DNA of 45,267 nt, from NCBI GenBank assembly GCA_003231975.1, contig QIKW01000265.1, positions 1 to 45,267 on the forward strand, given 5' to 3'. Both the position numbers and the translations under genes were made by a program. Origin of the DNA: Acidimicrobiia bacterium (GTDB lineage Bacteria; Actinomycetota; Acidimicrobiia; Acidimicrobiales; SZUA-35). Positions within the stretch are counted from its first letter, which is position 1. Each line of letters opens with the position of its first letter. Positions 1-45,267 of the stretch are shown here, piece by piece. The notes below the pieces were generated by a model that made no database searches, was not told the DNA's origin, and worked only from the letters and a program-made list of their open reading frames with translations.

Positions 1-1477
1 CCTGGTGCTGACCAAGCACATCCAACATGTGCTCCTTATTCTCTTCATAGCCAGCGTGGGCTCCCATGCGAGAAGACGTGCGGGCCGAGGTGTAGTAGGC
101 GTGACCGGTCATCAGCGCGGTTAAAGAAGCGGCGTAGGCCCGGCCCTCTTCTGAATCGTATGGCAGGCCAAGGTTCATCAACAGGGCCCCGAGGTTGGCG
201 TACCCAAGGCCGAGTTGGCGGAAATTGCGCGAATTCTGGGCAATGGCCTCGGTTGGGTAGTCGGCCCGGCCCACGATGATCTCCTGGGCAGTGAAGAAAC
301 ACTCGATTCCCCGCTCGAATCCATCAACATCGAACGTGTCGTCGTCGTTCAGGAAAGAGGCCAGGTTGAGGCTGGCCAGGTTGCAGGCTGAGTTGTCTAT
401 GTGCATGTATTCGCTGCACGGGTTCGAGCCGTTGATCTTGCCGGTGTTGGCCGAGGTGTGCCACCGGTTGATGGTTGAGTCGAACTGCATGCCTGGGTCG
501 GCGCACTCCCACGCGGCCTGGGAGAATTGACGCATCAGGTCTCGGGCCTTGACCGATCGAAGCACCTCGCCATTGGTGCGGGCGACAAGATTCCAGTCTC
601 CGTCGTCTAGCACGGCCTGCATGAATTCGTCTGTGACCCGCACCGAGTTGTTGGCGTTCTGGTACTGAATCGAATGGCTGTCGAGGCCGTCGAGGTCCAT
701 GTCGAATCCAGCCTCGCGCAGCACCCGGGCCTTGCGCTCCTCGGTTGCCTTGCACCAGATGAACTCTTCAATGTCGGGGTGGTCCACATCCAACATCACC
801 ATCTTGGCGGCCCGGCGGGTTTTGCCGCCGCTCTTGATGGTGCCTGCTGATGAGTCGGCGCCCCGCATGAAACTAACCGGACCAGACGCGGTGCCGCCGC
901 CCTTCAGCAGCTCGGAGCTGGCACGGATCCGACTGAGGTTAACCCCGGCTCCTGAGCCGCCTTTGAAGATCACACCTTCCTCGACATACCAGTTGAGGAT
1001 GGAATCCATCTTGTCGTCAACTGACAGAATGAAGCAGGCCGAACCCTGCTGGGGCACGTCGGCAACCCCGATGTTGAACCAGACCGGCGAGTTGAATGCG
1101 CCTTTCTGGTGGATGATGAGGTACTTGAGTTCGTCTGAAAAGGTTTCGGCTTCGTCCTCGTCGAAGAAGTAGCCGCCTTCGCGGCCCCAAACGGTGATCC
1201 GGTCAACCACACGATCTACCACCTGTTTGAGGGAGTATTCCCTCTCGGGCAGGCCTAGCGAGCCACGGAAGTACTTCTGAGCCAAAATGTTCGTTGCGTT
1301 GACCGACCACGTGCTTGGCACCTCGACGCCCAACTGCTCAAACGCCACCTCACCGGTTTTCCAGTGGGTGATTCTGGCGTCTCTAAGCTCCCACTCAACC
1401 GTGTCGTACGGATGGACCTCGGCGTTGGTGAAATGACGCCGGATACCAATGGCGGTGTGAAGAGAAGTGAGGGCCAT
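1..1477 (-). CDS. nrdJ: Vitamin B12-dependent (class II) ribonucleotide reductase, 5' part
   Basis: This gene encodes the adenosylcobalamin-dependent enzyme that reduces ribonucleotides to deoxyribonucleotides in the cytoplasm. The gene runs off the left edge, so only about 492 N-terminal residues are visible and the C-terminal part is missing. Visible motifs are QKGAFNSPVWFNIG, GSACFILSVDD, a glycine-rich KGGSGAGVNLSRIR stretch near residue 165, and NPCSE near residue 350, which carries a cysteine conserved in large RNR subunits. The start is an ATG with AAGGAG six bases upstream, and the protein begins MALTSLHTAIGIRRHF. Two NrdR boxes lie at its promoter and nrdR itself is 4 kb away. No other RNR genes are in the window. 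The family call is very safe; only the missing end is unseen. Confidence 0.96.
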   Translation of the reverse strand, partial: MALTSLHTAIGIRRHFTNAEVHPYDTVEWELRDARITHWKTGEVAFEQLGVEVPSTWSVNATNILAQKYFRGSLGLPEREYSLKQVVDRVVDRITVWGREGGYFFDEDEAETFSDELKYLIIHQKGAFNSPVWFNIGVADVPQQGSACFILSVDDKMDSILNWYVEEGVIFKGGSGAGVNLSRIRASSELLKGGGTASGPVSFMRGADSSAGTIKSGGKTRRAAKMVMLDVDHPDIEEFIWCKATEERKARVLREAGFDMDLDGLDSHSIQYQNANNSVRVTDEFMQAVLDDGDWNLVARTNGEVLRSVKARDLMRQFSQAAWECADPGMQFDSTINRWHTSANTGKINGSNPCSEYMHIDNSACNLASLNLASFLNDDDTFDVDGFERGIECFFTAQEIIVGRADYPTEAIAQNSRNFRQLGLGYANLGALLMNLGLPYDSEEGRAYAASLTALMTGHAYYTSARTSSRMGAHAGYEENKEHMLDVLGQHQ

Positions 1478-1665
1478 GAAAGCTCCTTGGGTGCCAGTGC
1501 CGGGGACTCCGTGCGGGCAGAGTTGGTGGTGGCAAGGGCTGCGGGTGGGTTTACAACTTGGTTCTTTAGAAACTGGACCCAGGTCCCTGGATCCGCCAGA
1601 TCCGGCGCCGCCCGCTGCCGCAACCAATCGATGTCGACAAGCCGCCATGGGAGGCCGGGCCGAGA

Positions 1666-1711
1666 CCACTAGATGTTGTGTTGCGGGAACTGGAAGCACA
1701 AGATGTGGGTG
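1666..1711 (-). promoter_or_regulatory. Two NrdR boxes upstream of nrdJ
   Basis: Two copies of the NrdR operator lie 30 bp apart (about three helical turns) at 1666-1681 and 1696-1711. Read on the minus strand the first is ACACAACATCTAGTGG, which matches 13 of 16 positions of the NrdR consensus as I recall it (aCaCwAtATaTwGtgt). The second is CACCCACATCTTGTGC, conserved mainly in its ATCTTGTG half. Paired boxes at this spacing are typical for NrdR, which binds cooperatively when loaded with dATP. The upstream box covers the predicted transcription start. The assignment rests on reading the motif, not on a matrix score. Confidence 0.75.
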
Positions 1712-1714
1712 GGT

Positions 1715-1744
1715 ATTACAACACCGTAATTACGTCGCTGTCAA
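1715..1744 (-). promoter_or_regulatory. Predicted nrdJ promoter
   Basis: On the minus strand a perfect -35 hexamer TTGACA (1739-1744) is followed after 18 bp by TGTAAT (1715-1720). This would start transcription near 1708, inside the NrdR box at 1696-1711, and leaves a leader of about 230 bases before nrdJ. I looked in that leader for a cobalamin riboswitch B12 box and did not find a convincing one. Confidence 0.55.
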
Positions 1745-2150
1745 CGGTTGATTTCAAATATCATGAACCGAACACGCAGTTGCGGCCCCTCTTCCGGCTA
1801 CGCCGGCCCGAGAGCAAGCGGGTAAAGGTTTCAAGTTACGCCGCAACCTGGGCCTAGGCCCCGCTGCAACGCTGCTCTCGCCCAAGGGCCCCCTCAAAAT
1901 TGTGCCCCCTCATTCCACCCTCTCGGACCGGCCTCGCCAGTTGCTGACACTTTAGGTAAATCCTCTGTGGATCAGAAGTGGATGACCCTGTGAGTTACGA
2001 AAAGTTTCTGTGGATTCCCGGCTCAGCCTGGGGATGGACCAGTGCGAGACTCTCCTTTGCTGTTTCTGCGGTCTATCAGTAGTCGCTGGCGCGGTTAAAC
2101 AGAGTCGGCCCCGCGACGGTCGAGCAATCCCCCTATCCCAGGTGCGCCAA
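1745..2150. other. Gene-free stretch between the nrdJ promoter and the CPBP protease gene
   Basis: About 400 bases without a convincing reading frame on either strand. I see no strong hairpin, repeat-family member or tRNA. It lies upstream of nrdJ and downstream of the CPBP protease gene, both on the minus strand, so it may hold the terminator of the latter, but no clear stem with a T tract was found. Confidence 0.4.
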
Positions 2151-2720
2151 TCATCCAGGTCGACCTAGGAAGAGGTTCCACACAACAGTGGTTGCCCAAT
2201 GAAGCAGAATGGCGGGCCACAACGAACGGGTCCTCAAAGACAAGTAGCCGCTCAGCAAACCAAGGGCGGCGACGATCACCAAGAACCCAGGCTTGATGAA
2301 CAGCGAGGTGTCGCTGATGCCAATCAGATAGTGATTCAACGGATGCCAGGCAACAAAGATCAGCGTCGAGGCGACAAGAGCAAGTGCCTTGGCCCGGACC
2401 GAAGCCTCATGAAGCAACCGGGGAAGCAGCAGACCCCGAAACAGCGCCTCTTCGACAATTGAGGGATAGAGCAGAAGCAGAGGCGGAAGGATGAGTAGCT
2501 GACCGAGGCTGGGCCAGCCGAGTTGGAACATGCCCGTCCCAAAGCCGATAGCGGCCGCCAAGGCCACATAACCAGCAACGGCCAACCATTCTGCGGGCGT
2601 TAGCCGACCGGGTCGCTGGCGCAGACTCTCTAGAACGTTCTCAGCAAAATAACCAGAGATTCTGGACATCTCCGAAGGCTGCCAGGTGGAGGGACACGTG
2701 TACATAGGGGTTGCCCTCAT
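2151..2720 (-). CDS. CPBP family intramembrane metalloprotease
   Basis: A predicted integral membrane protein of the CPBP (CAAX protease and bacteriocin-processing) family, 189 residues from the first start. The diagnostic motifs are present: EEALFRG (EExxxR) near residue 90, a histidine pair in WHPLNH near residue 124, and LLHW near the C-terminus. Around them are four to five hydrophobic segments. Members cleave membrane-embedded or prenylated substrates or are linked to bacteriocin self-immunity; the substrate here is unknown. The start is uncertain: ATG codons at 2720, 2705 and 2669 are all possible, and none has an ideally spaced ribosome site. The gene stands alone between nrdJ and a divergent reductase gene. 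Confidence 0.8.
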   Translation of the reverse strand: MRATPMYTCPSTWQPSEMSRISGYFAENVLESLRQRPGRLTPAEWLAVAGYVALAAAIGFGTGMFQLGWPSLGQLLILPPLLLLYPSIVEEALFRGLLLPRLLHEASVRAKALALVASTLIFVAWHPLNHYLIGISDTSLFIKPGFLVIVAALGLLSGYLSLRTRSLWPAILLHWATTVVWNLFLGRPG

Positions 2721-2846
2721 AGCAGAGGAGGGTCCCCCAGGCCTCCTTTGGCCGAAAAGCCCGGGCCGAAAGCCCGATCTCGGGTCTTAGACGTTGGCTC
2801 CATCACATCAGAGCTTGTGCCGCGGCCTGCCTAGTAACGTTCCTTC

Positions 2847-3608
2847 GTGGCAATTCGCTCTGTTCTTCCCGTAGCAGGCCTGGAAGTCGATCCGCTTGTA
2901 GCGGTTGCTGAAGAGCCGCGACCACGAAGCGGCGGGCGCCCATGGGTTCTGACAAACATGGTGACTTCCATCGATGGCGCCACCGCAGTGGGGGGCGTCT
3001 CTGGACCTCTCGGCGGGCCCGCAGACATGGCAGTGTTCCGAGCCATCCGCTCCGTGGCAGACGCGGTGATCGTCGGGGCAGGCACCGCGGTTGCCGAAAA
3101 CTATCGTCCGCCCCGGCCAGACACCGCTGTGGCCGCGGCCAGGCAGGCCCAGGGTCGGGCCGAACGGCTCACAATCGCCGTTGTCACAGCTTCGCTCAAC
3201 CTCGACCCCTCGCTGGCCCTGTTCAACGACTCGGCTTACCGCCCGTTGATAATCACAGTTGAGCAGGCACCGGAACAGAGACGCTCCGTCCTTGAACAGA
3301 CCGCAGACATCGTGGTGGCAGGAGTCAGTCGAGTCGACCTGCGTCTGGCGCTTGACGAGCTCTCCAGACGGGGTCACAAGAACATCCTGGTAGAGGGCGG
3401 GCCCTCGCTGAACGGTCAGTTCATTGCTGGCGATCTGATCGATGAATGGAACCTCACCCTTTCGCCCGTGCTGGCCGGGGGAAACTCCGCAAGGCCGGCC
3501 TTTGGCCCCCAAGCAGCCACAACGCGCAGGCTCACGCTCGCTCGCCTGTGGCAGGGCGACGATCTCCTATTTGGCCGCTGGGTGCGAGCTGGAACATCCA
3601 GCGGTTAG
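2847..3608 (+). CDS. RibD C-terminal-like (pyrimidine/dihydrofolate) reductase family protein
   Basis: A stand-alone reductase of the RibD-C/DHFR fold, 253 residues from a GTG start. NMVTSIDGATA near residue 36 and VADAVIVGAGTAVAENY near residue 70 form the NADPH-binding core. ILVEGGPSLNGQFI near residue 175, followed by IDEWNLTLSPVLAGG, is typical of the pyrimidine reductase step of riboflavin synthesis. There is no fused deaminase domain and no other riboflavin gene nearby, so it could act on riboflavin precursors or on another NADPH-dependent substrate. No clear Shine-Dalgarno sequence precedes the GTG. It converges with the transglycosylase gene, with 7 bases between the stops. Confidence 0.8.
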   Translation: MAIRSVLPVAGLEVDPLVAVAEEPRPRSGGRPWVLTNMVTSIDGATAVGGVSGPLGGPADMAVFRAIRSVADAVIVGAGTAVAENYRPPRPDTAVAAARQAQGRAERLTIAVVTASLNLDPSLALFNDSAYRPLIITVEQAPEQRRSVLEQTADIVVAGVSRVDLRLALDELSRRGHKNILVEGGPSLNGQFIAGDLIDEWNLTLSPVLAGGNSARPAFGPQAATTRRLTLARLWQGDDLLFGRWVRAGTSSG

Positions 3609-3615
3609 CTCCGAA

Positions 3616-4956
3616 CTAACCGTGAGCCGCGGCCGCTGAGGCGCCGTCGCCGCGTTCTGCGGGATCAGCTTCCAGGTTGTGCGAGGTGGGATTGTGCGAA
3701 GACGGTGTCAGCCGAACCGCACCTGCGTAGCGAGCCCTGGCAGCCATCACATCCAGGCCGTACTGATCCGAGCGGTTGTACCCAAGCAGCGCAACCCGGA
3801 AGTTCTCATCGGCGTCCAAGCCGCCACGTGAGCGACACAGGTGCTCGGCCGCGGAAAGTGCCGCATCGTAAATGTTGTGGGGGTCACGCACCCCATCGCC
3901 GTTCCCGTCCTGGCCATATATCTGCCAGCTGCTGGGGATGAACTGCATCGGGCCAACGGCCCGGTCCCACTCGGTGTTGCCGTCCAACGCCCCGCCGTCG
4001 GTGTCCCTGATGGATGCGAACTCTGTGCCATCCAGAACCGGCCCCAGAATCTTCTTGGATGTCTGGCCGTCCGGGCCAACCACACTGCCGCCGAAGGAAC
4101 CGTGCCGGGTCTCGATCAACCCAATCCCGGCTAGCTGACTCCAAGTGACGCGGCAACCCGGGCGGCGTTCCGCAGTTGCCACCTGTGCCGTGAAGTAGGC
4201 ATCCAGAACTACCAGAGGGATGTCGGTGTCTGCCACCGTCTGGGCCGCCAGTTGCTGTTCGAATCTGGGCACCAGAGTATCGATCCGAGAGTTCGCATCT
4301 GCCAACTCGGTCCTTGCCAGTGAAATCCTGCTGTCAGCGGCAGCCACGGCCTTGTCGATCTGAGCCGCGGTCCGTTCGGCATCAGCCAACCCAAGGCGGC
4401 TGGCACCAAGGGCAACCCTGGCCGAGGAGAGCCGATCCGACAACACCTCTTCTGCTGAATCAGCCAGCTCGGGGACCGGGCTGGAGACACCATCGAAGCT
4501 GAACTTCTCGAGGTCAAGCTTTGCGGTACCGAGGAAAGTGCTGACTCCGTAGGCCCCGAGGTTTGAGACTGCCTCGGCCTCGGCCAGCACCGCTGTGTCC
4601 AGGATTAGCCTTCTTTCCGCAACCACAACACGGTGGGCCCAGCGGTCGCTGAGCCTTTCAGCTCTTTCCTGGAATCCTTCGACGCGACGAATCTCGGCAC
4701 CGTCCCGATCCACATAGGCCTGTGTTAGGTCCACAACCAGGCCCCGCACCGGGCGGAGGTCAATCCCAACCTGGTCCATAATGTCTGGCTGAAACAGCTG
4801 GGAGTCTGGAAGTAGTTCCCGAAGGCTCAACTCTGGCAGTTGGTTCGTCTCCGCATCGCCTTGCTGGTCTTCCTGTCCCAGAGCGGGTGCCCCAAATGAA
4901 AGCAGCGGCGCGATGACCGCGACAACAGCAACAACACGGAGAACGCGACCAGTCAC
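3616..4956 (-). CDS. Secreted lytic murein transglycosylase, MltB-like
   Basis: An exported peptidoglycan-cleaving enzyme of 446 residues. A signal peptide covers about residues 1-27 (hydrophobic core VVAVVAVIAPLLSF, cut after a GAPALG-type end). Residues 85-245 are rich in alanine, glutamate and arginine with coiled-coil character. The catalytic domain begins near residue 265: GIGLIETRHG carries the likely catalytic glutamate near residue 280, and DRAVGPMQFIPSSW is the hallmark of the MltB/SLT_2 group. GNGDGVRDPHNIYDAA follows and may bind calcium. The start is GTG with no strong ribosome site. The C-terminal 40 residues are low complexity. It is probably involved in wall remodelling; neighbours give no further hint. 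Confidence 0.88.
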   Translation of the reverse strand: MTGRVLRVVAVVAVIAPLLSFGAPALGQEDQQGDAETNQLPELSLRELLPDSQLFQPDIMDQVGIDLRPVRGLVVDLTQAYVDRDGAEIRRVEGFQERAERLSDRWAHRVVVAERRLILDTAVLAEAEAVSNLGAYGVSTFLGTAKLDLEKFSFDGVSSPVPELADSAEEVLSDRLSSARVALGASRLGLADAERTAAQIDKAVAAADSRISLARTELADANSRIDTLVPRFEQQLAAQTVADTDIPLVVLDAYFTAQVATAERRPGCRVTWSQLAGIGLIETRHGSFGGSVVGPDGQTSKKILGPVLDGTEFASIRDTDGGALDGNTEWDRAVGPMQFIPSSWQIYGQDGNGDGVRDPHNIYDAALSAAEHLCRSRGGLDADENFRVALLGYNRSDQYGLDVMAARARYAGAVRLTPSSHNPTSHNLEADPAERGDGASAAAAHG

Positions 4957-5050
4957 AGCTTATGCTTCGACCCAAACCACGGCTGCTTTGAGCCACAAGG
5001 TGCCGAATGGGCACAACGACCCCGGCGTGGCTGCCTGGCATAGGTCTGGC

Positions 5051-5540
5051 GGACTATTGCATTGGGGTCTGCTCCCGCAGACCCGGCTTCGCCCATCCGG
5101 GTCAATAGCTCACGGCGTGCCGACGCCGTCGGCAACCACGCGCTATTGCATTGGGGTCTGCTCCCGCAGACCCGGCTTCGCCCATCCAACTAAACACCCC
5201 ACGGCGTGCCGACGCCGTCGGCAACGCGCAACACGAAAATAGGGCGTGCCGACGCCGTCGGCAACGCGCAACGGATCTGGCCATCGAACTTGGCCCCGAC
5301 AGGTCAACTGGCATGGATTAGGTGCGTTTTCGCCACTAATCCATGCCAGTTGCAAACCGGCCTCCCCGGCAAGTCACATTGGGGTCTGCTCCCGCAGACC
5401 CGGCTTCGCCCATCCAACTAAACACCCCACGGCGTGCCGACGCCGTCGGCAACGCGCAACGCCTTGGGGTCTGCTCCCGCAGACCCGCCTCCGGCCACCC
5501 CGGGCAACACCTCCCCGCTGGTCGCCGACGGCGACCACGC
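5051..5540. repeat. Extragenic palindromic repeat cluster 1 (units A and B)
   Basis: This gene-free 670-base gap holds alternating palindromic units. Unit A is a perfect hairpin, GGGTCTGC-TCCC-GCAGACCC, followed by CGGCTTCGCCCATCC. Copies start near 5061, 5150 and 5378, and a variant with a different tail lies near 5464. Unit B is built around GCCGACGCCGTCGGC, with copies near 5111, 5200, 5243 and 5429. A B variant at 5519-5537 is a perfect palindrome, TGGTCGCCG-A-CGGCGACCA. A and B alternate as A-B pairs, like REP/BIME elements in other bacteria. All frames across it give only repeat-derived peptides, so I annotate no gene here. Confidence 0.85.
5305..5352. repeat. Long hairpin element C, copy 1
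   Basis: A perfect 17-bp inverted repeat: CAACTGGCATGGATTAG (5305-5321) and its complement (5336-5352), around the 14-base loop GTGCGTTTTCGCCA. It sits inside repeat cluster 1, downstream of nrdR. The same element recurs near 7331 and 32878 with changes in the arms and an identical loop. Confidence 0.85.
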
Positions 5541-5626
5541 GCAAATGGGGCGACTCAAGGTTTGGAGGCCTGTACCGAGTCGGGGCCTCCAGAATCCAAG
5601 GTGCGAGGGCCTTGGCCGCGGTGGTC

Positions 5627-6139
5627 TTAGTGCGGCGTTAGCGAATCTGACTGGGGCTCGGAGGCACCGAACGCCGGGTGCTCTCGTTTGATCAGGGTGA
5701 GCTCCCTTTCGAAGTCAGCAACATCAACGAACCCCTTGTAGACACTGGCGAAGCGCAGTGCCGCAACCTCGTCTAACGCCCGGAGCTGGTCTAACACGGC
5801 AATGCCGACCCACTCTGAGCTGACCTCTGGACCTTCGATCCTGGCCTGGTCCTCAACAGAATCCGCAATCAGCTGAAGTACCGCCGATTCCAGCGGGCGA
5901 CCCTTGGCGGCCAACGTGAGACCACGGACGATCTTGGCCCGATCAAAAGGAGTCTTGTCTCCGGTGCGCTTAACGACTGTCAAGGTGACAGTCTCGAATC
6001 GCTCAAAGGTTGTGAAACGATTCTTGCAGCGGGTGCATGCACGTCTGCGGCGAATCGCGCTGCCAGCCTCGGCACTACGAGAATCAACCACTCGAGTTTC
6101 GTCGTTGCCGCAAGCCGTACAGCGCATTGGCACAACCAT
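5627..6139 (-). CDS. nrdR: Transcriptional repressor NrdR
   Basis: NrdR is the nucleotide-sensing repressor of ribonucleotide reductase genes; its ATP-cone domain reads dATP/ATP levels. The 170-residue protein has the expected zinc ribbon (MRCTACGNDETRVVDSR, then RACTRCKNRF, four cysteines) and the ATP cone with VVKRTGDKTPFDRAKI near residue 57. Length is slightly above the usual 150 because of a short C-terminal tail. The start may be ATG at 6139 or the fourth codon later at 6127, which gives the family-standard beginning MRC. It lies 66 bases downstream of the LysM gene on the same strand and is probably co-transcribed. Its predicted target, the pair of boxes before nrdJ, is in this window. 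Confidence 0.97.
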   Translation of the reverse strand: MVVPMRCTACGNDETRVVDSRSAEAGSAIRRRRACTRCKNRFTTFERFETVTLTVVKRTGDKTPFDRAKIVRGLTLAAKGRPLESAVLQLIADSVEDQARIEGPEVSSEWVGIAVLDQLRALDEVAALRFASVYKGFVDVADFERELTLIKREHPAFGASEPQSDSLTPH

Positions 6140-6205
6140 AACTGACCTATGAACGATGAGCGGGCACGATTCCGGCAGATCCGGACTTTCAAGTGGGATA
6201 TCGTT

Positions 6206-6670
6206 CTAGCCGAGCGAAGCCGGGATGCGAACGACTTGGCCTTCGGCCAGCGCACTGCCTCCGTTGGCAGCCGTAAGCAGCCGAACCACCTCAGTGGTCT
6301 CTTGGCCTGGCGCCGCAGCCAGGGCAATGCCCCACCACGTGTCGCCGGCTTTGGCAACCAGCAGCCGGTCTTGGCTGCTGGCGGCTGACTCTGCCGCTGG
6401 CTGCGCATTCGCCGCCGATTCAGCTTGGAGCCCAACCCAAGTGTCGGCCGTTGGGGCGCCCTGCACCAACCGAAGAGAAATCACCACAACCGCCAGCAGA
6501 ACTAGGCCGAGAGCAATAAGAAGCCGGGGATCGCCAACAGCGCTTCTGGCAATTGTTGACGACGACCGAGCTGACTGCCCACCAACTACCAGGCGTAGCC
6601 GGGGTGGATGCGAGGGAGCTGGGCAAGGAGTGCCGTTTTGGAAAGGGGCGGGTTGAAAGAGTGCGACCAT
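6206..6670 (-). CDS. Membrane-anchored LysM protein, SOS cell-division regulator (DivS/ChiZ/YneA-like)
   Basis: This 154-residue protein has one transmembrane helix (about residues 50-68, LLIALGLVLLAVVVISLRL). A C-terminal LysM-like domain (about 103-153) starts with VAKAGDTWWGIALA and ends with EGQVVRIP. Position between nrdR and a divergent lexA is exactly that of Rv2719c/ChiZ in M. tuberculosis and parallels DivS of Corynebacterium and YneA of Bacillus, which block division during DNA damage. The start is ATG with AGGAAG about nine bases upstream. Three LexA boxes at 6816-6885, one of them inside the promoter spacer, predict strong SOS control. Function is inferred from position, architecture and operators; sequence identity to the named proteins is not claimed. 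Confidence 0.82.
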   Translation of the reverse strand: MVALFQPAPFQNGTPCPAPSHPPRLRLVVGGQSARSSSTIARSAVGDPRLLIALGLVLLAVVVISLRLVQGAPTADTWVGLQAESAANAQPAAESAASSQDRLLVAKAGDTWWGIALAAAPGQETTEVVRLLTAANGGSALAEGQVVRIPASLG

Positions 6671-6815
6671 GATTACATCTTCCTGAGGGGGTGTGACACT
6701 GTCTGGAATCTGGCTGTTCTAAAGCTGGCTGTTCTGGGCGAGGTGGCCGGAGGGGACGACGGCGATTCGATCGTCCACCCCGGCCACGTCGAGCTGCTGC
6801 CCCCAGCGCTCCTCC

Positions 6816-6885
6816 CGAACGGGTGTTCTGAACAGTTAACACGAACGCTCGTTCGTTGACAACCCCCAATCCGAACAATTGTTCT
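6816..6885 (-). promoter_or_regulatory. SOS promoter of the LysM gene with three LexA boxes
   Basis: Three LexA operators of the Gram-positive form CGAAC-N4-GTTCG lie within 70 bp: CGAACGGGTGTTCT (6816-6829), the perfect CGAACGCTCGTTCG (6842-6855) and CGAACAATTGTTCT (6872-6885). On the minus strand a -35 TTGTCA (6857-6862) and a -10 TTAACT (6834-6839) are 17 bp apart, and the perfect box fills the spacer. The first box would cover the transcription start and the third lies upstream of -35. LexA bound here should exclude RNA polymerase. Confidence 0.85.
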
Positions 6886-6887
6886 GT

Positions 6888-7300
6888 TTTATTGGGACCT
6901 GCTACCGCAGGTCCGGCTTCGCCCATCCGCGTCATCCGCACACTGCGTGCCGACGCCGTCGGCAACGCGTGACTGCCAGCCGCTACCGCAGGTCCGGCTT
7001 CGCCCATCCGCGTCATCCGCACGCTGCGTGCCGGCACGCTGCGTGCCGACGCCGACGGCAACGCGTGACACGACCACATTGGGACCTGCTTCCGCAGGTC
7101 CGCCTCCGGCCACCCCGGTCAACACCCTCACTGCGTGCCGACGCCGTCGGCAACACAGAACAGCCACGAGGCGAGTTCTGAGCGAAGCGAAAAACTTGCG
7201 AAGAGACGAGGCCTCCAAGGCCGAGAAACGGCGACCGCTTCCGCAGGTCCGGCTTCGCCCATCTGGGTCGACACCTCACCGCTCGTCGCCGACGGCAACG
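6888..7300. repeat. Extragenic palindromic repeat cluster 2 (units A' and B)
   Basis: Four copies of a unit related to unit A lie here with the stem changed to GGACCTGC-NNCC-GCAGGTCC, followed by GGCTTCGCCCATCC or the GCCTCCGGCCACCC variant. Copies start near 6894, 6976, 7080 and 7230; the second and fourth have lost the left side of the stem. Each is followed by a B-type palindrome (TGCCGACGCCGTCGGCAAC or variants). This is the same A-B alternation as at 5.1-5.5 kb, but with compensatory stem changes. The rest of the 6671-7500 gap is operators and element C; no gene is seen. Confidence 0.82.
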
Positions 7301-7330
7301 CGGAACTGAGCCAGAATCTCCCAAGAAGGG

Positions 7331-7378
7331 GAACTGGAATGGATTAAGTGCGTTTTCGCCACTATTCCATGCCAGTTC
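7331..7378. repeat. Long hairpin element C, copy 2 (degenerate)
   Basis: GAACTGGAATGGATTA and its near complement TATTCCATGCCAGTTC surround the same GTGCGTTTTCGCCA loop as the other copies. Two arm positions no longer pair. A short CCC-AAGAA-GGGG stem precedes it, as at copy 3. It ends 54 bases before the LexA box of lexA. Confidence 0.8.
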
Positions 7379-7431
7379 GCCAAATATGGGCGAAGCCGGT
7401 CCGCGACAGCAGATCCAATATGAAACTCTAT

Positions 7432-7445
7432 CGAACACTTGTACG
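7432..7445 (+). promoter_or_regulatory. LexA box upstream of lexA
   Basis: CGAACACTTGTACG matches CGAAC-N4-GTTCG with one mismatch, 55 bases before the lexA start. This is the expected autoregulatory operator. A consensus promoter around it is less clear than for the LysM gene or recA. Confidence 0.75.
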
Positions 7446-7500
7446 CTGACATGTGGCATAGTGGTGGAAACCCACGTTCGACAAATCAAAGGAGGTCGCG

Positions 7501-8142
7501 GTGAAGAAGCACAAGCTCACCGAGCGACAACTATCAATTCTTGAGTTCATTTCAGCTCAAATGCGAGACATCGGCTACCCGCCGTCGGTTCGCGAGATTG
7601 CGGCTCACGTCGGTCTCACTTCTCCCTCAACGGTTCACTCTCACCTGGCAACCCTCCAACGAGAGGGCTACTTGCGGCGAGATCCCACAAAGCCTCGGGC
7701 CATAGAGGTCCGTTGGGACTCCAATTCCGGTGCTACCGACGTTGAGCGCAGGCCCGTTCGCCACGTGCCTCTAGTCGGATCGGTGGCTGCGGGCACCGAT
7801 GTATTGGCGGCCGAGCACATCGAAGAGACCTACCCCGTCCCTGCAGATCTAACCGGCGACGGCGACCTGTTCATGCTGAGGGTGCGCGGCGACTCAATGA
7901 TCGATGCAGGCATTCTCGACCGAGACTTCGTGATCGTCCAGGTGCAACCGACGGCCAAGAACGGCGACATCGTTGTTGCCGGTATTCCGGGCGAAGAGGC
8001 AACGGTCAAGACCTACAGCACCGACGACAAGAGCGGCCAGATCGTGCTGCTCCCCGCCAACTTTGCGCTGAAACCAATGCGTTATGACCCCGACGAAGTG
8101 CAAATCTTCGGCAAAGTTGTAACGATCATGCGCCGCCTCTGA
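7501..8142 (+). CDS. lexA: SOS repressor LexA
   Basis: LexA represses DNA-damage genes and cleaves itself when RecA filaments form. The 213-residue protein has the N-terminal winged helix (LTERQLSILEFI, then PPSVREIAAHVGLTSPSTVH, residues 6-50). The cleavage site is Ala-Gly within SVAAGTDVL near residue 98. The S24 peptidase domain carries the nucleophile in RVRGDSMIDAG (serine near 130) and the general-base lysine in ATVKTY near 170. The start is GTG with a near-perfect AAAGGAGG five bases upstream. It is divergent from the LysM gene across an 830-base gap full of repeats, and has its own LexA box at 7432-7445. Confidence 0.98.
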   Translation: MKKHKLTERQLSILEFISAQMRDIGYPPSVREIAAHVGLTSPSTVHSHLATLQREGYLRRDPTKPRAIEVRWDSNSGATDVERRPVRHVPLVGSVAAGTDVLAAEHIEETYPVPADLTGDGDLFMLRVRGDSMIDAGILDRDFVIVQVQPTAKNGDIVVAGIPGEEATVKTYSTDDKSGQIVLLPANFALKPMRYDPDEVQIFGKVVTIMRRL

Positions 8143-8164
8143 TTGGCGCCACTTGGGAGGGCTG

Positions 8165-8968
8165 CTACTGCGGGGCGGTAGCGACAGCCAGCCGTTCTGC
8201 TTCAAGTTCTGTGCGTTGCTTCAGTGACGTTTCGGCTATGTCGTCAACTTCGTCGTCGGTGAAGCCTGCCATTTTGCGGAATTCGCGGGCCAGCCGAATT
8301 GGTGAATCAACTTCTTCGCCTCGCTGGCCCCTGAAGTTGAACAGGCCGTCAACAACCTTCTGGAACTCGAGGGCGGCCTTGCGCCGTTCGGGATCTCCCT
8401 CGGTTACCGAGCGCAGCCACTTGGACCCCATGCGAACGTGGGTGACCTCATCAGCCAGCATGTAGTCCTCGCAGTAGCTCAGGATCGGATCACCCATCTC
8501 GTCGCCGAAATCTCGCATCTGGGTGAAAACGTCAATCGCCAAACCTTCCAGGGCTCGGTTTACTCCTGCCAGTCGAAACACCGGGTCTTTGTGGCAAGCA
8601 GCCTCGAACAGGGTGGTCGTTTCAACGTACTCGCCAAGCTCGCCTCCCATGTGCTCGGCCAGCTTGATTGAGATCTCGCAATGGCGGGCCTCGTCCCAGC
8701 ACTGGCGGGCCATGTCGAGCTTCAGCTCATATGGCACGTCGTTGGTATCGAAGTCAAAGGCGGTACGACCCGCGCCTTCCAGCGCCTGAATTTCGCCGAC
8801 GAAGATTCCGTGCATCCGCCTGCGGGCGCGGTCAGCCACATCCTCGGCTCCAGGGTCTACATTGCCAACTTCCATGGAATGGCGGGGATCGCTGAAGCGC
8901 TCCTCGCTGGTTTGGCGGTTGAAGCGGTGGTCTCTGGCCAAAGCTGACGGTGAAATGTGCTTCTGCAT
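8165..8968 (-). CDS. DUF455 ferritin-like family protein
   Basis: A 267-residue protein with the ferritin-like pattern of the DUF455 family: GEIQALEGAGRTAFDF, then MARQCWDEARHCEI, a middle stretch with EGLAIDVF, and a final ADEVTHVRMGSKW. The glutamate and ExxH residues could bind a di-iron centre, as in related four-helix oxygenases. The exact reaction is unknown. I chose the ATG at 8968 because AAGGA lies seven bases upstream and the family-like sequence begins there; an upstream start at 9046 would extend it by 26 dissimilar residues and run into the hrpB start region. It is divergent from hrpB with 78 bases between starts. Confidence 0.8.
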   Translation of the reverse strand: MQKHISPSALARDHRFNRQTSEERFSDPRHSMEVGNVDPGAEDVADRARRRMHGIFVGEIQALEGAGRTAFDFDTNDVPYELKLDMARQCWDEARHCEISIKLAEHMGGELGEYVETTTLFEAACHKDPVFRLAGVNRALEGLAIDVFTQMRDFGDEMGDPILSYCEDYMLADEVTHVRMGSKWLRSVTEGDPERRKAALEFQKVVDGLFNFRGQRGEEVDSPIRLAREFRKMAGFTDDEVDDIAETSLKQRTELEAERLAVATAPQ

Positions 8969-9046
8969 GACTCGATCCTTCTGTCGCCTTACTCTGCGTA
9001 CTCCGTTCGTACACCCGTCATACACCGTAAACCAGGAGCGAGCCAA

Positions 9047-11512
9047 GTGCCATACCCCCGGCTCCGGCCCCGTGAATCAGATCTGCCGGTTGCCCAGCAG
9101 TTCGACCAGATCGTTGCGGCTGTCGTCGATGGCTCACTGGTTCTGACAGCAGCTCCCGGCGCAGGCAAGTCCAGCCTTGTTCCTTTCGCGGTTGACGCCG
9201 CGCTTGGCAGCGACAGCCAGGATCCCCAGCGCGTACTGCTGCTTGAACCGCGTCGGATGGCCGCTTCGGCAACCGCTTCTCGGCTGGCTGAGCTTCTGGG
9301 TGAGAAACTTGGCGACAGCGTTGGTTTGACCATGCGGGGACGGCGCCTGGTTGGCCCGAATTGTCGCATCGAGGTGATGACCGAGGCGGTCCTGACCCGA
9401 CGCATCCAGCACGACCCCGAACTGCTGGGGATTGGCGCCATCATCTTCGACGAGTTCCACGAAAGGAACCTCCACACCGACCTTGGCCTGGCAATGGCAA
9501 TCGAGGCCAGGGACTCGATCCGGCCCAAGCTGAAGCTGATCGTAATGTCGGCCACGATGAGCTCTGAACGTGTTGCGGCACTGCTGGGCGGAGCAACGGT
9601 TGTTGAGGTTCCAGGTCGGGCCTTTCCCGTGGCGACCGAGCACCGGGGGCGCCCAGCAAGCCGAGAGTGGCCCCGGTCGGTGGCCGTGGCCGCCACAGAG
9701 GCCGCTGGCAGGGTTAAGGGTGATGTGCTGGTCTTTGTGCCGGGCCGACGAGAAATTACCCAGGTATGCCAACTGTTGGACCACCATCCCGAGGTGATTG
9801 GGCTGCACGGGGGCGCGGGCGCCGACGCCCTCCAGCGAGGTGTTTTGGCTCCGTCGTTGACGTCGCGAATCATTGTCGCCACCAGTGTGGCGGAAACATC
9901 GGTGACAATCCCGGGAGTGGAGGCCGTTGTGGATGGCGGCCTGGCTCGCCGCGCCAGGTTCGACGCCGCAACTGGCCTCGGCCGATTGGAAACCGGATTC
10001 GTCAGCCGCTTCGCCGCTGATCAACGCAGGGGCCGCGCCGGGCGCACCGGCCCGGGACTGTGTATTCGTTTGTGGTCCCAGGATGACCACGCCTTGCTCA
10101 ACACCGCGGTTCCCCCCGAGATTCTGGAGGGAGACCCGCTGCTGGTTGCGATGGAGCTGCTCCGCTGGGGCGACCCAACAGCAGCAACCCTCCCCCTGCT
10201 TGACCGCCCGCCCCGCCATCGGCTGGAGGCCGCAAACCAAATCCTCCAGTGGCTTGGCCTGGCGAACCAAGAAGGCAAACTCACCAAGTCGGGAGAAGCG
10301 GCGGCCACGCTTCCCACCCATCCTCGTCTGGCTGCCTTGTTGCTTTTGGCCAGGCGGGCCGGACGACTTGACGAGGCGCTGGCTGTGGCCGCCGCCCTCG
10401 ATGGCGACCACCATCCCCCAGGCGATGCGCTGGCCGAGTTCGTCACCAAGCAACGTGGCCGCCACGAGGCAAAGGAAACAACCAAACGACTGCGAAGGGC
10501 CCTTGACGCCCAGCCCGCGGTTGGCGGGGCCCAGAAGCTTGATATTCCGGCTGGCATCGGGCCGTTGTTGGCCGCCGCATGGCCAGACAGGATTGCCCTT
10601 CCGAGGCCAGGGCGACCCAACGACCTTCTCTTGGCCACGGGTCGGGAGGTGGCGTTTGCTGGAAACACCTCGGTTGGCGGCGAGGCCGATGCCTACATCA
10701 TCGCAGACGCAACCGTCTCAGGCGACTCTGGCCGGGTGCGTCTGGCCGAGTCGTTTGATCGCCGCCTGATTGCAAGGCTGGCCGCCAACCACATCGAATC
10801 CCGTGACTTGGTTCACTGGGATGATCGCCTGGACACCGTTACTGCCCAACGCCAAACCATGCTTGGCGCAATCGTGCTGCACAACGCCCCTCTGGCAAAG
10901 CCATCCCGGTCGGCCTTGCACGCCGCCTTCCGGTCGGGGCTACGCCGACGCGGCCTAGACCTGCTTGGTTGGACCAGCGCCGACCAGGAACTCAGAGGTC
11001 GCCTTGCTTGGCTGAATGGCGAGGCTCCCCAGGATTGGCCAGACGTTTCAGACCAGGCTCTTCTGGAAACGGTGGAGCAGTGGCTGCCGCTTGATTCGGT
11101 AAACACCCCCACTCAGCTGCGCTCGCTTCGCCCGGGGCCAAGCCTTCTGAACTTGTTGGACTGGAAGCAAAAGCAACGCCTTGACGAATTGGCCCCAGCA
11201 TCGCTTTCGCCGCCCAACGGCCGGGCCAAGCCGATTCATTACCAGTCTGGCCGCCCGGTCTGGAAGGTTCGGATTCAGCACGTGCTGGGGCTGGACAAGC
11301 ACCCGCTGATAGGGCCGAGTCAAACGCCGCTCACCATCGAGCTGCTCTCGCCCGCCAACCGTCCGGCGCAGACCACGACCGACCTGCCAGGCTTCTGGCG
11401 CGGTTCCTACAAGTCGGTAAGGACAGAGCTGCGGGGCCGCTACCCGAAACACGATTGGCCCGAAGACCCAACTATCGCCGGTCCCCCAGGGGCTGGGAAA
11501 CCAGGCTCTTGA
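9047..11512 (+). CDS. hrpB: ATP-dependent helicase HrpB
   Basis: A DEAH-type superfamily 2 helicase of 821 residues, the full HrpB length. In order: Walker A APGAGKSS near residue 40, motif II FDEFHERN near 134, motif III MSATM near 170, motif VI QRRGRAGRTG near 327, and the HrpB-specific C-terminal domain ending LPGFWRGSYKSVRTELRGRY. The start is GTG at 9047 with AGGAG eight bases upstream; the frame is open upstream but that part is not family-like. HrpB helicases probably remodel RNA; the substrate is not established here. Its last 41 bases overlap the 3' end of dapE on the other strand. Confidence 0.95.
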   Translation: MPYPRLRPRESDLPVAQQFDQIVAAVVDGSLVLTAAPGAGKSSLVPFAVDAALGSDSQDPQRVLLLEPRRMAASATASRLAELLGEKLGDSVGLTMRGRRLVGPNCRIEVMTEAVLTRRIQHDPELLGIGAIIFDEFHERNLHTDLGLAMAIEARDSIRPKLKLIVMSATMSSERVAALLGGATVVEVPGRAFPVATEHRGRPASREWPRSVAVAATEAAGRVKGDVLVFVPGRREITQVCQLLDHHPEVIGLHGGAGADALQRGVLAPSLTSRIIVATSVAETSVTIPGVEAVVDGGLARRARFDAATGLGRLETGFVSRFAADQRRGRAGRTGPGLCIRLWSQDDHALLNTAVPPEILEGDPLLVAMELLRWGDPTAATLPLLDRPPRHRLEAANQILQWLGLANQEGKLTKSGEAAATLPTHPRLAALLLLARRAGRLDEALAVAAALDGDHHPPGDALAEFVTKQRGRHEAKETTKRLRRALDAQPAVGGAQKLDIPAGIGPLLAAAWPDRIALPRPGRPNDLLLATGREVAFAGNTSVGGEADAYIIADATVSGDSGRVRLAESFDRRLIARLAANHIESRDLVHWDDRLDTVTAQRQTMLGAIVLHNAPLAKPSRSALHAAFRSGLRRRGLDLLGWTSADQELRGRLAWLNGEAPQDWPDVSDQALLETVEQWLPLDSVNTPTQLRSLRPGPSLLNLLDWKQKQRLDELAPASLSPPNGRAKPIHYQSGRPVWKVRIQHVLGLDKHPLIGPSQTPLTIELLSPANRPAQTTTDLPGFWRGSYKSVRTELRGRYPKHDWPEDPTIAGPPGAGKPGS

Positions 11513-12572
11513 TGGCGGCGAACGTGCGCTCGATCGACTCTCTGTGGAGGTGCTCGTTTGGCGTGTGGGCGATAGTTGGATCGCCAGAGCCGAAGTTGGT
11601 GGCGGGCACACCGAGTTGGGCGAATCGGGCAACGTCAGTCCAGCCCAGCTTGGCCCGAACCTCAAGCGAGTTCTCGTCCTTCAACCTCTGGAAAAGCGGA
11701 TGGTCCAGCGAGGGAGGACAAGCCGGGGAACGGTCGATCACCCGCAACTGATCCAAGTTATCCAGATGCGGGGCCAGGAGTTCCCGCACCGATTCTTCAG
11801 CCTCTGACAGAGAGCGATCCGGAGCGAACCGATGATGGATACGCAAGGTGACCGAATCGGGAACCACGTTTCCCGCAACGCCCCCTTCGACGTGGACCGC
11901 CTGGATCGACTCTCGATAGGTGCAGCCATCAATCGTTGGCTTCCGGGCCTCGTACGCCCCAAGCGTTTCCAGCAGCCCGGACAGGCGGTGGATCGCATTG
12001 CGCCCCATCCAGGGCCGGGCGGTGTGGGCCCTGGCCCCGGCCAGGACCACTTCGAACCGCATGGCCCCCTGGCAGCCAGCCTCGATCGCCCCATCTGTTG
12101 GCTCACCCAGGATTGCGCAGTCTCCCTCCAGCAGGTCGGGACGCTTGGCCGCCAGTTCGTTCAGGCCGTTGTGCTGCTGGGCCACCTCTTCCCTGGCGTA
12201 AAAGACGAAAGTCAGGTCGATCGCGGGCTGCGTCACGGTGCGGGCGATCTCCAAGAAGCACGCCAGCCCACCTTTCATGTCGGCCGAGCCAACGCCCCAG
12301 AGTGTCTGGCCAACAATTCTGGCCACACCGTTGGTGCCACCAACAAGGGACGGGTCGACAACAACCGGCACCGTGTCGGTGTGGCCGGCCAGAATCAACC
12401 GTTCCTGGCGACCGAGTTGGGTTCGGGCAACCAGGTTGTCTCCAACTCGATCCACTTCCAAATGACCGAGCGTGCCAAGTTCGGCCTCGAGCCAGTCGAC
12501 AAGCTCAGCTTCTTCGAACGACACCGAGGTGCGATTCACCAGGTCTGCGGTTAGCGCCAGAAGGTCGGTCAT
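11472..12572 (-). CDS. dapE: Succinyl-diaminopimelate desuccinylase
   Basis: An M20 metallopeptidase-family enzyme that removes succinate from N-succinyl-LL-diaminopimelate in lysine and peptidoglycan synthesis. Metal-site motifs are present: ILAGHTDTVP near residue 60 (His), GSADMKGG near 97 (Asp), YAREEV near 125 (Glu pair), CAILGEPTDG near 152 and a histidine in PTIAHTPNEHL near 335. The 366-residue length is standard for the actinobacterial form. The window also holds dapC and dapF, supporting the substrate call, although they lie apart. Its 3' end overlaps hrpB by 41 coding bases. Confidence 0.93.
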   Translation of the reverse strand: MTDLLALTADLVNRTSVSFEEAELVDWLEAELGTLGHLEVDRVGDNLVARTQLGRQERLILAGHTDTVPVVVDPSLVGGTNGVARIVGQTLWGVGSADMKGGLACFLEIARTVTQPAIDLTFVFYAREEVAQQHNGLNELAAKRPDLLEGDCAILGEPTDGAIEAGCQGAMRFEVVLAGARAHTARPWMGRNAIHRLSGLLETLGAYEARKPTIDGCTYRESIQAVHVEGGVAGNVVPDSVTLRIHHRFAPDRSLSEAEESVRELLAPHLDNLDQLRVIDRSPACPPSLDHPLFQRLKDENSLEVRAKLGWTDVARFAQLGVPATNFGSGDPTIAHTPNEHLHRESIERTFAAIKSLVSQPLGDRR

Positions 12573-12659
12573 TGTGCGTTGAGGTTAGACAATACAGGGG
12601 CCGAATAGGGGCAGCTCGCGCCTGGTGGGCTCGGCAGGAACCGTGGCTAGGTTGGCGGC

Positions 12660-14456
12660 ATGCGTCGCCTTTCCCTAGTTCTGGCGATCGTGGTTGCGGC
12701 CGCGCTCGCCATCCCTTTTGTGAATCCCGTCCCGGCTTCGGCAGCCGAAGTTGTTGACGGTCGCTTCCCAACCGAGGAAGCATTCGTTGACCAGGCGTAT
12801 CGAGACTTTCTTGCCCGAGGACCAGACGCAGGCGGCCTCTCGTTCTGGGCCGCCGAGCTTGAGGGAGGAACCTCCCCGGCGGCCTTGGTTGAACAGCTTC
12901 TGTCGTCTGGCGAGTTCGAAGGGACCGTCGCGCCGATTGTTCGGCTTTACCGATCCGTTTTTGATAGGCAGCCAGACTTGGCGGGCCTCCGTTTCTGGGT
13001 GAGCCTCAGTCGAAGCGGGGTGCCACTTCCAACGATCGCAGCCGAATTCCTGGCGAGCGCCGAGTTTGAAGCCCTGGCGGCAGCCCAGACAACCGATCAG
13101 GTTGTTGAGGCCATTTACGCTCGATCGCTCGGGCGCCCTGCCGATGTCGGTGGCCTGGCGTTCTGGAGGGGCGAGATTGACTCGGGCCGACTAACGCTGG
13201 CCCAGTTCGTGGTTGCCGTCTCCGAATCGCTGGAGAACAAGGCCCAACGTCGCACCCAAGTGCTAACCACGCTGATGTACCTGGGCCTGCTCCAACGAAC
13301 CCCCGAGCCCGGCGGCCTGGCGTTTTGGAGCGACCAGCTTGCTCAAGGCCTTACCATCCAAGGCTTCGCTGAAACGGTGATGGGGCTTGGCGAGTACCGC
13401 AACCGTTTCCCAGGCAGGCCAACCATCACCACGACCGTGGTTGCCGAGGGGTTAACCATTCCGTGGGACATCGAGTCTCTTCCCGACGGCACTCTCTTGA
13501 TTAGCGAGCGACCGGGCGGGTTCAACGTTCTCCCTCCGGGAGGCCCAATTCGGGAGCTCACAGCCGACTTCAGCGACCTGTTCGCCAACGGCGAAACCGG
13601 GATGATGGGCATTGCGGTAGATCCAGACTTTTCAAACAATCGCCGGATTTACAGCTGCCAGGGCAAAGACTCGCCGCGGCAAATTCAGGTGTTGGCTTGG
13701 ACTCTCGACGCTGCGCTCACCACGGCCACTCGTGTGGCCGACCCCCTTGTTGGCGGGTTGCCAATCGGCAGCGGCCGCCACGGGGGCTGCCAGCTTGAGT
13801 TCGACCGTGTCGGAAACCTGTGGATTGGCACCGGCGACGCGGCCGACGGCGCCAACCCCCAGTCGCTCACTTCCCTTGGAGGCAAAGTACTGCGGGTAGA
13901 CCCAGCAACGGGCGGGCCGGTGGCGGGCAATCCGTTCTTCGGTGCCGCCAACGCCGACCAGCGCCTGATCTACAGCTATGGGCACCGCAACGTGCAGGGC
14001 CTGGCGCTGAGGCCGGGAACAAACGAGATGTGGAGCGTTGAGCACGGGCCCACCATTGAAGATGAGGTCAACCGGCCGGTGGCAGGAGGCAACGCGGGCT
14101 GGAATCCGGTGCCGGGTTACAACGAAAGCGTGCCGATGACCAACTTCGGGCTTGGCAACAACGTGTTCGGGGCGCAATGGTCCACCGGCCCGGCACTGGC
14201 CCTCAGCGGAGGCGACTGGACCAACGATCCCAGCTGGGGAGCCTGGAACAACGCCCTTGGCGTTGCCGCCCTCAAGAATCAGACGCTGCGCCTGCTCTTC
14301 TTCAGCCCCGATGGGGTCTACCTGGGCCAACGAACGATCATCGACGGCCAGTTCGGGCGACTCAGGGCCGTGCATCAGGCAGCCGACGGCTCCCTCTATG
14401 TGAGCACGGGAACAGGCACCGACCGCATCATTCGGATCACCCCCTCAGCGGGCTAA
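12660..14456 (+). CDS. Secreted DUF4214-repeat / glucose-sorbosone dehydrogenase fusion
   Basis: A 598-residue exported protein. A signal peptide (about 1-28) ends ASA. Four DUF4214-like repeats follow, each about 50 residues with an F/Y-x-R-x-P-D-x-G-G-L-x-F-W core: PDAGGLSFW, PDLAGLRFW, ADVGGLAFW and PEPGGLAFW. From about residue 256 comes a six-bladed beta-propeller of the PQQ-dependent soluble aldose dehydrogenase type (PWDIESLPDGTLLISER, then SGRHGGCQLEFD, GNLWIGTGD, YSYGHRNVQGLALRPG and EVNRPVAGGNAGW). The histidine in SGRHGG fits the catalytic position of that family. It probably oxidises sugars or related aldehydes outside the cell, if PQQ is available. The DUF4214 part may bind surface or matrix partners. 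Its stop directly abuts the stop of dapC on the other strand. Confidence 0.87.
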   Translation: MRRLSLVLAIVVAAALAIPFVNPVPASAAEVVDGRFPTEEAFVDQAYRDFLARGPDAGGLSFWAAELEGGTSPAALVEQLLSSGEFEGTVAPIVRLYRSVFDRQPDLAGLRFWVSLSRSGVPLPTIAAEFLASAEFEALAAAQTTDQVVEAIYARSLGRPADVGGLAFWRGEIDSGRLTLAQFVVAVSESLENKAQRRTQVLTTLMYLGLLQRTPEPGGLAFWSDQLAQGLTIQGFAETVMGLGEYRNRFPGRPTITTTVVAEGLTIPWDIESLPDGTLLISERPGGFNVLPPGGPIRELTADFSDLFANGETGMMGIAVDPDFSNNRRIYSCQGKDSPRQIQVLAWTLDAALTTATRVADPLVGGLPIGSGRHGGCQLEFDRVGNLWIGTGDAADGANPQSLTSLGGKVLRVDPATGGPVAGNPFFGAANADQRLIYSYGHRNVQGLALRPGTNEMWSVEHGPTIEDEVNRPVAGGNAGWNPVPGYNESVPMTNFGLGNNVFGAQWSTGPALALSGGDWTNDPSWGAWNNALGVAALKNQTLRLLFFSPDGVYLGQRTIIDGQFGRLRAVHQAADGSLYVSTGTGTDRIIRITPSAG

Positions 14457-15569
14457 CTACAGACCCAAGCGGCTGGCCGCCAGATCGATCATGTGGTCTG
14501 GCTGCACCGCCGCCACCCGAATATGGCCCGCCCCGTCGGGTCCGTAGAACTCCCCCGGGCTGACCAACACCCCAGCTTCTTTCGCCAATCGTTCGGTGAG
14601 GGCCCAGGCGTCTCCATCGGGCGCAGCGGCCCAAGGGTAGAAACCGCCCTTCGGTAGCGGCGCGGTTACGCCAACGGCCTCCAGGAGTTGCTGTATTCGT
14701 TTCAGGCGGTCCTGGTATCTCTGGGCCTGAACCAGCACGTGCTCTCGGTCTTGGAAAGCGGCAACCGCAGCCGCCTGCACCGGGCCTGGAAGCATGAAGC
14801 CAGCGTGTTTGCGAACCTCGCCCAGGTAGTGAACCAGGTCTGGGTCACCGGCATAGAAGCCGGCTCTGGCACCTGCCAGGTTCGACCGCTTTGAAAGCGA
14901 GTGAACGCCAAGCACCCCGTCGAGCCCGTGCTGGAGGATCGACCGGGGCGGCCCGCTCCAGGTGAACTCGATGTAGCACTCGTCTGAAAGAATCGGGACC
15001 TGGTTTGCCCGGCCCCAGGCGGCAACGGCCCCGAGATCGTCCAACCCGCCCGCCGGGTTTCCCGGGGTGTTTACCCAAAGGCACAACGCCCTGGCCGCGT
15101 CGGCTGGGTCGACTGCCGCCAAATCGAGCTCCCAGTTCTGGTTGACGGGCACCGGCACCGCCCGGCAGTTGGCCAGGCGAGCGCCCATTGCGTAGCTGGG
15201 GTAGCTGACCGCCGGATAGAGCACGGTGTCGAGGCTGGGCCGCCGGAGCCTAAGCCAATGAGGCAGGCCTGCCACTACTTCCTTTGACCCAATCGTGGCC
15301 CGAATGTCGCCGGGCTGAAGATCCAGCCCAACCAGGTCGTTCAGCCATCCGGCAGCGGCCTCCCGAAGGGCCGGTGTGCCAATTGACGGGGGGTAGCCCC
15401 GCTCGGAGTTGGACGCGCCAAGTGCGTGCACAACCGAAGCAGGCGGTGGATCACAGGGGTTACCGATTGACAGGTCGACAATTCCCCCTTCGTGGGCGGT
15501 TGCGATCTTCTTAATGGGGTCAAGTCGATCGTGGGGATAGGGAGGGGGAACAAACGGCTGAACGGTCAC
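14457..15569 (-). CDS. dapC: Succinyldiaminopimelate transaminase
   Basis: A class I/II PLP aminotransferase of 370 residues matching the actinobacterial DapC type (N-succinyl-LL-diaminopimelate aminotransferase, lysine pathway). Key positions: LWVNTPGNPAGG near residue 163, SDECYIEFTW near 194, and HSLSKRSNLAGARAG near 222 with the PLP-binding lysine. A substrate arginine is likely in HIRVAAVQ near the end. It overlaps hflX by four bases (ATGA), so it is translationally coupled to the run miaA-dapF-hflX-dapC. Other aminotransferase substrates cannot be excluded by sequence alone, but dapE and dapF nearby support the call. Confidence 0.88.
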   Translation of the reverse strand: MTVQPFVPPPYPHDRLDPIKKIATAHEGGIVDLSIGNPCDPPPASVVHALGASNSERGYPPSIGTPALREAAAGWLNDLVGLDLQPGDIRATIGSKEVVAGLPHWLRLRRPSLDTVLYPAVSYPSYAMGARLANCRAVPVPVNQNWELDLAAVDPADAARALCLWVNTPGNPAGGLDDLGAVAAWGRANQVPILSDECYIEFTWSGPPRSILQHGLDGVLGVHSLSKRSNLAGARAGFYAGDPDLVHYLGEVRKHAGFMLPGPVQAAAVAAFQDREHVLVQAQRYQDRLKRIQQLLEAVGVTAPLPKGGFYPWAAAPDGDAWALTERLAKEAGVLVSPGEFYGPDGAGHIRVAAVQPDHMIDLAASRLGL

Positions 15570-17053
15570 AGCGTTTCACCGCGGTCGGAATCTGCTGCTG
15601 TGACGGCAACAACAATGAACTTGGAAAGGCGTTTGGCCGAGGCTTCCTCAAGCCGGGCCAGGATTCGCATCCCGTCTGCCTCGGAGGTTTCCTCAACCAC
15701 CTCACCTTCTCGGTGAGTGGCGGCCAGCATGTCGCCCCTGGCCCAGGGGACAAAGAGTTCATAGAGACTGGACAGTTCACGCAACTTGGCGGCAACTGCA
15801 TCGAGGAGAGCCTCGATGCCGGTGCCTTTCTGGGCCGAGATCGCGACCGATCCCGGATACCGGGCCGCCAGGCGCTCTGCTCCACCTGCAAGTCCGTCGG
15901 CGTCGACAGCATCTGCTTTGTTGAACACAAGCAGTTCGGGAACCTCGCCTGCCCCAACGCCTCCCAGAACCTGACGAACAGCTTCGATGTTGCCAAGAGG
16001 GTCGGGGGCGGTGCCATCAACAACGTGCACCAGCAAGTCAACCTCCACCGCAACCTCCAACGTCGATTTGAACGCCTCAACCAGTTGGTGGGGCAGTTTG
16101 CGGACGAATCCAACCGTGTCGGTAACAAGAATCTGCTCGCCACCGGGTAGGCGGGCTTTGCGAGTTGTGGGATCCACGGTTGCGAACAGGCGGTCTTGCA
16201 CCAACACGTTGGCTCCGGTAAGGGTTCGCAACAAGGTCGATTTGCCAGAATTGGTGTAGCCAACAATTGAGACCGAGCGGTAGGGCGAGCGGTGGCGGGC
16301 CTTGCGCTGGTTGGCCCGCCGAGCTGAAATATCGTCGAGGTCGCGCTCCAGTTTGTGCATCCGCCTGACCAGGCGGCGCCTGTCTACCTCCAACTGGGTT
16401 TCGCCAGGCCCCCGAGTGCCAATGCCCCCGCCTTGCTGGCTGAAATCTTTCTTGCGCCGCAGCCGAGGCAAGCGATAGCGCAGCTGGGCCAGCTCAACCT
16501 GGGCCTTGCCCTCGGCCGACTTGGCGTGCTGGGCGAAGATGTCAAGAATCACCGCCGTGCGATCGAGCGCGGTTCGCTTCAGGATCTTCTCGAGGTTGAA
16601 CTGTTGGGCAGGAGATAGTTCGTCGTCGAACACGACAGTGTCGGCATCGATGGCAACCGCGGCCTCCTTGATTTCGGTTGCCTTGCCCTTGCCGACAAAG
16701 GTTGCCGGGTCTGGCCGGTCCCTGCGTTGGGTCAGGCGGTCAAGGGCGTCGGCCCCGGCGGTGTCAACGAGGAGCTCAAGCTCGTCAAGCGAAGCCGCTG
16801 TTTCAAGCTCGCTTTGGCCGCCGTGGGTGACCCCAACCAACACGATCCGCTCGCGGAAGCTGCGGTCCAGAAATCCGGTTTCGTCGTCCAGAGCATCGCG
16901 GCCGTGCTCGACAAACGCTCCGCGGTGGGTACCGACTCCGTCGACGGTCAGGGCTTCGGTGCCCTCTTTGGCTTCGACCGGAGGAGCCTGGGGCGGCCCT
17001 TCTTTGTCTGGCGAAGAGTCAGCCATCGAGAATGACGGTTCCGACATAGACAC
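15566..17053 (-). CDS. hflX: Ribosome-rescue GTPase HflX
   Basis: HflX binds the 50S ribosomal subunit and splits stalled or hibernating ribosomes. The 495-residue protein has the N-terminal HflX domain (VGKGKATEI and VFDDELSPAQQFNLEK), a linker helix with GGGIGTRGPGETQLE, and the G domain with GYTNSGKST (G1), DTVGFVRKLP (G3) and FNKADAVD (G4). The start is uncertain: GTG at 17053 gives a 35-base overlap with dapF, while ATG at 17026 gives only eight. It is part of the minus-strand run miaA-dapF-hflX-dapC, an order conserved in actinobacteria. Confidence 0.96.
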   Translation of the reverse strand: MSMSEPSFSMADSSPDKEGPPQAPPVEAKEGTEALTVDGVGTHRGAFVEHGRDALDDETGFLDRSFRERIVLVGVTHGGQSELETAASLDELELLVDTAGADALDRLTQRRDRPDPATFVGKGKATEIKEAAVAIDADTVVFDDELSPAQQFNLEKILKRTALDRTAVILDIFAQHAKSAEGKAQVELAQLRYRLPRLRRKKDFSQQGGGIGTRGPGETQLEVDRRRLVRRMHKLERDLDDISARRANQRKARHRSPYRSVSIVGYTNSGKSTLLRTLTGANVLVQDRLFATVDPTTRKARLPGGEQILVTDTVGFVRKLPHQLVEAFKSTLEVAVEVDLLVHVVDGTAPDPLGNIEAVRQVLGGVGAGEVPELLVFNKADAVDADGLAGGAERLAARYPGSVAISAQKGTGIEALLDAVAAKLRELSSLYELFVPWARGDMLAATHREGEVVEETSEADGMRILARLEEASAKRLSKFIVVAVTAADSDRGETL

Positions 17054-17921
17054 TTGGGGCGGTTAGGAAGACCGTTGGCCCTCCCTCGCTTTCGGCTCGG
17101 TCGACAACCTCGATTGTGGCTGAGCCGCCTGGCATGTGGACCTGAACCTCAGGCTCGACCAAGCCCCACTGACGGGCCGCCCAGGCTGCCGCGCAGGCGC
17201 CGGTGCCACAGGCTTGGGTCATTCCTGCGCCCCGCTCCCACACCACGAACCTGATGTTCGCGGGATCGGGAATGTCGATCAATTCGATGTTGACCCCATT
17301 GGGATAGTCGGCCTCAAGAACGGGGCCGAACACCCGCGGGTCATAAGACGCTGCTTCGTCAACCAAGGCAACCAGGTGGGGGTTTCCAATGCCAACGCCG
17401 GCCTGGCGTTCGACGACGATGCCGAGATCGGCCCAGCGTTCCGAGACCTGCGCCAGGGGCGTGGCCGGGCCCATGTCGACTCGAACCTTGGCCTGGTCGG
17501 ACCTTCGGTCCTTTGCCACATCGAGGCTGCGGATTCCGGCCTCGGTTCGGACGTCAAAGTGAGAGTCTTGGCCGGCGCCGGCGTTCATGGCAAGGGCCTG
17601 ACCCAAGCAGCGCAAGCCGTTGCCCGACACTTCTGGTTGGGACCCGTCGCTGTTCCACATGGTCATTCCCCAAAGATCGGGGGCCAATGGCTCGGCCATG
17701 ATCAAGCCGTCGGCGCCGATTCCCCGCCTGCGATCGCACCAGGCAATTGCGTCGGTGGCATGGAGGGCGCGCCAAGGAGCCAGCGCGATCAGGAAGTCGT
17801 TGCCAAGCCCATGGTGCTTGCTTGCGGTGATCTTGCCGCCGGTTCGTGATGGGCGCGAGCCAAACGATGAGGTTGCGGTTTCGGTCAAGACAGCCATTGT
17901 CGCATCATGGACCCTGTTCAC
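17019..17921 (-). CDS. dapF: Diaminopimelate epimerase
   Basis: The enzyme converts LL- to meso-diaminopimelate for lysine and peptidoglycan using two cysteines. Both are visible: GNGLRCLGQA near residue 104 and QACGTGACAAAW near 238. Further family features are HGLGNDF, GADGLI and the NPHLV pair (GIGNPHLVAL). Length from the GTG at 17921 is 300; an ATG at 17897 would give 292 and avoid overlap with miaA. The family typically has 270-300. It lies between miaA and hflX with short overlaps on both sides. Confidence 0.95.
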   Translation of the reverse strand: MNRVHDATMAVLTETATSSFGSRPSRTGGKITASKHHGLGNDFLIALAPWRALHATDAIAWCDRRRGIGADGLIMAEPLAPDLWGMTMWNSDGSQPEVSGNGLRCLGQALAMNAGAGQDSHFDVRTEAGIRSLDVAKDRRSDQAKVRVDMGPATPLAQVSERWADLGIVVERQAGVGIGNPHLVALVDEAASYDPRVFGPVLEADYPNGVNIELIDIPDPANIRFVVWERGAGMTQACGTGACAAAWAARQWGLVEPEVQVHMPGGSATIEVVDRAESEGGPTVFLTAPSVYVGTVILDG

Positions 17922-18828
17922 ACCACCAGGTTTCGATTCGGTCTACCAAATCTGGGGCCAGCGCCGGAAACCAGTGGATTCTTGGGTCTCGGCGAAACCA
18001 GCGCTGTTGGCGTCTGGCGAAGCGGTAGGTTCTGTGTTTGGCGGCCTCCAGGGCTTCTGCAAGTGTTGACTCACCGTCGAGGTGGGCCAGGAGTTCCTTG
18101 TAGCCGAGGGCCTGGGCCGCGCTGCGAGACAACTGGTTTGCCGCCCGCAGCGCTCGCACCTCGTCAAGGAATCCGTCCTTGACTTGTTGGTCGTATCTGG
18201 CATCGATTCTGGCATCCATTTTGTCCCTCTCGATATGAAGCCCAACCATCGCAAATCTCGTTGGCGGGTAGGCGTCGATCCCGGGCCCGAAAGACGAAAA
18301 CGGCTGGCCAGAACCAATGCAAACCTCAAGGGCGCGGATGATCCTGCGCCGATTTGTTGGCTCCATTCGGTTGGCGGCCACGGGGTCCAACTCGCGCAAA
18401 CGAGCCCACAGGTTGGCCGTTTCGGTCACGTTGTCTGGCGTTGCCTCCAGGTCGGCTCTGACAGTTTCGAACCGGCCAGGCATGGTGAGATCGTCCACAA
18501 CTACCTGCACGTATAGGCCGCTGCCGCCGACCATCACCGGGTTGCCTCCGCGGCTTTCAACCTTGGCTATGGCCGTGACCGCATCGTGCTTGAAGCGGCT
18601 GACGGTGTAGTTGTCGGTTGAGTCGGCAACGTCGAGCACGTGATGGGGCACAGCTGCCTGGTCAGCAGCTGTTGGTTTGGCGGTTCCGATGTCCATCCCC
18701 CGGTAGACCGCCATTGCATCGGCTGAGACGAGTTCTGCGCCGGGCACTCGTTTGGCCAAGGCCAGCGCCACCGAAGACTTCCCGCTGGCCGTTGGGCCAA
18801 CAATCACAAGGGGACAACCGGGCTTCAC
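17905..18828 (-). CDS. miaA: tRNA dimethylallyltransferase MiaA
   Basis: MiaA transfers a dimethylallyl group to adenosine 37 of tRNAs that read UNN codons. It has the P-loop GPTASGKS (residues 11-18), the DAMAVYRGMDIGTAKP stretch, VMVGGSGLYVQ near 98, and the RRIIRALEV motif near 160. 307 residues is full length. The start is GTG directly after the TAA stop of the upstream hydrolase gene (TAAGTG), which suggests coupled translation. The product is the substrate of MiaB, encoded 5 kb upstream on the same strand. Confidence 0.97.
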   Translation of the reverse strand: MKPGCPLVIVGPTASGKSSVALALAKRVPGAELVSADAMAVYRGMDIGTAKPTAADQAAVPHHVLDVADSTDNYTVSRFKHDAVTAIAKVESRGGNPVMVGGSGLYVQVVVDDLTMPGRFETVRADLEATPDNVTETANLWARLRELDPVAANRMEPTNRRRIIRALEVCIGSGQPFSSFGPGIDAYPPTRFAMVGLHIERDKMDARIDARYDQQVKDGFLDEVRALRAANQLSRSAAQALGYKELLAHLDGESTLAEALEAAKHRTYRFARRQQRWFRRDPRIHWFPALAPDLVDRIETWWCEQGP

Positions 18829-19620
18829 TTAGAAGAGTCTGTCACGCGCCACCCTTGATACCAGGCTCAGGAGGGCTCCGGTTACGACGAACGGGTCGTC
18901 AACCATCAGAAGATGCTCGCCTTCCAGTCTTGACACGGCCCAACCTTCAGCCTTTGCCTGGTCATATGAGGGCTCGTACATTTCGCCGAACGCGAGGAAA
19001 GCAAGGCCAACGTCGCCTGGGAGTTTCGGAGCTGGGATTGGTTGGTCAAACACTGCTCGGGGCACAGGCCTGGCTTCGGTCAGAACCCGTTCCCTGGCGG
19101 CGTCATCTGGCAGCATGTCTTCAATCATTGGTCCCCACCAGCGGTGCCAGGGAGGCAGGTGCCCGTCTGGTCGCACCAGGGAGTCAAGGGTGTCCATAAA
19201 CGGAGAGTCTCGTTCGGTTGGGGCCGATCCGTCGTCGGGGAACCTGCCATTTACCAGGATCATCGCCGCCACGTCGTGGCCTTGAGAAAGCAGCCGGTCT
19301 ACAACCATTGGCTGGCGTGGGCAGGAGGCAGAGTGGCCAACCACCACGATCGGCATATCAAGATCGGCTGGGACCGCAGCTAGCGCGCCGTCAAGCCAGG
19401 GCGTTATGTGATCAGTATCTCGCGGGCTGCTTCGAACTGGTGCGGGCACCACTGTTTCCTGCCCCAGTCGCTCCAGCATGTTGGCCACCCCTCGCCAGCA
19501 CTCGGGGCCGAGGAGGAAGCTTGGTAACAGCACCCAGAATCTCGGTTCGAGTGCATGGTCAACAAGAGGATCGGCCCTGAGCGCTGCTTGCGGGCTGTGC
19601 GCCTTACTTTGTTGATCCAC
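18829..19620 (-). CDS. Alpha/beta hydrolase family protein
   Basis: A 263-residue alpha/beta hydrolase. VVVGHSASCPRQ contains the nucleophile serine in a GHSAS elbow and EGEHLLM near the C-terminus supplies the likely catalytic histidine. The start is GTG at 19620 with GGGAGG four bases upstream; the frame is open further upstream but that site decides it. It sits at the head of the miaA-dapF-hflX-dapC run, its stop touching the miaA start, so it is probably expressed with them. Substrate unknown. In M. tuberculosis the same spot next to miaA also holds proteins of uncertain function. Confidence 0.75.
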   Translation of the reverse strand: MDQQSKAHSPQAALRADPLVDHALEPRFWVLLPSFLLGPECWRGVANMLERLGQETVVPAPVRSSPRDTDHITPWLDGALAAVPADLDMPIVVVGHSASCPRQPMVVDRLLSQGHDVAAMILVNGRFPDDGSAPTERDSPFMDTLDSLVRPDGHLPPWHRWWGPMIEDMLPDDAARERVLTEARPVPRAVFDQPIPAPKLPGDVGLAFLAFGEMYEPSYDQAKAEGWAVSRLEGEHLLMVDDPFVVTGALLSLVSRVARDRLF

Positions 19621-19697
19621 GTCGCCTCCCTGCGTGACCTGGACTAGCCACGCCCGCGTGACCCTAGTCACACAGCACCGAACTATGAAATCGAGAG

Positions 19698-21002
19698 TCA
19701 GCCTGCTTCAGAGTGGGTTACCGGCTCTTCGCCCATCCATTCCCGCAAGGTGTTCTTTAGCTTGGTCTGCTGGATGAAGAGATCCTGCTCTGGCGGTAGC
19801 TCGCCTGCGGCCTGCGGCGCCTTGAGGTAGAAGCTGAGCCACTCTTGAACCCCGCTTTGCCCGGCCCGCGAGGCGAGGTCCATGAACAGTGCCAGGTCAA
19901 GAACGATTGGAGCGGCCAAGATGGAGTCTCGGCACAAGAAGTCGACCTTGATCTGCATCGGGTAGCCCATCCAGCCAAAGATGTCGATGGCGTCCCACCC
20001 TTCCTTGTTGTCTCCACGCGGCGGGTAGTAGTTGATGCGAACAACATGGTCGATGTTCCCGTAAAGATCTGGGTAGGTGTCTGGCTGGAGGATGGTGTGG
20101 AGCACCCCAAGTTTGGACTCTTCCTTGGTCTTAAAGTTCTCGGGTGCGTCAAGCACCTCGCCGTCGCGGTTGCCGAGAATGTTGGTTGAGAACCAGCCAC
20201 GGAGGCCAAGCATGCGGGCTTTGAGCCCGGGCGCAATGAGCGTTTTCATCAACGTTTGGCCCGTCTTGAAGTCCTTGCCTGCAATTGGCACGCCCAACTT
20301 CTCAGACAGCTGGATCATGCAGGCCAGGTCGGTCGACAGGTTCGGCGCGCCGTTGGCGAAGGGGACTCCGGACTGAAGGGCGGCGTACACATAGATCTGA
20401 CTTGGCGAAATGTTGTCATCGTTTGCCTTCATGCCGGCTTCGAATGCCTCAATCGATTCGTGAACCTCAGATGGTTGCTGGTAGGCCTCGGTTGAGCCGC
20501 ACCACACCATCACCATGCGGTCGCAGTTGTTCTCAACCCTGAACTTCTCTATGTCAGCCATAAGGGCCATGGCCTGGTCCCACTTGTTGGTTTCGCTCTT
20601 CACCCGGGTGCCGTCAAGCCTGCTAACCCAGATGGGATCAAAAACGGCGTCCATAGCGATGATGCCTTCCATTTCGGCTGAGACGGCTGCGATGTCTTTC
20701 TCCTCGAGGACGCCACAGGCGCGAGCGGCCTCAAGAGCGTTGGCCGAGATGGGGTCCCACCCACCAAATACCAGGTCGTCCAACTTTGCCAACGGGGCGA
20801 AGTCTCTGATTAGGGGGCTGCGGCCCTGTTCGCGCTTGCCAAGCCTGATGTGGGCCATCTGGCTGACAGAGCCAAGTGGTGGCTTGCCTGTAGCTCGGGC
20901 TTGGAGCACCCCGGCGATGAAGGTGGAAGATACGGCGCCAAGGCCAGGCGTCAGCACGCCCAGTTTGCCATTGGCGGGCGCGATGTCAAGAGGTTCGGGC
21001 AT
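19698..21002 (-). CDS. ino1: myo-Inositol-1-phosphate synthase
   Basis: An NAD-dependent enzyme making inositol 1-phosphate from glucose 6-phosphate, the precursor of phosphatidylinositol and mycothiol in actinobacteria. The 434-residue protein shows the Rossmann start GVLTPGLGAVSST, VFGGWDPIS near 78, NGAPNLSTDLACM near 218, AGKDFKTGQTLMKT near 240 (conserved lysine) and LRGWFSTNILGN near 267. No Shine-Dalgarno sequence precedes the ATG. A possible promoter (TTGTCA, then TTATCT after about 18 bp) would place the transcript start almost at the ATG, so leaderless translation is possible. It is divergent from a LysR-type gene across 57 bases. Confidence 0.92.
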   Translation of the reverse strand: MPEPLDIAPANGKLGVLTPGLGAVSSTFIAGVLQARATGKPPLGSVSQMAHIRLGKREQGRSPLIRDFAPLAKLDDLVFGGWDPISANALEAARACGVLEEKDIAAVSAEMEGIIAMDAVFDPIWVSRLDGTRVKSETNKWDQAMALMADIEKFRVENNCDRMVMVWCGSTEAYQQPSEVHESIEAFEAGMKANDDNISPSQIYVYAALQSGVPFANGAPNLSTDLACMIQLSEKLGVPIAGKDFKTGQTLMKTLIAPGLKARMLGLRGWFSTNILGNRDGEVLDAPENFKTKEESKLGVLHTILQPDTYPDLYGNIDHVVRINYYPPRGDNKEGWDAIDIFGWMGYPMQIKVDFLCRDSILAAPIVLDLALFMDLASRAGQSGVQEWLSFYLKAPQAAGELPPEQDLFIQQTKLKNTLREWMGEEPVTHSEAG

Positions 21003-21059
21003 GAGGAAAAGATAAGAGGGAAAGCCTCAAGGTTGACAACAGATTAGAAAGGCTTAACA
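21003..21059. promoter_or_regulatory. Shared ino1/LysR regulatory region
   Basis: The 57-base divergent gap holds an inverted repeat AAGCCT (21022-21027) / AGGCTT (21050-21055) and a TTGACA (21033-21038) that can serve either strand as -35-like sequence. LysR-type regulators commonly bind such sites between themselves and a divergent target. The assignment is inference. Confidence 0.4.
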
Positions 21060-21941
21060 ATGCGGTGGATGCGAGAGCCGCTATTGCAGATCACAACCCA
21101 ACAGCTCGACTATCTGGTGGCGGTGTCGCGCTCTCCCACTTGGGCTGCTGCTGCTGAAGAGCTTGGAGTGACGCCGTCTGCGCTCAGCCAGGGCTTGGCC
21201 GAGCTTGAACGCCGGGTTGGGGTGCCCCTGTTCCGAAGGGTTGGGAGGCGGCGAGAGGTGGAGCCCGCGGCAGCCGAGGTGGTGGCCTACGCCGAGCGGG
21301 TAATAGCCCAAACCAGGGATCTCGGGCGGTGGGCGGCTGCGAACCGTGAGGGAGCTAGCGGAAATCTGCGGGTTGGCATGATCGACTTGGCGGCCGTGCA
21401 TCACTACCCAGCGGCGATGGATGCGTTTCGGGCCCAGCGCCCAGAGATGCAGCTTCATCTGGTCGTTGCCCCATCGACTGAGCTTCTGAGGCTGCTTGCC
21501 GATTCTGAGATTGCATTGGCGGTTGTGGTTGAGCCACCGGCCGACCTACCAGGAGTACAATTGACCCCTCTTATTGCAGAGCCTCTGTCGGTCTATGCCC
21601 CTCCTGGGGCTGGCGGCCCTCCCAAGCAGTGGGGCCCGTGGGTTAGCTTTCCGGAAACATCTCACACCCGCCACCACATCGCCCGGGCGCTGGCCGAAAT
21701 TGGATCGAGCTTCGAGGTGATCGGCCAATCTCACCAACCCGAGGTGCTTCGGCGGATGGTCCAGCTGGGAATGGGCTGGACGGTGCTGCCCCGAATTCAA
21801 GCCGAGAGTGAGCCAATGCCCCTCACCGCAATACGGAGGCAGCCGTTGGTTCGACGAAGGCTGGTTCTGGCCAGAAGAGTGGACTCGCCTGCCGACCCCG
21901 CCGCCGACGCCCTGACGGCTCTGATCTCAGCCAGCAGCTAG
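21060..21941 (+). CDS. LysR-type transcriptional regulator
   Basis: A 293-residue LysR family regulator. The N-terminal helix-turn-helix runs from ITTQQLDYLVAV through WAAAAEELGVTPSALSQGLAELERRVGVPLFRR. The effector domain begins near residue 100 (GNLRVGMIDLAAVHHYPAAM). I report the ATG at 21060, but a TTG at 21084 just before QITTQQLDYL has a GAGAG eight bases upstream and gives a more standard N-terminus. It is divergent from ino1 and adjacent to azlCD; either could be its target. Effector unknown. Confidence 0.88.
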   Translation: MRWMREPLLQITTQQLDYLVAVSRSPTWAAAAEELGVTPSALSQGLAELERRVGVPLFRRVGRRREVEPAAAEVVAYAERVIAQTRDLGRWAAANREGASGNLRVGMIDLAAVHHYPAAMDAFRAQRPEMQLHLVVAPSTELLRLLADSEIALAVVVEPPADLPGVQLTPLIAEPLSVYAPPGAGGPPKQWGPWVSFPETSHTRHHIARALAEIGSSFEVIGQSHQPEVLRRMVQLGMGWTVLPRIQAESEPMPLTAIRRQPLVRRRLVLARRVDSPADPAADALTALISASS

Positions 21942-21957
21942 CGATGGCTTGGTTCAA

Positions 21958-22278
21958 CTAGCTCAGCCAAAGCGCCAGCCAGAAGGCTGCCATTCCGGCG
22001 GCAAGGGTTATTAGCAAGTTGCGGGTTCGGTAGGCAACAGGAATTGCGACAACCAGGCCTGCCACTTCGGCCACAGTGATTCCTCTGTTGGCCGCGCCGG
22101 GATCGGCAATCAGGGTTACCACCAGTGCCGAAAGCACCGCGGCTCCAACGTTGCGCAACAGCCTGACGGCCGCCGCTGGCAGTTCCCGATCGGCAAGCAC
22201 GAGGATGGGCCCGGCCCGCATGGCATAGGTGGCCCCACCAAGCACGAACACAACCCCGAACCACGAAACGGCGCTCAC
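21958..22278 (-). CDS. Branched-chain amino acid exporter small subunit, AzlD family
   Basis: A 106-residue integral membrane protein with four hydrophobic segments. The first region is WFGVVFVLGGATYAMRAGPI, and the C-terminal helix is ITLAAGMAAFWLALWL. AzlD proteins work with AzlC in exporting branched-chain amino acids or analogues. It overlaps azlC by four bases (ATGA). Substrate not determined. Confidence 0.85.
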   Translation of the reverse strand: MSAVSWFGVVFVLGGATYAMRAGPILVLADRELPAAAVRLLRNVGAAVLSALVVTLIADPGAANRGITVAEVAGLVVAIPVAYRTRNLLITLAAGMAAFWLALWLS

Positions 22279-22970
22279 TTCGCGTCATTTCCCGTCCGGT
22301 CAGCGAGGAAGCCTGCAACTACTCCGCAAAGGGCGCCTACCAACAGCCCGGCCCGGTTCGGTAGCCCTATGGCAAGGAACGACGCCGTTGCCCCAACCAC
22401 TGCTGCCACAACCGCAGGCCTTCGGTCCAACCCAAACACAACTAGGCCCACAAACATCACCGCCGGGGCATAACCCAGTTGCCAAGCAGCGGGGACAACC
22501 GATCCAACTGCCAAGCCTGCCGCAAGCGAGACGTGCCAGCCAGTGAAGAACACCGCGCTTACCACCAGGTAGTAGCGCCGGAACTGGGCTGGGCTGTCCG
22601 CTGAATGCGGCGCAGTGAGAGCAAAGACCTGATCCAACAAGAAGAACGGTCCGAACCAGCGAAACCAGCGAGGTTGATCTTTGAATGCAGGCGAGAGGGC
22701 CGCTGAGTACATGATGTGGCGTGCGTTGATAACGATCACCGCAGACATCACGGCCCAAATCGATGCAGTGCCAGCAAGGGTGAGCAGGGCAAGCTGGGCG
22801 GCTCCCGCCATCAGGGCAGGCGACGAGAACATGCCAGCTCCGGCTGGAATTACAGACTGGCGAATGGCAACCCCGACCACGAGCGCGAAAGGAATTGCAG
22901 GCAGAAACAGGGGCACCGCGTCGGCCAGCGCCTGCCGGCTCACTTGGGGCAGGTCTGTGGTTGCCGTCAC
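22275..22970 (-). CDS. Branched-chain amino acid exporter large subunit, AzlC family
   Basis: A 231-residue membrane protein with the AzlC signatures GAAQLALLTLAG and NARHIMYSAALSP, and about seven hydrophobic segments. The start is GTG at 22970, whose GTGA overlaps the stop of the upstream methyltransferase gene; the frame is open further upstream but that part lies within the methyltransferase gene. AzlC and AzlD form an efflux pair. The order methyltransferase-azlC-azlD with four-base overlaps indicates one operon. Confidence 0.86.
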   Translation of the reverse strand: MTATTDLPQVSRQALADAVPLFLPAIPFALVVGVAIRQSVIPAGAGMFSSPALMAGAAQLALLTLAGTASIWAVMSAVIVINARHIMYSAALSPAFKDQPRWFRWFGPFFLLDQVFALTAPHSADSPAQFRRYYLVVSAVFFTGWHVSLAAGLAVGSVVPAAWQLGYAPAVMFVGLVVFGLDRRPAVVAAVVGATASFLAIGLPNRAGLLVGALCGVVAGFLADRTGNDAK

Positions 22971-23776
22971 AGGGAGCAAAGCAGTTCGCCGTGAACCACC
23001 GCAAACCAGCTGTGTGAATTCCGGGCCCACTGGCGCCAGCAATCAGCAATGTCTGCCATCTCATCCCTGGTGGCCAGGCCGTACTGCACGGCCTGATCGC
23101 CGAAGGCGGACGACACACATCGTTCGGCCCAGGTGGACGCCCACCAGCCTCTCATTTCAGGAGTGGCGAACAGCCACGTCTCAACCGAAGGGGTGACAGA
23201 GCTCAGCTCGGCCTCCGCAGCCCAGGCCAACATATGCCGGGCTGCGTCTGGTTCGGCATCGTTGCGGTAAGCAACCTTGCGGTAGATTTCTCGCCACCGA
23301 TCCATACGTTCGTCAGCGCCGGACCAGAACATTCCTCCGTAGTCTGCGTCACGAACAGCTACCACTCCCCCGGGCCGACACACTCTCTTCATCTCCCGAA
23401 GGGCGGCAACCGGGTCCGACAGGTGTTGAAGCACCTGATGGGCATGCACAACGTCGAAGCTGGCGTCTTCGAACTTGAGGCTGTAGGTGTCGCCAACCTC
23501 GAAAGAAATGTTCGTGGCCCCTACCGCGGCTTGGTTGGCGGTTGCGGCTTCAACCGCAGCCTCACCACTGTCGATCGCAACCACGTGCGCCACCAGTGCG
23601 GCCAGGTCAAGCGAGATGGTTCCGGGGCCACAGCCAACATCTAGCAGCCGCTGGCCGGGAAGGAGATGCGCCAGGAGGTAACCAGCAGAATTCTTGGCGG
23701 TGCGCCACGAGTGCGAAGCTAGAACGCTGCTGTGGTGGCCATGGGTGTAGGTGTCGGTTGGTGAGATCTCCTTCAT
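22967..23776 (-). CDS. Class I SAM-dependent methyltransferase
   Basis: A 269-residue methyltransferase with the SAM-binding motif LLDVGCGPGTI (residues 44-54), an acidic residue at the end of beta 2 (VAIDSGE), and post-motif FDVVHAHQVLQHLSDP. The C-terminal third is tryptophan-rich (MRGWWASTWAE, WRQWARNSHSW). This matches the Methyltransf_11/UbiE-like group, which acts on small molecules, but the substrate is unknown. It is the first gene of a tight cluster with azlC and azlD. Confidence 0.85.
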   Translation of the reverse strand: MKEISPTDTYTHGHHSSVLASHSWRTAKNSAGYLLAHLLPGQRLLDVGCGPGTISLDLAALVAHVVAIDSGEAAVEAATANQAAVGATNISFEVGDTYSLKFEDASFDVVHAHQVLQHLSDPVAALREMKRVCRPGGVVAVRDADYGGMFWSGADERMDRWREIYRKVAYRNDAEPDAARHMLAWAAEAELSSVTPSVETWLFATPEMRGWWASTWAERCVSSAFGDQAVQYGLATRDEMADIADCWRQWARNSHSWFAVVHGELLCSL

Positions 23777-23880
23777 GGCCGCAGCATTGCAGAACCAAGG
23801 CCAAACTCCGAGCGAATTTCGGCCACTCAGGCCAGTTCTTCTGAATTGTGGCTACAGCCTGGCAGGAGGCGCTGCCGCCC

Positions 23881-25296
23881 CTACGCGTTCAACAAGGGGA
23901 TCTGAGTTTTGTGTTTGGCCCTGCCGGTTACCTCAACCAGTTCACCCCGCAGGTACTGGTGGGCCGCTTCTGTGATGCGAACGTTCACGAACGTTCCTGG
24001 TTTAAGCGGCGATGAGGCAAAGTGCACCAGCTTGTTCTGGGCGGTGCGGGCGCTGAGCACGGCTGGATCTTTCTTGGACGGGCCTTCAACAATTGACTCC
24101 TCAACATTGCCGATCCGGGCCCGGTGTTTGGCCAGGGCGGAGCGTTCTATGACGGTACGAAGCCGGGCGTAGCGATCTTTCACTTCCTCAGGATCACAGA
24201 ACTGATCTTGCATTTCTGCTGCCTCGGTGCCGGGTCGGGGCGAGAACACAAAGGTGTAGGCACTGTCGAACTCTGAAGCGGCTGCCACTTCAAGTGTCTG
24301 GGTGAAGTCGTCCTCGGTTTCACCGGGAAAACCAACGATGATGTCGGTGGACACCGCCAGATCGGGAATCGTTGCCCTGGCATCAGACAGCCTTTCCTGG
24401 TACCGGTTGGCGGTGTAGCCGCGATGCATGGCCTTGAGAATCCGGTCAGACCCAGACTGGAGCGGAAAGTGAAGGTGGGGCACAACGGCTGGGGTTTCCG
24501 CCATTGCCGCGAACACATCGGGGGTCATGTCCTTTGGGTGCGGGCTGGTGAAGCGGACCCGCCGGATTCCGTCAACAGCACCAACCGAGCGGAGCAGATC
24601 AGCAAACATCGGCCTGAGCCGCACATCGTTCCCGGCCTTGCGGGCAGCAATTGCCAGATCCCGACCGTAGGAGTTCACGTTCTGGCCAAGAAGGGTGACC
24701 TCAACCACACCCTCGGCTGCCAGACGGCCAGCCTCGTCAACGAGCTCGCTTACCGGGCGGCTTATCTCGACGCCACGAACCGAGGGGACGATGCAGAAGG
24801 CGCAGCTGTTGTTGCAGCCGATCTGAATGGTGAGCCACGCCGAATAGGCGCTTCGTCGCTTGGCTGGCAGAGCGGAGGGGAACGCGGCGGCATCTTCGAT
24901 TGATGCTTCCTCCCATATTTCAGTGAGTGGACCGTTGGCTCTGGCTTTGGCCATCAGCTCGGTGGCCCGGTGCACATTGTGGGTGCCAAAAACCAGATCT
25001 ACATGGCCTGCTCTTTCTTGGATGAGCGTGCGATCCTTTTGGGCCAGGCAGCCAGCAACCACGATTTGCAGGTTGGGGTTGTGCTGTTCCTTCGTGACCT
25101 TCAGATTGCCAAGCGCTCCGTAGAGTTTGTTGTCGGCGTTTTCCCTGATGCAGCAGGTGTTGAGCACAACAACGTCGGCAGCCGCCTCGTCGGTCGTTGC
25201 CTCATAACCGTCGGCTTCAAGCATGCCGGCGATGCGTTCCGAGTCGTGCTCGTTCATCTGGCACCCGTAGGTGCGGATCACGTACTGCTTGGTCAC
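23881..25296 (-). CDS. miaB: tRNA-2-methylthio-N6-isopentenyladenosine synthase MiaB
   Basis: MiaB is a radical-SAM enzyme adding a methylthio group to i6A37 in tRNA, the step after MiaA. The 471-residue protein has the N-terminal UPF0004 domain with three cysteines (TYGCQMN, NTCCIREN, VAGCLAQK), the radical-SAM site GCNNSCAFCIVP near residue 160, the HFPLQSGSDRILKAM stretch near 275, and a C-terminal TRAM domain. It starts with GTG. In other actinobacteria miaB lies close to recA; here six genes separate them. Confidence 0.96.
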   Translation of the reverse strand: MTKQYVIRTYGCQMNEHDSERIAGMLEADGYEATTDEAAADVVVLNTCCIRENADNKLYGALGNLKVTKEQHNPNLQIVVAGCLAQKDRTLIQERAGHVDLVFGTHNVHRATELMAKARANGPLTEIWEEASIEDAAAFPSALPAKRRSAYSAWLTIQIGCNNSCAFCIVPSVRGVEISRPVSELVDEAGRLAAEGVVEVTLLGQNVNSYGRDLAIAARKAGNDVRLRPMFADLLRSVGAVDGIRRVRFTSPHPKDMTPDVFAAMAETPAVVPHLHFPLQSGSDRILKAMHRGYTANRYQERLSDARATIPDLAVSTDIIVGFPGETEDDFTQTLEVAAASEFDSAYTFVFSPRPGTEAAEMQDQFCDPEEVKDRYARLRTVIERSALAKHRARIGNVEESIVEGPSKKDPAVLSARTAQNKLVHFASSPLKPGTFVNVRITEAAHQYLRGELVEVTGRAKHKTQIPLLNA

Positions 25297-25325
25297 AGCT
25301 CCCAGGCTACAGCCACCAAAACGGG

Positions 25326-26018
25326 CTACCCAAGGCGGGCCGCGGCCGCGGTGTCTGCAATGATCAGTGAGCGTCGGGGCGACAGTAATGCCGAGGGCAG
25401 CTCTGGATTGCCCCGAACCAGGCCCTCCAGCGCGTCGGCCTTGTCTTCTCCACCGATCAGCCAGACCACTCGGCGAGCTCTTTCGATGAGAGGACGGGTG
25501 AACGTGAGCCGCCTGGTTCCCTGATACTCCCCTGTCAGGGCAACCAGCAGCTCGGTTTCAGTCAGTACATCGTCACCGGGAACAAGCGAGGCCGTGTGAC
25601 CGTCTCCTCCGAGGCCCAGGTGCACTATGTCGATCTCGGGAGGGGCCCCTGCGACTCCTTCGAGGCGGTTGACAAACCCGGCAATGCCTGACGGGCTGGG
25701 ATCGGCTACGGGAAGCGGCAACCAAGAGGCCGCCAACCCGGCAAAAGCCTCTTGTTGCAGAACCAGGTTGCGCTGAGGCGAGCCCTCCGGGGCCACCCTC
25801 TCGTCAACCTGGGTGATCACCAGGTTGGACCATGGCAGATCTCGAGAAGCCAACTCGGCGAAAGCCGGGCCAGGGGTGCTGCCCCCGCTTAGAGCCAGCA
25901 CACACTTGCCCCGAAGCTCAACGGCGGAAGAGATTGCGCCTGCCAGAACATCGGCGGCGCGCAAAGCCCAGCGGGCCTGGTCGACAATTTCGACTGAGTG
26001 AAGGGCGGCTTGGTTCAT
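25326..26018 (-). CDS. pgl: 6-phosphogluconolactonase
   Basis: The enzyme hydrolyses 6-phosphogluconolactone, step two of the oxidative pentose phosphate pathway. The 230-residue protein (DevB/Pgl type) has LALSGGSTPGPAF near residue 41, VDERVAPEG near 70 and LGLGGDGHTASL near 134. It is the last gene of the gnd-zwf-ROK kinase-pgl run, 34 bases after the kinase stop. Confidence 0.92.
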   Translation of the reverse strand: MNQAALHSVEIVDQARWALRAADVLAGAISSAVELRGKCVLALSGGSTPGPAFAELASRDLPWSNLVITQVDERVAPEGSPQRNLVLQQEAFAGLAASWLPLPVADPSPSGIAGFVNRLEGVAGAPPEIDIVHLGLGGDGHTASLVPGDDVLTETELLVALTGEYQGTRRLTFTRPLIERARRVVWLIGGEDKADALEGLVRGNPELPSALLSPRRSLIIADTAAAARLG

Positions 26019-26052
26019 TTGTCTTCAGTTTGGACCATGGGGCGGAACGGCT

Positions 26053-26976
26053 CTAGTCAAGTCGGCCAACTGCATGCCACCAGACCGCCGCTCCAACCAG
26101 CCCGGCATCGTCGCCGAGGCCAGCATTGACCACCGATATTGGCCCAACTTGGGGGCCGTTGGCCGCAATGAATCGAGAGACCACAGGGAGCACGAGGTCT
26201 CCGTTCATGCCAACTCCGCCGCCGATAACCACAACTTCTGGTGAAACCAGCCAACACAGATTGACGATGCCCATGGCGGCAGACTCGATTGCCTTGGTCC
26301 ACACGTTCATAGCTTCTGGATGCCCCGAACGCACCAGATCGGCGAACGCGGCCCCCCTTTCGGCGATGCCAGCTGCCTTGGCCCGTCGTTCGATGCTGGT
26401 GCCAGAACCAAGCTCCTCCACGGTTGCCGGCTCGCCCGCGGCCAACGCCGAACGGCTGAGGATGGTGTGGCCAATCTCGCCTCCGGATCGCCTGCCCCGC
26501 ATCAACCTGTTGCCAACGACGATGCCAGCCCCAATGCCTGTGCTTATCGTTACATAGACCACGTCGCCAAAACCTTGGCCGGCTCCAAATGCTGCCTCGC
26601 CAACCGCGGCGAGATCGGCATCGTTGGCCAGGCTCACAGCCAAACCCGATCTGGCGGTAAGCCAGGAGTCGGACAGAAACGGGATCCACGCCTGGGGAAG
26701 ATTCGGGGCCTTCAAAAGCACCTCTTCCTCATGGTCAACCATGCCGGGGAGCCCAACAACAGCTCGACGACATGGCGCTCCGTCTGCCATCTCCCTCATC
26801 AGATCAACCAGGATTGTCGGAGCAGGATCACCTGCTGGTGTAGCGGTTCGGACTCGCTTGATGACAGCACCGTCGGAGCTGACCAGAGCGGCGCGCAAGT
26901 GGGTGCCGCCAAGGTCTATGGCGACGGTGTGGGCTGTCTCCTCGGCCGCCGGATTGGTGTGGGTAGTCGGCATCAA
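26053..26976 (-). CDS. ROK-family sugar kinase (probable glucokinase), zinc motif absent
   Basis: A 307-residue ROK-family kinase. It has the phosphate-binding [11 protein letters not shown] (residues 19-29), catalytic [10 protein letters not shown] near 113, [11 protein letters not shown] near 141, and GGEIGH near 163. Most ROK glucokinases follow GExGH with a CxCGxxGC zinc site. Here the sequence continues [18 protein letters not shown] with no cysteine, so the zinc site is lost or replaced. Position between zwf and pgl strongly suggests that glucose is the substrate and that the product feeds directly into zwf. It overlaps zwf by four bases. Confidence 0.85.
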
Positions 26977-28343
26977 GAGCTGGGGTCACAAGGGGCGCCA
27001 ATTGCTCCAGCTCCAGGGCAGGACGCGCCGTAGGGGTAGGTCTGAACCGGCGGCGGACTGTCTAGCACCGGCTGCACGATCTCCCACGCCACATCAACCT
27101 GATCTCCCCTGGCAAAGAGCCTCCGGTCGCCCTCGAGGGCGTCGCCAAGCAGTCGGTGATACGGGCTGGGGCCGAACTCCATGCCGCGATGATCTACCTG
27201 GAGGGCAACCATTTCACTTAGCAGGTCGCCCGGCCGCTTGGCCTGCATCTCGAACTCGATGATGTCGTTCGGTTTCATCACAAACCGCAATCGGTTGGGC
27301 TCTGGGGCCGATGTGTGATCGGTGAAGAGTGGGCGGGGTGGTGCGGTGAACTCAACAACAGCCTCGGTCAGTGTTTCGTTCAGCGCCTTGCCCGTGCGTA
27401 TTCGCCAAGGCACCCCAGCCCACCGCCAAGAGTCAATCTCACATTCCAGCGAGATGTAGGTTTCGGTGTCGGACTCTGGCTTCACTCCCTGCTCGTCTAG
27501 GAAGCCTTCGTACTGACCACGAAAGACCTTCTCCGGGTCGAAGGGCCTCATGGAGCGCAACACCTTCACCACCTCGTCGTTCATGGCGTCAGCGTCATCA
27601 GATACCGGTGGCTCCATGGCCAGCAGGGCAACGATTTGGAGAAGGTGGTTCTGCACAACGTCACGAAGGGCGCCAACCTCGTCATAGAACTTGCCCCTTC
27701 CCTCAACCCCGAAGTCTTCGGTCATCGTTACCGTCACGCTCTTGATGTAGTGCCGGTTCCAAAGTGGCTCCAGGATGGAGTTGGCGAACCTGAACACCAA
27801 AAGGTTCAGCACCGGCTCCTTGCCAAGAAAGTGGTCTATGCGAAAGATTCGCTCTTCGGGATAGTGGGCCTTGATGGCGGCGTCAAGGTTGCGGGAGCTT
27901 TCGAGGTCTCGCCCAAAGGGCTTTTCCAGCACGACCCTCCCCCGGTTTAGCCCTGTTGCGGCCAACCCGTCGGCAACGGTTGAGAACAGGAACGGCGGGA
28001 TGGCCAGGTAGCAGACTGGCATTTTCGCGTCGCCAACCTTTTCGGCTACCCGCTGGAAGGTTTCAGGCTCGAGGTAGTTGCCAGACACGTACTCGAATCT
28101 GGTGGCCAGGCCATCAAAAACCAGGGGGTCGATCTCCATCCCGGACTTTTCAAGAGCTTCTCGGGCGTTGGCAATCAGTTCGTCTCGTGTCCAGTCCGAA
28201 GAAGCAACGCCAACGATCGGACAGGTCAGGTGCCCGTCGGCTTCCAGCCGATAGAGCGAGTTGAACAGCTTCTTTCGGGCGAGGTCGCCTGTAATTCCGA
28301 ACATCACGAGGCAATCGGCTTGCTCTGCGGTTGGGCCAGCCAT
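26973..28343 (-). CDS. zwf: Glucose-6-phosphate 1-dehydrogenase
   Basis: First enzyme of the oxidative pentose phosphate pathway, making NADPH. The 456-residue protein has [12 protein letters not shown] (dinucleotide binding), LEKPFGRDL near 143, and the catalytic RIDHFLGKE near 171. I chose the ATG at 28343, which overlaps the gnd stop by one base (TGATG), over the TTG one codon earlier. The last 25 residues (rich in proline, cysteine and glycine) are a tail not typical of the family. Confidence 0.96.
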
Positions 28344-29371
28344 CAAGCTTGCTCCTCGGCCGGCTTCTCCTTGTGCCCGCCGAACTCAGAACGCATGGCC
28401 GAAAGAACTTTGTTTCCGAACTCGGCGTTGTTGCGCGATGCAAAACGGGAAAAGAGGGCATCTGCGATAGTCGGCACCGGAGCGCCAGCCTCAACCGCGG
28501 CCAGAACCGTCCAGCGGCCCTCGCCCGAGTCAGACACTCGACCTTCGAAGTTGTCGAGCGCAGGGTTTTCGTGAAGGGCTGCGGCTGTAAGGTCTAGCAA
28601 CCAAGACCCAATCACGCTGCCGCGGCGCCACACCTCGGCCACCGCGGTTGTGTCTAGGTCGTACTGAAACAGGCGAGGGTCAGCCAGGGGCGCTGTTTCG
28701 GCATCCACCTCCCGGTCGGTGGCGCCAACGTTTGCCTTGTCAAGCAGGCCGAACCCTTCGGCGTATGCCTGCATGATTGCGTACTCGATCCCGTTGTGAA
28801 CCATCTTCACGAAGTGGCCAGCCCCGGGCGGGCCGCAGTGCAGGTAGCCGTGCTCGGCCTCATCGGGTTTGCCTACCCGGCCCCTGGTGCGCCCGGCCGA
28901 CTTGACCCCTGGAGCCAGTGCCTTCCAGACCGGCTCAAGCCGAGCAACCGGTTCGGGTTCGCCGCCAATCATCAGGCAGAAGCCTCGCTCGAGCCCGAAC
29001 ACTCCTCCGCTGGTGCCAACATCGAGGTAGTAGATGCCCCGCTCGGCCAGAACATCTGCCCTTTCTATGTCCAACGGGTAGTGGCTGTTGCCGCCATCGA
29101 TCACGATGTCGTTCTGGCCCAGATGTTTGGCCACATCCATCACCGCGGCGCCTGCGTAAGCGGCTGGCACCATCACCCAAACCGCCCGCGGCCCGTCAAG
29201 CTTGGATACCAGATCTTCAGCCGAGGATGCGCCGATGGCCACTCCTTCATTCACCAGCGTGTCAACTGCGTCGAGATCGTGGTCATAGGCCACGCACTCA
29301 ATGCCCGCCCGATGGCAACGGCGAACCAAGTTCGCTCCCATCCTTCCCAGTCCGATCATGCCGAGTTGCAT
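28343..29371 (-). CDS. gnd: 6-phosphogluconate dehydrogenase, decarboxylating (short form)
   Basis: Third enzyme of the pathway, making ribulose 5-phosphate. The 342-residue length marks the short GntZ/YqeC-type form rather than the 470-residue one. Motifs: [14 protein letters not shown] at the N-terminus, DGGNSHY near 91, [15 protein letters not shown] near 115, and [12 protein letters not shown] near 181 with the catalytic lysine. The ATG at 29371 has AAGGAG five bases upstream, which decides against an open extension of 15 codons. Head gene of the gnd-zwf-ROK-pgl operon. Confidence 0.94.
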
Positions 29372-29454
29372 CCGTGCTCCTTGGGTTCGAGGGGTAGCCC
29401 GCCCTAAGCAGGGCAATGGCCGCTTAGTCTGCCCCGAAACATGGACAAGCCGTC

Positions 29455-29521
29455 ATGCGTTGCCGACGGCGTCGGGAACCACTGTGGCCGACCTGTCACG
29501 CGTGGTCGCCGTCGGCGACCA
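29455..29521. repeat. Isolated B-type palindromic repeats
   Basis: Near 29459-29480 lies an inverted copy of unit B (TTGCCGACGGCGTCGGGAAC). At 29503-29521 lies the perfect palindrome TGGTCGCCG-T-CGGCGACCA, the same as the variant at 5519-5537 except for the centre base. These link this gap to the clusters 22-24 kb away. Confidence 0.75.
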
Positions 29522-29587
29522 GCGAGAGCCCAATTACCCGGATAGGCCAGAGGCCGTGAGGCAACAGCCGAACCAAATAGTAGAGCG

Positions 29588-30067
29588 CTAGCTGAGAATG
29601 GGGATTAGGGACACAACGGCCACCAGGGTGGCCACTTGGGCTCCGACCAGAATTCGGAATTGGCCAGCCATGGCAGTTTGAAGGTCGCCCCGCAGCACTC
29701 CCATCTCACCACGAAGCTCACCACGAAGTTCACTCATCTCGGCCCGAAGCTCACCACGAAACTCACCCATCTCGGCCCGAAGCCCACTTATTCCGGCTCG
29801 GACTTCGCCCTTGAGTTCGCCCATCTCACCTCGCAGCTCACCCATCTCACCTCGCAGCTCACCCATCTCGGCCTTGAGTTCGCCGATATCGGCCTTCAAT
29901 TCACCCCGCAGTTCCCCGAAGCCAGCGTGAAGGTCTGACTTGGTGGCGAACTCATGGAAGGGAATCGGTGGTATTGAATTCATGACGACCTCGGCCAAAT
30001 GTTCGTCCCCAAACACTCGCTCGAACGCTTGCCGTAGGTCAAGGCGATCCTTGTCGCTTACTGACAT
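29588..30067 (-). CDS. Coiled-coil repeat protein with C-terminal membrane helix
   Basis: A 159-residue protein not assigned to a named family with certainty. Residues 1-45 resemble a folded head (VFGDEHLAEVVMNSIPPIPFHEF). Residues 46-135 are a long coiled coil built from seven-residue units such as GELRGEM and GELKAEM, repeated about ten times. A C-terminal helix (VGAQVATLVAVVSLIPIL) can anchor it in the membrane. The layout recalls DUF1640/CCDC90-like proteins with a coiled coil followed by a tail anchor. GGGAG lies about nine bases before the ATG. The repeat units are also near-identical in DNA, so recent internal duplication or slippage is likely. Confidence 0.75.
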   Translation of the reverse strand: MSVSDKDRLDLRQAFERVFGDEHLAEVVMNSIPPIPFHEFATKSDLHAGFGELRGELKADIGELKAEMGELRGEMGELRGEMGELKGEVRAGISGLRAEMGEFRGELRAEMSELRGELRGEMGVLRGDLQTAMAGQFRILVGAQVATLVAVVSLIPILS

Positions 30068-30073
30068 TCTGGA

Positions 30074-30116
30074 GACTCCCAGGTAACTTGTTCATACAGA
30101 TGATTTCCCGGGAGTC
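30074..30116. promoter_or_regulatory. Inverted repeat upstream of the coiled-coil gene
   Basis: GACTCCC (30074-30080) and GGGAGTC (30110-30116) form a 7-bp inverted repeat directly before the coiled-coil gene, with the left arm overlapping its ribosome site. It could be an operator or a translational hairpin; the sequence alone does not decide. Confidence 0.3.
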
Positions 30117-30219
30117 AGAACTCCGATTGGTTCAGCTTAGTCGAGCCCGAGGGGCAAACGAGCAGGCCCCAACTTGTCGAGGGGGAATCAGGCGCCCTGA
30201 TAGATGGTTGGTGGTTTGA

Positions 30220-30411
30220 ATGGACGACCTGATGCTGGACCTCCTGCAGCCCCGCACTGATGCTGGGGTTAACGTCCAGTGGGCGGTGATGACCCCGGCC
30301 TGGGCCCTCATTGTGTGGCGGACTTGGAGCATTCGCCGGGAGGTGAGGCTGCTGATCTGGGGAGTCATATCCTTGAACCTGGCCTGGTTCCTGATCCGGA
30401 TGGCACACTAG
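30220..30411 (+). CDS. Small membrane protein
   Basis: A possible 63-residue protein with two hydrophobic stretches (VQWAVMTPAWALIVW and LLIWGVISLNLAWFLIRM) separated by a basic loop with SIRREVR. This fits a small two-helix membrane protein with cytoplasmic loop. GGTGG lies a few bases before the ATG. No family is recognised. It stands alone on the plus strand between minus-strand genes, so it may also be a chance frame. Confidence 0.45.
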   Translation: MDDLMLDLLQPRTDAGVNVQWAVMTPAWALIVWRTWSIRREVRLLIWGVISLNLAWFLIRMAH

Positions 30412-30427
30412 TGTCCTGACAGGACAC
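30411..30427. repeat. Perfect 17-bp palindrome between convergent genes
   Basis: GTGTCCTG-A-CAGGACAC is perfect, with an 8-bp arm and a single centre base. It sits between the stop of the small membrane protein and the stop of the HAD-VOC gene. With so short a centre it suits a protein-binding site or a cruciform better than an RNA hairpin. Confidence 0.5.
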
Positions 30428-30433
30428 AGGTTC

Positions 30434-31528
30434 CTACGTGGCAAAGACCTGGCGGTCATCGGCGAACGCCTTGAATTCGAGGGCGTTCCCCGAAGGGTCA
30501 AGAACGAAGCATGTGTGCTGCTCTCCTGGCGAGCCTGCGAAGCGCACGTTCGGTTCAATCACGAAGGCGACACCAGCGGCTTCCAGTCTGGCAACCAGCT
30601 CTCGCCAAGCACCAACCGGCAACAGCAGGCCGAAGTGGCGGGCAGGAACCTGGTGGCCGTCAACGTCGTTGGTTGCTCCCTGGGCGGCAGCCCCGACCGG
30701 ATCCAGGTGGGCAACGATCTGATGACCCCAGAGATCAAAGTCCACCCACGTGGGGGCCGATCTTCCTTCGGTGCAACGAAGGATCTTGCCGTAGAACTCC
30801 CTGGCCGCCTCGATGTCGTGCACCGGGAACGCAAGATGAAAGCGGGGCCGTGACAGCGAAGGCACTTCGGTTCTTGAGCCGAGCGCCTCCAGCACCTCTT
30901 TGTCGAAGTGTTCGAGAGTGGAAAGCACCACGTCGGCGAACCCGAAGCGGGCGGAGCCGCGCTGGGCGGGGTCGGGCACCGCAACTACGGCCATAGTGGC
31001 CCCAGCAGCCGACACACAGCCAGCAACCGAATCTTCAAACGCTATGCACTTTCTGGGGTCTACTCCCAGCTTTGCTGCGGTGCTTAGGTAGGGCTGGGGA
31101 TGCGGCTTGCCATACTCATCAGCCTCGGCCGAGTGAATCACCTCGAACCGGTCCTTGATTCCAAGGCTTGTCAGAATCGAGTAGATCATTCGCTCATCAG
31201 ACGAAGAGCACACAGCCAGCCGGAGGCCTGCCGCCTCGGCCACGTTGAGGGCGCCCAACACCCCGGGCAGCGGCTTGGCATCCCGGCACAACTCGATGAC
31301 CCGGTCAATCACCTGGGCGGCAACCTCATCAGTGGTTGGGCCCTCCCAAGGGTGCTGGCGATACCAGATTTTGGCGACCTCGCGCATGCGAACGCCGGTT
31401 GTCTTGTCGAAGTCCTCATCAGTGAGGGAGATGCCCAGCTGATTGCACATCTCGCGCTCCGCTATCCGCCACCGACTTTCAGACTCGGTTAGCAGGCCGT
31501 CCATGTCAAAAATAGCTGCTTCGAACAT
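30434..31528 (-). CDS. HAD phosphatase - VOC (glyoxalase-like) fusion protein
   Basis: A 364-residue two-domain protein. Residues 1-215 are a HAD hydrolase of the beta-phosphoglucomutase/HxpB type: DMDGLLTES near 8 (nucleophile Asp), CSSSDERM near 106, GKPHPQPY near 140 and AFEDSVAG near 160. Residues 228-360 form one VOC/glyoxalase module: HLAFPVHDIEAAREFYG, WGHQIVAH, HFGLLLP and NALEFKAF, with His and Glu suited to bind a metal. The HAD part fits dephosphorylation of a hexose or hexitol phosphate (2-deoxyglucose-6-phosphatase-like). The VOC part may deal with a related toxic or reactive product. It lies 83 bases downstream of recA with a hairpin between them. Confidence 0.86.
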   Translation of the reverse strand: MFEAAIFDMDGLLTESESRWRIAEREMCNQLGISLTDEDFDKTTGVRMREVAKIWYRQHPWEGPTTDEVAAQVIDRVIELCRDAKPLPGVLGALNVAEAAGLRLAVCSSSDERMIYSILTSLGIKDRFEVIHSAEADEYGKPHPQPYLSTAAKLGVDPRKCIAFEDSVAGCVSAAGATMAVVAVPDPAQRGSARFGFADVVLSTLEHFDKEVLEALGSRTEVPSLSRPRFHLAFPVHDIEAAREFYGKILRCTEGRSAPTWVDFDLWGHQIVAHLDPVGAAAQGATNDVDGHQVPARHFGLLLPVGAWRELVARLEAAGVAFVIEPNVRFAGSPGEQHTCFVLDPSGNALEFKAFADDRQVFAT

Positions 31529-31553
31529 CGCTTGATGGTATGGCCAGCCAACC

Positions 31554-31583
31554 GGGGCGCCTCAGGAATTTCGGAGGCGCCCC
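31554..31583 (-). terminator. Hairpin after recA
   Basis: A perfect 10-bp stem, GGGGCGCCTC / GAGGCGCCCC, with a 10-base loop lies 28 bases after the recA stop. No T tract follows, so it is either a weak intrinsic terminator or an RNA-stabilising stem. Confidence 0.6.
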
Positions 31584-31611
31584 GTCATTCAGGTGGTCGG
31601 GCGATCCTCTG

Positions 31612-32682
31612 TCAGCTCAGACTGATTGGTTCGTCAAGATTGATTGGTTCGTCAACCGAATCGCTAGCAGCCATCTCGTCGGCGTCCGCCTCGTCGGTCT
31701 CGATCAGGCCTACCTCGCGGAGCACTTTGTCCTGGATTTCCATCACCAGTTCGGGATTGGCGATGAGGAACTTCTTGACGTTCTCTCGACCCTGGCCGAT
31801 CTGCTCACCTTCGTAGGTGTACCAGGCACCAGACTTATTAACGATGTCTCGCTCCACCGCAATGTCAAGCAGCGAACCTTCACGGCTGATGCCCTTGCCG
31901 TACATGATGTCGAACTCGGCCTGACGGAAAGGTGGGGCAACCTTGTTTTTCACCACCTTCACCCTGGTGCGGTTGCCAACTATCTCGGCGCCGTCTTTCA
32001 ACGATTCGATGCGACGGATGTCTAGCCGCACTGAGCTGTAGAACTTCAGAGCCCGCCCACCTGGGGTGGTTTCGGGGCTACCGAACATAACCCCGATCTT
32101 CTCTCGGAGTTGGTTGATGAAAACGAGGATGGTGTCGGTTTTGTTCAAGTTGCCGGTGATCTTGCGAAGAGCTTGGGACATGAGGCGGGCCTGAAGGCCA
32201 ACGTGAACGTCTCCCATGTCGCCTTCAAGTTCGGCTCGTGGGGTGAGGGCGGCAACCGAATCGATGATGATCACATCGATTGAGCCGGAGCGAACCAGGA
32301 TGTCTGCAATCTCCAAGGCCTGCTCGCCCGTATCTGGCTGGGAGATCAGGAGCTCATCAACATCTACCCCAATGGCCGCGGCATAGATGGGGTCCATCGC
32401 GTGCTCGGCGTCTATGTATGCGCAGGTACCGCCATTGCGCTGAGCCTCGGCCACCACATGCATGGCAAGAGTTGACTTACCAGAAGCCTCCGGGCCGAAG
32501 ATTTCAACAATGCGGCCTCTTGGCAGGCCGCCAACCCCCAAGGCCAGGTCGAGTGCAAGTGCGCCAGTTGGCACGATGCCGATGGCAAGGCCCTCTTTGT
32601 CTCCCATCTTCATAACCGAGCCCTTGCCAAACTGCTTTTCGATCTGGCTGAGCGCCATGTCTAGAGCTTTGCCTTTTTCCAT
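31612..32682 (-). CDS. recA: Recombinase RecA
   Basis: RecA catalyses strand exchange and triggers LexA self-cleavage. The 356-residue protein has the Walker [10 protein letters not shown] near residue 63, the [14 protein letters not shown] Walker B region near 132, loop residues in [14 protein letters not shown] near 198, and [11 protein letters not shown] near 220. The start is ATG with AGGAG eight bases upstream. Its promoter carries a perfect LexA box. recX, which follows recA in most actinobacteria, is absent here. No intein is present. Confidence 0.98.
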
Positions 32683-32828
32683 GAAATTCTCCTACGTCTT
32701 TTGCCGAGGCGGGTGCCTATCCGGCGGTTCATCTGATCTGGGGGAAGTTGCTTTTCCGACAGTAGAGATGACCTGTGACAGTCACCCGTGGCCAGCCCCG
32801 AGTTTAGGACGCAAGCTGGATGACAGCA

Positions 32829-32857
32829 GTGTAATTCCGAACAGGCGTTCGGCGCAA
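32829..32857 (-). promoter_or_regulatory. recA promoter with LexA box in the spacer
   Basis: On the minus strand TTGCGC (-35, 32852-32857) and TTACAC (-10, 32829-32834) are 17 bp apart, and the perfect LexA operator CGAAC-GCCT-GTTCG (32838-32851) fills the spacer. The same layout is seen at the LysM gene. The leader to the recA ATG is about 140 bases. Confidence 0.8.
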
Positions 32858-32877
32858 GTATTATCCCCAAAAAGGGG

Positions 32878-32923
32878 AACTGGAATGGATTAGGTGCGTT
32901 TTCGCCACTAATCCATTCCAGTT
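32878..32923. repeat. Long hairpin element C, copy 3
   Basis: A perfect 16-bp inverted repeat, AACTGGAATGGATTAG and its complement, around the GTGCGTTTTCGCCA loop. A CCCC-AAAAA-GGGG mini-stem (32865-32877) precedes it. It lies between the LLM oxidoreductase stop and the recA promoter, 26 bases from the LexA box. Compared with copy 1, both arms changed together (GGAATGG/CCATTCC against GGCATGG/CCATGCC). Confidence 0.88.
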
Positions 32924-32942
32924 GCAGGCCGAGGAACGGTGC

Positions 32943-33839
32943 TCAGCGCCAGGGAGCGGCCAGTTCGAGGAAACGATCAAGCAGATCGTCCTTCTGTGGG
33001 CCCTCGCCTAATGTGAAGTCTGGAATGATCAGCTCGTCAACCCCTATCTCGGCGTACTGACTCAGCTGCTCCTGAAGCTCTGAAGCCGTGCCGATCAGAC
33101 TTGGCCGAGAACCACCTTTTTCCCGCAGGGCGGCGGACTCGGCTTCGGTCTCACAAAGAAGTAGCAGCGCAACCGCAGAACGTTGAATCTCAGCCGGGTC
33201 ACGGCCCAGACGTTCACAATGAGCATCGAGCACGCCGATCTTGTGCGCCATCAACTCTGGAGCGGCCCAGACGTTCCACTCCTGGGCGTACTGGGCAACC
33301 ATTCGAAGTGTCTTCTTCTCGCCGCCGCCTCCGATCAAGATTGGGAGCTTCCCAACCGGCGCTGGAGACAGCGGCGCTTCCTTCATTTGGTAATGCGTCC
33401 CGGCAAAGGAGGTGGTGCCGCCTCCTACCATTTCCAGGATGATCTGAAGCGCCTCTTCTAGTTTCTGGAACCGGTCGGTGAAACTCCCGAAAGCTATGTC
33501 GTAGGCAACGTGTTCGTTTTCTTGCCAACCCGCTCCCAAGCCCAGCACCAGGCGGCCGTTCGCGATGTGATCTGTGGTTACGGCCTGCTTGGCCAGAACA
33601 GCCGGGTTCCGGTAGGTGTTGCCACAAACCAGTGGGCCGAGCCGAACCCGTTCGGTGGCCTGAGCAAGAGCGGCCAACGTAGACCACACCTCATGGATCG
33701 GGCCAGTTGGATCCCCACTTGCAGGCAGAAAGTGATCTGCGAACCAGAGGCCGTCCCAGCCTGTCTGCTCCACCCGCCTGCCGCTGCGAAGTATCTCGGC
33801 CATCGTCAGCCCGTTCCCGATCCAGTGACTAAGGCGCAT
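32943..33839 (-). CDS. LLM class (probably F420-dependent) oxidoreductase
   Basis: A 298-residue luciferase-like protein. Motifs: LWFADHFLP near residue 31, RVRLGPLVCGNTYRNPAVLAK (split across 65-85), GRLVLGLGAGWQENEH near 94, LPILIGGGGEKKTLRMVAQ near 165, and a C-terminal IGVDELIIPDF. This pattern is typical of actinobacterial F420-dependent oxidoreductases, although FMN use cannot be excluded. Substrate unknown. No clear ribosome site precedes the ATG. It is divergent from a lipoprotein gene across 57 bases. Confidence 0.85.
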   Translation of the reverse strand: MRLSHWIGNGLTMAEILRSGRRVEQTGWDGLWFADHFLPASGDPTGPIHEVWSTLAALAQATERVRLGPLVCGNTYRNPAVLAKQAVTTDHIANGRLVLGLGAGWQENEHVAYDIAFGSFTDRFQKLEEALQIILEMVGGGTTSFAGTHYQMKEAPLSPAPVGKLPILIGGGGEKKTLRMVAQYAQEWNVWAAPELMAHKIGVLDAHCERLGRDPAEIQRSAVALLLLCETEAESAALREKGGSRPSLIGTASELQEQLSQYAEIGVDELIIPDFTLGEGPQKDDLLDRFLELAAPWR

Positions 33840-33896
33840 GCGCGATCATATTGGGAAACAGGCCCAGGAACGGCTCGCGGAAGTATCCTTGGCGGA

Positions 33897-34256
33897 GTGT
33901 CACGCCAGACCAACTCTCCAGCTGGCCTCGGGTTCAGCGGCGCTGTGTTGGCCCCGCTAGCCATCTTCCTCGTTCTCTTGCTGGTGGCAGCGGCGTGTTC
34001 CAACCCAGAACCCGAGATAACCCGGGCAGAGTTGCTGGCAGAAGTGGAGGGCCGCGAACTCTCAGAAGCCGAAGTTGAGGAACGAACCCAAGTGATGCAA
34101 GCCCTTTGTCGGATGGACGACGCTGTGCTGCTGGAGATGTGGAGCGAGATGAACAACGAGCAGCTGGCCTTCCAGGACATCGTGATCACCGAAGAGTGCC
34201 CGCAGCGCATCAACCTCTACGCAACGGCCACCGGTCGCTTCGTTGCGGATGAGTAA
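33897..34256 (+). CDS. Small lipoprotein of unknown function
   Basis: A 119-residue exported protein. Its N-terminus is basic, then hydrophobic (VLAPLAIFLVLLLVAAAC), with a lipobox VAAAC whose cysteine is near residue 36. The mature part of about 80 residues is acidic and helical (ELLAEVEGRELSEAEVEERTQV) with two further cysteines (ALCRMDD and EECPQRI). The GTG at 33897 is chosen because the frame upstream is antisense to the LLM gene. No family recognised. It may be followed in the same direction by the large SARP regulator. Confidence 0.6.
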   Translation: MSRQTNSPAGLGFSGAVLAPLAIFLVLLLVAAACSNPEPEITRAELLAEVEGRELSEAEVEERTQVMQALCRMDDAVLLEMWSEMNNEQLAFQDIVITEECPQRINLYATATGRFVADE

Positions 34257-34360
34257 AGCTGCTCACCGACTACGCCTCGACGACACCACCCGGCCCGCCT
34301 AACATGTCCCGTTCCGCAGCGCTGAGCGCTGAGTGAGCCAGAAAATCGAAAGAGGCCCGG

Positions 34361-37300
34361 GTGTACATTTCTGTCCTTGGCCCACTGGCCGTAAGTATCA
34401 ACGGCAACCGAGTCGATCTCGGGGGTGCCAAGCAGCAGAAGGTTCTGCACACGCTGGTGTTGGCCCGCGGCTCGGTTGTATCAAACGAACGTCTAATTTC
34501 GCTGGTTTGGGGCGAGCATCCCCCGTCGAAACCCAACGTCACACTTCGCACCTATATTTCGCACCTTCGCAAGACCCTCGAACCGAATCGGCAGGCTGGT
34601 GACCGGGCCCGGGTGCTGCTTACCAGATCTCCCGGCTACGTCCTCGACGTGGCCCCCGAACAGGTCGACCTGATCCAATTCGAGGGCTTGGTGACCAAGG
34701 CTCAATCCGAACAGCAGCGCTCCTGCATTGAGGAGTCCTTGGCCTCAGCTCACAGAGCCCTTGAATTTTGGCCGTCCCCCGGGCCGGACGCCATCGAGGC
34801 GCTTGGGCGATCCATGGCGCCAATGCATTCCGAAACGGCTCACCTGACCGAGCTTCACCTCAGGGCCAACGATCTAGAAGCCCAGGCCCTGCTGAGCCTC
34901 GGCAGGCCAGGCGATGCCGCCGTTGGGCTTCAGCACGCAGTTCGCTGCCACCCCCGAAGCGAGCGGTTGGGCTCTTTGCTGATGCTGGCGCTCTACCGAA
35001 CTGGCCGAGCACCCGCGGCCCTTGACGTATTCCAGACCACGCGCCGCGCCCTGGCCGAAGAGCTCGGGCTCTACCCGTCGCCGCTGCTCACCAACCTCGA
35101 GCAGCAAATCCTCCAGAACGACCCGACGCTGCTTGAAGAGGCACCTGCTTCGCTTCGACCCAACAGCAGCCACGCCGTCAATGACCTCGACCGAACGACC
35201 GGGCCACGCCACCCCGCGCCGATAGGCCGCGCCGACGAATTGGCCCAGCTTGCAGCCTGCCTGCCAGGCCGCAAGGGTCGAGACACCAACGCGGCGGTGG
35301 TCATCGGGCCAGCCGGGATTGGTAAAACCACTCTGATCACCGCGTTTGCCGCTGAAGCGTCAGCCGGATCCACGGTGATTCTCAGCCGGTGCCACGAGGT
35401 CAGCAGTGCCGCAACTCTTGCTCCTTGGATCACCGCTCTCCAAGATCTCCACGAGGAGGCGCGAAACCAGGCTGGCTCCATCTTTGGGATGTCTGCCGCT
35501 CAGCTGGCGCCCCTGGTTCCAGGCATCGCCGAGCAGTTCAGCGTGACCACGAAACACATCCCCGAGACTGGCACGCTCAACGACGCCGTCATCCGAACCT
35601 TGCGGCGGTTCACCAAACTGCGGGGGCCGCTGGTTCTTGTCTTCGAAGATCTCCACTGGGCCGACGTTGCGTCAATCCAGCTGCTCAGCCAGGCTCAGGC
35701 CGAACTGGCCGATGCTGCGCTCACAGTTGCTGCCACTTGGAGAGACACCGACGCCGCTGTCGAGGCTGGCAAACAGGGAGCGCGCCATGCCCGTACGCTG
35801 GGGCTGGCCGATCTGGCACGCGGGGCCGGGGCGTGTCGGCTGTCGCTTGACGGGCTCGACACCGAGGCCGCAGCCCACCTCTTTCGTAAGCTGCACGCAG
35901 CCGAGCCGGACCTTGACCAGTTGGCCCGCCTCGTTGCACACACTGCGGGAAACCCCCTCTATCTGACCGAGCTGCTTAGGGCCGGCCAGAACGGGGAACT
36001 ACCCCGGCCAACCGACACAGTTCGAGACGCCGTGCACCGCAGGCTGGATCCGCTGCCTCCCGGCACCGAAGACCTGCTGGTGGTCGCCGCGCTTTGTTGG
36101 GCAGGCTTCGACGAGGTGATGCTTTCCGAAGTTTCTGACCTCGGCGTCCCCCACGTTCTCACCAGGATGGAGGCGGCCTTGGCGGCCCGCCTGATAGAGG
36201 ACCATCCAGACCACATTGGGCAGTTCCGTTTCAGCCACGACCTCCTGGCCGAGACCCTCGCCGGCCAGCTTCGCCCGGGGAAGAAGGCAGCAATCCACGC
36301 TCGAATCGGAGCCGTGCTGGAAAAGCGTCAGGCACCGGCAGATCAGATCGCCCATCACTATTTGCGGGGAGCAGGCGCCGGGTCCTCCATCGGCGGCGCC
36401 CGCTTTGCCCACCAAGCGGCACAAGCCGCCACCGAGATGTCAGACCATCAAGGAGCTGTGGCGCTGCTGGAGTCCGCTTTAGAAGCGCTGGCGCTAGGGC
36501 CGGACGCGACGCTGCTGAGAATGGACGTGCAGTTGGACTTGGCCCAGAACCTCAAACATCTGCGCCGCCAGGAAGATTCACACGACCACTCGATGGCCGC
36601 GTTCAACCTGGCTCTGAACGAGGACAACATCGAGTTCATGGTTAGCGCGGCCCTGGTCTTTGCTGGTTACGGCCGAGCCGACCGTCGGATAAGAGGCGAG
36701 GAATGGTTGGGCTATTGGGCCCCACCCGGGCCTGGGGTTGACATGCTTGAACGAAGCCTGGCCCGAATGCCAAACGACCATCCAGAGCGGCCAACGATGA
36801 TGCTTGTGCTGAGCTTCCTTCTGTATGGGCCGTTTGAGGATCCCGAGCGCTCTGTCAAGTTGGCTCTCACAGGGCTGGAACTGGCCACCAAGGCTGGCGA
36901 TCGGGTCACGGCGTGTGAGGGACTCTTCACCGTTTGCTCGTCTCGCACCAGGGACCTTCCTGCGGCTGATCGGCAGGAAATGCTTGAAGAGTCTGTGCGC
37001 CTTGCCATCGAACTGGACCGGCCCCGCACCGAAGTGGGCGCCCGCAGGCTCCGTATGGCACTCGCCCTGGACAGAGGAGATCTCGCAACAGCGTTTGCCG
37101 AGGTTGACGAGGCGTCAAAGGCCGCGGCCAAATGCGGCCAACCACTGGTGCGGCTGCAAGCCGAAGTGATGGCTGTGGCAATGGCGCTACTACAGGGCCG
37201 TTTCGACGAAGCCGAACAACGTTTGAGCCAAGGTTTCGCCGAATTCGATCGATACGGCCAGGCTGTCCTTGACCTGTTCGGCATGCAATACGGCAGGTTG

Positions 37301-37897
37301 CGCATGGCCCACGGTCACCTCGACGAGGTCGAGGCAATGCTGCACCTGTGGATCCAGGGCTACCAGGGGCCTGCCTACTCGGCTCCCCTCACCGCCGTGC
37401 TGGCCCGCAACGACAAGTTCACCGAGGCGGCAAGCCTTCTCGAAGGTTTCTCAAACGCCGACCTGACATCGTGCGGTGAGGGCGTTCTCCAGTATTCAAC
37501 GCCAAGCTTCTTCGCCGATGCCGTCGCCGATTTGGGCGACACCAAACGAGCCAAGCTTTTGATCCCCACGCTTGAACCTGGAGTCGGGAGGTTGGTTCAC
37601 ATCTTCGGAGGGGTCGTATTCCTCGGGCCCACCTCGCTGCATCTTGGCCGGCTTCACACCGTGCTTGGGAACTTCGACAAAGCAGGTGCTTTGTTCACTG
37701 AGGCCACCAACCATGCCAACCAGGTGGGTGCCACACCCGACGTGGTACGGATCTTGCTGGCGCGGGCCGAACTGGAAGCTGCCGCCGGCCAGGGGCAGCC
37801 TTCCGCTCTCGTCGACGAGGCCCAGGCAATGGCTGAACCCCTTGGGATGAGCTGGATGGTTGACCGCTCGGCCCGGCGACTGGCACCGGTCGACTGA
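34361..37897 (+). CDS. SARP-type transcriptional regulator with AAA ATPase and TPR domains
   Basis: A 1178-residue AfsR/SARP-like regulator. Residues 1-95 are an OmpR-type winged helix (SVLGPLAVSINGNRVDLGG, then TLRTYISHLRKTL). Residues 100-245 form the bacterial transcriptional activator domain (GYVLDVAPEQVDLIQFE, ALAEELGLYPSPLL). An AAA_16-type ATPase follows, with Walker A IGPAGIGKTT near 314 and Walker B VFEDLHWAD near 425. The rest (640-1150) is a helical TPR-like array. Such proteins activate pathway-specific genes, often for secondary metabolism, in response to nucleotide or phosphorylation signals. No biosynthetic cluster is visible here, so the target is unknown. The start is GTG with GAGG seven bases upstream. 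Confidence 0.9.
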   Translation: MYISVLGPLAVSINGNRVDLGGAKQQKVLHTLVLARGSVVSNERLISLVWGEHPPSKPNVTLRTYISHLRKTLEPNRQAGDRARVLLTRSPGYVLDVAPEQVDLIQFEGLVTKAQSEQQRSCIEESLASAHRALEFWPSPGPDAIEALGRSMAPMHSETAHLTELHLRANDLEAQALLSLGRPGDAAVGLQHAVRCHPRSERLGSLLMLALYRTGRAPAALDVFQTTRRALAEELGLYPSPLLTNLEQQILQNDPTLLEEAPASLRPNSSHAVNDLDRTTGPRHPAPIGRADELAQLAACLPGRKGRDTNAAVVIGPAGIGKTTLITAFAAEASAGSTVILSRCHEVSSAATLAPWITALQDLHEEARNQAGSIFGMSAAQLAPLVPGIAEQFSVTTKHIPETGTLNDAVIRTLRRFTKLRGPLVLVFEDLHWADVASIQLLSQAQAELADAALTVAATWRDTDAAVEAGKQGARHARTLGLADLARGAGACRLSLDGLDTEAAAHLFRKLHAAEPDLDQLARLVAHTAGNPLYLTELLRAGQNGELPRPTDTVRDAVHRRLDPLPPGTEDLLVVAALCWAGFDEVMLSEVSDLGVPHVLTRMEAALAARLIEDHPDHIGQFRFSHDLLAETLAGQLRPGKKAAIHARIGAVLEKRQAPADQIAHHYLRGAGAGSSIGGARFAHQAAQAATEMSDHQGAVALLESALEALALGPDATLLRMDVQLDLAQNLKHLRRQEDSHDHSMAAFNLALNEDNIEFMVSAALVFAGYGRADRRIRGEEWLGYWAPPGPGVDMLERSLARMPNDHPERPTMMLVLSFLLYGPFEDPERSVKLALTGLELATKAGDRVTACEGLFTVCSSRTRDLPAADRQEMLEESVRLAIELDRPRTEVGARRLRMALALDRGDLATAFAEVDEASKAAAKCGQPLVRLQAEVMAVAMALLQGRFDEAEQRLSQGFAEFDRYGQAVLDLFGMQYGRLRMAHGHLDEVEAMLHLWIQGYQGPAYSAPLTAVLARNDKFTEAASLLEGFSNADLTSCGEGVLQYSTPSFFADAVADLGDTKRAKLLIPTLEPGVGRLVHIFGGVVFLGPTSLHLGRLHTVLGNFDKAGALFTEATNHANQVGATPDVVRILLARAELEAAAGQGQPSALVDEAQAMAEPLGMSWMVDRSARRLAPVD

Positions 37898-37907
37898 AAG
37901 CGCGGGC

Positions 37908-38399
37908 TCAGAAGGCTCGGGGAATTCTAAGCTCCTGGCCGGGGAAGATTAGGTCGGCGTCTGGCACCATTTGCGGGTTGGCCCGCTGGATGGCGCCGTG
38001 TTGAGAGTGGTCGTCGTAATACTGGTGGGCGATCGCAGAAAGCGTTTCGCCTGCCGCCACAGTGTGCATCCAGTAGCCCGAGTAGCCGGGAAGGATTCGG
38101 GGCCCGAAGAGCACGGGAACCATCGCCATCGGCGGGGGAACTTCGTCGTTGCCTCCGCTGTCGTCTGAGAGGACTACAAAGAGTCGGTCCAGCTGGAAAG
38201 GCGTATCGTCAGGAACCTCGATCTGGGCTTGGAACTGGCGGATCTGAGTTGAGCCGGCGGTGGCGGCGCCTGTCACTTCGGCGTGGCCTTCGGTAACGGT
38301 GATGGTTAGGTGACTCTCGAATCCAACGGCATTGCCAGCGATCAAGATGGTGGAGCCGACAAGGTCGAACGGCTTTGGCTGAAGGATTTCTATGGTCAT
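37908..38399 (-). CDS. Gmad2-like immunoglobulin fold plus LysM protein
   Basis: A 163-residue protein. Residues 1-105 match the Gmad2/spore-germination-type immunoglobulin-like fold: MTIEILQPKPFDLVG, then VVGF-like FESHLTITVTEGH and a FQAQIEVP strand. A C-terminal LysM domain (about 113-162) reads HTVAAGETLSAIAHQYY and ends LIFPGQELRIPRAF. No signal peptide is obvious from the ATG at 38399; an in-frame TTG at 38426 adds nine residues and does not help. It probably binds peptidoglycan or glycan. It converges with the SARP gene, ten bases apart. Confidence 0.75.
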   Translation of the reverse strand: MTIEILQPKPFDLVGSTILIAGNAVGFESHLTITVTEGHAEVTGAATAGSTQIRQFQAQIEVPDDTPFQLDRLFVVLSDDSGGNDEVPPPMAMVPVLFGPRILPGYSGYWMHTVAAGETLSAIAHQYYDDHSQHGAIQRANPQMVPDADLIFPGQELRIPRAF

Positions 38400-38874
38400 G
38401 ACGGCGACAATTTCCGATCGAGACAACGCCCTGAGGCCGATCCTGGCCCGCTACCACTCTTACACGAGCGGCAACCCAACGACGGATTCAATCTTTTCTC
38501 AACACCTGTCTGTCACCATGACTGTTACCACGTACTGGACGGAGCGAGCGACTTGGAGGGAGCGAGCGCACCGACCAGTGCGTGGTCTGCGTTTTGCACA
38601 CACGGATGCCGGGATTGACCGGGATCAGGAGTTCCGCGCCTGGAGGCCTTCCCCACGCCCGTGGGGGCGAACCCGTGTCTCGACCGATCAACGCAACAGA
38701 GCCTGTCGATCACATGGGAAACGCGGCGTTTCATCTTGATGGGCTGAGTAGCGACCCAGCAGACTGGCTCGCTAACCACCTCGTCCGGGCGTGCAAAGTG
38801 AGGCAGTGACTACGGCCCAAGCGCAGTGTGCTTTCCTGATTCCAACCGACTGAGCGGCTCGACTGCTACGACCC
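38400..38874. other. Gene-free stretch, left edge of the island-like region
   Basis: About 475 bases with no convincing gene. It holds two direct copies of GGAGCGAGCG near 38541 and 38557 and the orphan CRISPR-like repeat at 38646. Short open frames across it have no recognisable content. Confidence 0.45.
38646..38674. repeat. Orphan type I-E-like CRISPR repeat
   Basis: GCCTTCCCCACGCCCG (38646-38661) continues TGGGGGCGAACCC (to 38674): 29 bases with a CCCCACG/CGTGGGG stem, a TTCC-type 5' end and a GAACC end. This is the form of type I-E repeats common in actinobacteria (for example the GTGTTCCCCACGC... GATGAACCG type). Only one copy exists here; I searched about 60 bases each side for a second and saw none, and no cas gene is in the window. 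It may be a relic, a solo repeat, or a chance hairpin. Confidence 0.4.
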
Positions 38875-39867
38875 CTATTCTTCGGCTGCGACTCCGTCAA
38901 CCACGCCCTGCGTCTGCTGCATCAGCCCTGGTTCCGTTGTGAATGTTCTGAAGTTGGCGTACAGCCGGGCTCCCTGATCCCGGTCTCGGTCTGCTCGGCG
39001 CAGGAGGTCAATGGTCTTGCGCTCACCGATCACCACATCTGCATAAGCACTGCCAAGAGCGAGATTGTTCAGGTCCACCAGATCGTTTCTCACCCATTTA
39101 TCCTGAGCGTTCCTGAGCCGATAGTCCGTGATGTCACGCAGTCGGCCGAGGTAAGGCATCAAGGCGATCTCGCCCTCGACGCCGCCATCTAGCCAGGGCG
39201 CCATCTGTGCCGTCGATGATAAGCCGAGCTGCAATGCCGCTGCGCTCAGGTCGACCGTCAGGTCCTGGACGAACCATGCAAGCGTCACGGCACGCTTTTC
39301 TTCGGATCTGACCCCGCGGAGCCGGGCAGCCTTTTCAGTCAGGCCGTCGGCCCAGCCATCTACTACCGGGCGCGCCTCAGCATCACTCGTGGGATTGCCA
39401 TCGGTGAGGACTGTGAAGATCGCCGCAGCGCCGCCCACGAGGAGACCGAACTCTGTCACGAAGTTGCCGCTCTGGGGCGGGCGCTCGAAGGGCCAGGCCC
39501 CAAACAACTCGCGCGTGTCACAGGTGACCACGGCCGGAAACTGCCATTGCGCGGCGGCGCAACATGCACGCGCCAGCGACTCACCGAGTTCGTCGTGCCG
39601 GACGGCCAGGGCTCCGCGGAAAATCCAACCGCCCGACAGCTCCACCATAAGATCCGTGAGGTGCTCACGCCACTGGCCTGAAAGCCCACCCGTCTCAGCT
39701 ACGTGACCAGCTGACAAAGGGCAAAGCATCCTCCCGCCCCGGGCAAGTTGAAGGAACCGCTGACAAGCAAGCAGCTCCTCGGGCATAAGTCGATCCGGAG
39801 AGTGCTGAGCTCGTGCGAGATCCACCCACTTGTTCTGGTCCAGGTAAACGACAGTCCGCCCGCGCAA
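38875..39867 (-). CDS. PIN-like nuclease domain protein
   Basis: A 330-residue protein. Its beginning, VVYLDQNKWVDLARAQ, is the PIN-like first strand with the metal-binding aspartate. A further acidic residue lies in HVAETGG near 57. Near the end NDLVDLNNLALGSAYADVV followed by ERKTIDLLRR resembles the conserved acidic helix and strand of PIN folds. The middle part has no recognised family. PIN-like proteins are often RNases, either toxins or defence effectors. A TTG start at 39867 is assumed; the frame is open a little further upstream. The 65-codon gene just before it may be its partner. Confidence 0.65.
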   Translation of the reverse strand: MRGRTVVYLDQNKWVDLARAQHSPDRLMPEELLACQRFLQLARGGRMLCPLSAGHVAETGGLSGQWREHLTDLMVELSGGWIFRGALAVRHDELGESLARACCAAAQWQFPAVVTCDTRELFGAWPFERPPQSGNFVTEFGLLVGGAAAIFTVLTDGNPTSDAEARPVVDGWADGLTEKAARLRGVRSEEKRAVTLAWFVQDLTVDLSAAALQLGLSSTAQMAPWLDGGVEGEIALMPYLGRLRDITDYRLRNAQDKWVRNDLVDLNNLALGSAYADVVIGERKTIDLLRRADRDRDQGARLYANFRTFTTEPGLMQQTQGVVDGVAAEE

Positions 39868-39899
39868 CTGCGATTGCGTTGATTGACCACTGTCGACCT

Positions 39900-40097
39900 C
39901 TAGAGATGGACGCGACCAGAGGTCAGCTGCAGCTTGAGAGTCGAGTCCGCAGGCCGATACGTCGATCGAGCGATCGGATCCCGGTCACCGAACGGAAGCC
40001 GTTTAGTGTGTACAACCCCGTCACACATTCGGACCAACATCACGCCAGCTACGTCGTCAACGGTCATCTCCTCGATGTCTTGGAAAGCTGGATGCAT
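39900..40097 (-). CDS. Small protein upstream of the PIN-like gene
   Basis: A possible 65-residue protein of unknown family. It begins MHPAFQDIEEMTVDDVAGV and appears beta-rich afterwards (MLVRMCDGVVHTKRLPF, ADSTLKLQLTSG). It ends 32 bases before the PIN-like start on the same strand. The spacing suits an antitoxin-toxin or accessory-effector pair, but there is no DNA-binding motif that I recognise. The ribosome site is weak (GGACGG adjacent to the ATG). Confidence 0.42.
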   Translation of the reverse strand: MHPAFQDIEEMTVDDVAGVMLVRMCDGVVHTKRLPFGDRDPIARSTYRPADSTLKLQLTSGRVHL

Positions 40098-40509
40098 CCG
40101 TCCAGTATCGCGCAGGCCGTCGGCAGGGCGAATGGAGTTCCAGCCCCGACCCTTCCGGGACAGTTCATTCGTCCCGGAAGGATCGGTACGAAGCAGTCGC
40201 TGGTCCCTCGTCGAGCGAATTCATCGCCAGCCAAGCCCATGCCTTGGGCGCGACTGAGTTCTTCTCCGTCGATACCGTCACGCTACGCCGCTTTCCATGT
40301 GCTGTTCTTCATCGAGATCGAGTAAGAAATCCGGCCAGCACGCAACTCAAGAAAAAGCCAACCCGCTAGTACGACAGGCACCCTCAGAGCCAATCAGCCA
40401 GATCCCTTCAACGATACCGAAACACCGCAACGCACCCCCCACATCCTTAGTCATGGACCTTATGGCTCCTGCTCAGCCCCGTGATTGCAGCGATCTGCGT
40501 TGGCTGCTC
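40098..40509. other. Gene-free stretch with a perfect hairpin
   Basis: About 410 bases with no convincing gene on either strand. The one clear structure is an 11-bp inverted repeat at 40151-40181, listed separately. Base composition becomes more A-rich around 40320-40450 than in the flanking core genome. Confidence 0.4.
40151..40181. terminator. Perfect 11-bp hairpin
   Basis: CCTTCCGGGAC - AGTTCATTC - GTCCCGGAAGG. It lies 54 bases upstream of the small gene at 40097 and about 330 bases beyond the stop of the upstream zinc-ligand gene. No T tract is present. It may be a terminator, an operator or a solo repeat. Confidence 0.4.
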
Positions 40510-41214
40510 CTACTGTTCTTCGACGCGGTCGAAGCCGGTGCATGGACCGAGGCACTTATCACACTTCAAAAAGGCGCCAGCTGGCAGTGGCCCAAGTGAT
40601 GCTTCGATGTCGGCGTCGTTGATCAGGATCTCTCGGATGCGTGCATCCGGCTGAGCCGGACGGTCAACGATTGACACTTCGTGCAGCGCAGCCTTGGTGA
40701 CGACCATCCCAGCCTCCGCCTTGTAGGTCGCCCCGAGGGCGTGACTCGCGCAAGCCCGCTCACCACAGACGTTGCACCAGGGATCGCTGCGGGCGACGAC
40801 CTCGTAGATGTCACCGGGAACGTGCACACACTCCGAAGCGTCCTGGTAGCAAATCGAACAGACCGCATCGCCGGTGAAACCTGGCGACATCCCGAATCGC
40901 TTGTGACTCAGAAAGACGGGACAGGTGTGGGCGAAAGAACCATCTTCTCGAGGCCCAAGGCTGCAGCCCGCCTCAAAACTCCCACGCAAAAGCCTGCCAA
41001 CCTCGTGGATCTCGTCGTGGGCCACATCGAAGCCATCATCGTCTTCGAGCCAGTTCATGGCCGACCAGTACAGCTCGACCGCTTGGCGAAAATACGTCTC
41101 GGCCGTCGGGTCCCCAGCATCATGGGCAAGACGGCCGGAGGAGGTTGTACTTCTCGCTTCTTCAAGTTTGGACAGTCCCGTCGGCCGACGCCAGCTACTC
41201 ATCCGGAGCGTCAT
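40510..41214 (-). CDS. Cysteine/histidine-rich (zinc-binding) protein of unknown function
   Basis: A 234-residue protein. The N-terminal third is helical (AETYFRQAVELYWSAMNWL, TPR-like). From residue 85 on there are many paired cysteines and histidines: FAHTCPVFLSHKRFGMS, VCSICYQDASECVH, WCNVCGERACASH, and at the end KCDKCLGPC. They could bind two or three zinc ions. ALHEVSIVDRPAQPDARI near 185 recalls a conserved EVS-V-xPAxP motif seen in some phage prohead proteases and uncharacterised relatives; I do not claim homology. The start may be ATG at 41214 or 41202; either overlaps the upstream gene by 20 or 8 bases. Confidence 0.6.
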   Translation of the reverse strand: MTLRMSSWRRPTGLSKLEEARSTTSSGRLAHDAGDPTAETYFRQAVELYWSAMNWLEDDDGFDVAHDEIHEVGRLLRGSFEAGCSLGPREDGSFAHTCPVFLSHKRFGMSPGFTGDAVCSICYQDASECVHVPGDIYEVVARSDPWCNVCGERACASHALGATYKAEAGMVVTKAALHEVSIVDRPAQPDARIREILINDADIEASLGPLPAGAFLKCDKCLGPCTGFDRVEEQ

Positions 41215-41671
41215 GCATTGGCAGTGATTGAAGGGCCTGGCTCACGTCTTCGACCGTCCCGGACAACTCTACGATCTCGGCGTCCCACATCCGTCGCCCT
41301 CGTACCTTCCTGGCCCGGGTCACTTTTACGGTCACTTCGCCCTCGCGACGTCGAGCCAGGAACTGTCCGAGCAAGAAGAGAGGTACTCCGCTGGCGGCGC
41401 CGATAGCAAGCTGCTGCGCTACCTCGCCTGCGGAATTGAGATGCAGCGACGTGCGCCGCTCGGGCGGGAAGGCGTAGCGTACGTTGAGACCCTCGTTACT
41501 GAGCTGCTTCGCCAATTGGATCACGGTTGGCCGGTACACCGCTTTGTCTCCATACATGAATTCGGGGAACAGAAGCAGCTGGTCGTCTTCGGCGACCTCA
41601 TGGGAATGAAGGCTGGGATCGAACGACGAGAACCCGTCCAGCACTGCCGCTTCAGACTGTTCTTCATCCAT
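41195..41671 (-). CDS. Hypothetical protein paired with the cysteine/histidine-rich gene
   Basis: A 158-residue protein. The start ATG at 41671 (MDEEQSEAAVLDGF) has GAGGAA about five bases upstream. The central part reads VIQLAKQLSNEGLNVRYAFPPERR, followed by a hydrophobic stretch AIGAASGVPLFLLGQFLARRR that could be a membrane or buried helix. A beta-rich end follows (VTVKVTRARKVRGRRMW). No family recognised. It overlaps the next gene by 8-20 bases, so the two should be co-translated. Confidence 0.6.
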   Translation of the reverse strand: MDEEQSEAAVLDGFSSFDPSLHSHEVAEDDQLLLFPEFMYGDKAVYRPTVIQLAKQLSNEGLNVRYAFPPERRTSLHLNSAGEVAQQLAIGAASGVPLFLLGQFLARRREGEVTVKVTRARKVRGRRMWDAEIVELSGTVEDVSQALQSLPMHDAPDE

Positions 41672-42196
41672 GAGGTTTCCTCGCAGATCCGTATGACACC
41701 GGCGCCACCTACGCCGAGCGAAGTGCCAACGAGGGAAGCCCCCCACAAGGAGAGTAGTCCGCGCGTGGGCCGTTGATTGTCCATCGTCAGCGGACAATCT
41801 GCCCCACAATGCCAGGGTGGCGCGCAGGAGAAGTGTGGGTTCGTTTTCTTCTTCGCCTGGTCGCGATCTACTCACTGTTGAGGGGGCTGTTCGCGTTCTT
41901 CGGATCGGCCCCGCAAGGCGTACGGGCATAGTTGCGTTGAGGGATCACCACCATTCTCAGCGACACCTATGCTCCCCTATGTCAAGGTGGCAAGGTCATC
42001 GACAGTGAGCGGCTGAGGGCGATGAATCCCCCGTGAATGCTGGCCGCTTTGATGGGCAGGGAAACTCAGTGGTTCTCATTCTCTGTCTTTTCTCCAGTCC
42101 TGCGTAGGAGTACTCCCGATTTCCGCCTACCAACTCTCGGCGAACCGCGCTGAGAACAATGCACGAAAACTCGGTTTGCTCGGTCAGGTCAATTGA
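41672..42196. other. Gene-free stretch
   Basis: About 525 bases. Frames exist but lack convincing codon use or start sites; the frame open upstream of 41671 looks non-coding. No repeat-family member, tRNA or clear hairpin seen. Composition is less GC-rich than the core genome around 42040-42180. Confidence 0.4.
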
Positions 42197-42697
42197 TCAT
42201 CCGGCGACACGTCGAAGGAAACGCTCTGCCCGATCAACATAGGTATGGACCGTGTTGCGGCTCTTGCCAGATTCGACCAGCTCCGCTTCATACGCCGCCA
42301 GTAAGCCGATTAGTCGAACGGCCGCCTGTCGATCTTCAGCATCTGTCGCCATGTGCTGCTCTTGAGCAGCAGCACTGCCGTCATAATACGCGGGGTACTC
42401 GGGAGCGTCGGGGTCTGTTCGTCGCAGCCGAACGACGGTCTTACCTCGCTTCTGGTCGAAGAGGTCGGTGAGCTGCTCAACCCCGAGTCGGCCACAGACA
42501 TGCGCTGCATCTACGACGCGATCGAGATCAGACCTCAAACGGCTTGCCTGCCGGCGACCACATTCAAACAAGTTGTGGTAGCTCCACTCAGTGTCCGGAC
42601 CAAGCTGTTCGAGCATCCAGCACACTGCGTCGTGATCCCACGGGTCGTTATTGCGACTGTTGCTATCCAAGAACTGTTTCGGCGGCGTCAAAGTCAT
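42197..42697 (-). CDS. Protein with a C-terminal integrase-type SAM-like segment
   Basis: A 166-residue protein from the ATG at 42697 (GAAGAAGCG precedes it; an in-frame GTG at 42742 is less likely). Residues 1-105 are not recognised; DPWDHDAVCWMLEQLG and VRLRRTDPDAPEYPAYY stand out. The last 35 residues (LAAYEAELVESGKSRNTVHTYV then DRAERFLRRVAG) match the pattern of the N-terminal core-binding SAM-like domain of tyrosine recombinases (L-x(2)-G-x-S-x-NTV-x-TY-x(3)-RFL). It stops there, with no catalytic domain. It may be an accessory protein with that fold, or a broken integrase relic. Confidence 0.55.
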   Translation of the reverse strand: MTLTPPKQFLDSNSRNNDPWDHDAVCWMLEQLGPDTEWSYHNLFECGRRQASRLRSDLDRVVDAAHVCGRLGVEQLTDLFDQKRGKTVVRLRRTDPDAPEYPAYYDGSAAAQEQHMATDAEDRQAAVRLIGLLAAYEAELVESGKSRNTVHTYVDRAERFLRRVAG

Positions 42698-42979
42698 CGC
42701 TTCTTCTGAAGTGTGTTTGTGTTCTACACCAGAAGTATGCACAACTGGTCGATCGAAGTCAACAATTACACGTCAAACATCGAACACTCCGTCACAATGG
42801 TCGTGGAGCAGCCCAAATATTGGATAGGCCGGAACCCCGGAGCATCCCCTTGAACCAGCCCCGAGAAGCGATCGGCGGGCCCCGTCTACTCGTATTGTCG
42901 GCCGCGCCGCGCGCCACCCCAAGCTTCCAGCCTCACGTCGGGCGTCCACCGCAGAACGCTGCCAATCTCGTCAGCTTGA

Positions 42980-43561
42980 TCAAGATGAAGCTTCGTCTCC
43001 GGGGTCAGGCTTGTGGATCATTGAGGTGGGAGCGCCCCAGGACGCAGAGACTGCCACCCTCGACTTGATGTCGCCGACGATGCCCTCCCAATCGTCCTTC
43101 AGTGGGATCGCTCCACGCTCCTGCGCGAATATCAAAACGTCCTCAACGAGAACTCTGCCGGACGGGATATGCATTCCTCCTCGGTCTCGTCCCGGCCCTG
43201 CGAGGCGAGGGTGAACATGTGGATACCAGACGTTCGATCCATCTTCTGGATGCCAGTGAAACTCGACGGCCAGGTCGCCATTCAGAAGCACAGTGTGGAT
43301 GTACCCCAGCGTCGAGACCTTCCACGGACCGAGGCCCGAGAGGTTCGTCTTTCTGATCTCGTAGCTAATCGAGCAGGTGATTTCAATCGTCGTGGCGCGC
43401 GACTTGATAGTCAGCGGCTCGCCGCTGTTGAGCGTGAGGACACCTCTTCTACCCGGAGCCAAGACGTTGCCGGAGACACGCGTGTGAGCAAAGCACGCGA
43501 CCGCCCGCTGAATCGGCTCGCGAAAGGCCTTGAAGGCGTCAGCTGGCGTGCGGCCAGCCAT
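42980..43561 (-). CDS. Hypothetical protein with HWHP...HVH...GRV...ED...DW pattern
   Basis: A 193-residue protein starting MAGRTPADAFKAF. The conserved-looking block is YIHTVLLNGDLAVEFHWHPEDG, in which HWHP stands out, then WYPHVHPR, HIPSGRVLVEDVLIFAQE and KDDWEGIV. I recall the same HWHP / PHxH / PTGRV-LED / DW pattern in uncharacterised actinobacterial proteins, but know no function for them. Histidines could bind metal. The start at 43561 overlaps the preceding 66-residue gene by 23 bases, so the two are coupled. Confidence 0.6.
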   Translation of the reverse strand: MAGRTPADAFKAFREPIQRAVACFAHTRVSGNVLAPGRRGVLTLNSGEPLTIKSRATTIEITCSISYEIRKTNLSGLGPWKVSTLGYIHTVLLNGDLAVEFHWHPEDGSNVWYPHVHPRLAGPGRDRGGMHIPSGRVLVEDVLIFAQERGAIPLKDDWEGIVGDIKSRVAVSASWGAPTSMIHKPDPGDEASS

Positions 43562-43739
43562 CAGGTCGCAGGATCGCAACCTGCATGACACCAGGCTCAT
43601 CGCTACCGGCATATTCTCCGGTGTCCCACCGGTCAGCGAACTCCGCGCCTGCGACATGGAGCAAGCGGCGCGCCGCGCTGTCGAAGATCGCCCATTGCTG
43701 TTCATCTGTGATCAGTTGAAACTCGACTCCGGTTCGCAT
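43539..43739 (-). CDS. Small protein paired with the HWHP-pattern gene
   Basis: A 66-residue protein: MRTGVEFQLITDEQQWAIFD, then SAARRLLHVAGAEFADRWDTG and a final VMQVAILRPDGW. The block RLL-V-G-EF--RWD-GEY is a pattern I have seen in small actinobacterial proteins of unknown function. AAAGGAG lies eight bases before the ATG, a good ribosome site. It is the first gene of a two-gene unit. Confidence 0.65.
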   Translation of the reverse strand: MRTGVEFQLITDEQQWAIFDSAARRLLHVAGAEFADRWDTGEYAGSDEPGVMQVAILRPDGWPHAS

Positions 43740-44166
43740 TTGGACTTCTCCTTTCGGCGTTTTCCACCATAACTACACCCTGTGACAGTCCTATCGGCCC
43801 GCCCCCCTCTTGAGTAGAGCGAACCTCGGTTCGGCAGGTGCACAAAACGGTGGTGTCCGACTTGCCGCCGCTTAAGTGTACCAAGGACGGCAATTCGATC
43901 GTGGTCATTCGATGTCACACGGGTCAAGGGGCTTTGGCCGTGCATCAAGGTCTTCGACGAACTACCGCCCGCTGGCGGCGACCGCCACCGTGCATCCCAG
44001 CCTCGGTCACCTTCTACCTGACGGTCGACACACAGCACATCGTCGGCTGGCCCCGGCTCAATCGGGACTTCTGTGACCGCAACATCCTGGGCTGCAGCGA
44101 TGGTGGCATGCTCGGAGCCCTGCACGAAACGGACGGCTGTCCAGCCAAAGCGAGTCAGCCCGTCCA
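43740..44166. other. Gene-poor stretch, right edge of the island-like region
   Basis: About 427 bases. A minus-strand frame from GTG 44167 (joined to the thioesterase stop as TAGTG) begins with gene-like sequence, DGLTRFGWTAVRFVQG and AAAQDVAVTEVPIEPG, but loses that character after about 55 codons and runs into the next gene. It may be a gene cut by the insertion of the island. I do not call it a gene. Confidence 0.35.
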
Positions 44167-44580
44167 CTAACGCGGCCGGATCACGGCGAAGGTTCCTGAG
44201 GCCGCCACTACCTCGGTTCCGTCCGCGTCGACAACGGTTGCATCGAGATGCACTATTCGGCGCCCTGCTTTGCGAACGGTGGCCTTGGCTCGAAGTGTGC
44301 CGCCAGCACATGGCCGCAAATACCGAACGTGAATCTCAATGGTGGCGCACAGCAGCCCATCTTCAAGCACGCTCATCGTCGCCGCTCCCATGGCGGTGTC
44401 TACCATCGCGTATGGCACGGCCCCGTGCACCACGCCATTCGGGTTCATGTGCCGCTCGTCAACCACCAGCTCGGTGGCCCCAACTCCCTGCCCGTGCTCG
44501 ATGCTGAAACCCAGCATGTCGCGTAGCGGGAAAACCGGAGACTCTGGCGAATCAGACAAGATCAAGACTGTAGCGCTCAC
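44167..44580 (-). CDS. PaaI-type hotdog thioesterase
   Basis: A 137-residue hotdog-fold protein. MNPNGVVHGAVPYAMVDTAMG (split around residue 45-65) is the active-site helix of the PaaI/YdiI acyl-CoA thioesterase group, and a catalytic acidic residue is likely the Asp in MVDTAMG. ATIEIHVRYLRP and RAKATVRKAGRR are the following strands. The start is GTG; an ATG at residue 22 (MLGFSIEHG) is an alternative. Acyl substrate unknown. Confidence 0.86.
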   Translation of the reverse strand: MSATVLILSDSPESPVFPLRDMLGFSIEHGQGVGATELVVDERHMNPNGVVHGAVPYAMVDTAMGAATMSVLEDGLLCATIEIHVRYLRPCAGGTLRAKATVRKAGRRIVHLDATVVDADGTEVVAASGTFAVIRPR

Positions 44581-44627
44581 CCCAAATGGTGAGCCAAGTG
44601 CGCCCGGTCGAACCAGCGAGCAACTGC

Positions 44628-45062
44628 TTAGTCCCTGCGATCGAGACAGATAGACCAGGCGTCGTCGATAACGCGGCAGACCAGCCAGAACTGGCCTTCT
44701 GGGTCGAAGTCGAAGCTTTCATCGGTGGTGCAGGAAGAATCTCGGATGGACTGGCCGTTGGTCCGGACGAGAGACTTGGTGGGTTCTGACACTCTGACAA
44801 TCGGGAGCCCAGTGTCGGTGCGGAATTGGAACCAAACCGTGTCGTCTCTGACGAGAATCGTGGATGCTCCAAGGCCCCGTGCCAAGATCTGAGCGTCTCG
44901 GTCAAGGTCGCTTATCTGGAACCTCACTGCTACCGGGGAGCTGGCCACCAAGTCGGCCGCCAGGCGATCGGCCGACTCGCGATTGCTCTCCAGGATCGAT
45001 CTCAGCTGTTGGTCAGATGGATCTGGCTGGCCGATCCAAAACAGGCCAGCCAGCAACAGCAA
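44628..45062 (-). CDS. Membrane-anchored hypothetical protein
   Basis: A 144-residue protein. A short hydrophobic start (LLLAGLFWIG) is followed by a soluble part with RSILESNRESADRLAADLVA, VRFQISDLDRDAQILARGLG and DDTVWFQFRTDTGLP. No family is recognised. The TTG start at 45062 is uncertain: upstream in frame there are more hydrophobic residues (GGIALVGAGLL) but no ATG, GTG or TTG before a stop, so either TTG is used or a sequence problem hides the true start. It precedes the thioesterase on the same strand with 47 bases between. Confidence 0.55.
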   Translation of the reverse strand: MLLLAGLFWIGQPDPSDQQLRSILESNRESADRLAADLVASSPVAVRFQISDLDRDAQILARGLGASTILVRDDTVWFQFRTDTGLPIVRVSEPTKSLVRTNGQSIRDSSCTTDESFDFDPEGQFWLVCRVIDDAWSICLDRRD

Positions 45063-45267
45063 GCCAGCGCCGACAAGCGCTATCCCGCCCGAGCCACCGC
45101 GGCGAGGGACCGCGAACCAGTTTGAGCCGCATGATGAGAGGATTCGGGGGCTGTTCGTTCGCTCGACATCGACGGGCCTCAGCTATTCCCATCACTTAGC
45201 TCAGTGACGGACGACTCACGTTCTGAACCCTAGATCATTGATTGGTTGACTGACCGACTAACTAAAC

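Follow-up and report, generated by a model that had tools for sequence, protein, structure and literature searches.

Two marks usually define REP-like repeats, a GTAG/CGTC tag and a RAYT. Integron attC sites are recognized by their folded single-strand shape, with poor conservation of sequence. The features of REPs that are used here for comparison were taken from previous descriptions (PMC3733652, PMC2817692, PMC6006769). A REP has 20-40 bp and one hairpin, its cognate RAYT is flanked by two elements, BIMEs are clusters in which the elements have an alternating (inverted) order, and REPINs are made of two inverted REPs. The MITEs (RUP, NEMIS, ERIC and similar) are non-coding, foldable and gene-adjacent elements of 70-300 bp.

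The window analyzed in this work is a stretch of 45,267 nucleotides from the draft genome of an Acidimicrobiia bacterium (contig QIKW01000265.1, positions 1 to 45,267). It contains two clusters of palindromic repeats, at 5060-5541 and 6890-7302, that flank nrdR and a small ORF, ahead of lexA. We call them members of a new REP-like family, and no known family accounts for it. In our reading, to which we assign a probability of roughly 0.6, these are short, non-coding, non-autonomous DNA elements with a fold that is read as DNA, which spread rarely and grow locally into arrays.

Results and Discussion

An earlier note on this DNA had described a hairpin A and a palindrome B that alternate in clusters beside nrdR and the small ORF. 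Both are present at these places, but they are not separate elements: they are parts of one unit of about 91 bp with three hairpins (H1, H2, and H3), which is repeated head to tail. The genes around the clusters are an SLT-domain transglycosylase (3616-4956, minus strand, PF13406), nrdR (5627-6139, minus strand, PF22811 and PF03477), the small protein that had been labeled LysM (6206-6670, minus strand), which has no Pfam match and lies between nrdR and lexA also in relatives, and lexA (7501-8142, plus strand, PF01726 and PF00717).

All units of the two clusters are on the plus strand, and their bit scores are those of the covariance model R1. In cluster 1, unit 1 (5060-5140, 92.7 bits) has H1 as GGGTCTGC-TCCC-GCAGACCC, H2 as CGGCTTCGCC, and H3 as TGCCGAC-GCC-GTCGGCA. 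It is followed by unit 2 (5149-5228, 98.6 bits), a partial unit found by pattern and R1 searches that consists of H3 only (5244-5267), unit 3 (5377-5456, 98.6 bits), which is identical to unit 2, and unit 4 (5462-5541, 82.6 bits). The H1 stems GGGTCTGC/GCAGACCC of this cluster are found at 5065-5084, 5154-5173, 5382-5401, and 5467-5486. In cluster 2, the H1 stem is GGACCTGC/GCAGGTCC in the two intact units, with both arms different from cluster 1: unit 5 (6890-6969, 98.0 bits, GGACCTGC-TACC-GCAGGTCC) and unit 7 (7077-7157, 86.0 bits, GGACCTGC-TTCC-GCAGGTCC). The two other units have no fully matching 5' arm of H1. Unit 6 (6971-7065, 44.7 bits) is degenerate, having lost this arm and partly duplicated the H3 region, and in unit 8 (7226-7302, 48.7 bits) the 5' part is the preceding third repeat module (GAGTTYTGAGCGAAGCGAAAAASTTGCGAAGAGACGAGG...GGCCGAG, 7170-7225, plus strand), which replaces the 5' end of a unit and runs into unit 8. 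Palindrome B, GTGCCGACGCCGTCGGCAAC, occurs at seven sites in the clusters with 0-1 mismatch, against a chance expectation of 0.02 at up to 3 mismatches. The change on both sides of the H1 stem is as it had been described, but the sequence downstream was not kept throughout: in units 4 and 7 the downstream GGCTTCGCC is replaced by GCCTCCGGC, with both sides altered, and unit 4 also carries H3 as GGTCGCC-GAC-GGCGACC, again with both arms altered. A solitary unit lies elsewhere in the window on the minus strand (29499-29579, 49.6 bits).

Other repeats share this neighborhood. A second palindrome (TGGMATGGATTARGTGCGTTTTCGCCACTA...), which in the repeat listing reads AACTGGCATGGATTAGGTGCG-TTTT-CGCCACTAATCCATGCCAGTT at 5305-5352 and has a second copy, listed as the TGGMATGGATTA palindrome, at 7332-7377 and a further one at 32878-32923, forms a very stable hairpin (z -9.6). 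In the six genomes searched it has 71 copies in the own genome and none in five relatives. The third repeat module (GAGTTTTGAGCGAAGCGAAAAAGTTGCGAAGAGACGAGG at 7170-7225) has 27 copies, also in the own genome only among six, and it often comes after an array, where it stands in for the 5' end of the following three-hairpin unit. At 5561-5600 there may be a fourth palindromic repeat (TTTGGAGGCCTGTACC...GGGGCCTCCAGAA), and similar sequence follows arrays in other stretches.

The architecture of the unit was obtained from an alignment of 20 copies and can be written as RCTNTNA-YATTG-[H1]-[H2]-linker-[H3]-ACGCR-TRAC. H1 has a stem of 8 bp and a loop TNNC, H2 is found as GGCTTCGCC, GCCTCCGGC, GCCTTCGGGC, or GGGCTTCGCCC, and H3 has two main forms, those of units 1 and 4. 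The ends, placed from the base composition around first, inner, and last units, are RCTNTNA (5') and TRAC (3'), and are identical for first and inner units, while the sequence outside the 5' end shows little preference. Given that 7 + 80 + 4 = 91 nt is about the tandem spacing of 89-94 nt, the units abut without spacers. Among neighboring pairs, 60 of 63 are head to tail and 3 opposite. No terminal inverted repeats were seen, RCTNTNA and TRAC not being inverted relative to each other.

Several other kinds of repeat can be set aside on these grounds. The common spacings of 89, 92, and 94 are not multiples of three (90 is the exception), which rules out a protein-coding repeat; a CRISPR array is ruled out by units that abut without spacers, and an integron cassette array by abutting units without cassettes. 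Searches for tRNA and tmRNA found none.

Each of three own units, folded as single-stranded DNA, was more stable than every one of 200 shuffles (z -3.3 to -4.9), and with RNA folding parameters the picture is the same. Units of relatives are less extreme, one being no better than shuffles, and some copies of the genus g7 have a poor fold for the whole unit (z -0.4). Independently of any fitting to the structure, about a dozen distinct perfect H1 arms can be read in the raw sequences, each with its complement: GGTCTGC, GACCTGC, GGTCCGC, GCTCCGC, GGACTGC, GGTTCGC, GGAGCGC, GGTTTGC, GCTCTGC, GCTCGGC, GATCTGC, and GATGTGC.

The covariation seen in the window became stronger, and was not lost, when more copies were aligned (148 own and 43 from other genera). 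Across the 148 distinct own copies, 93% of the cells of the 21 stem positions are paired, and 14 of the 21 pairs are altered on both sides, in 397 cells. This was matched by none of 500 shuffles, for which the mean is 152 cells, and slid partners give at most 39 cells; the alignments were fitted to the structure, which favors it, and the cells count copies, not events. The 43 copies from other genera show 14 pairs and 125 cells altered on both sides. In this alignment of relatives, neither the further standard pair types nor the pairs altered on both sides are clearly above shuffles.

Seven pairs or triples of loci have homologous flanks in different species (71-90% identical), and at four of these seven sets (sets 1, 3, 6, and 7) H1 differs on both sides: GGATCGC/GCAATCC versus GGAGCGC/GCACTCC, GGTTTGC/GCAAACC versus GGTTCGC/GCGAACC, GGCTCTGC/GCAGAGC versus GGGTCTGC/GCAGACC, and GGACTGC/GCAGTCC versus GGCTCGGC/GCCGAGC, where the preceding coding region is 90% identical as far as its stop codon. 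These differences could also have come from gene conversion by another copy or from separate insertions at one site. The fold is kept across three genera, orthologous sites included, while the letters of the stems turn over. Given that relatives in other genera fold alike although most of their letters differ, shape, probably as DNA, is what this family keeps. The persistence of the fold when the nearest copy located elsewhere is typically only about 89% identical argues against a purely neutral repeat.

Selection for structure in RNA or DNA, as proposed from the window, is likely, but template switching in DNA can also alter both arms together, and it has been argued for RNA hairpins that it can create and maintain them (PMC8794818). 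This is the main rival explanation for the covariation: the compensatory changes would be mutational and not selected, with template switching copying one arm to the other (quasipalindrome correction) and so keeping old palindromes perfect. The changes of adjacent blocks within arms (GT to AC, from GGGTCTGC to GGACCTGC) and the scarcity of one-sided intermediates are what such a process would give, and it also predicts that G-T should not outnumber A-C. By contrast, in one subfamily (15 copies and variants) a symmetric 2x2 mismatch, GGTCGGC/GCCTCCC, stays uncorrected in many copies, and template switching alone does not enforce the order of the hairpins, the loop T..C, the linker, and the ends that are kept across genera. 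We find it rather doubtful as the whole explanation, but some of the covariation could be due to it, with no selection involved.

If selection acted on an RNA from one strand, that strand should accept G-U far more readily than A-C. On the element strand, G-T and A-C mismatches number 29 and 30 in own copies and 11 and 14 in relatives, in total 40 versus 44, a test that counts copies, not events, and in which one pair of a single subfamily accounts for 17 of the G-T cells. G-T is not above A-C, and therefore neither strand is clearly favored. The position of the arrays points in the same direction: with a rough gene finder, the gaps that hold own arrays are convergent in 14 cases, tandem in 32, and divergent in 10, and orientation relative to genes is near random, with no clear bias. 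The balance of mismatches and this orientation argue for conservation as DNA rather than RNA, so that of the two levels left open by the earlier note the evidence favors DNA.

A structured RNA that is selected genome-wide for its fold, such as a 3'-UTR stabilizer, a processing site, or a small RNA, is in our view unlikely. Such an element would agree with the strong covariation and with the 39 of 68 own arrays that have the 3' end of a same-strand gene ahead of them (rough gene finder), many of which begin exactly at its stop codon; for REPs elsewhere in bacteria, a role as RNA has also been suggested (PMC3733652). However, in the remaining 29 of 68 a gene 5' end lies upstream, which places the element antisense to that gene or in its promoter region, and G-U is no more frequent than A-C on either strand. 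Moreover, Rfam covariance models gave no match at the gathering score and, at E up to 1, matches that are no better than chance, and no run of T was seen by eye after the hairpins in the window.

The stop codon of a gene that precedes an array is often formed by the 5' end of the unit or lies directly next to it, and ...CTC-TGA|TATTGGG recurs at several unrelated genes. In this the three-hairpin unit is like the GTAG REPs, which have been reported to supply the stop codon of the gene before them (PMC3733652). Another motif, TGTCACA(C/G)CCC, is found upstream of genes at 6690-6705 of the window and in the upstream flanks of seven other stretches (L031, L045, L165, L181, L184, L140, and L142). 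It lies beside several arrays and also occurs without an array, and may be a promoter or a regulator site.

The units are not confined to the window. Model R1 detects at least 150 full-length copies in the own draft (3.71 Mb, 275 contigs), grouped into more than 60 clusters, and the 61 stretches examined in detail hold 163 R1 matches, some antisense shadows included. About 19 contigs have a unit within 200 nt of their left end, among the matches listed, where about 2 would be expected from 150. This excess indicates that the assembly breaks at the three-hairpin family and that the true copy number is higher.

Outside this genome, R1 found weaker full-length matches in four genomes of one genus (G007, G016, G022, and G029) and in one of another genus (G020), all of the same taxonomic family. 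The broader model R2 was built with copies from relatives, of which R1 contained none, and it found 10-19 copies each in G007, G016, G022, and G020, and one in G029. R2 found none in the other 33 genomes of the family, same-genus G001 included, and G026, from the genus of the g7 bearers, has at most one weak match. No further bearers appeared among 298 genomes sampled from the order and 395 from the class, searched with stricter filters, and plasmid, phage, and IMG/VR collections gave no match to the unit. On these searches, the distribution is narrow and patchy.

The gene block of SLT, nrdR, ORF, and lexA is conserved in relatives. Between nrdR and SLT, eight relatives that share this gene order have 51-234 bp and the own genome has 673 bp; between the ORF and lexA the own gap is 830 bp, and relatives where both starts are visible have 202-606 bp, with one outlier of 2647. 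Since the gaps that hold arrays are longer here, the arrays are, on this comparison of sequences, most likely additions in this lineage, and units may have been transposed.

The best match of a unit in any other stretch is always below 95% identical (median 88.8%). Inside its own stretch the median rises to 95%, and ten units have an exact duplicate there. Spread between places therefore looks old and growth within arrays recent. The lack of near-identical copies at different places gives no sign of recent movement, with the proviso that recent identical copies would break the assembly, collapsing or falling at contig ends.

Two further observations concern the surroundings of arrays. One array is at a rearrangement breakpoint between two species (L150 versus L155), with one flank collinear and the other inverted. 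In several genomes (L060, L158, L144, L168, and L190) arrays adjoin one paralogous gene family, whose members are probably just abundant paralogues.

A mobilizing enzyme was sought by a family search in 61 genomes, a protein search in five, and model searches of flanks. As first noticed for the window, there is no RAYT, and none was found in the whole assembly: Y1_Tnp is absent from the own genome (G000) in family and protein searches of what is a fragmented draft, so that its absence is not final. It is also absent from the element-bearing G020, while it is present in the element-free G001, G008, G011, G019, and others. Relatives carry RAYT-like Y1_Tnp genes of about 300-430 aa (L085-L088, L090, L095, and L096), some of which adjoin other repeats (...ACCTGACCCC; TTGTTGAGATTGAGACGCGACCCCAAGG). 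These searches gave no link that would make a RAYT/Y1 transposase the partner of the unit. A gene that recurs next to arrays was likewise considered as mobilizer and rejected, with no mobility gene among the ORFs of 61 own stretches and 27 of relatives; array-adjacent ORFs shared between stretches are paralogues, a few common neighbors, or ORFs that are the repeats themselves.

We regard it as improbable that the units are genuine REPs with a RAYT that escaped detection because the draft is fragmented at the repeats. The copies at contig ends are in line with it, as is the occurrence of Y1_Tnp genes, which the four g7 genomes with the element have and their congener G026 lacks. Yet Y1_Tnp does not follow the element in G000, G020, and the element-free genomes named above, and the model search found no significant three-hairpin copy in the flanks of the RAYT-like genes of relatives. 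The tag is missing as well: near the 5' end of the unit, GTAG/GTGG is present in only 14 of 139 units and CGTC in 3 of 139, and in most units the position of the tag is held by YATTG. The mobilizer is probably not a RAYT.

The resemblance to REP/BIME that had been remarked on holds in part. The family is high-copy, extragenic, palindromic, and clustered, with complementary changes in the stems, and its members differ between species. However, the unit is a conserved one of about 91 bp with three hairpins and conserved ends rather than one hairpin, the clusters run head to tail and not in BIME alternation, and the RAYTs of relatives are not flanked by it. The family is not filed under REP/BIME, since it was tested for the tag, the form of the unit, the order in clusters, and the link to a RAYT, and differs in each. 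REPINs are similar in being compound, dispersed, and about 90 bp long with more than one hairpin, but here H1 and H3 are unrelated hairpins in a fixed order. The unit resembles MITEs in length, foldability, and position next to genes, and differs in its ends. With attC sites it shares a similar length and otherwise only a possible mode of recognition, whereas no gene cassettes lie between the units and these are dispersed at more than 60 places. No described family was recognized in Rfam, nor was a description of one in this group found in the literature, coverage of which is incomplete.

For the REP-like family that we favor, the unit would form its three hairpins when single-stranded, and the fold would be read at the level of DNA, as a single-stranded or cruciform hairpin recognized by its shape. 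The reader may be a nuclease or transposase acting in trans, or a DNA-binding protein. Units would spread rarely between intergenic sites, and arrays would then grow and be homogenized locally through duplication or recombination. More tentative is a specific form of this proposal, in which a trans-acting factor other than a RAYT reads the three-hairpin single strand by shape, so that compensation renews the stem letters but leaves the shape in place, at shared chromosomal sites in different species and also between genera.

If true, REP-like behavior without the tag or a RAYT, in units of several hairpins that form head-to-tail arrays, would mean that other enzymes are behind this filling of intergenic space. 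With its many copies, orthologous sites, and diverged relatives, the family is a good natural test of selection versus template switching in DNA palindromes.
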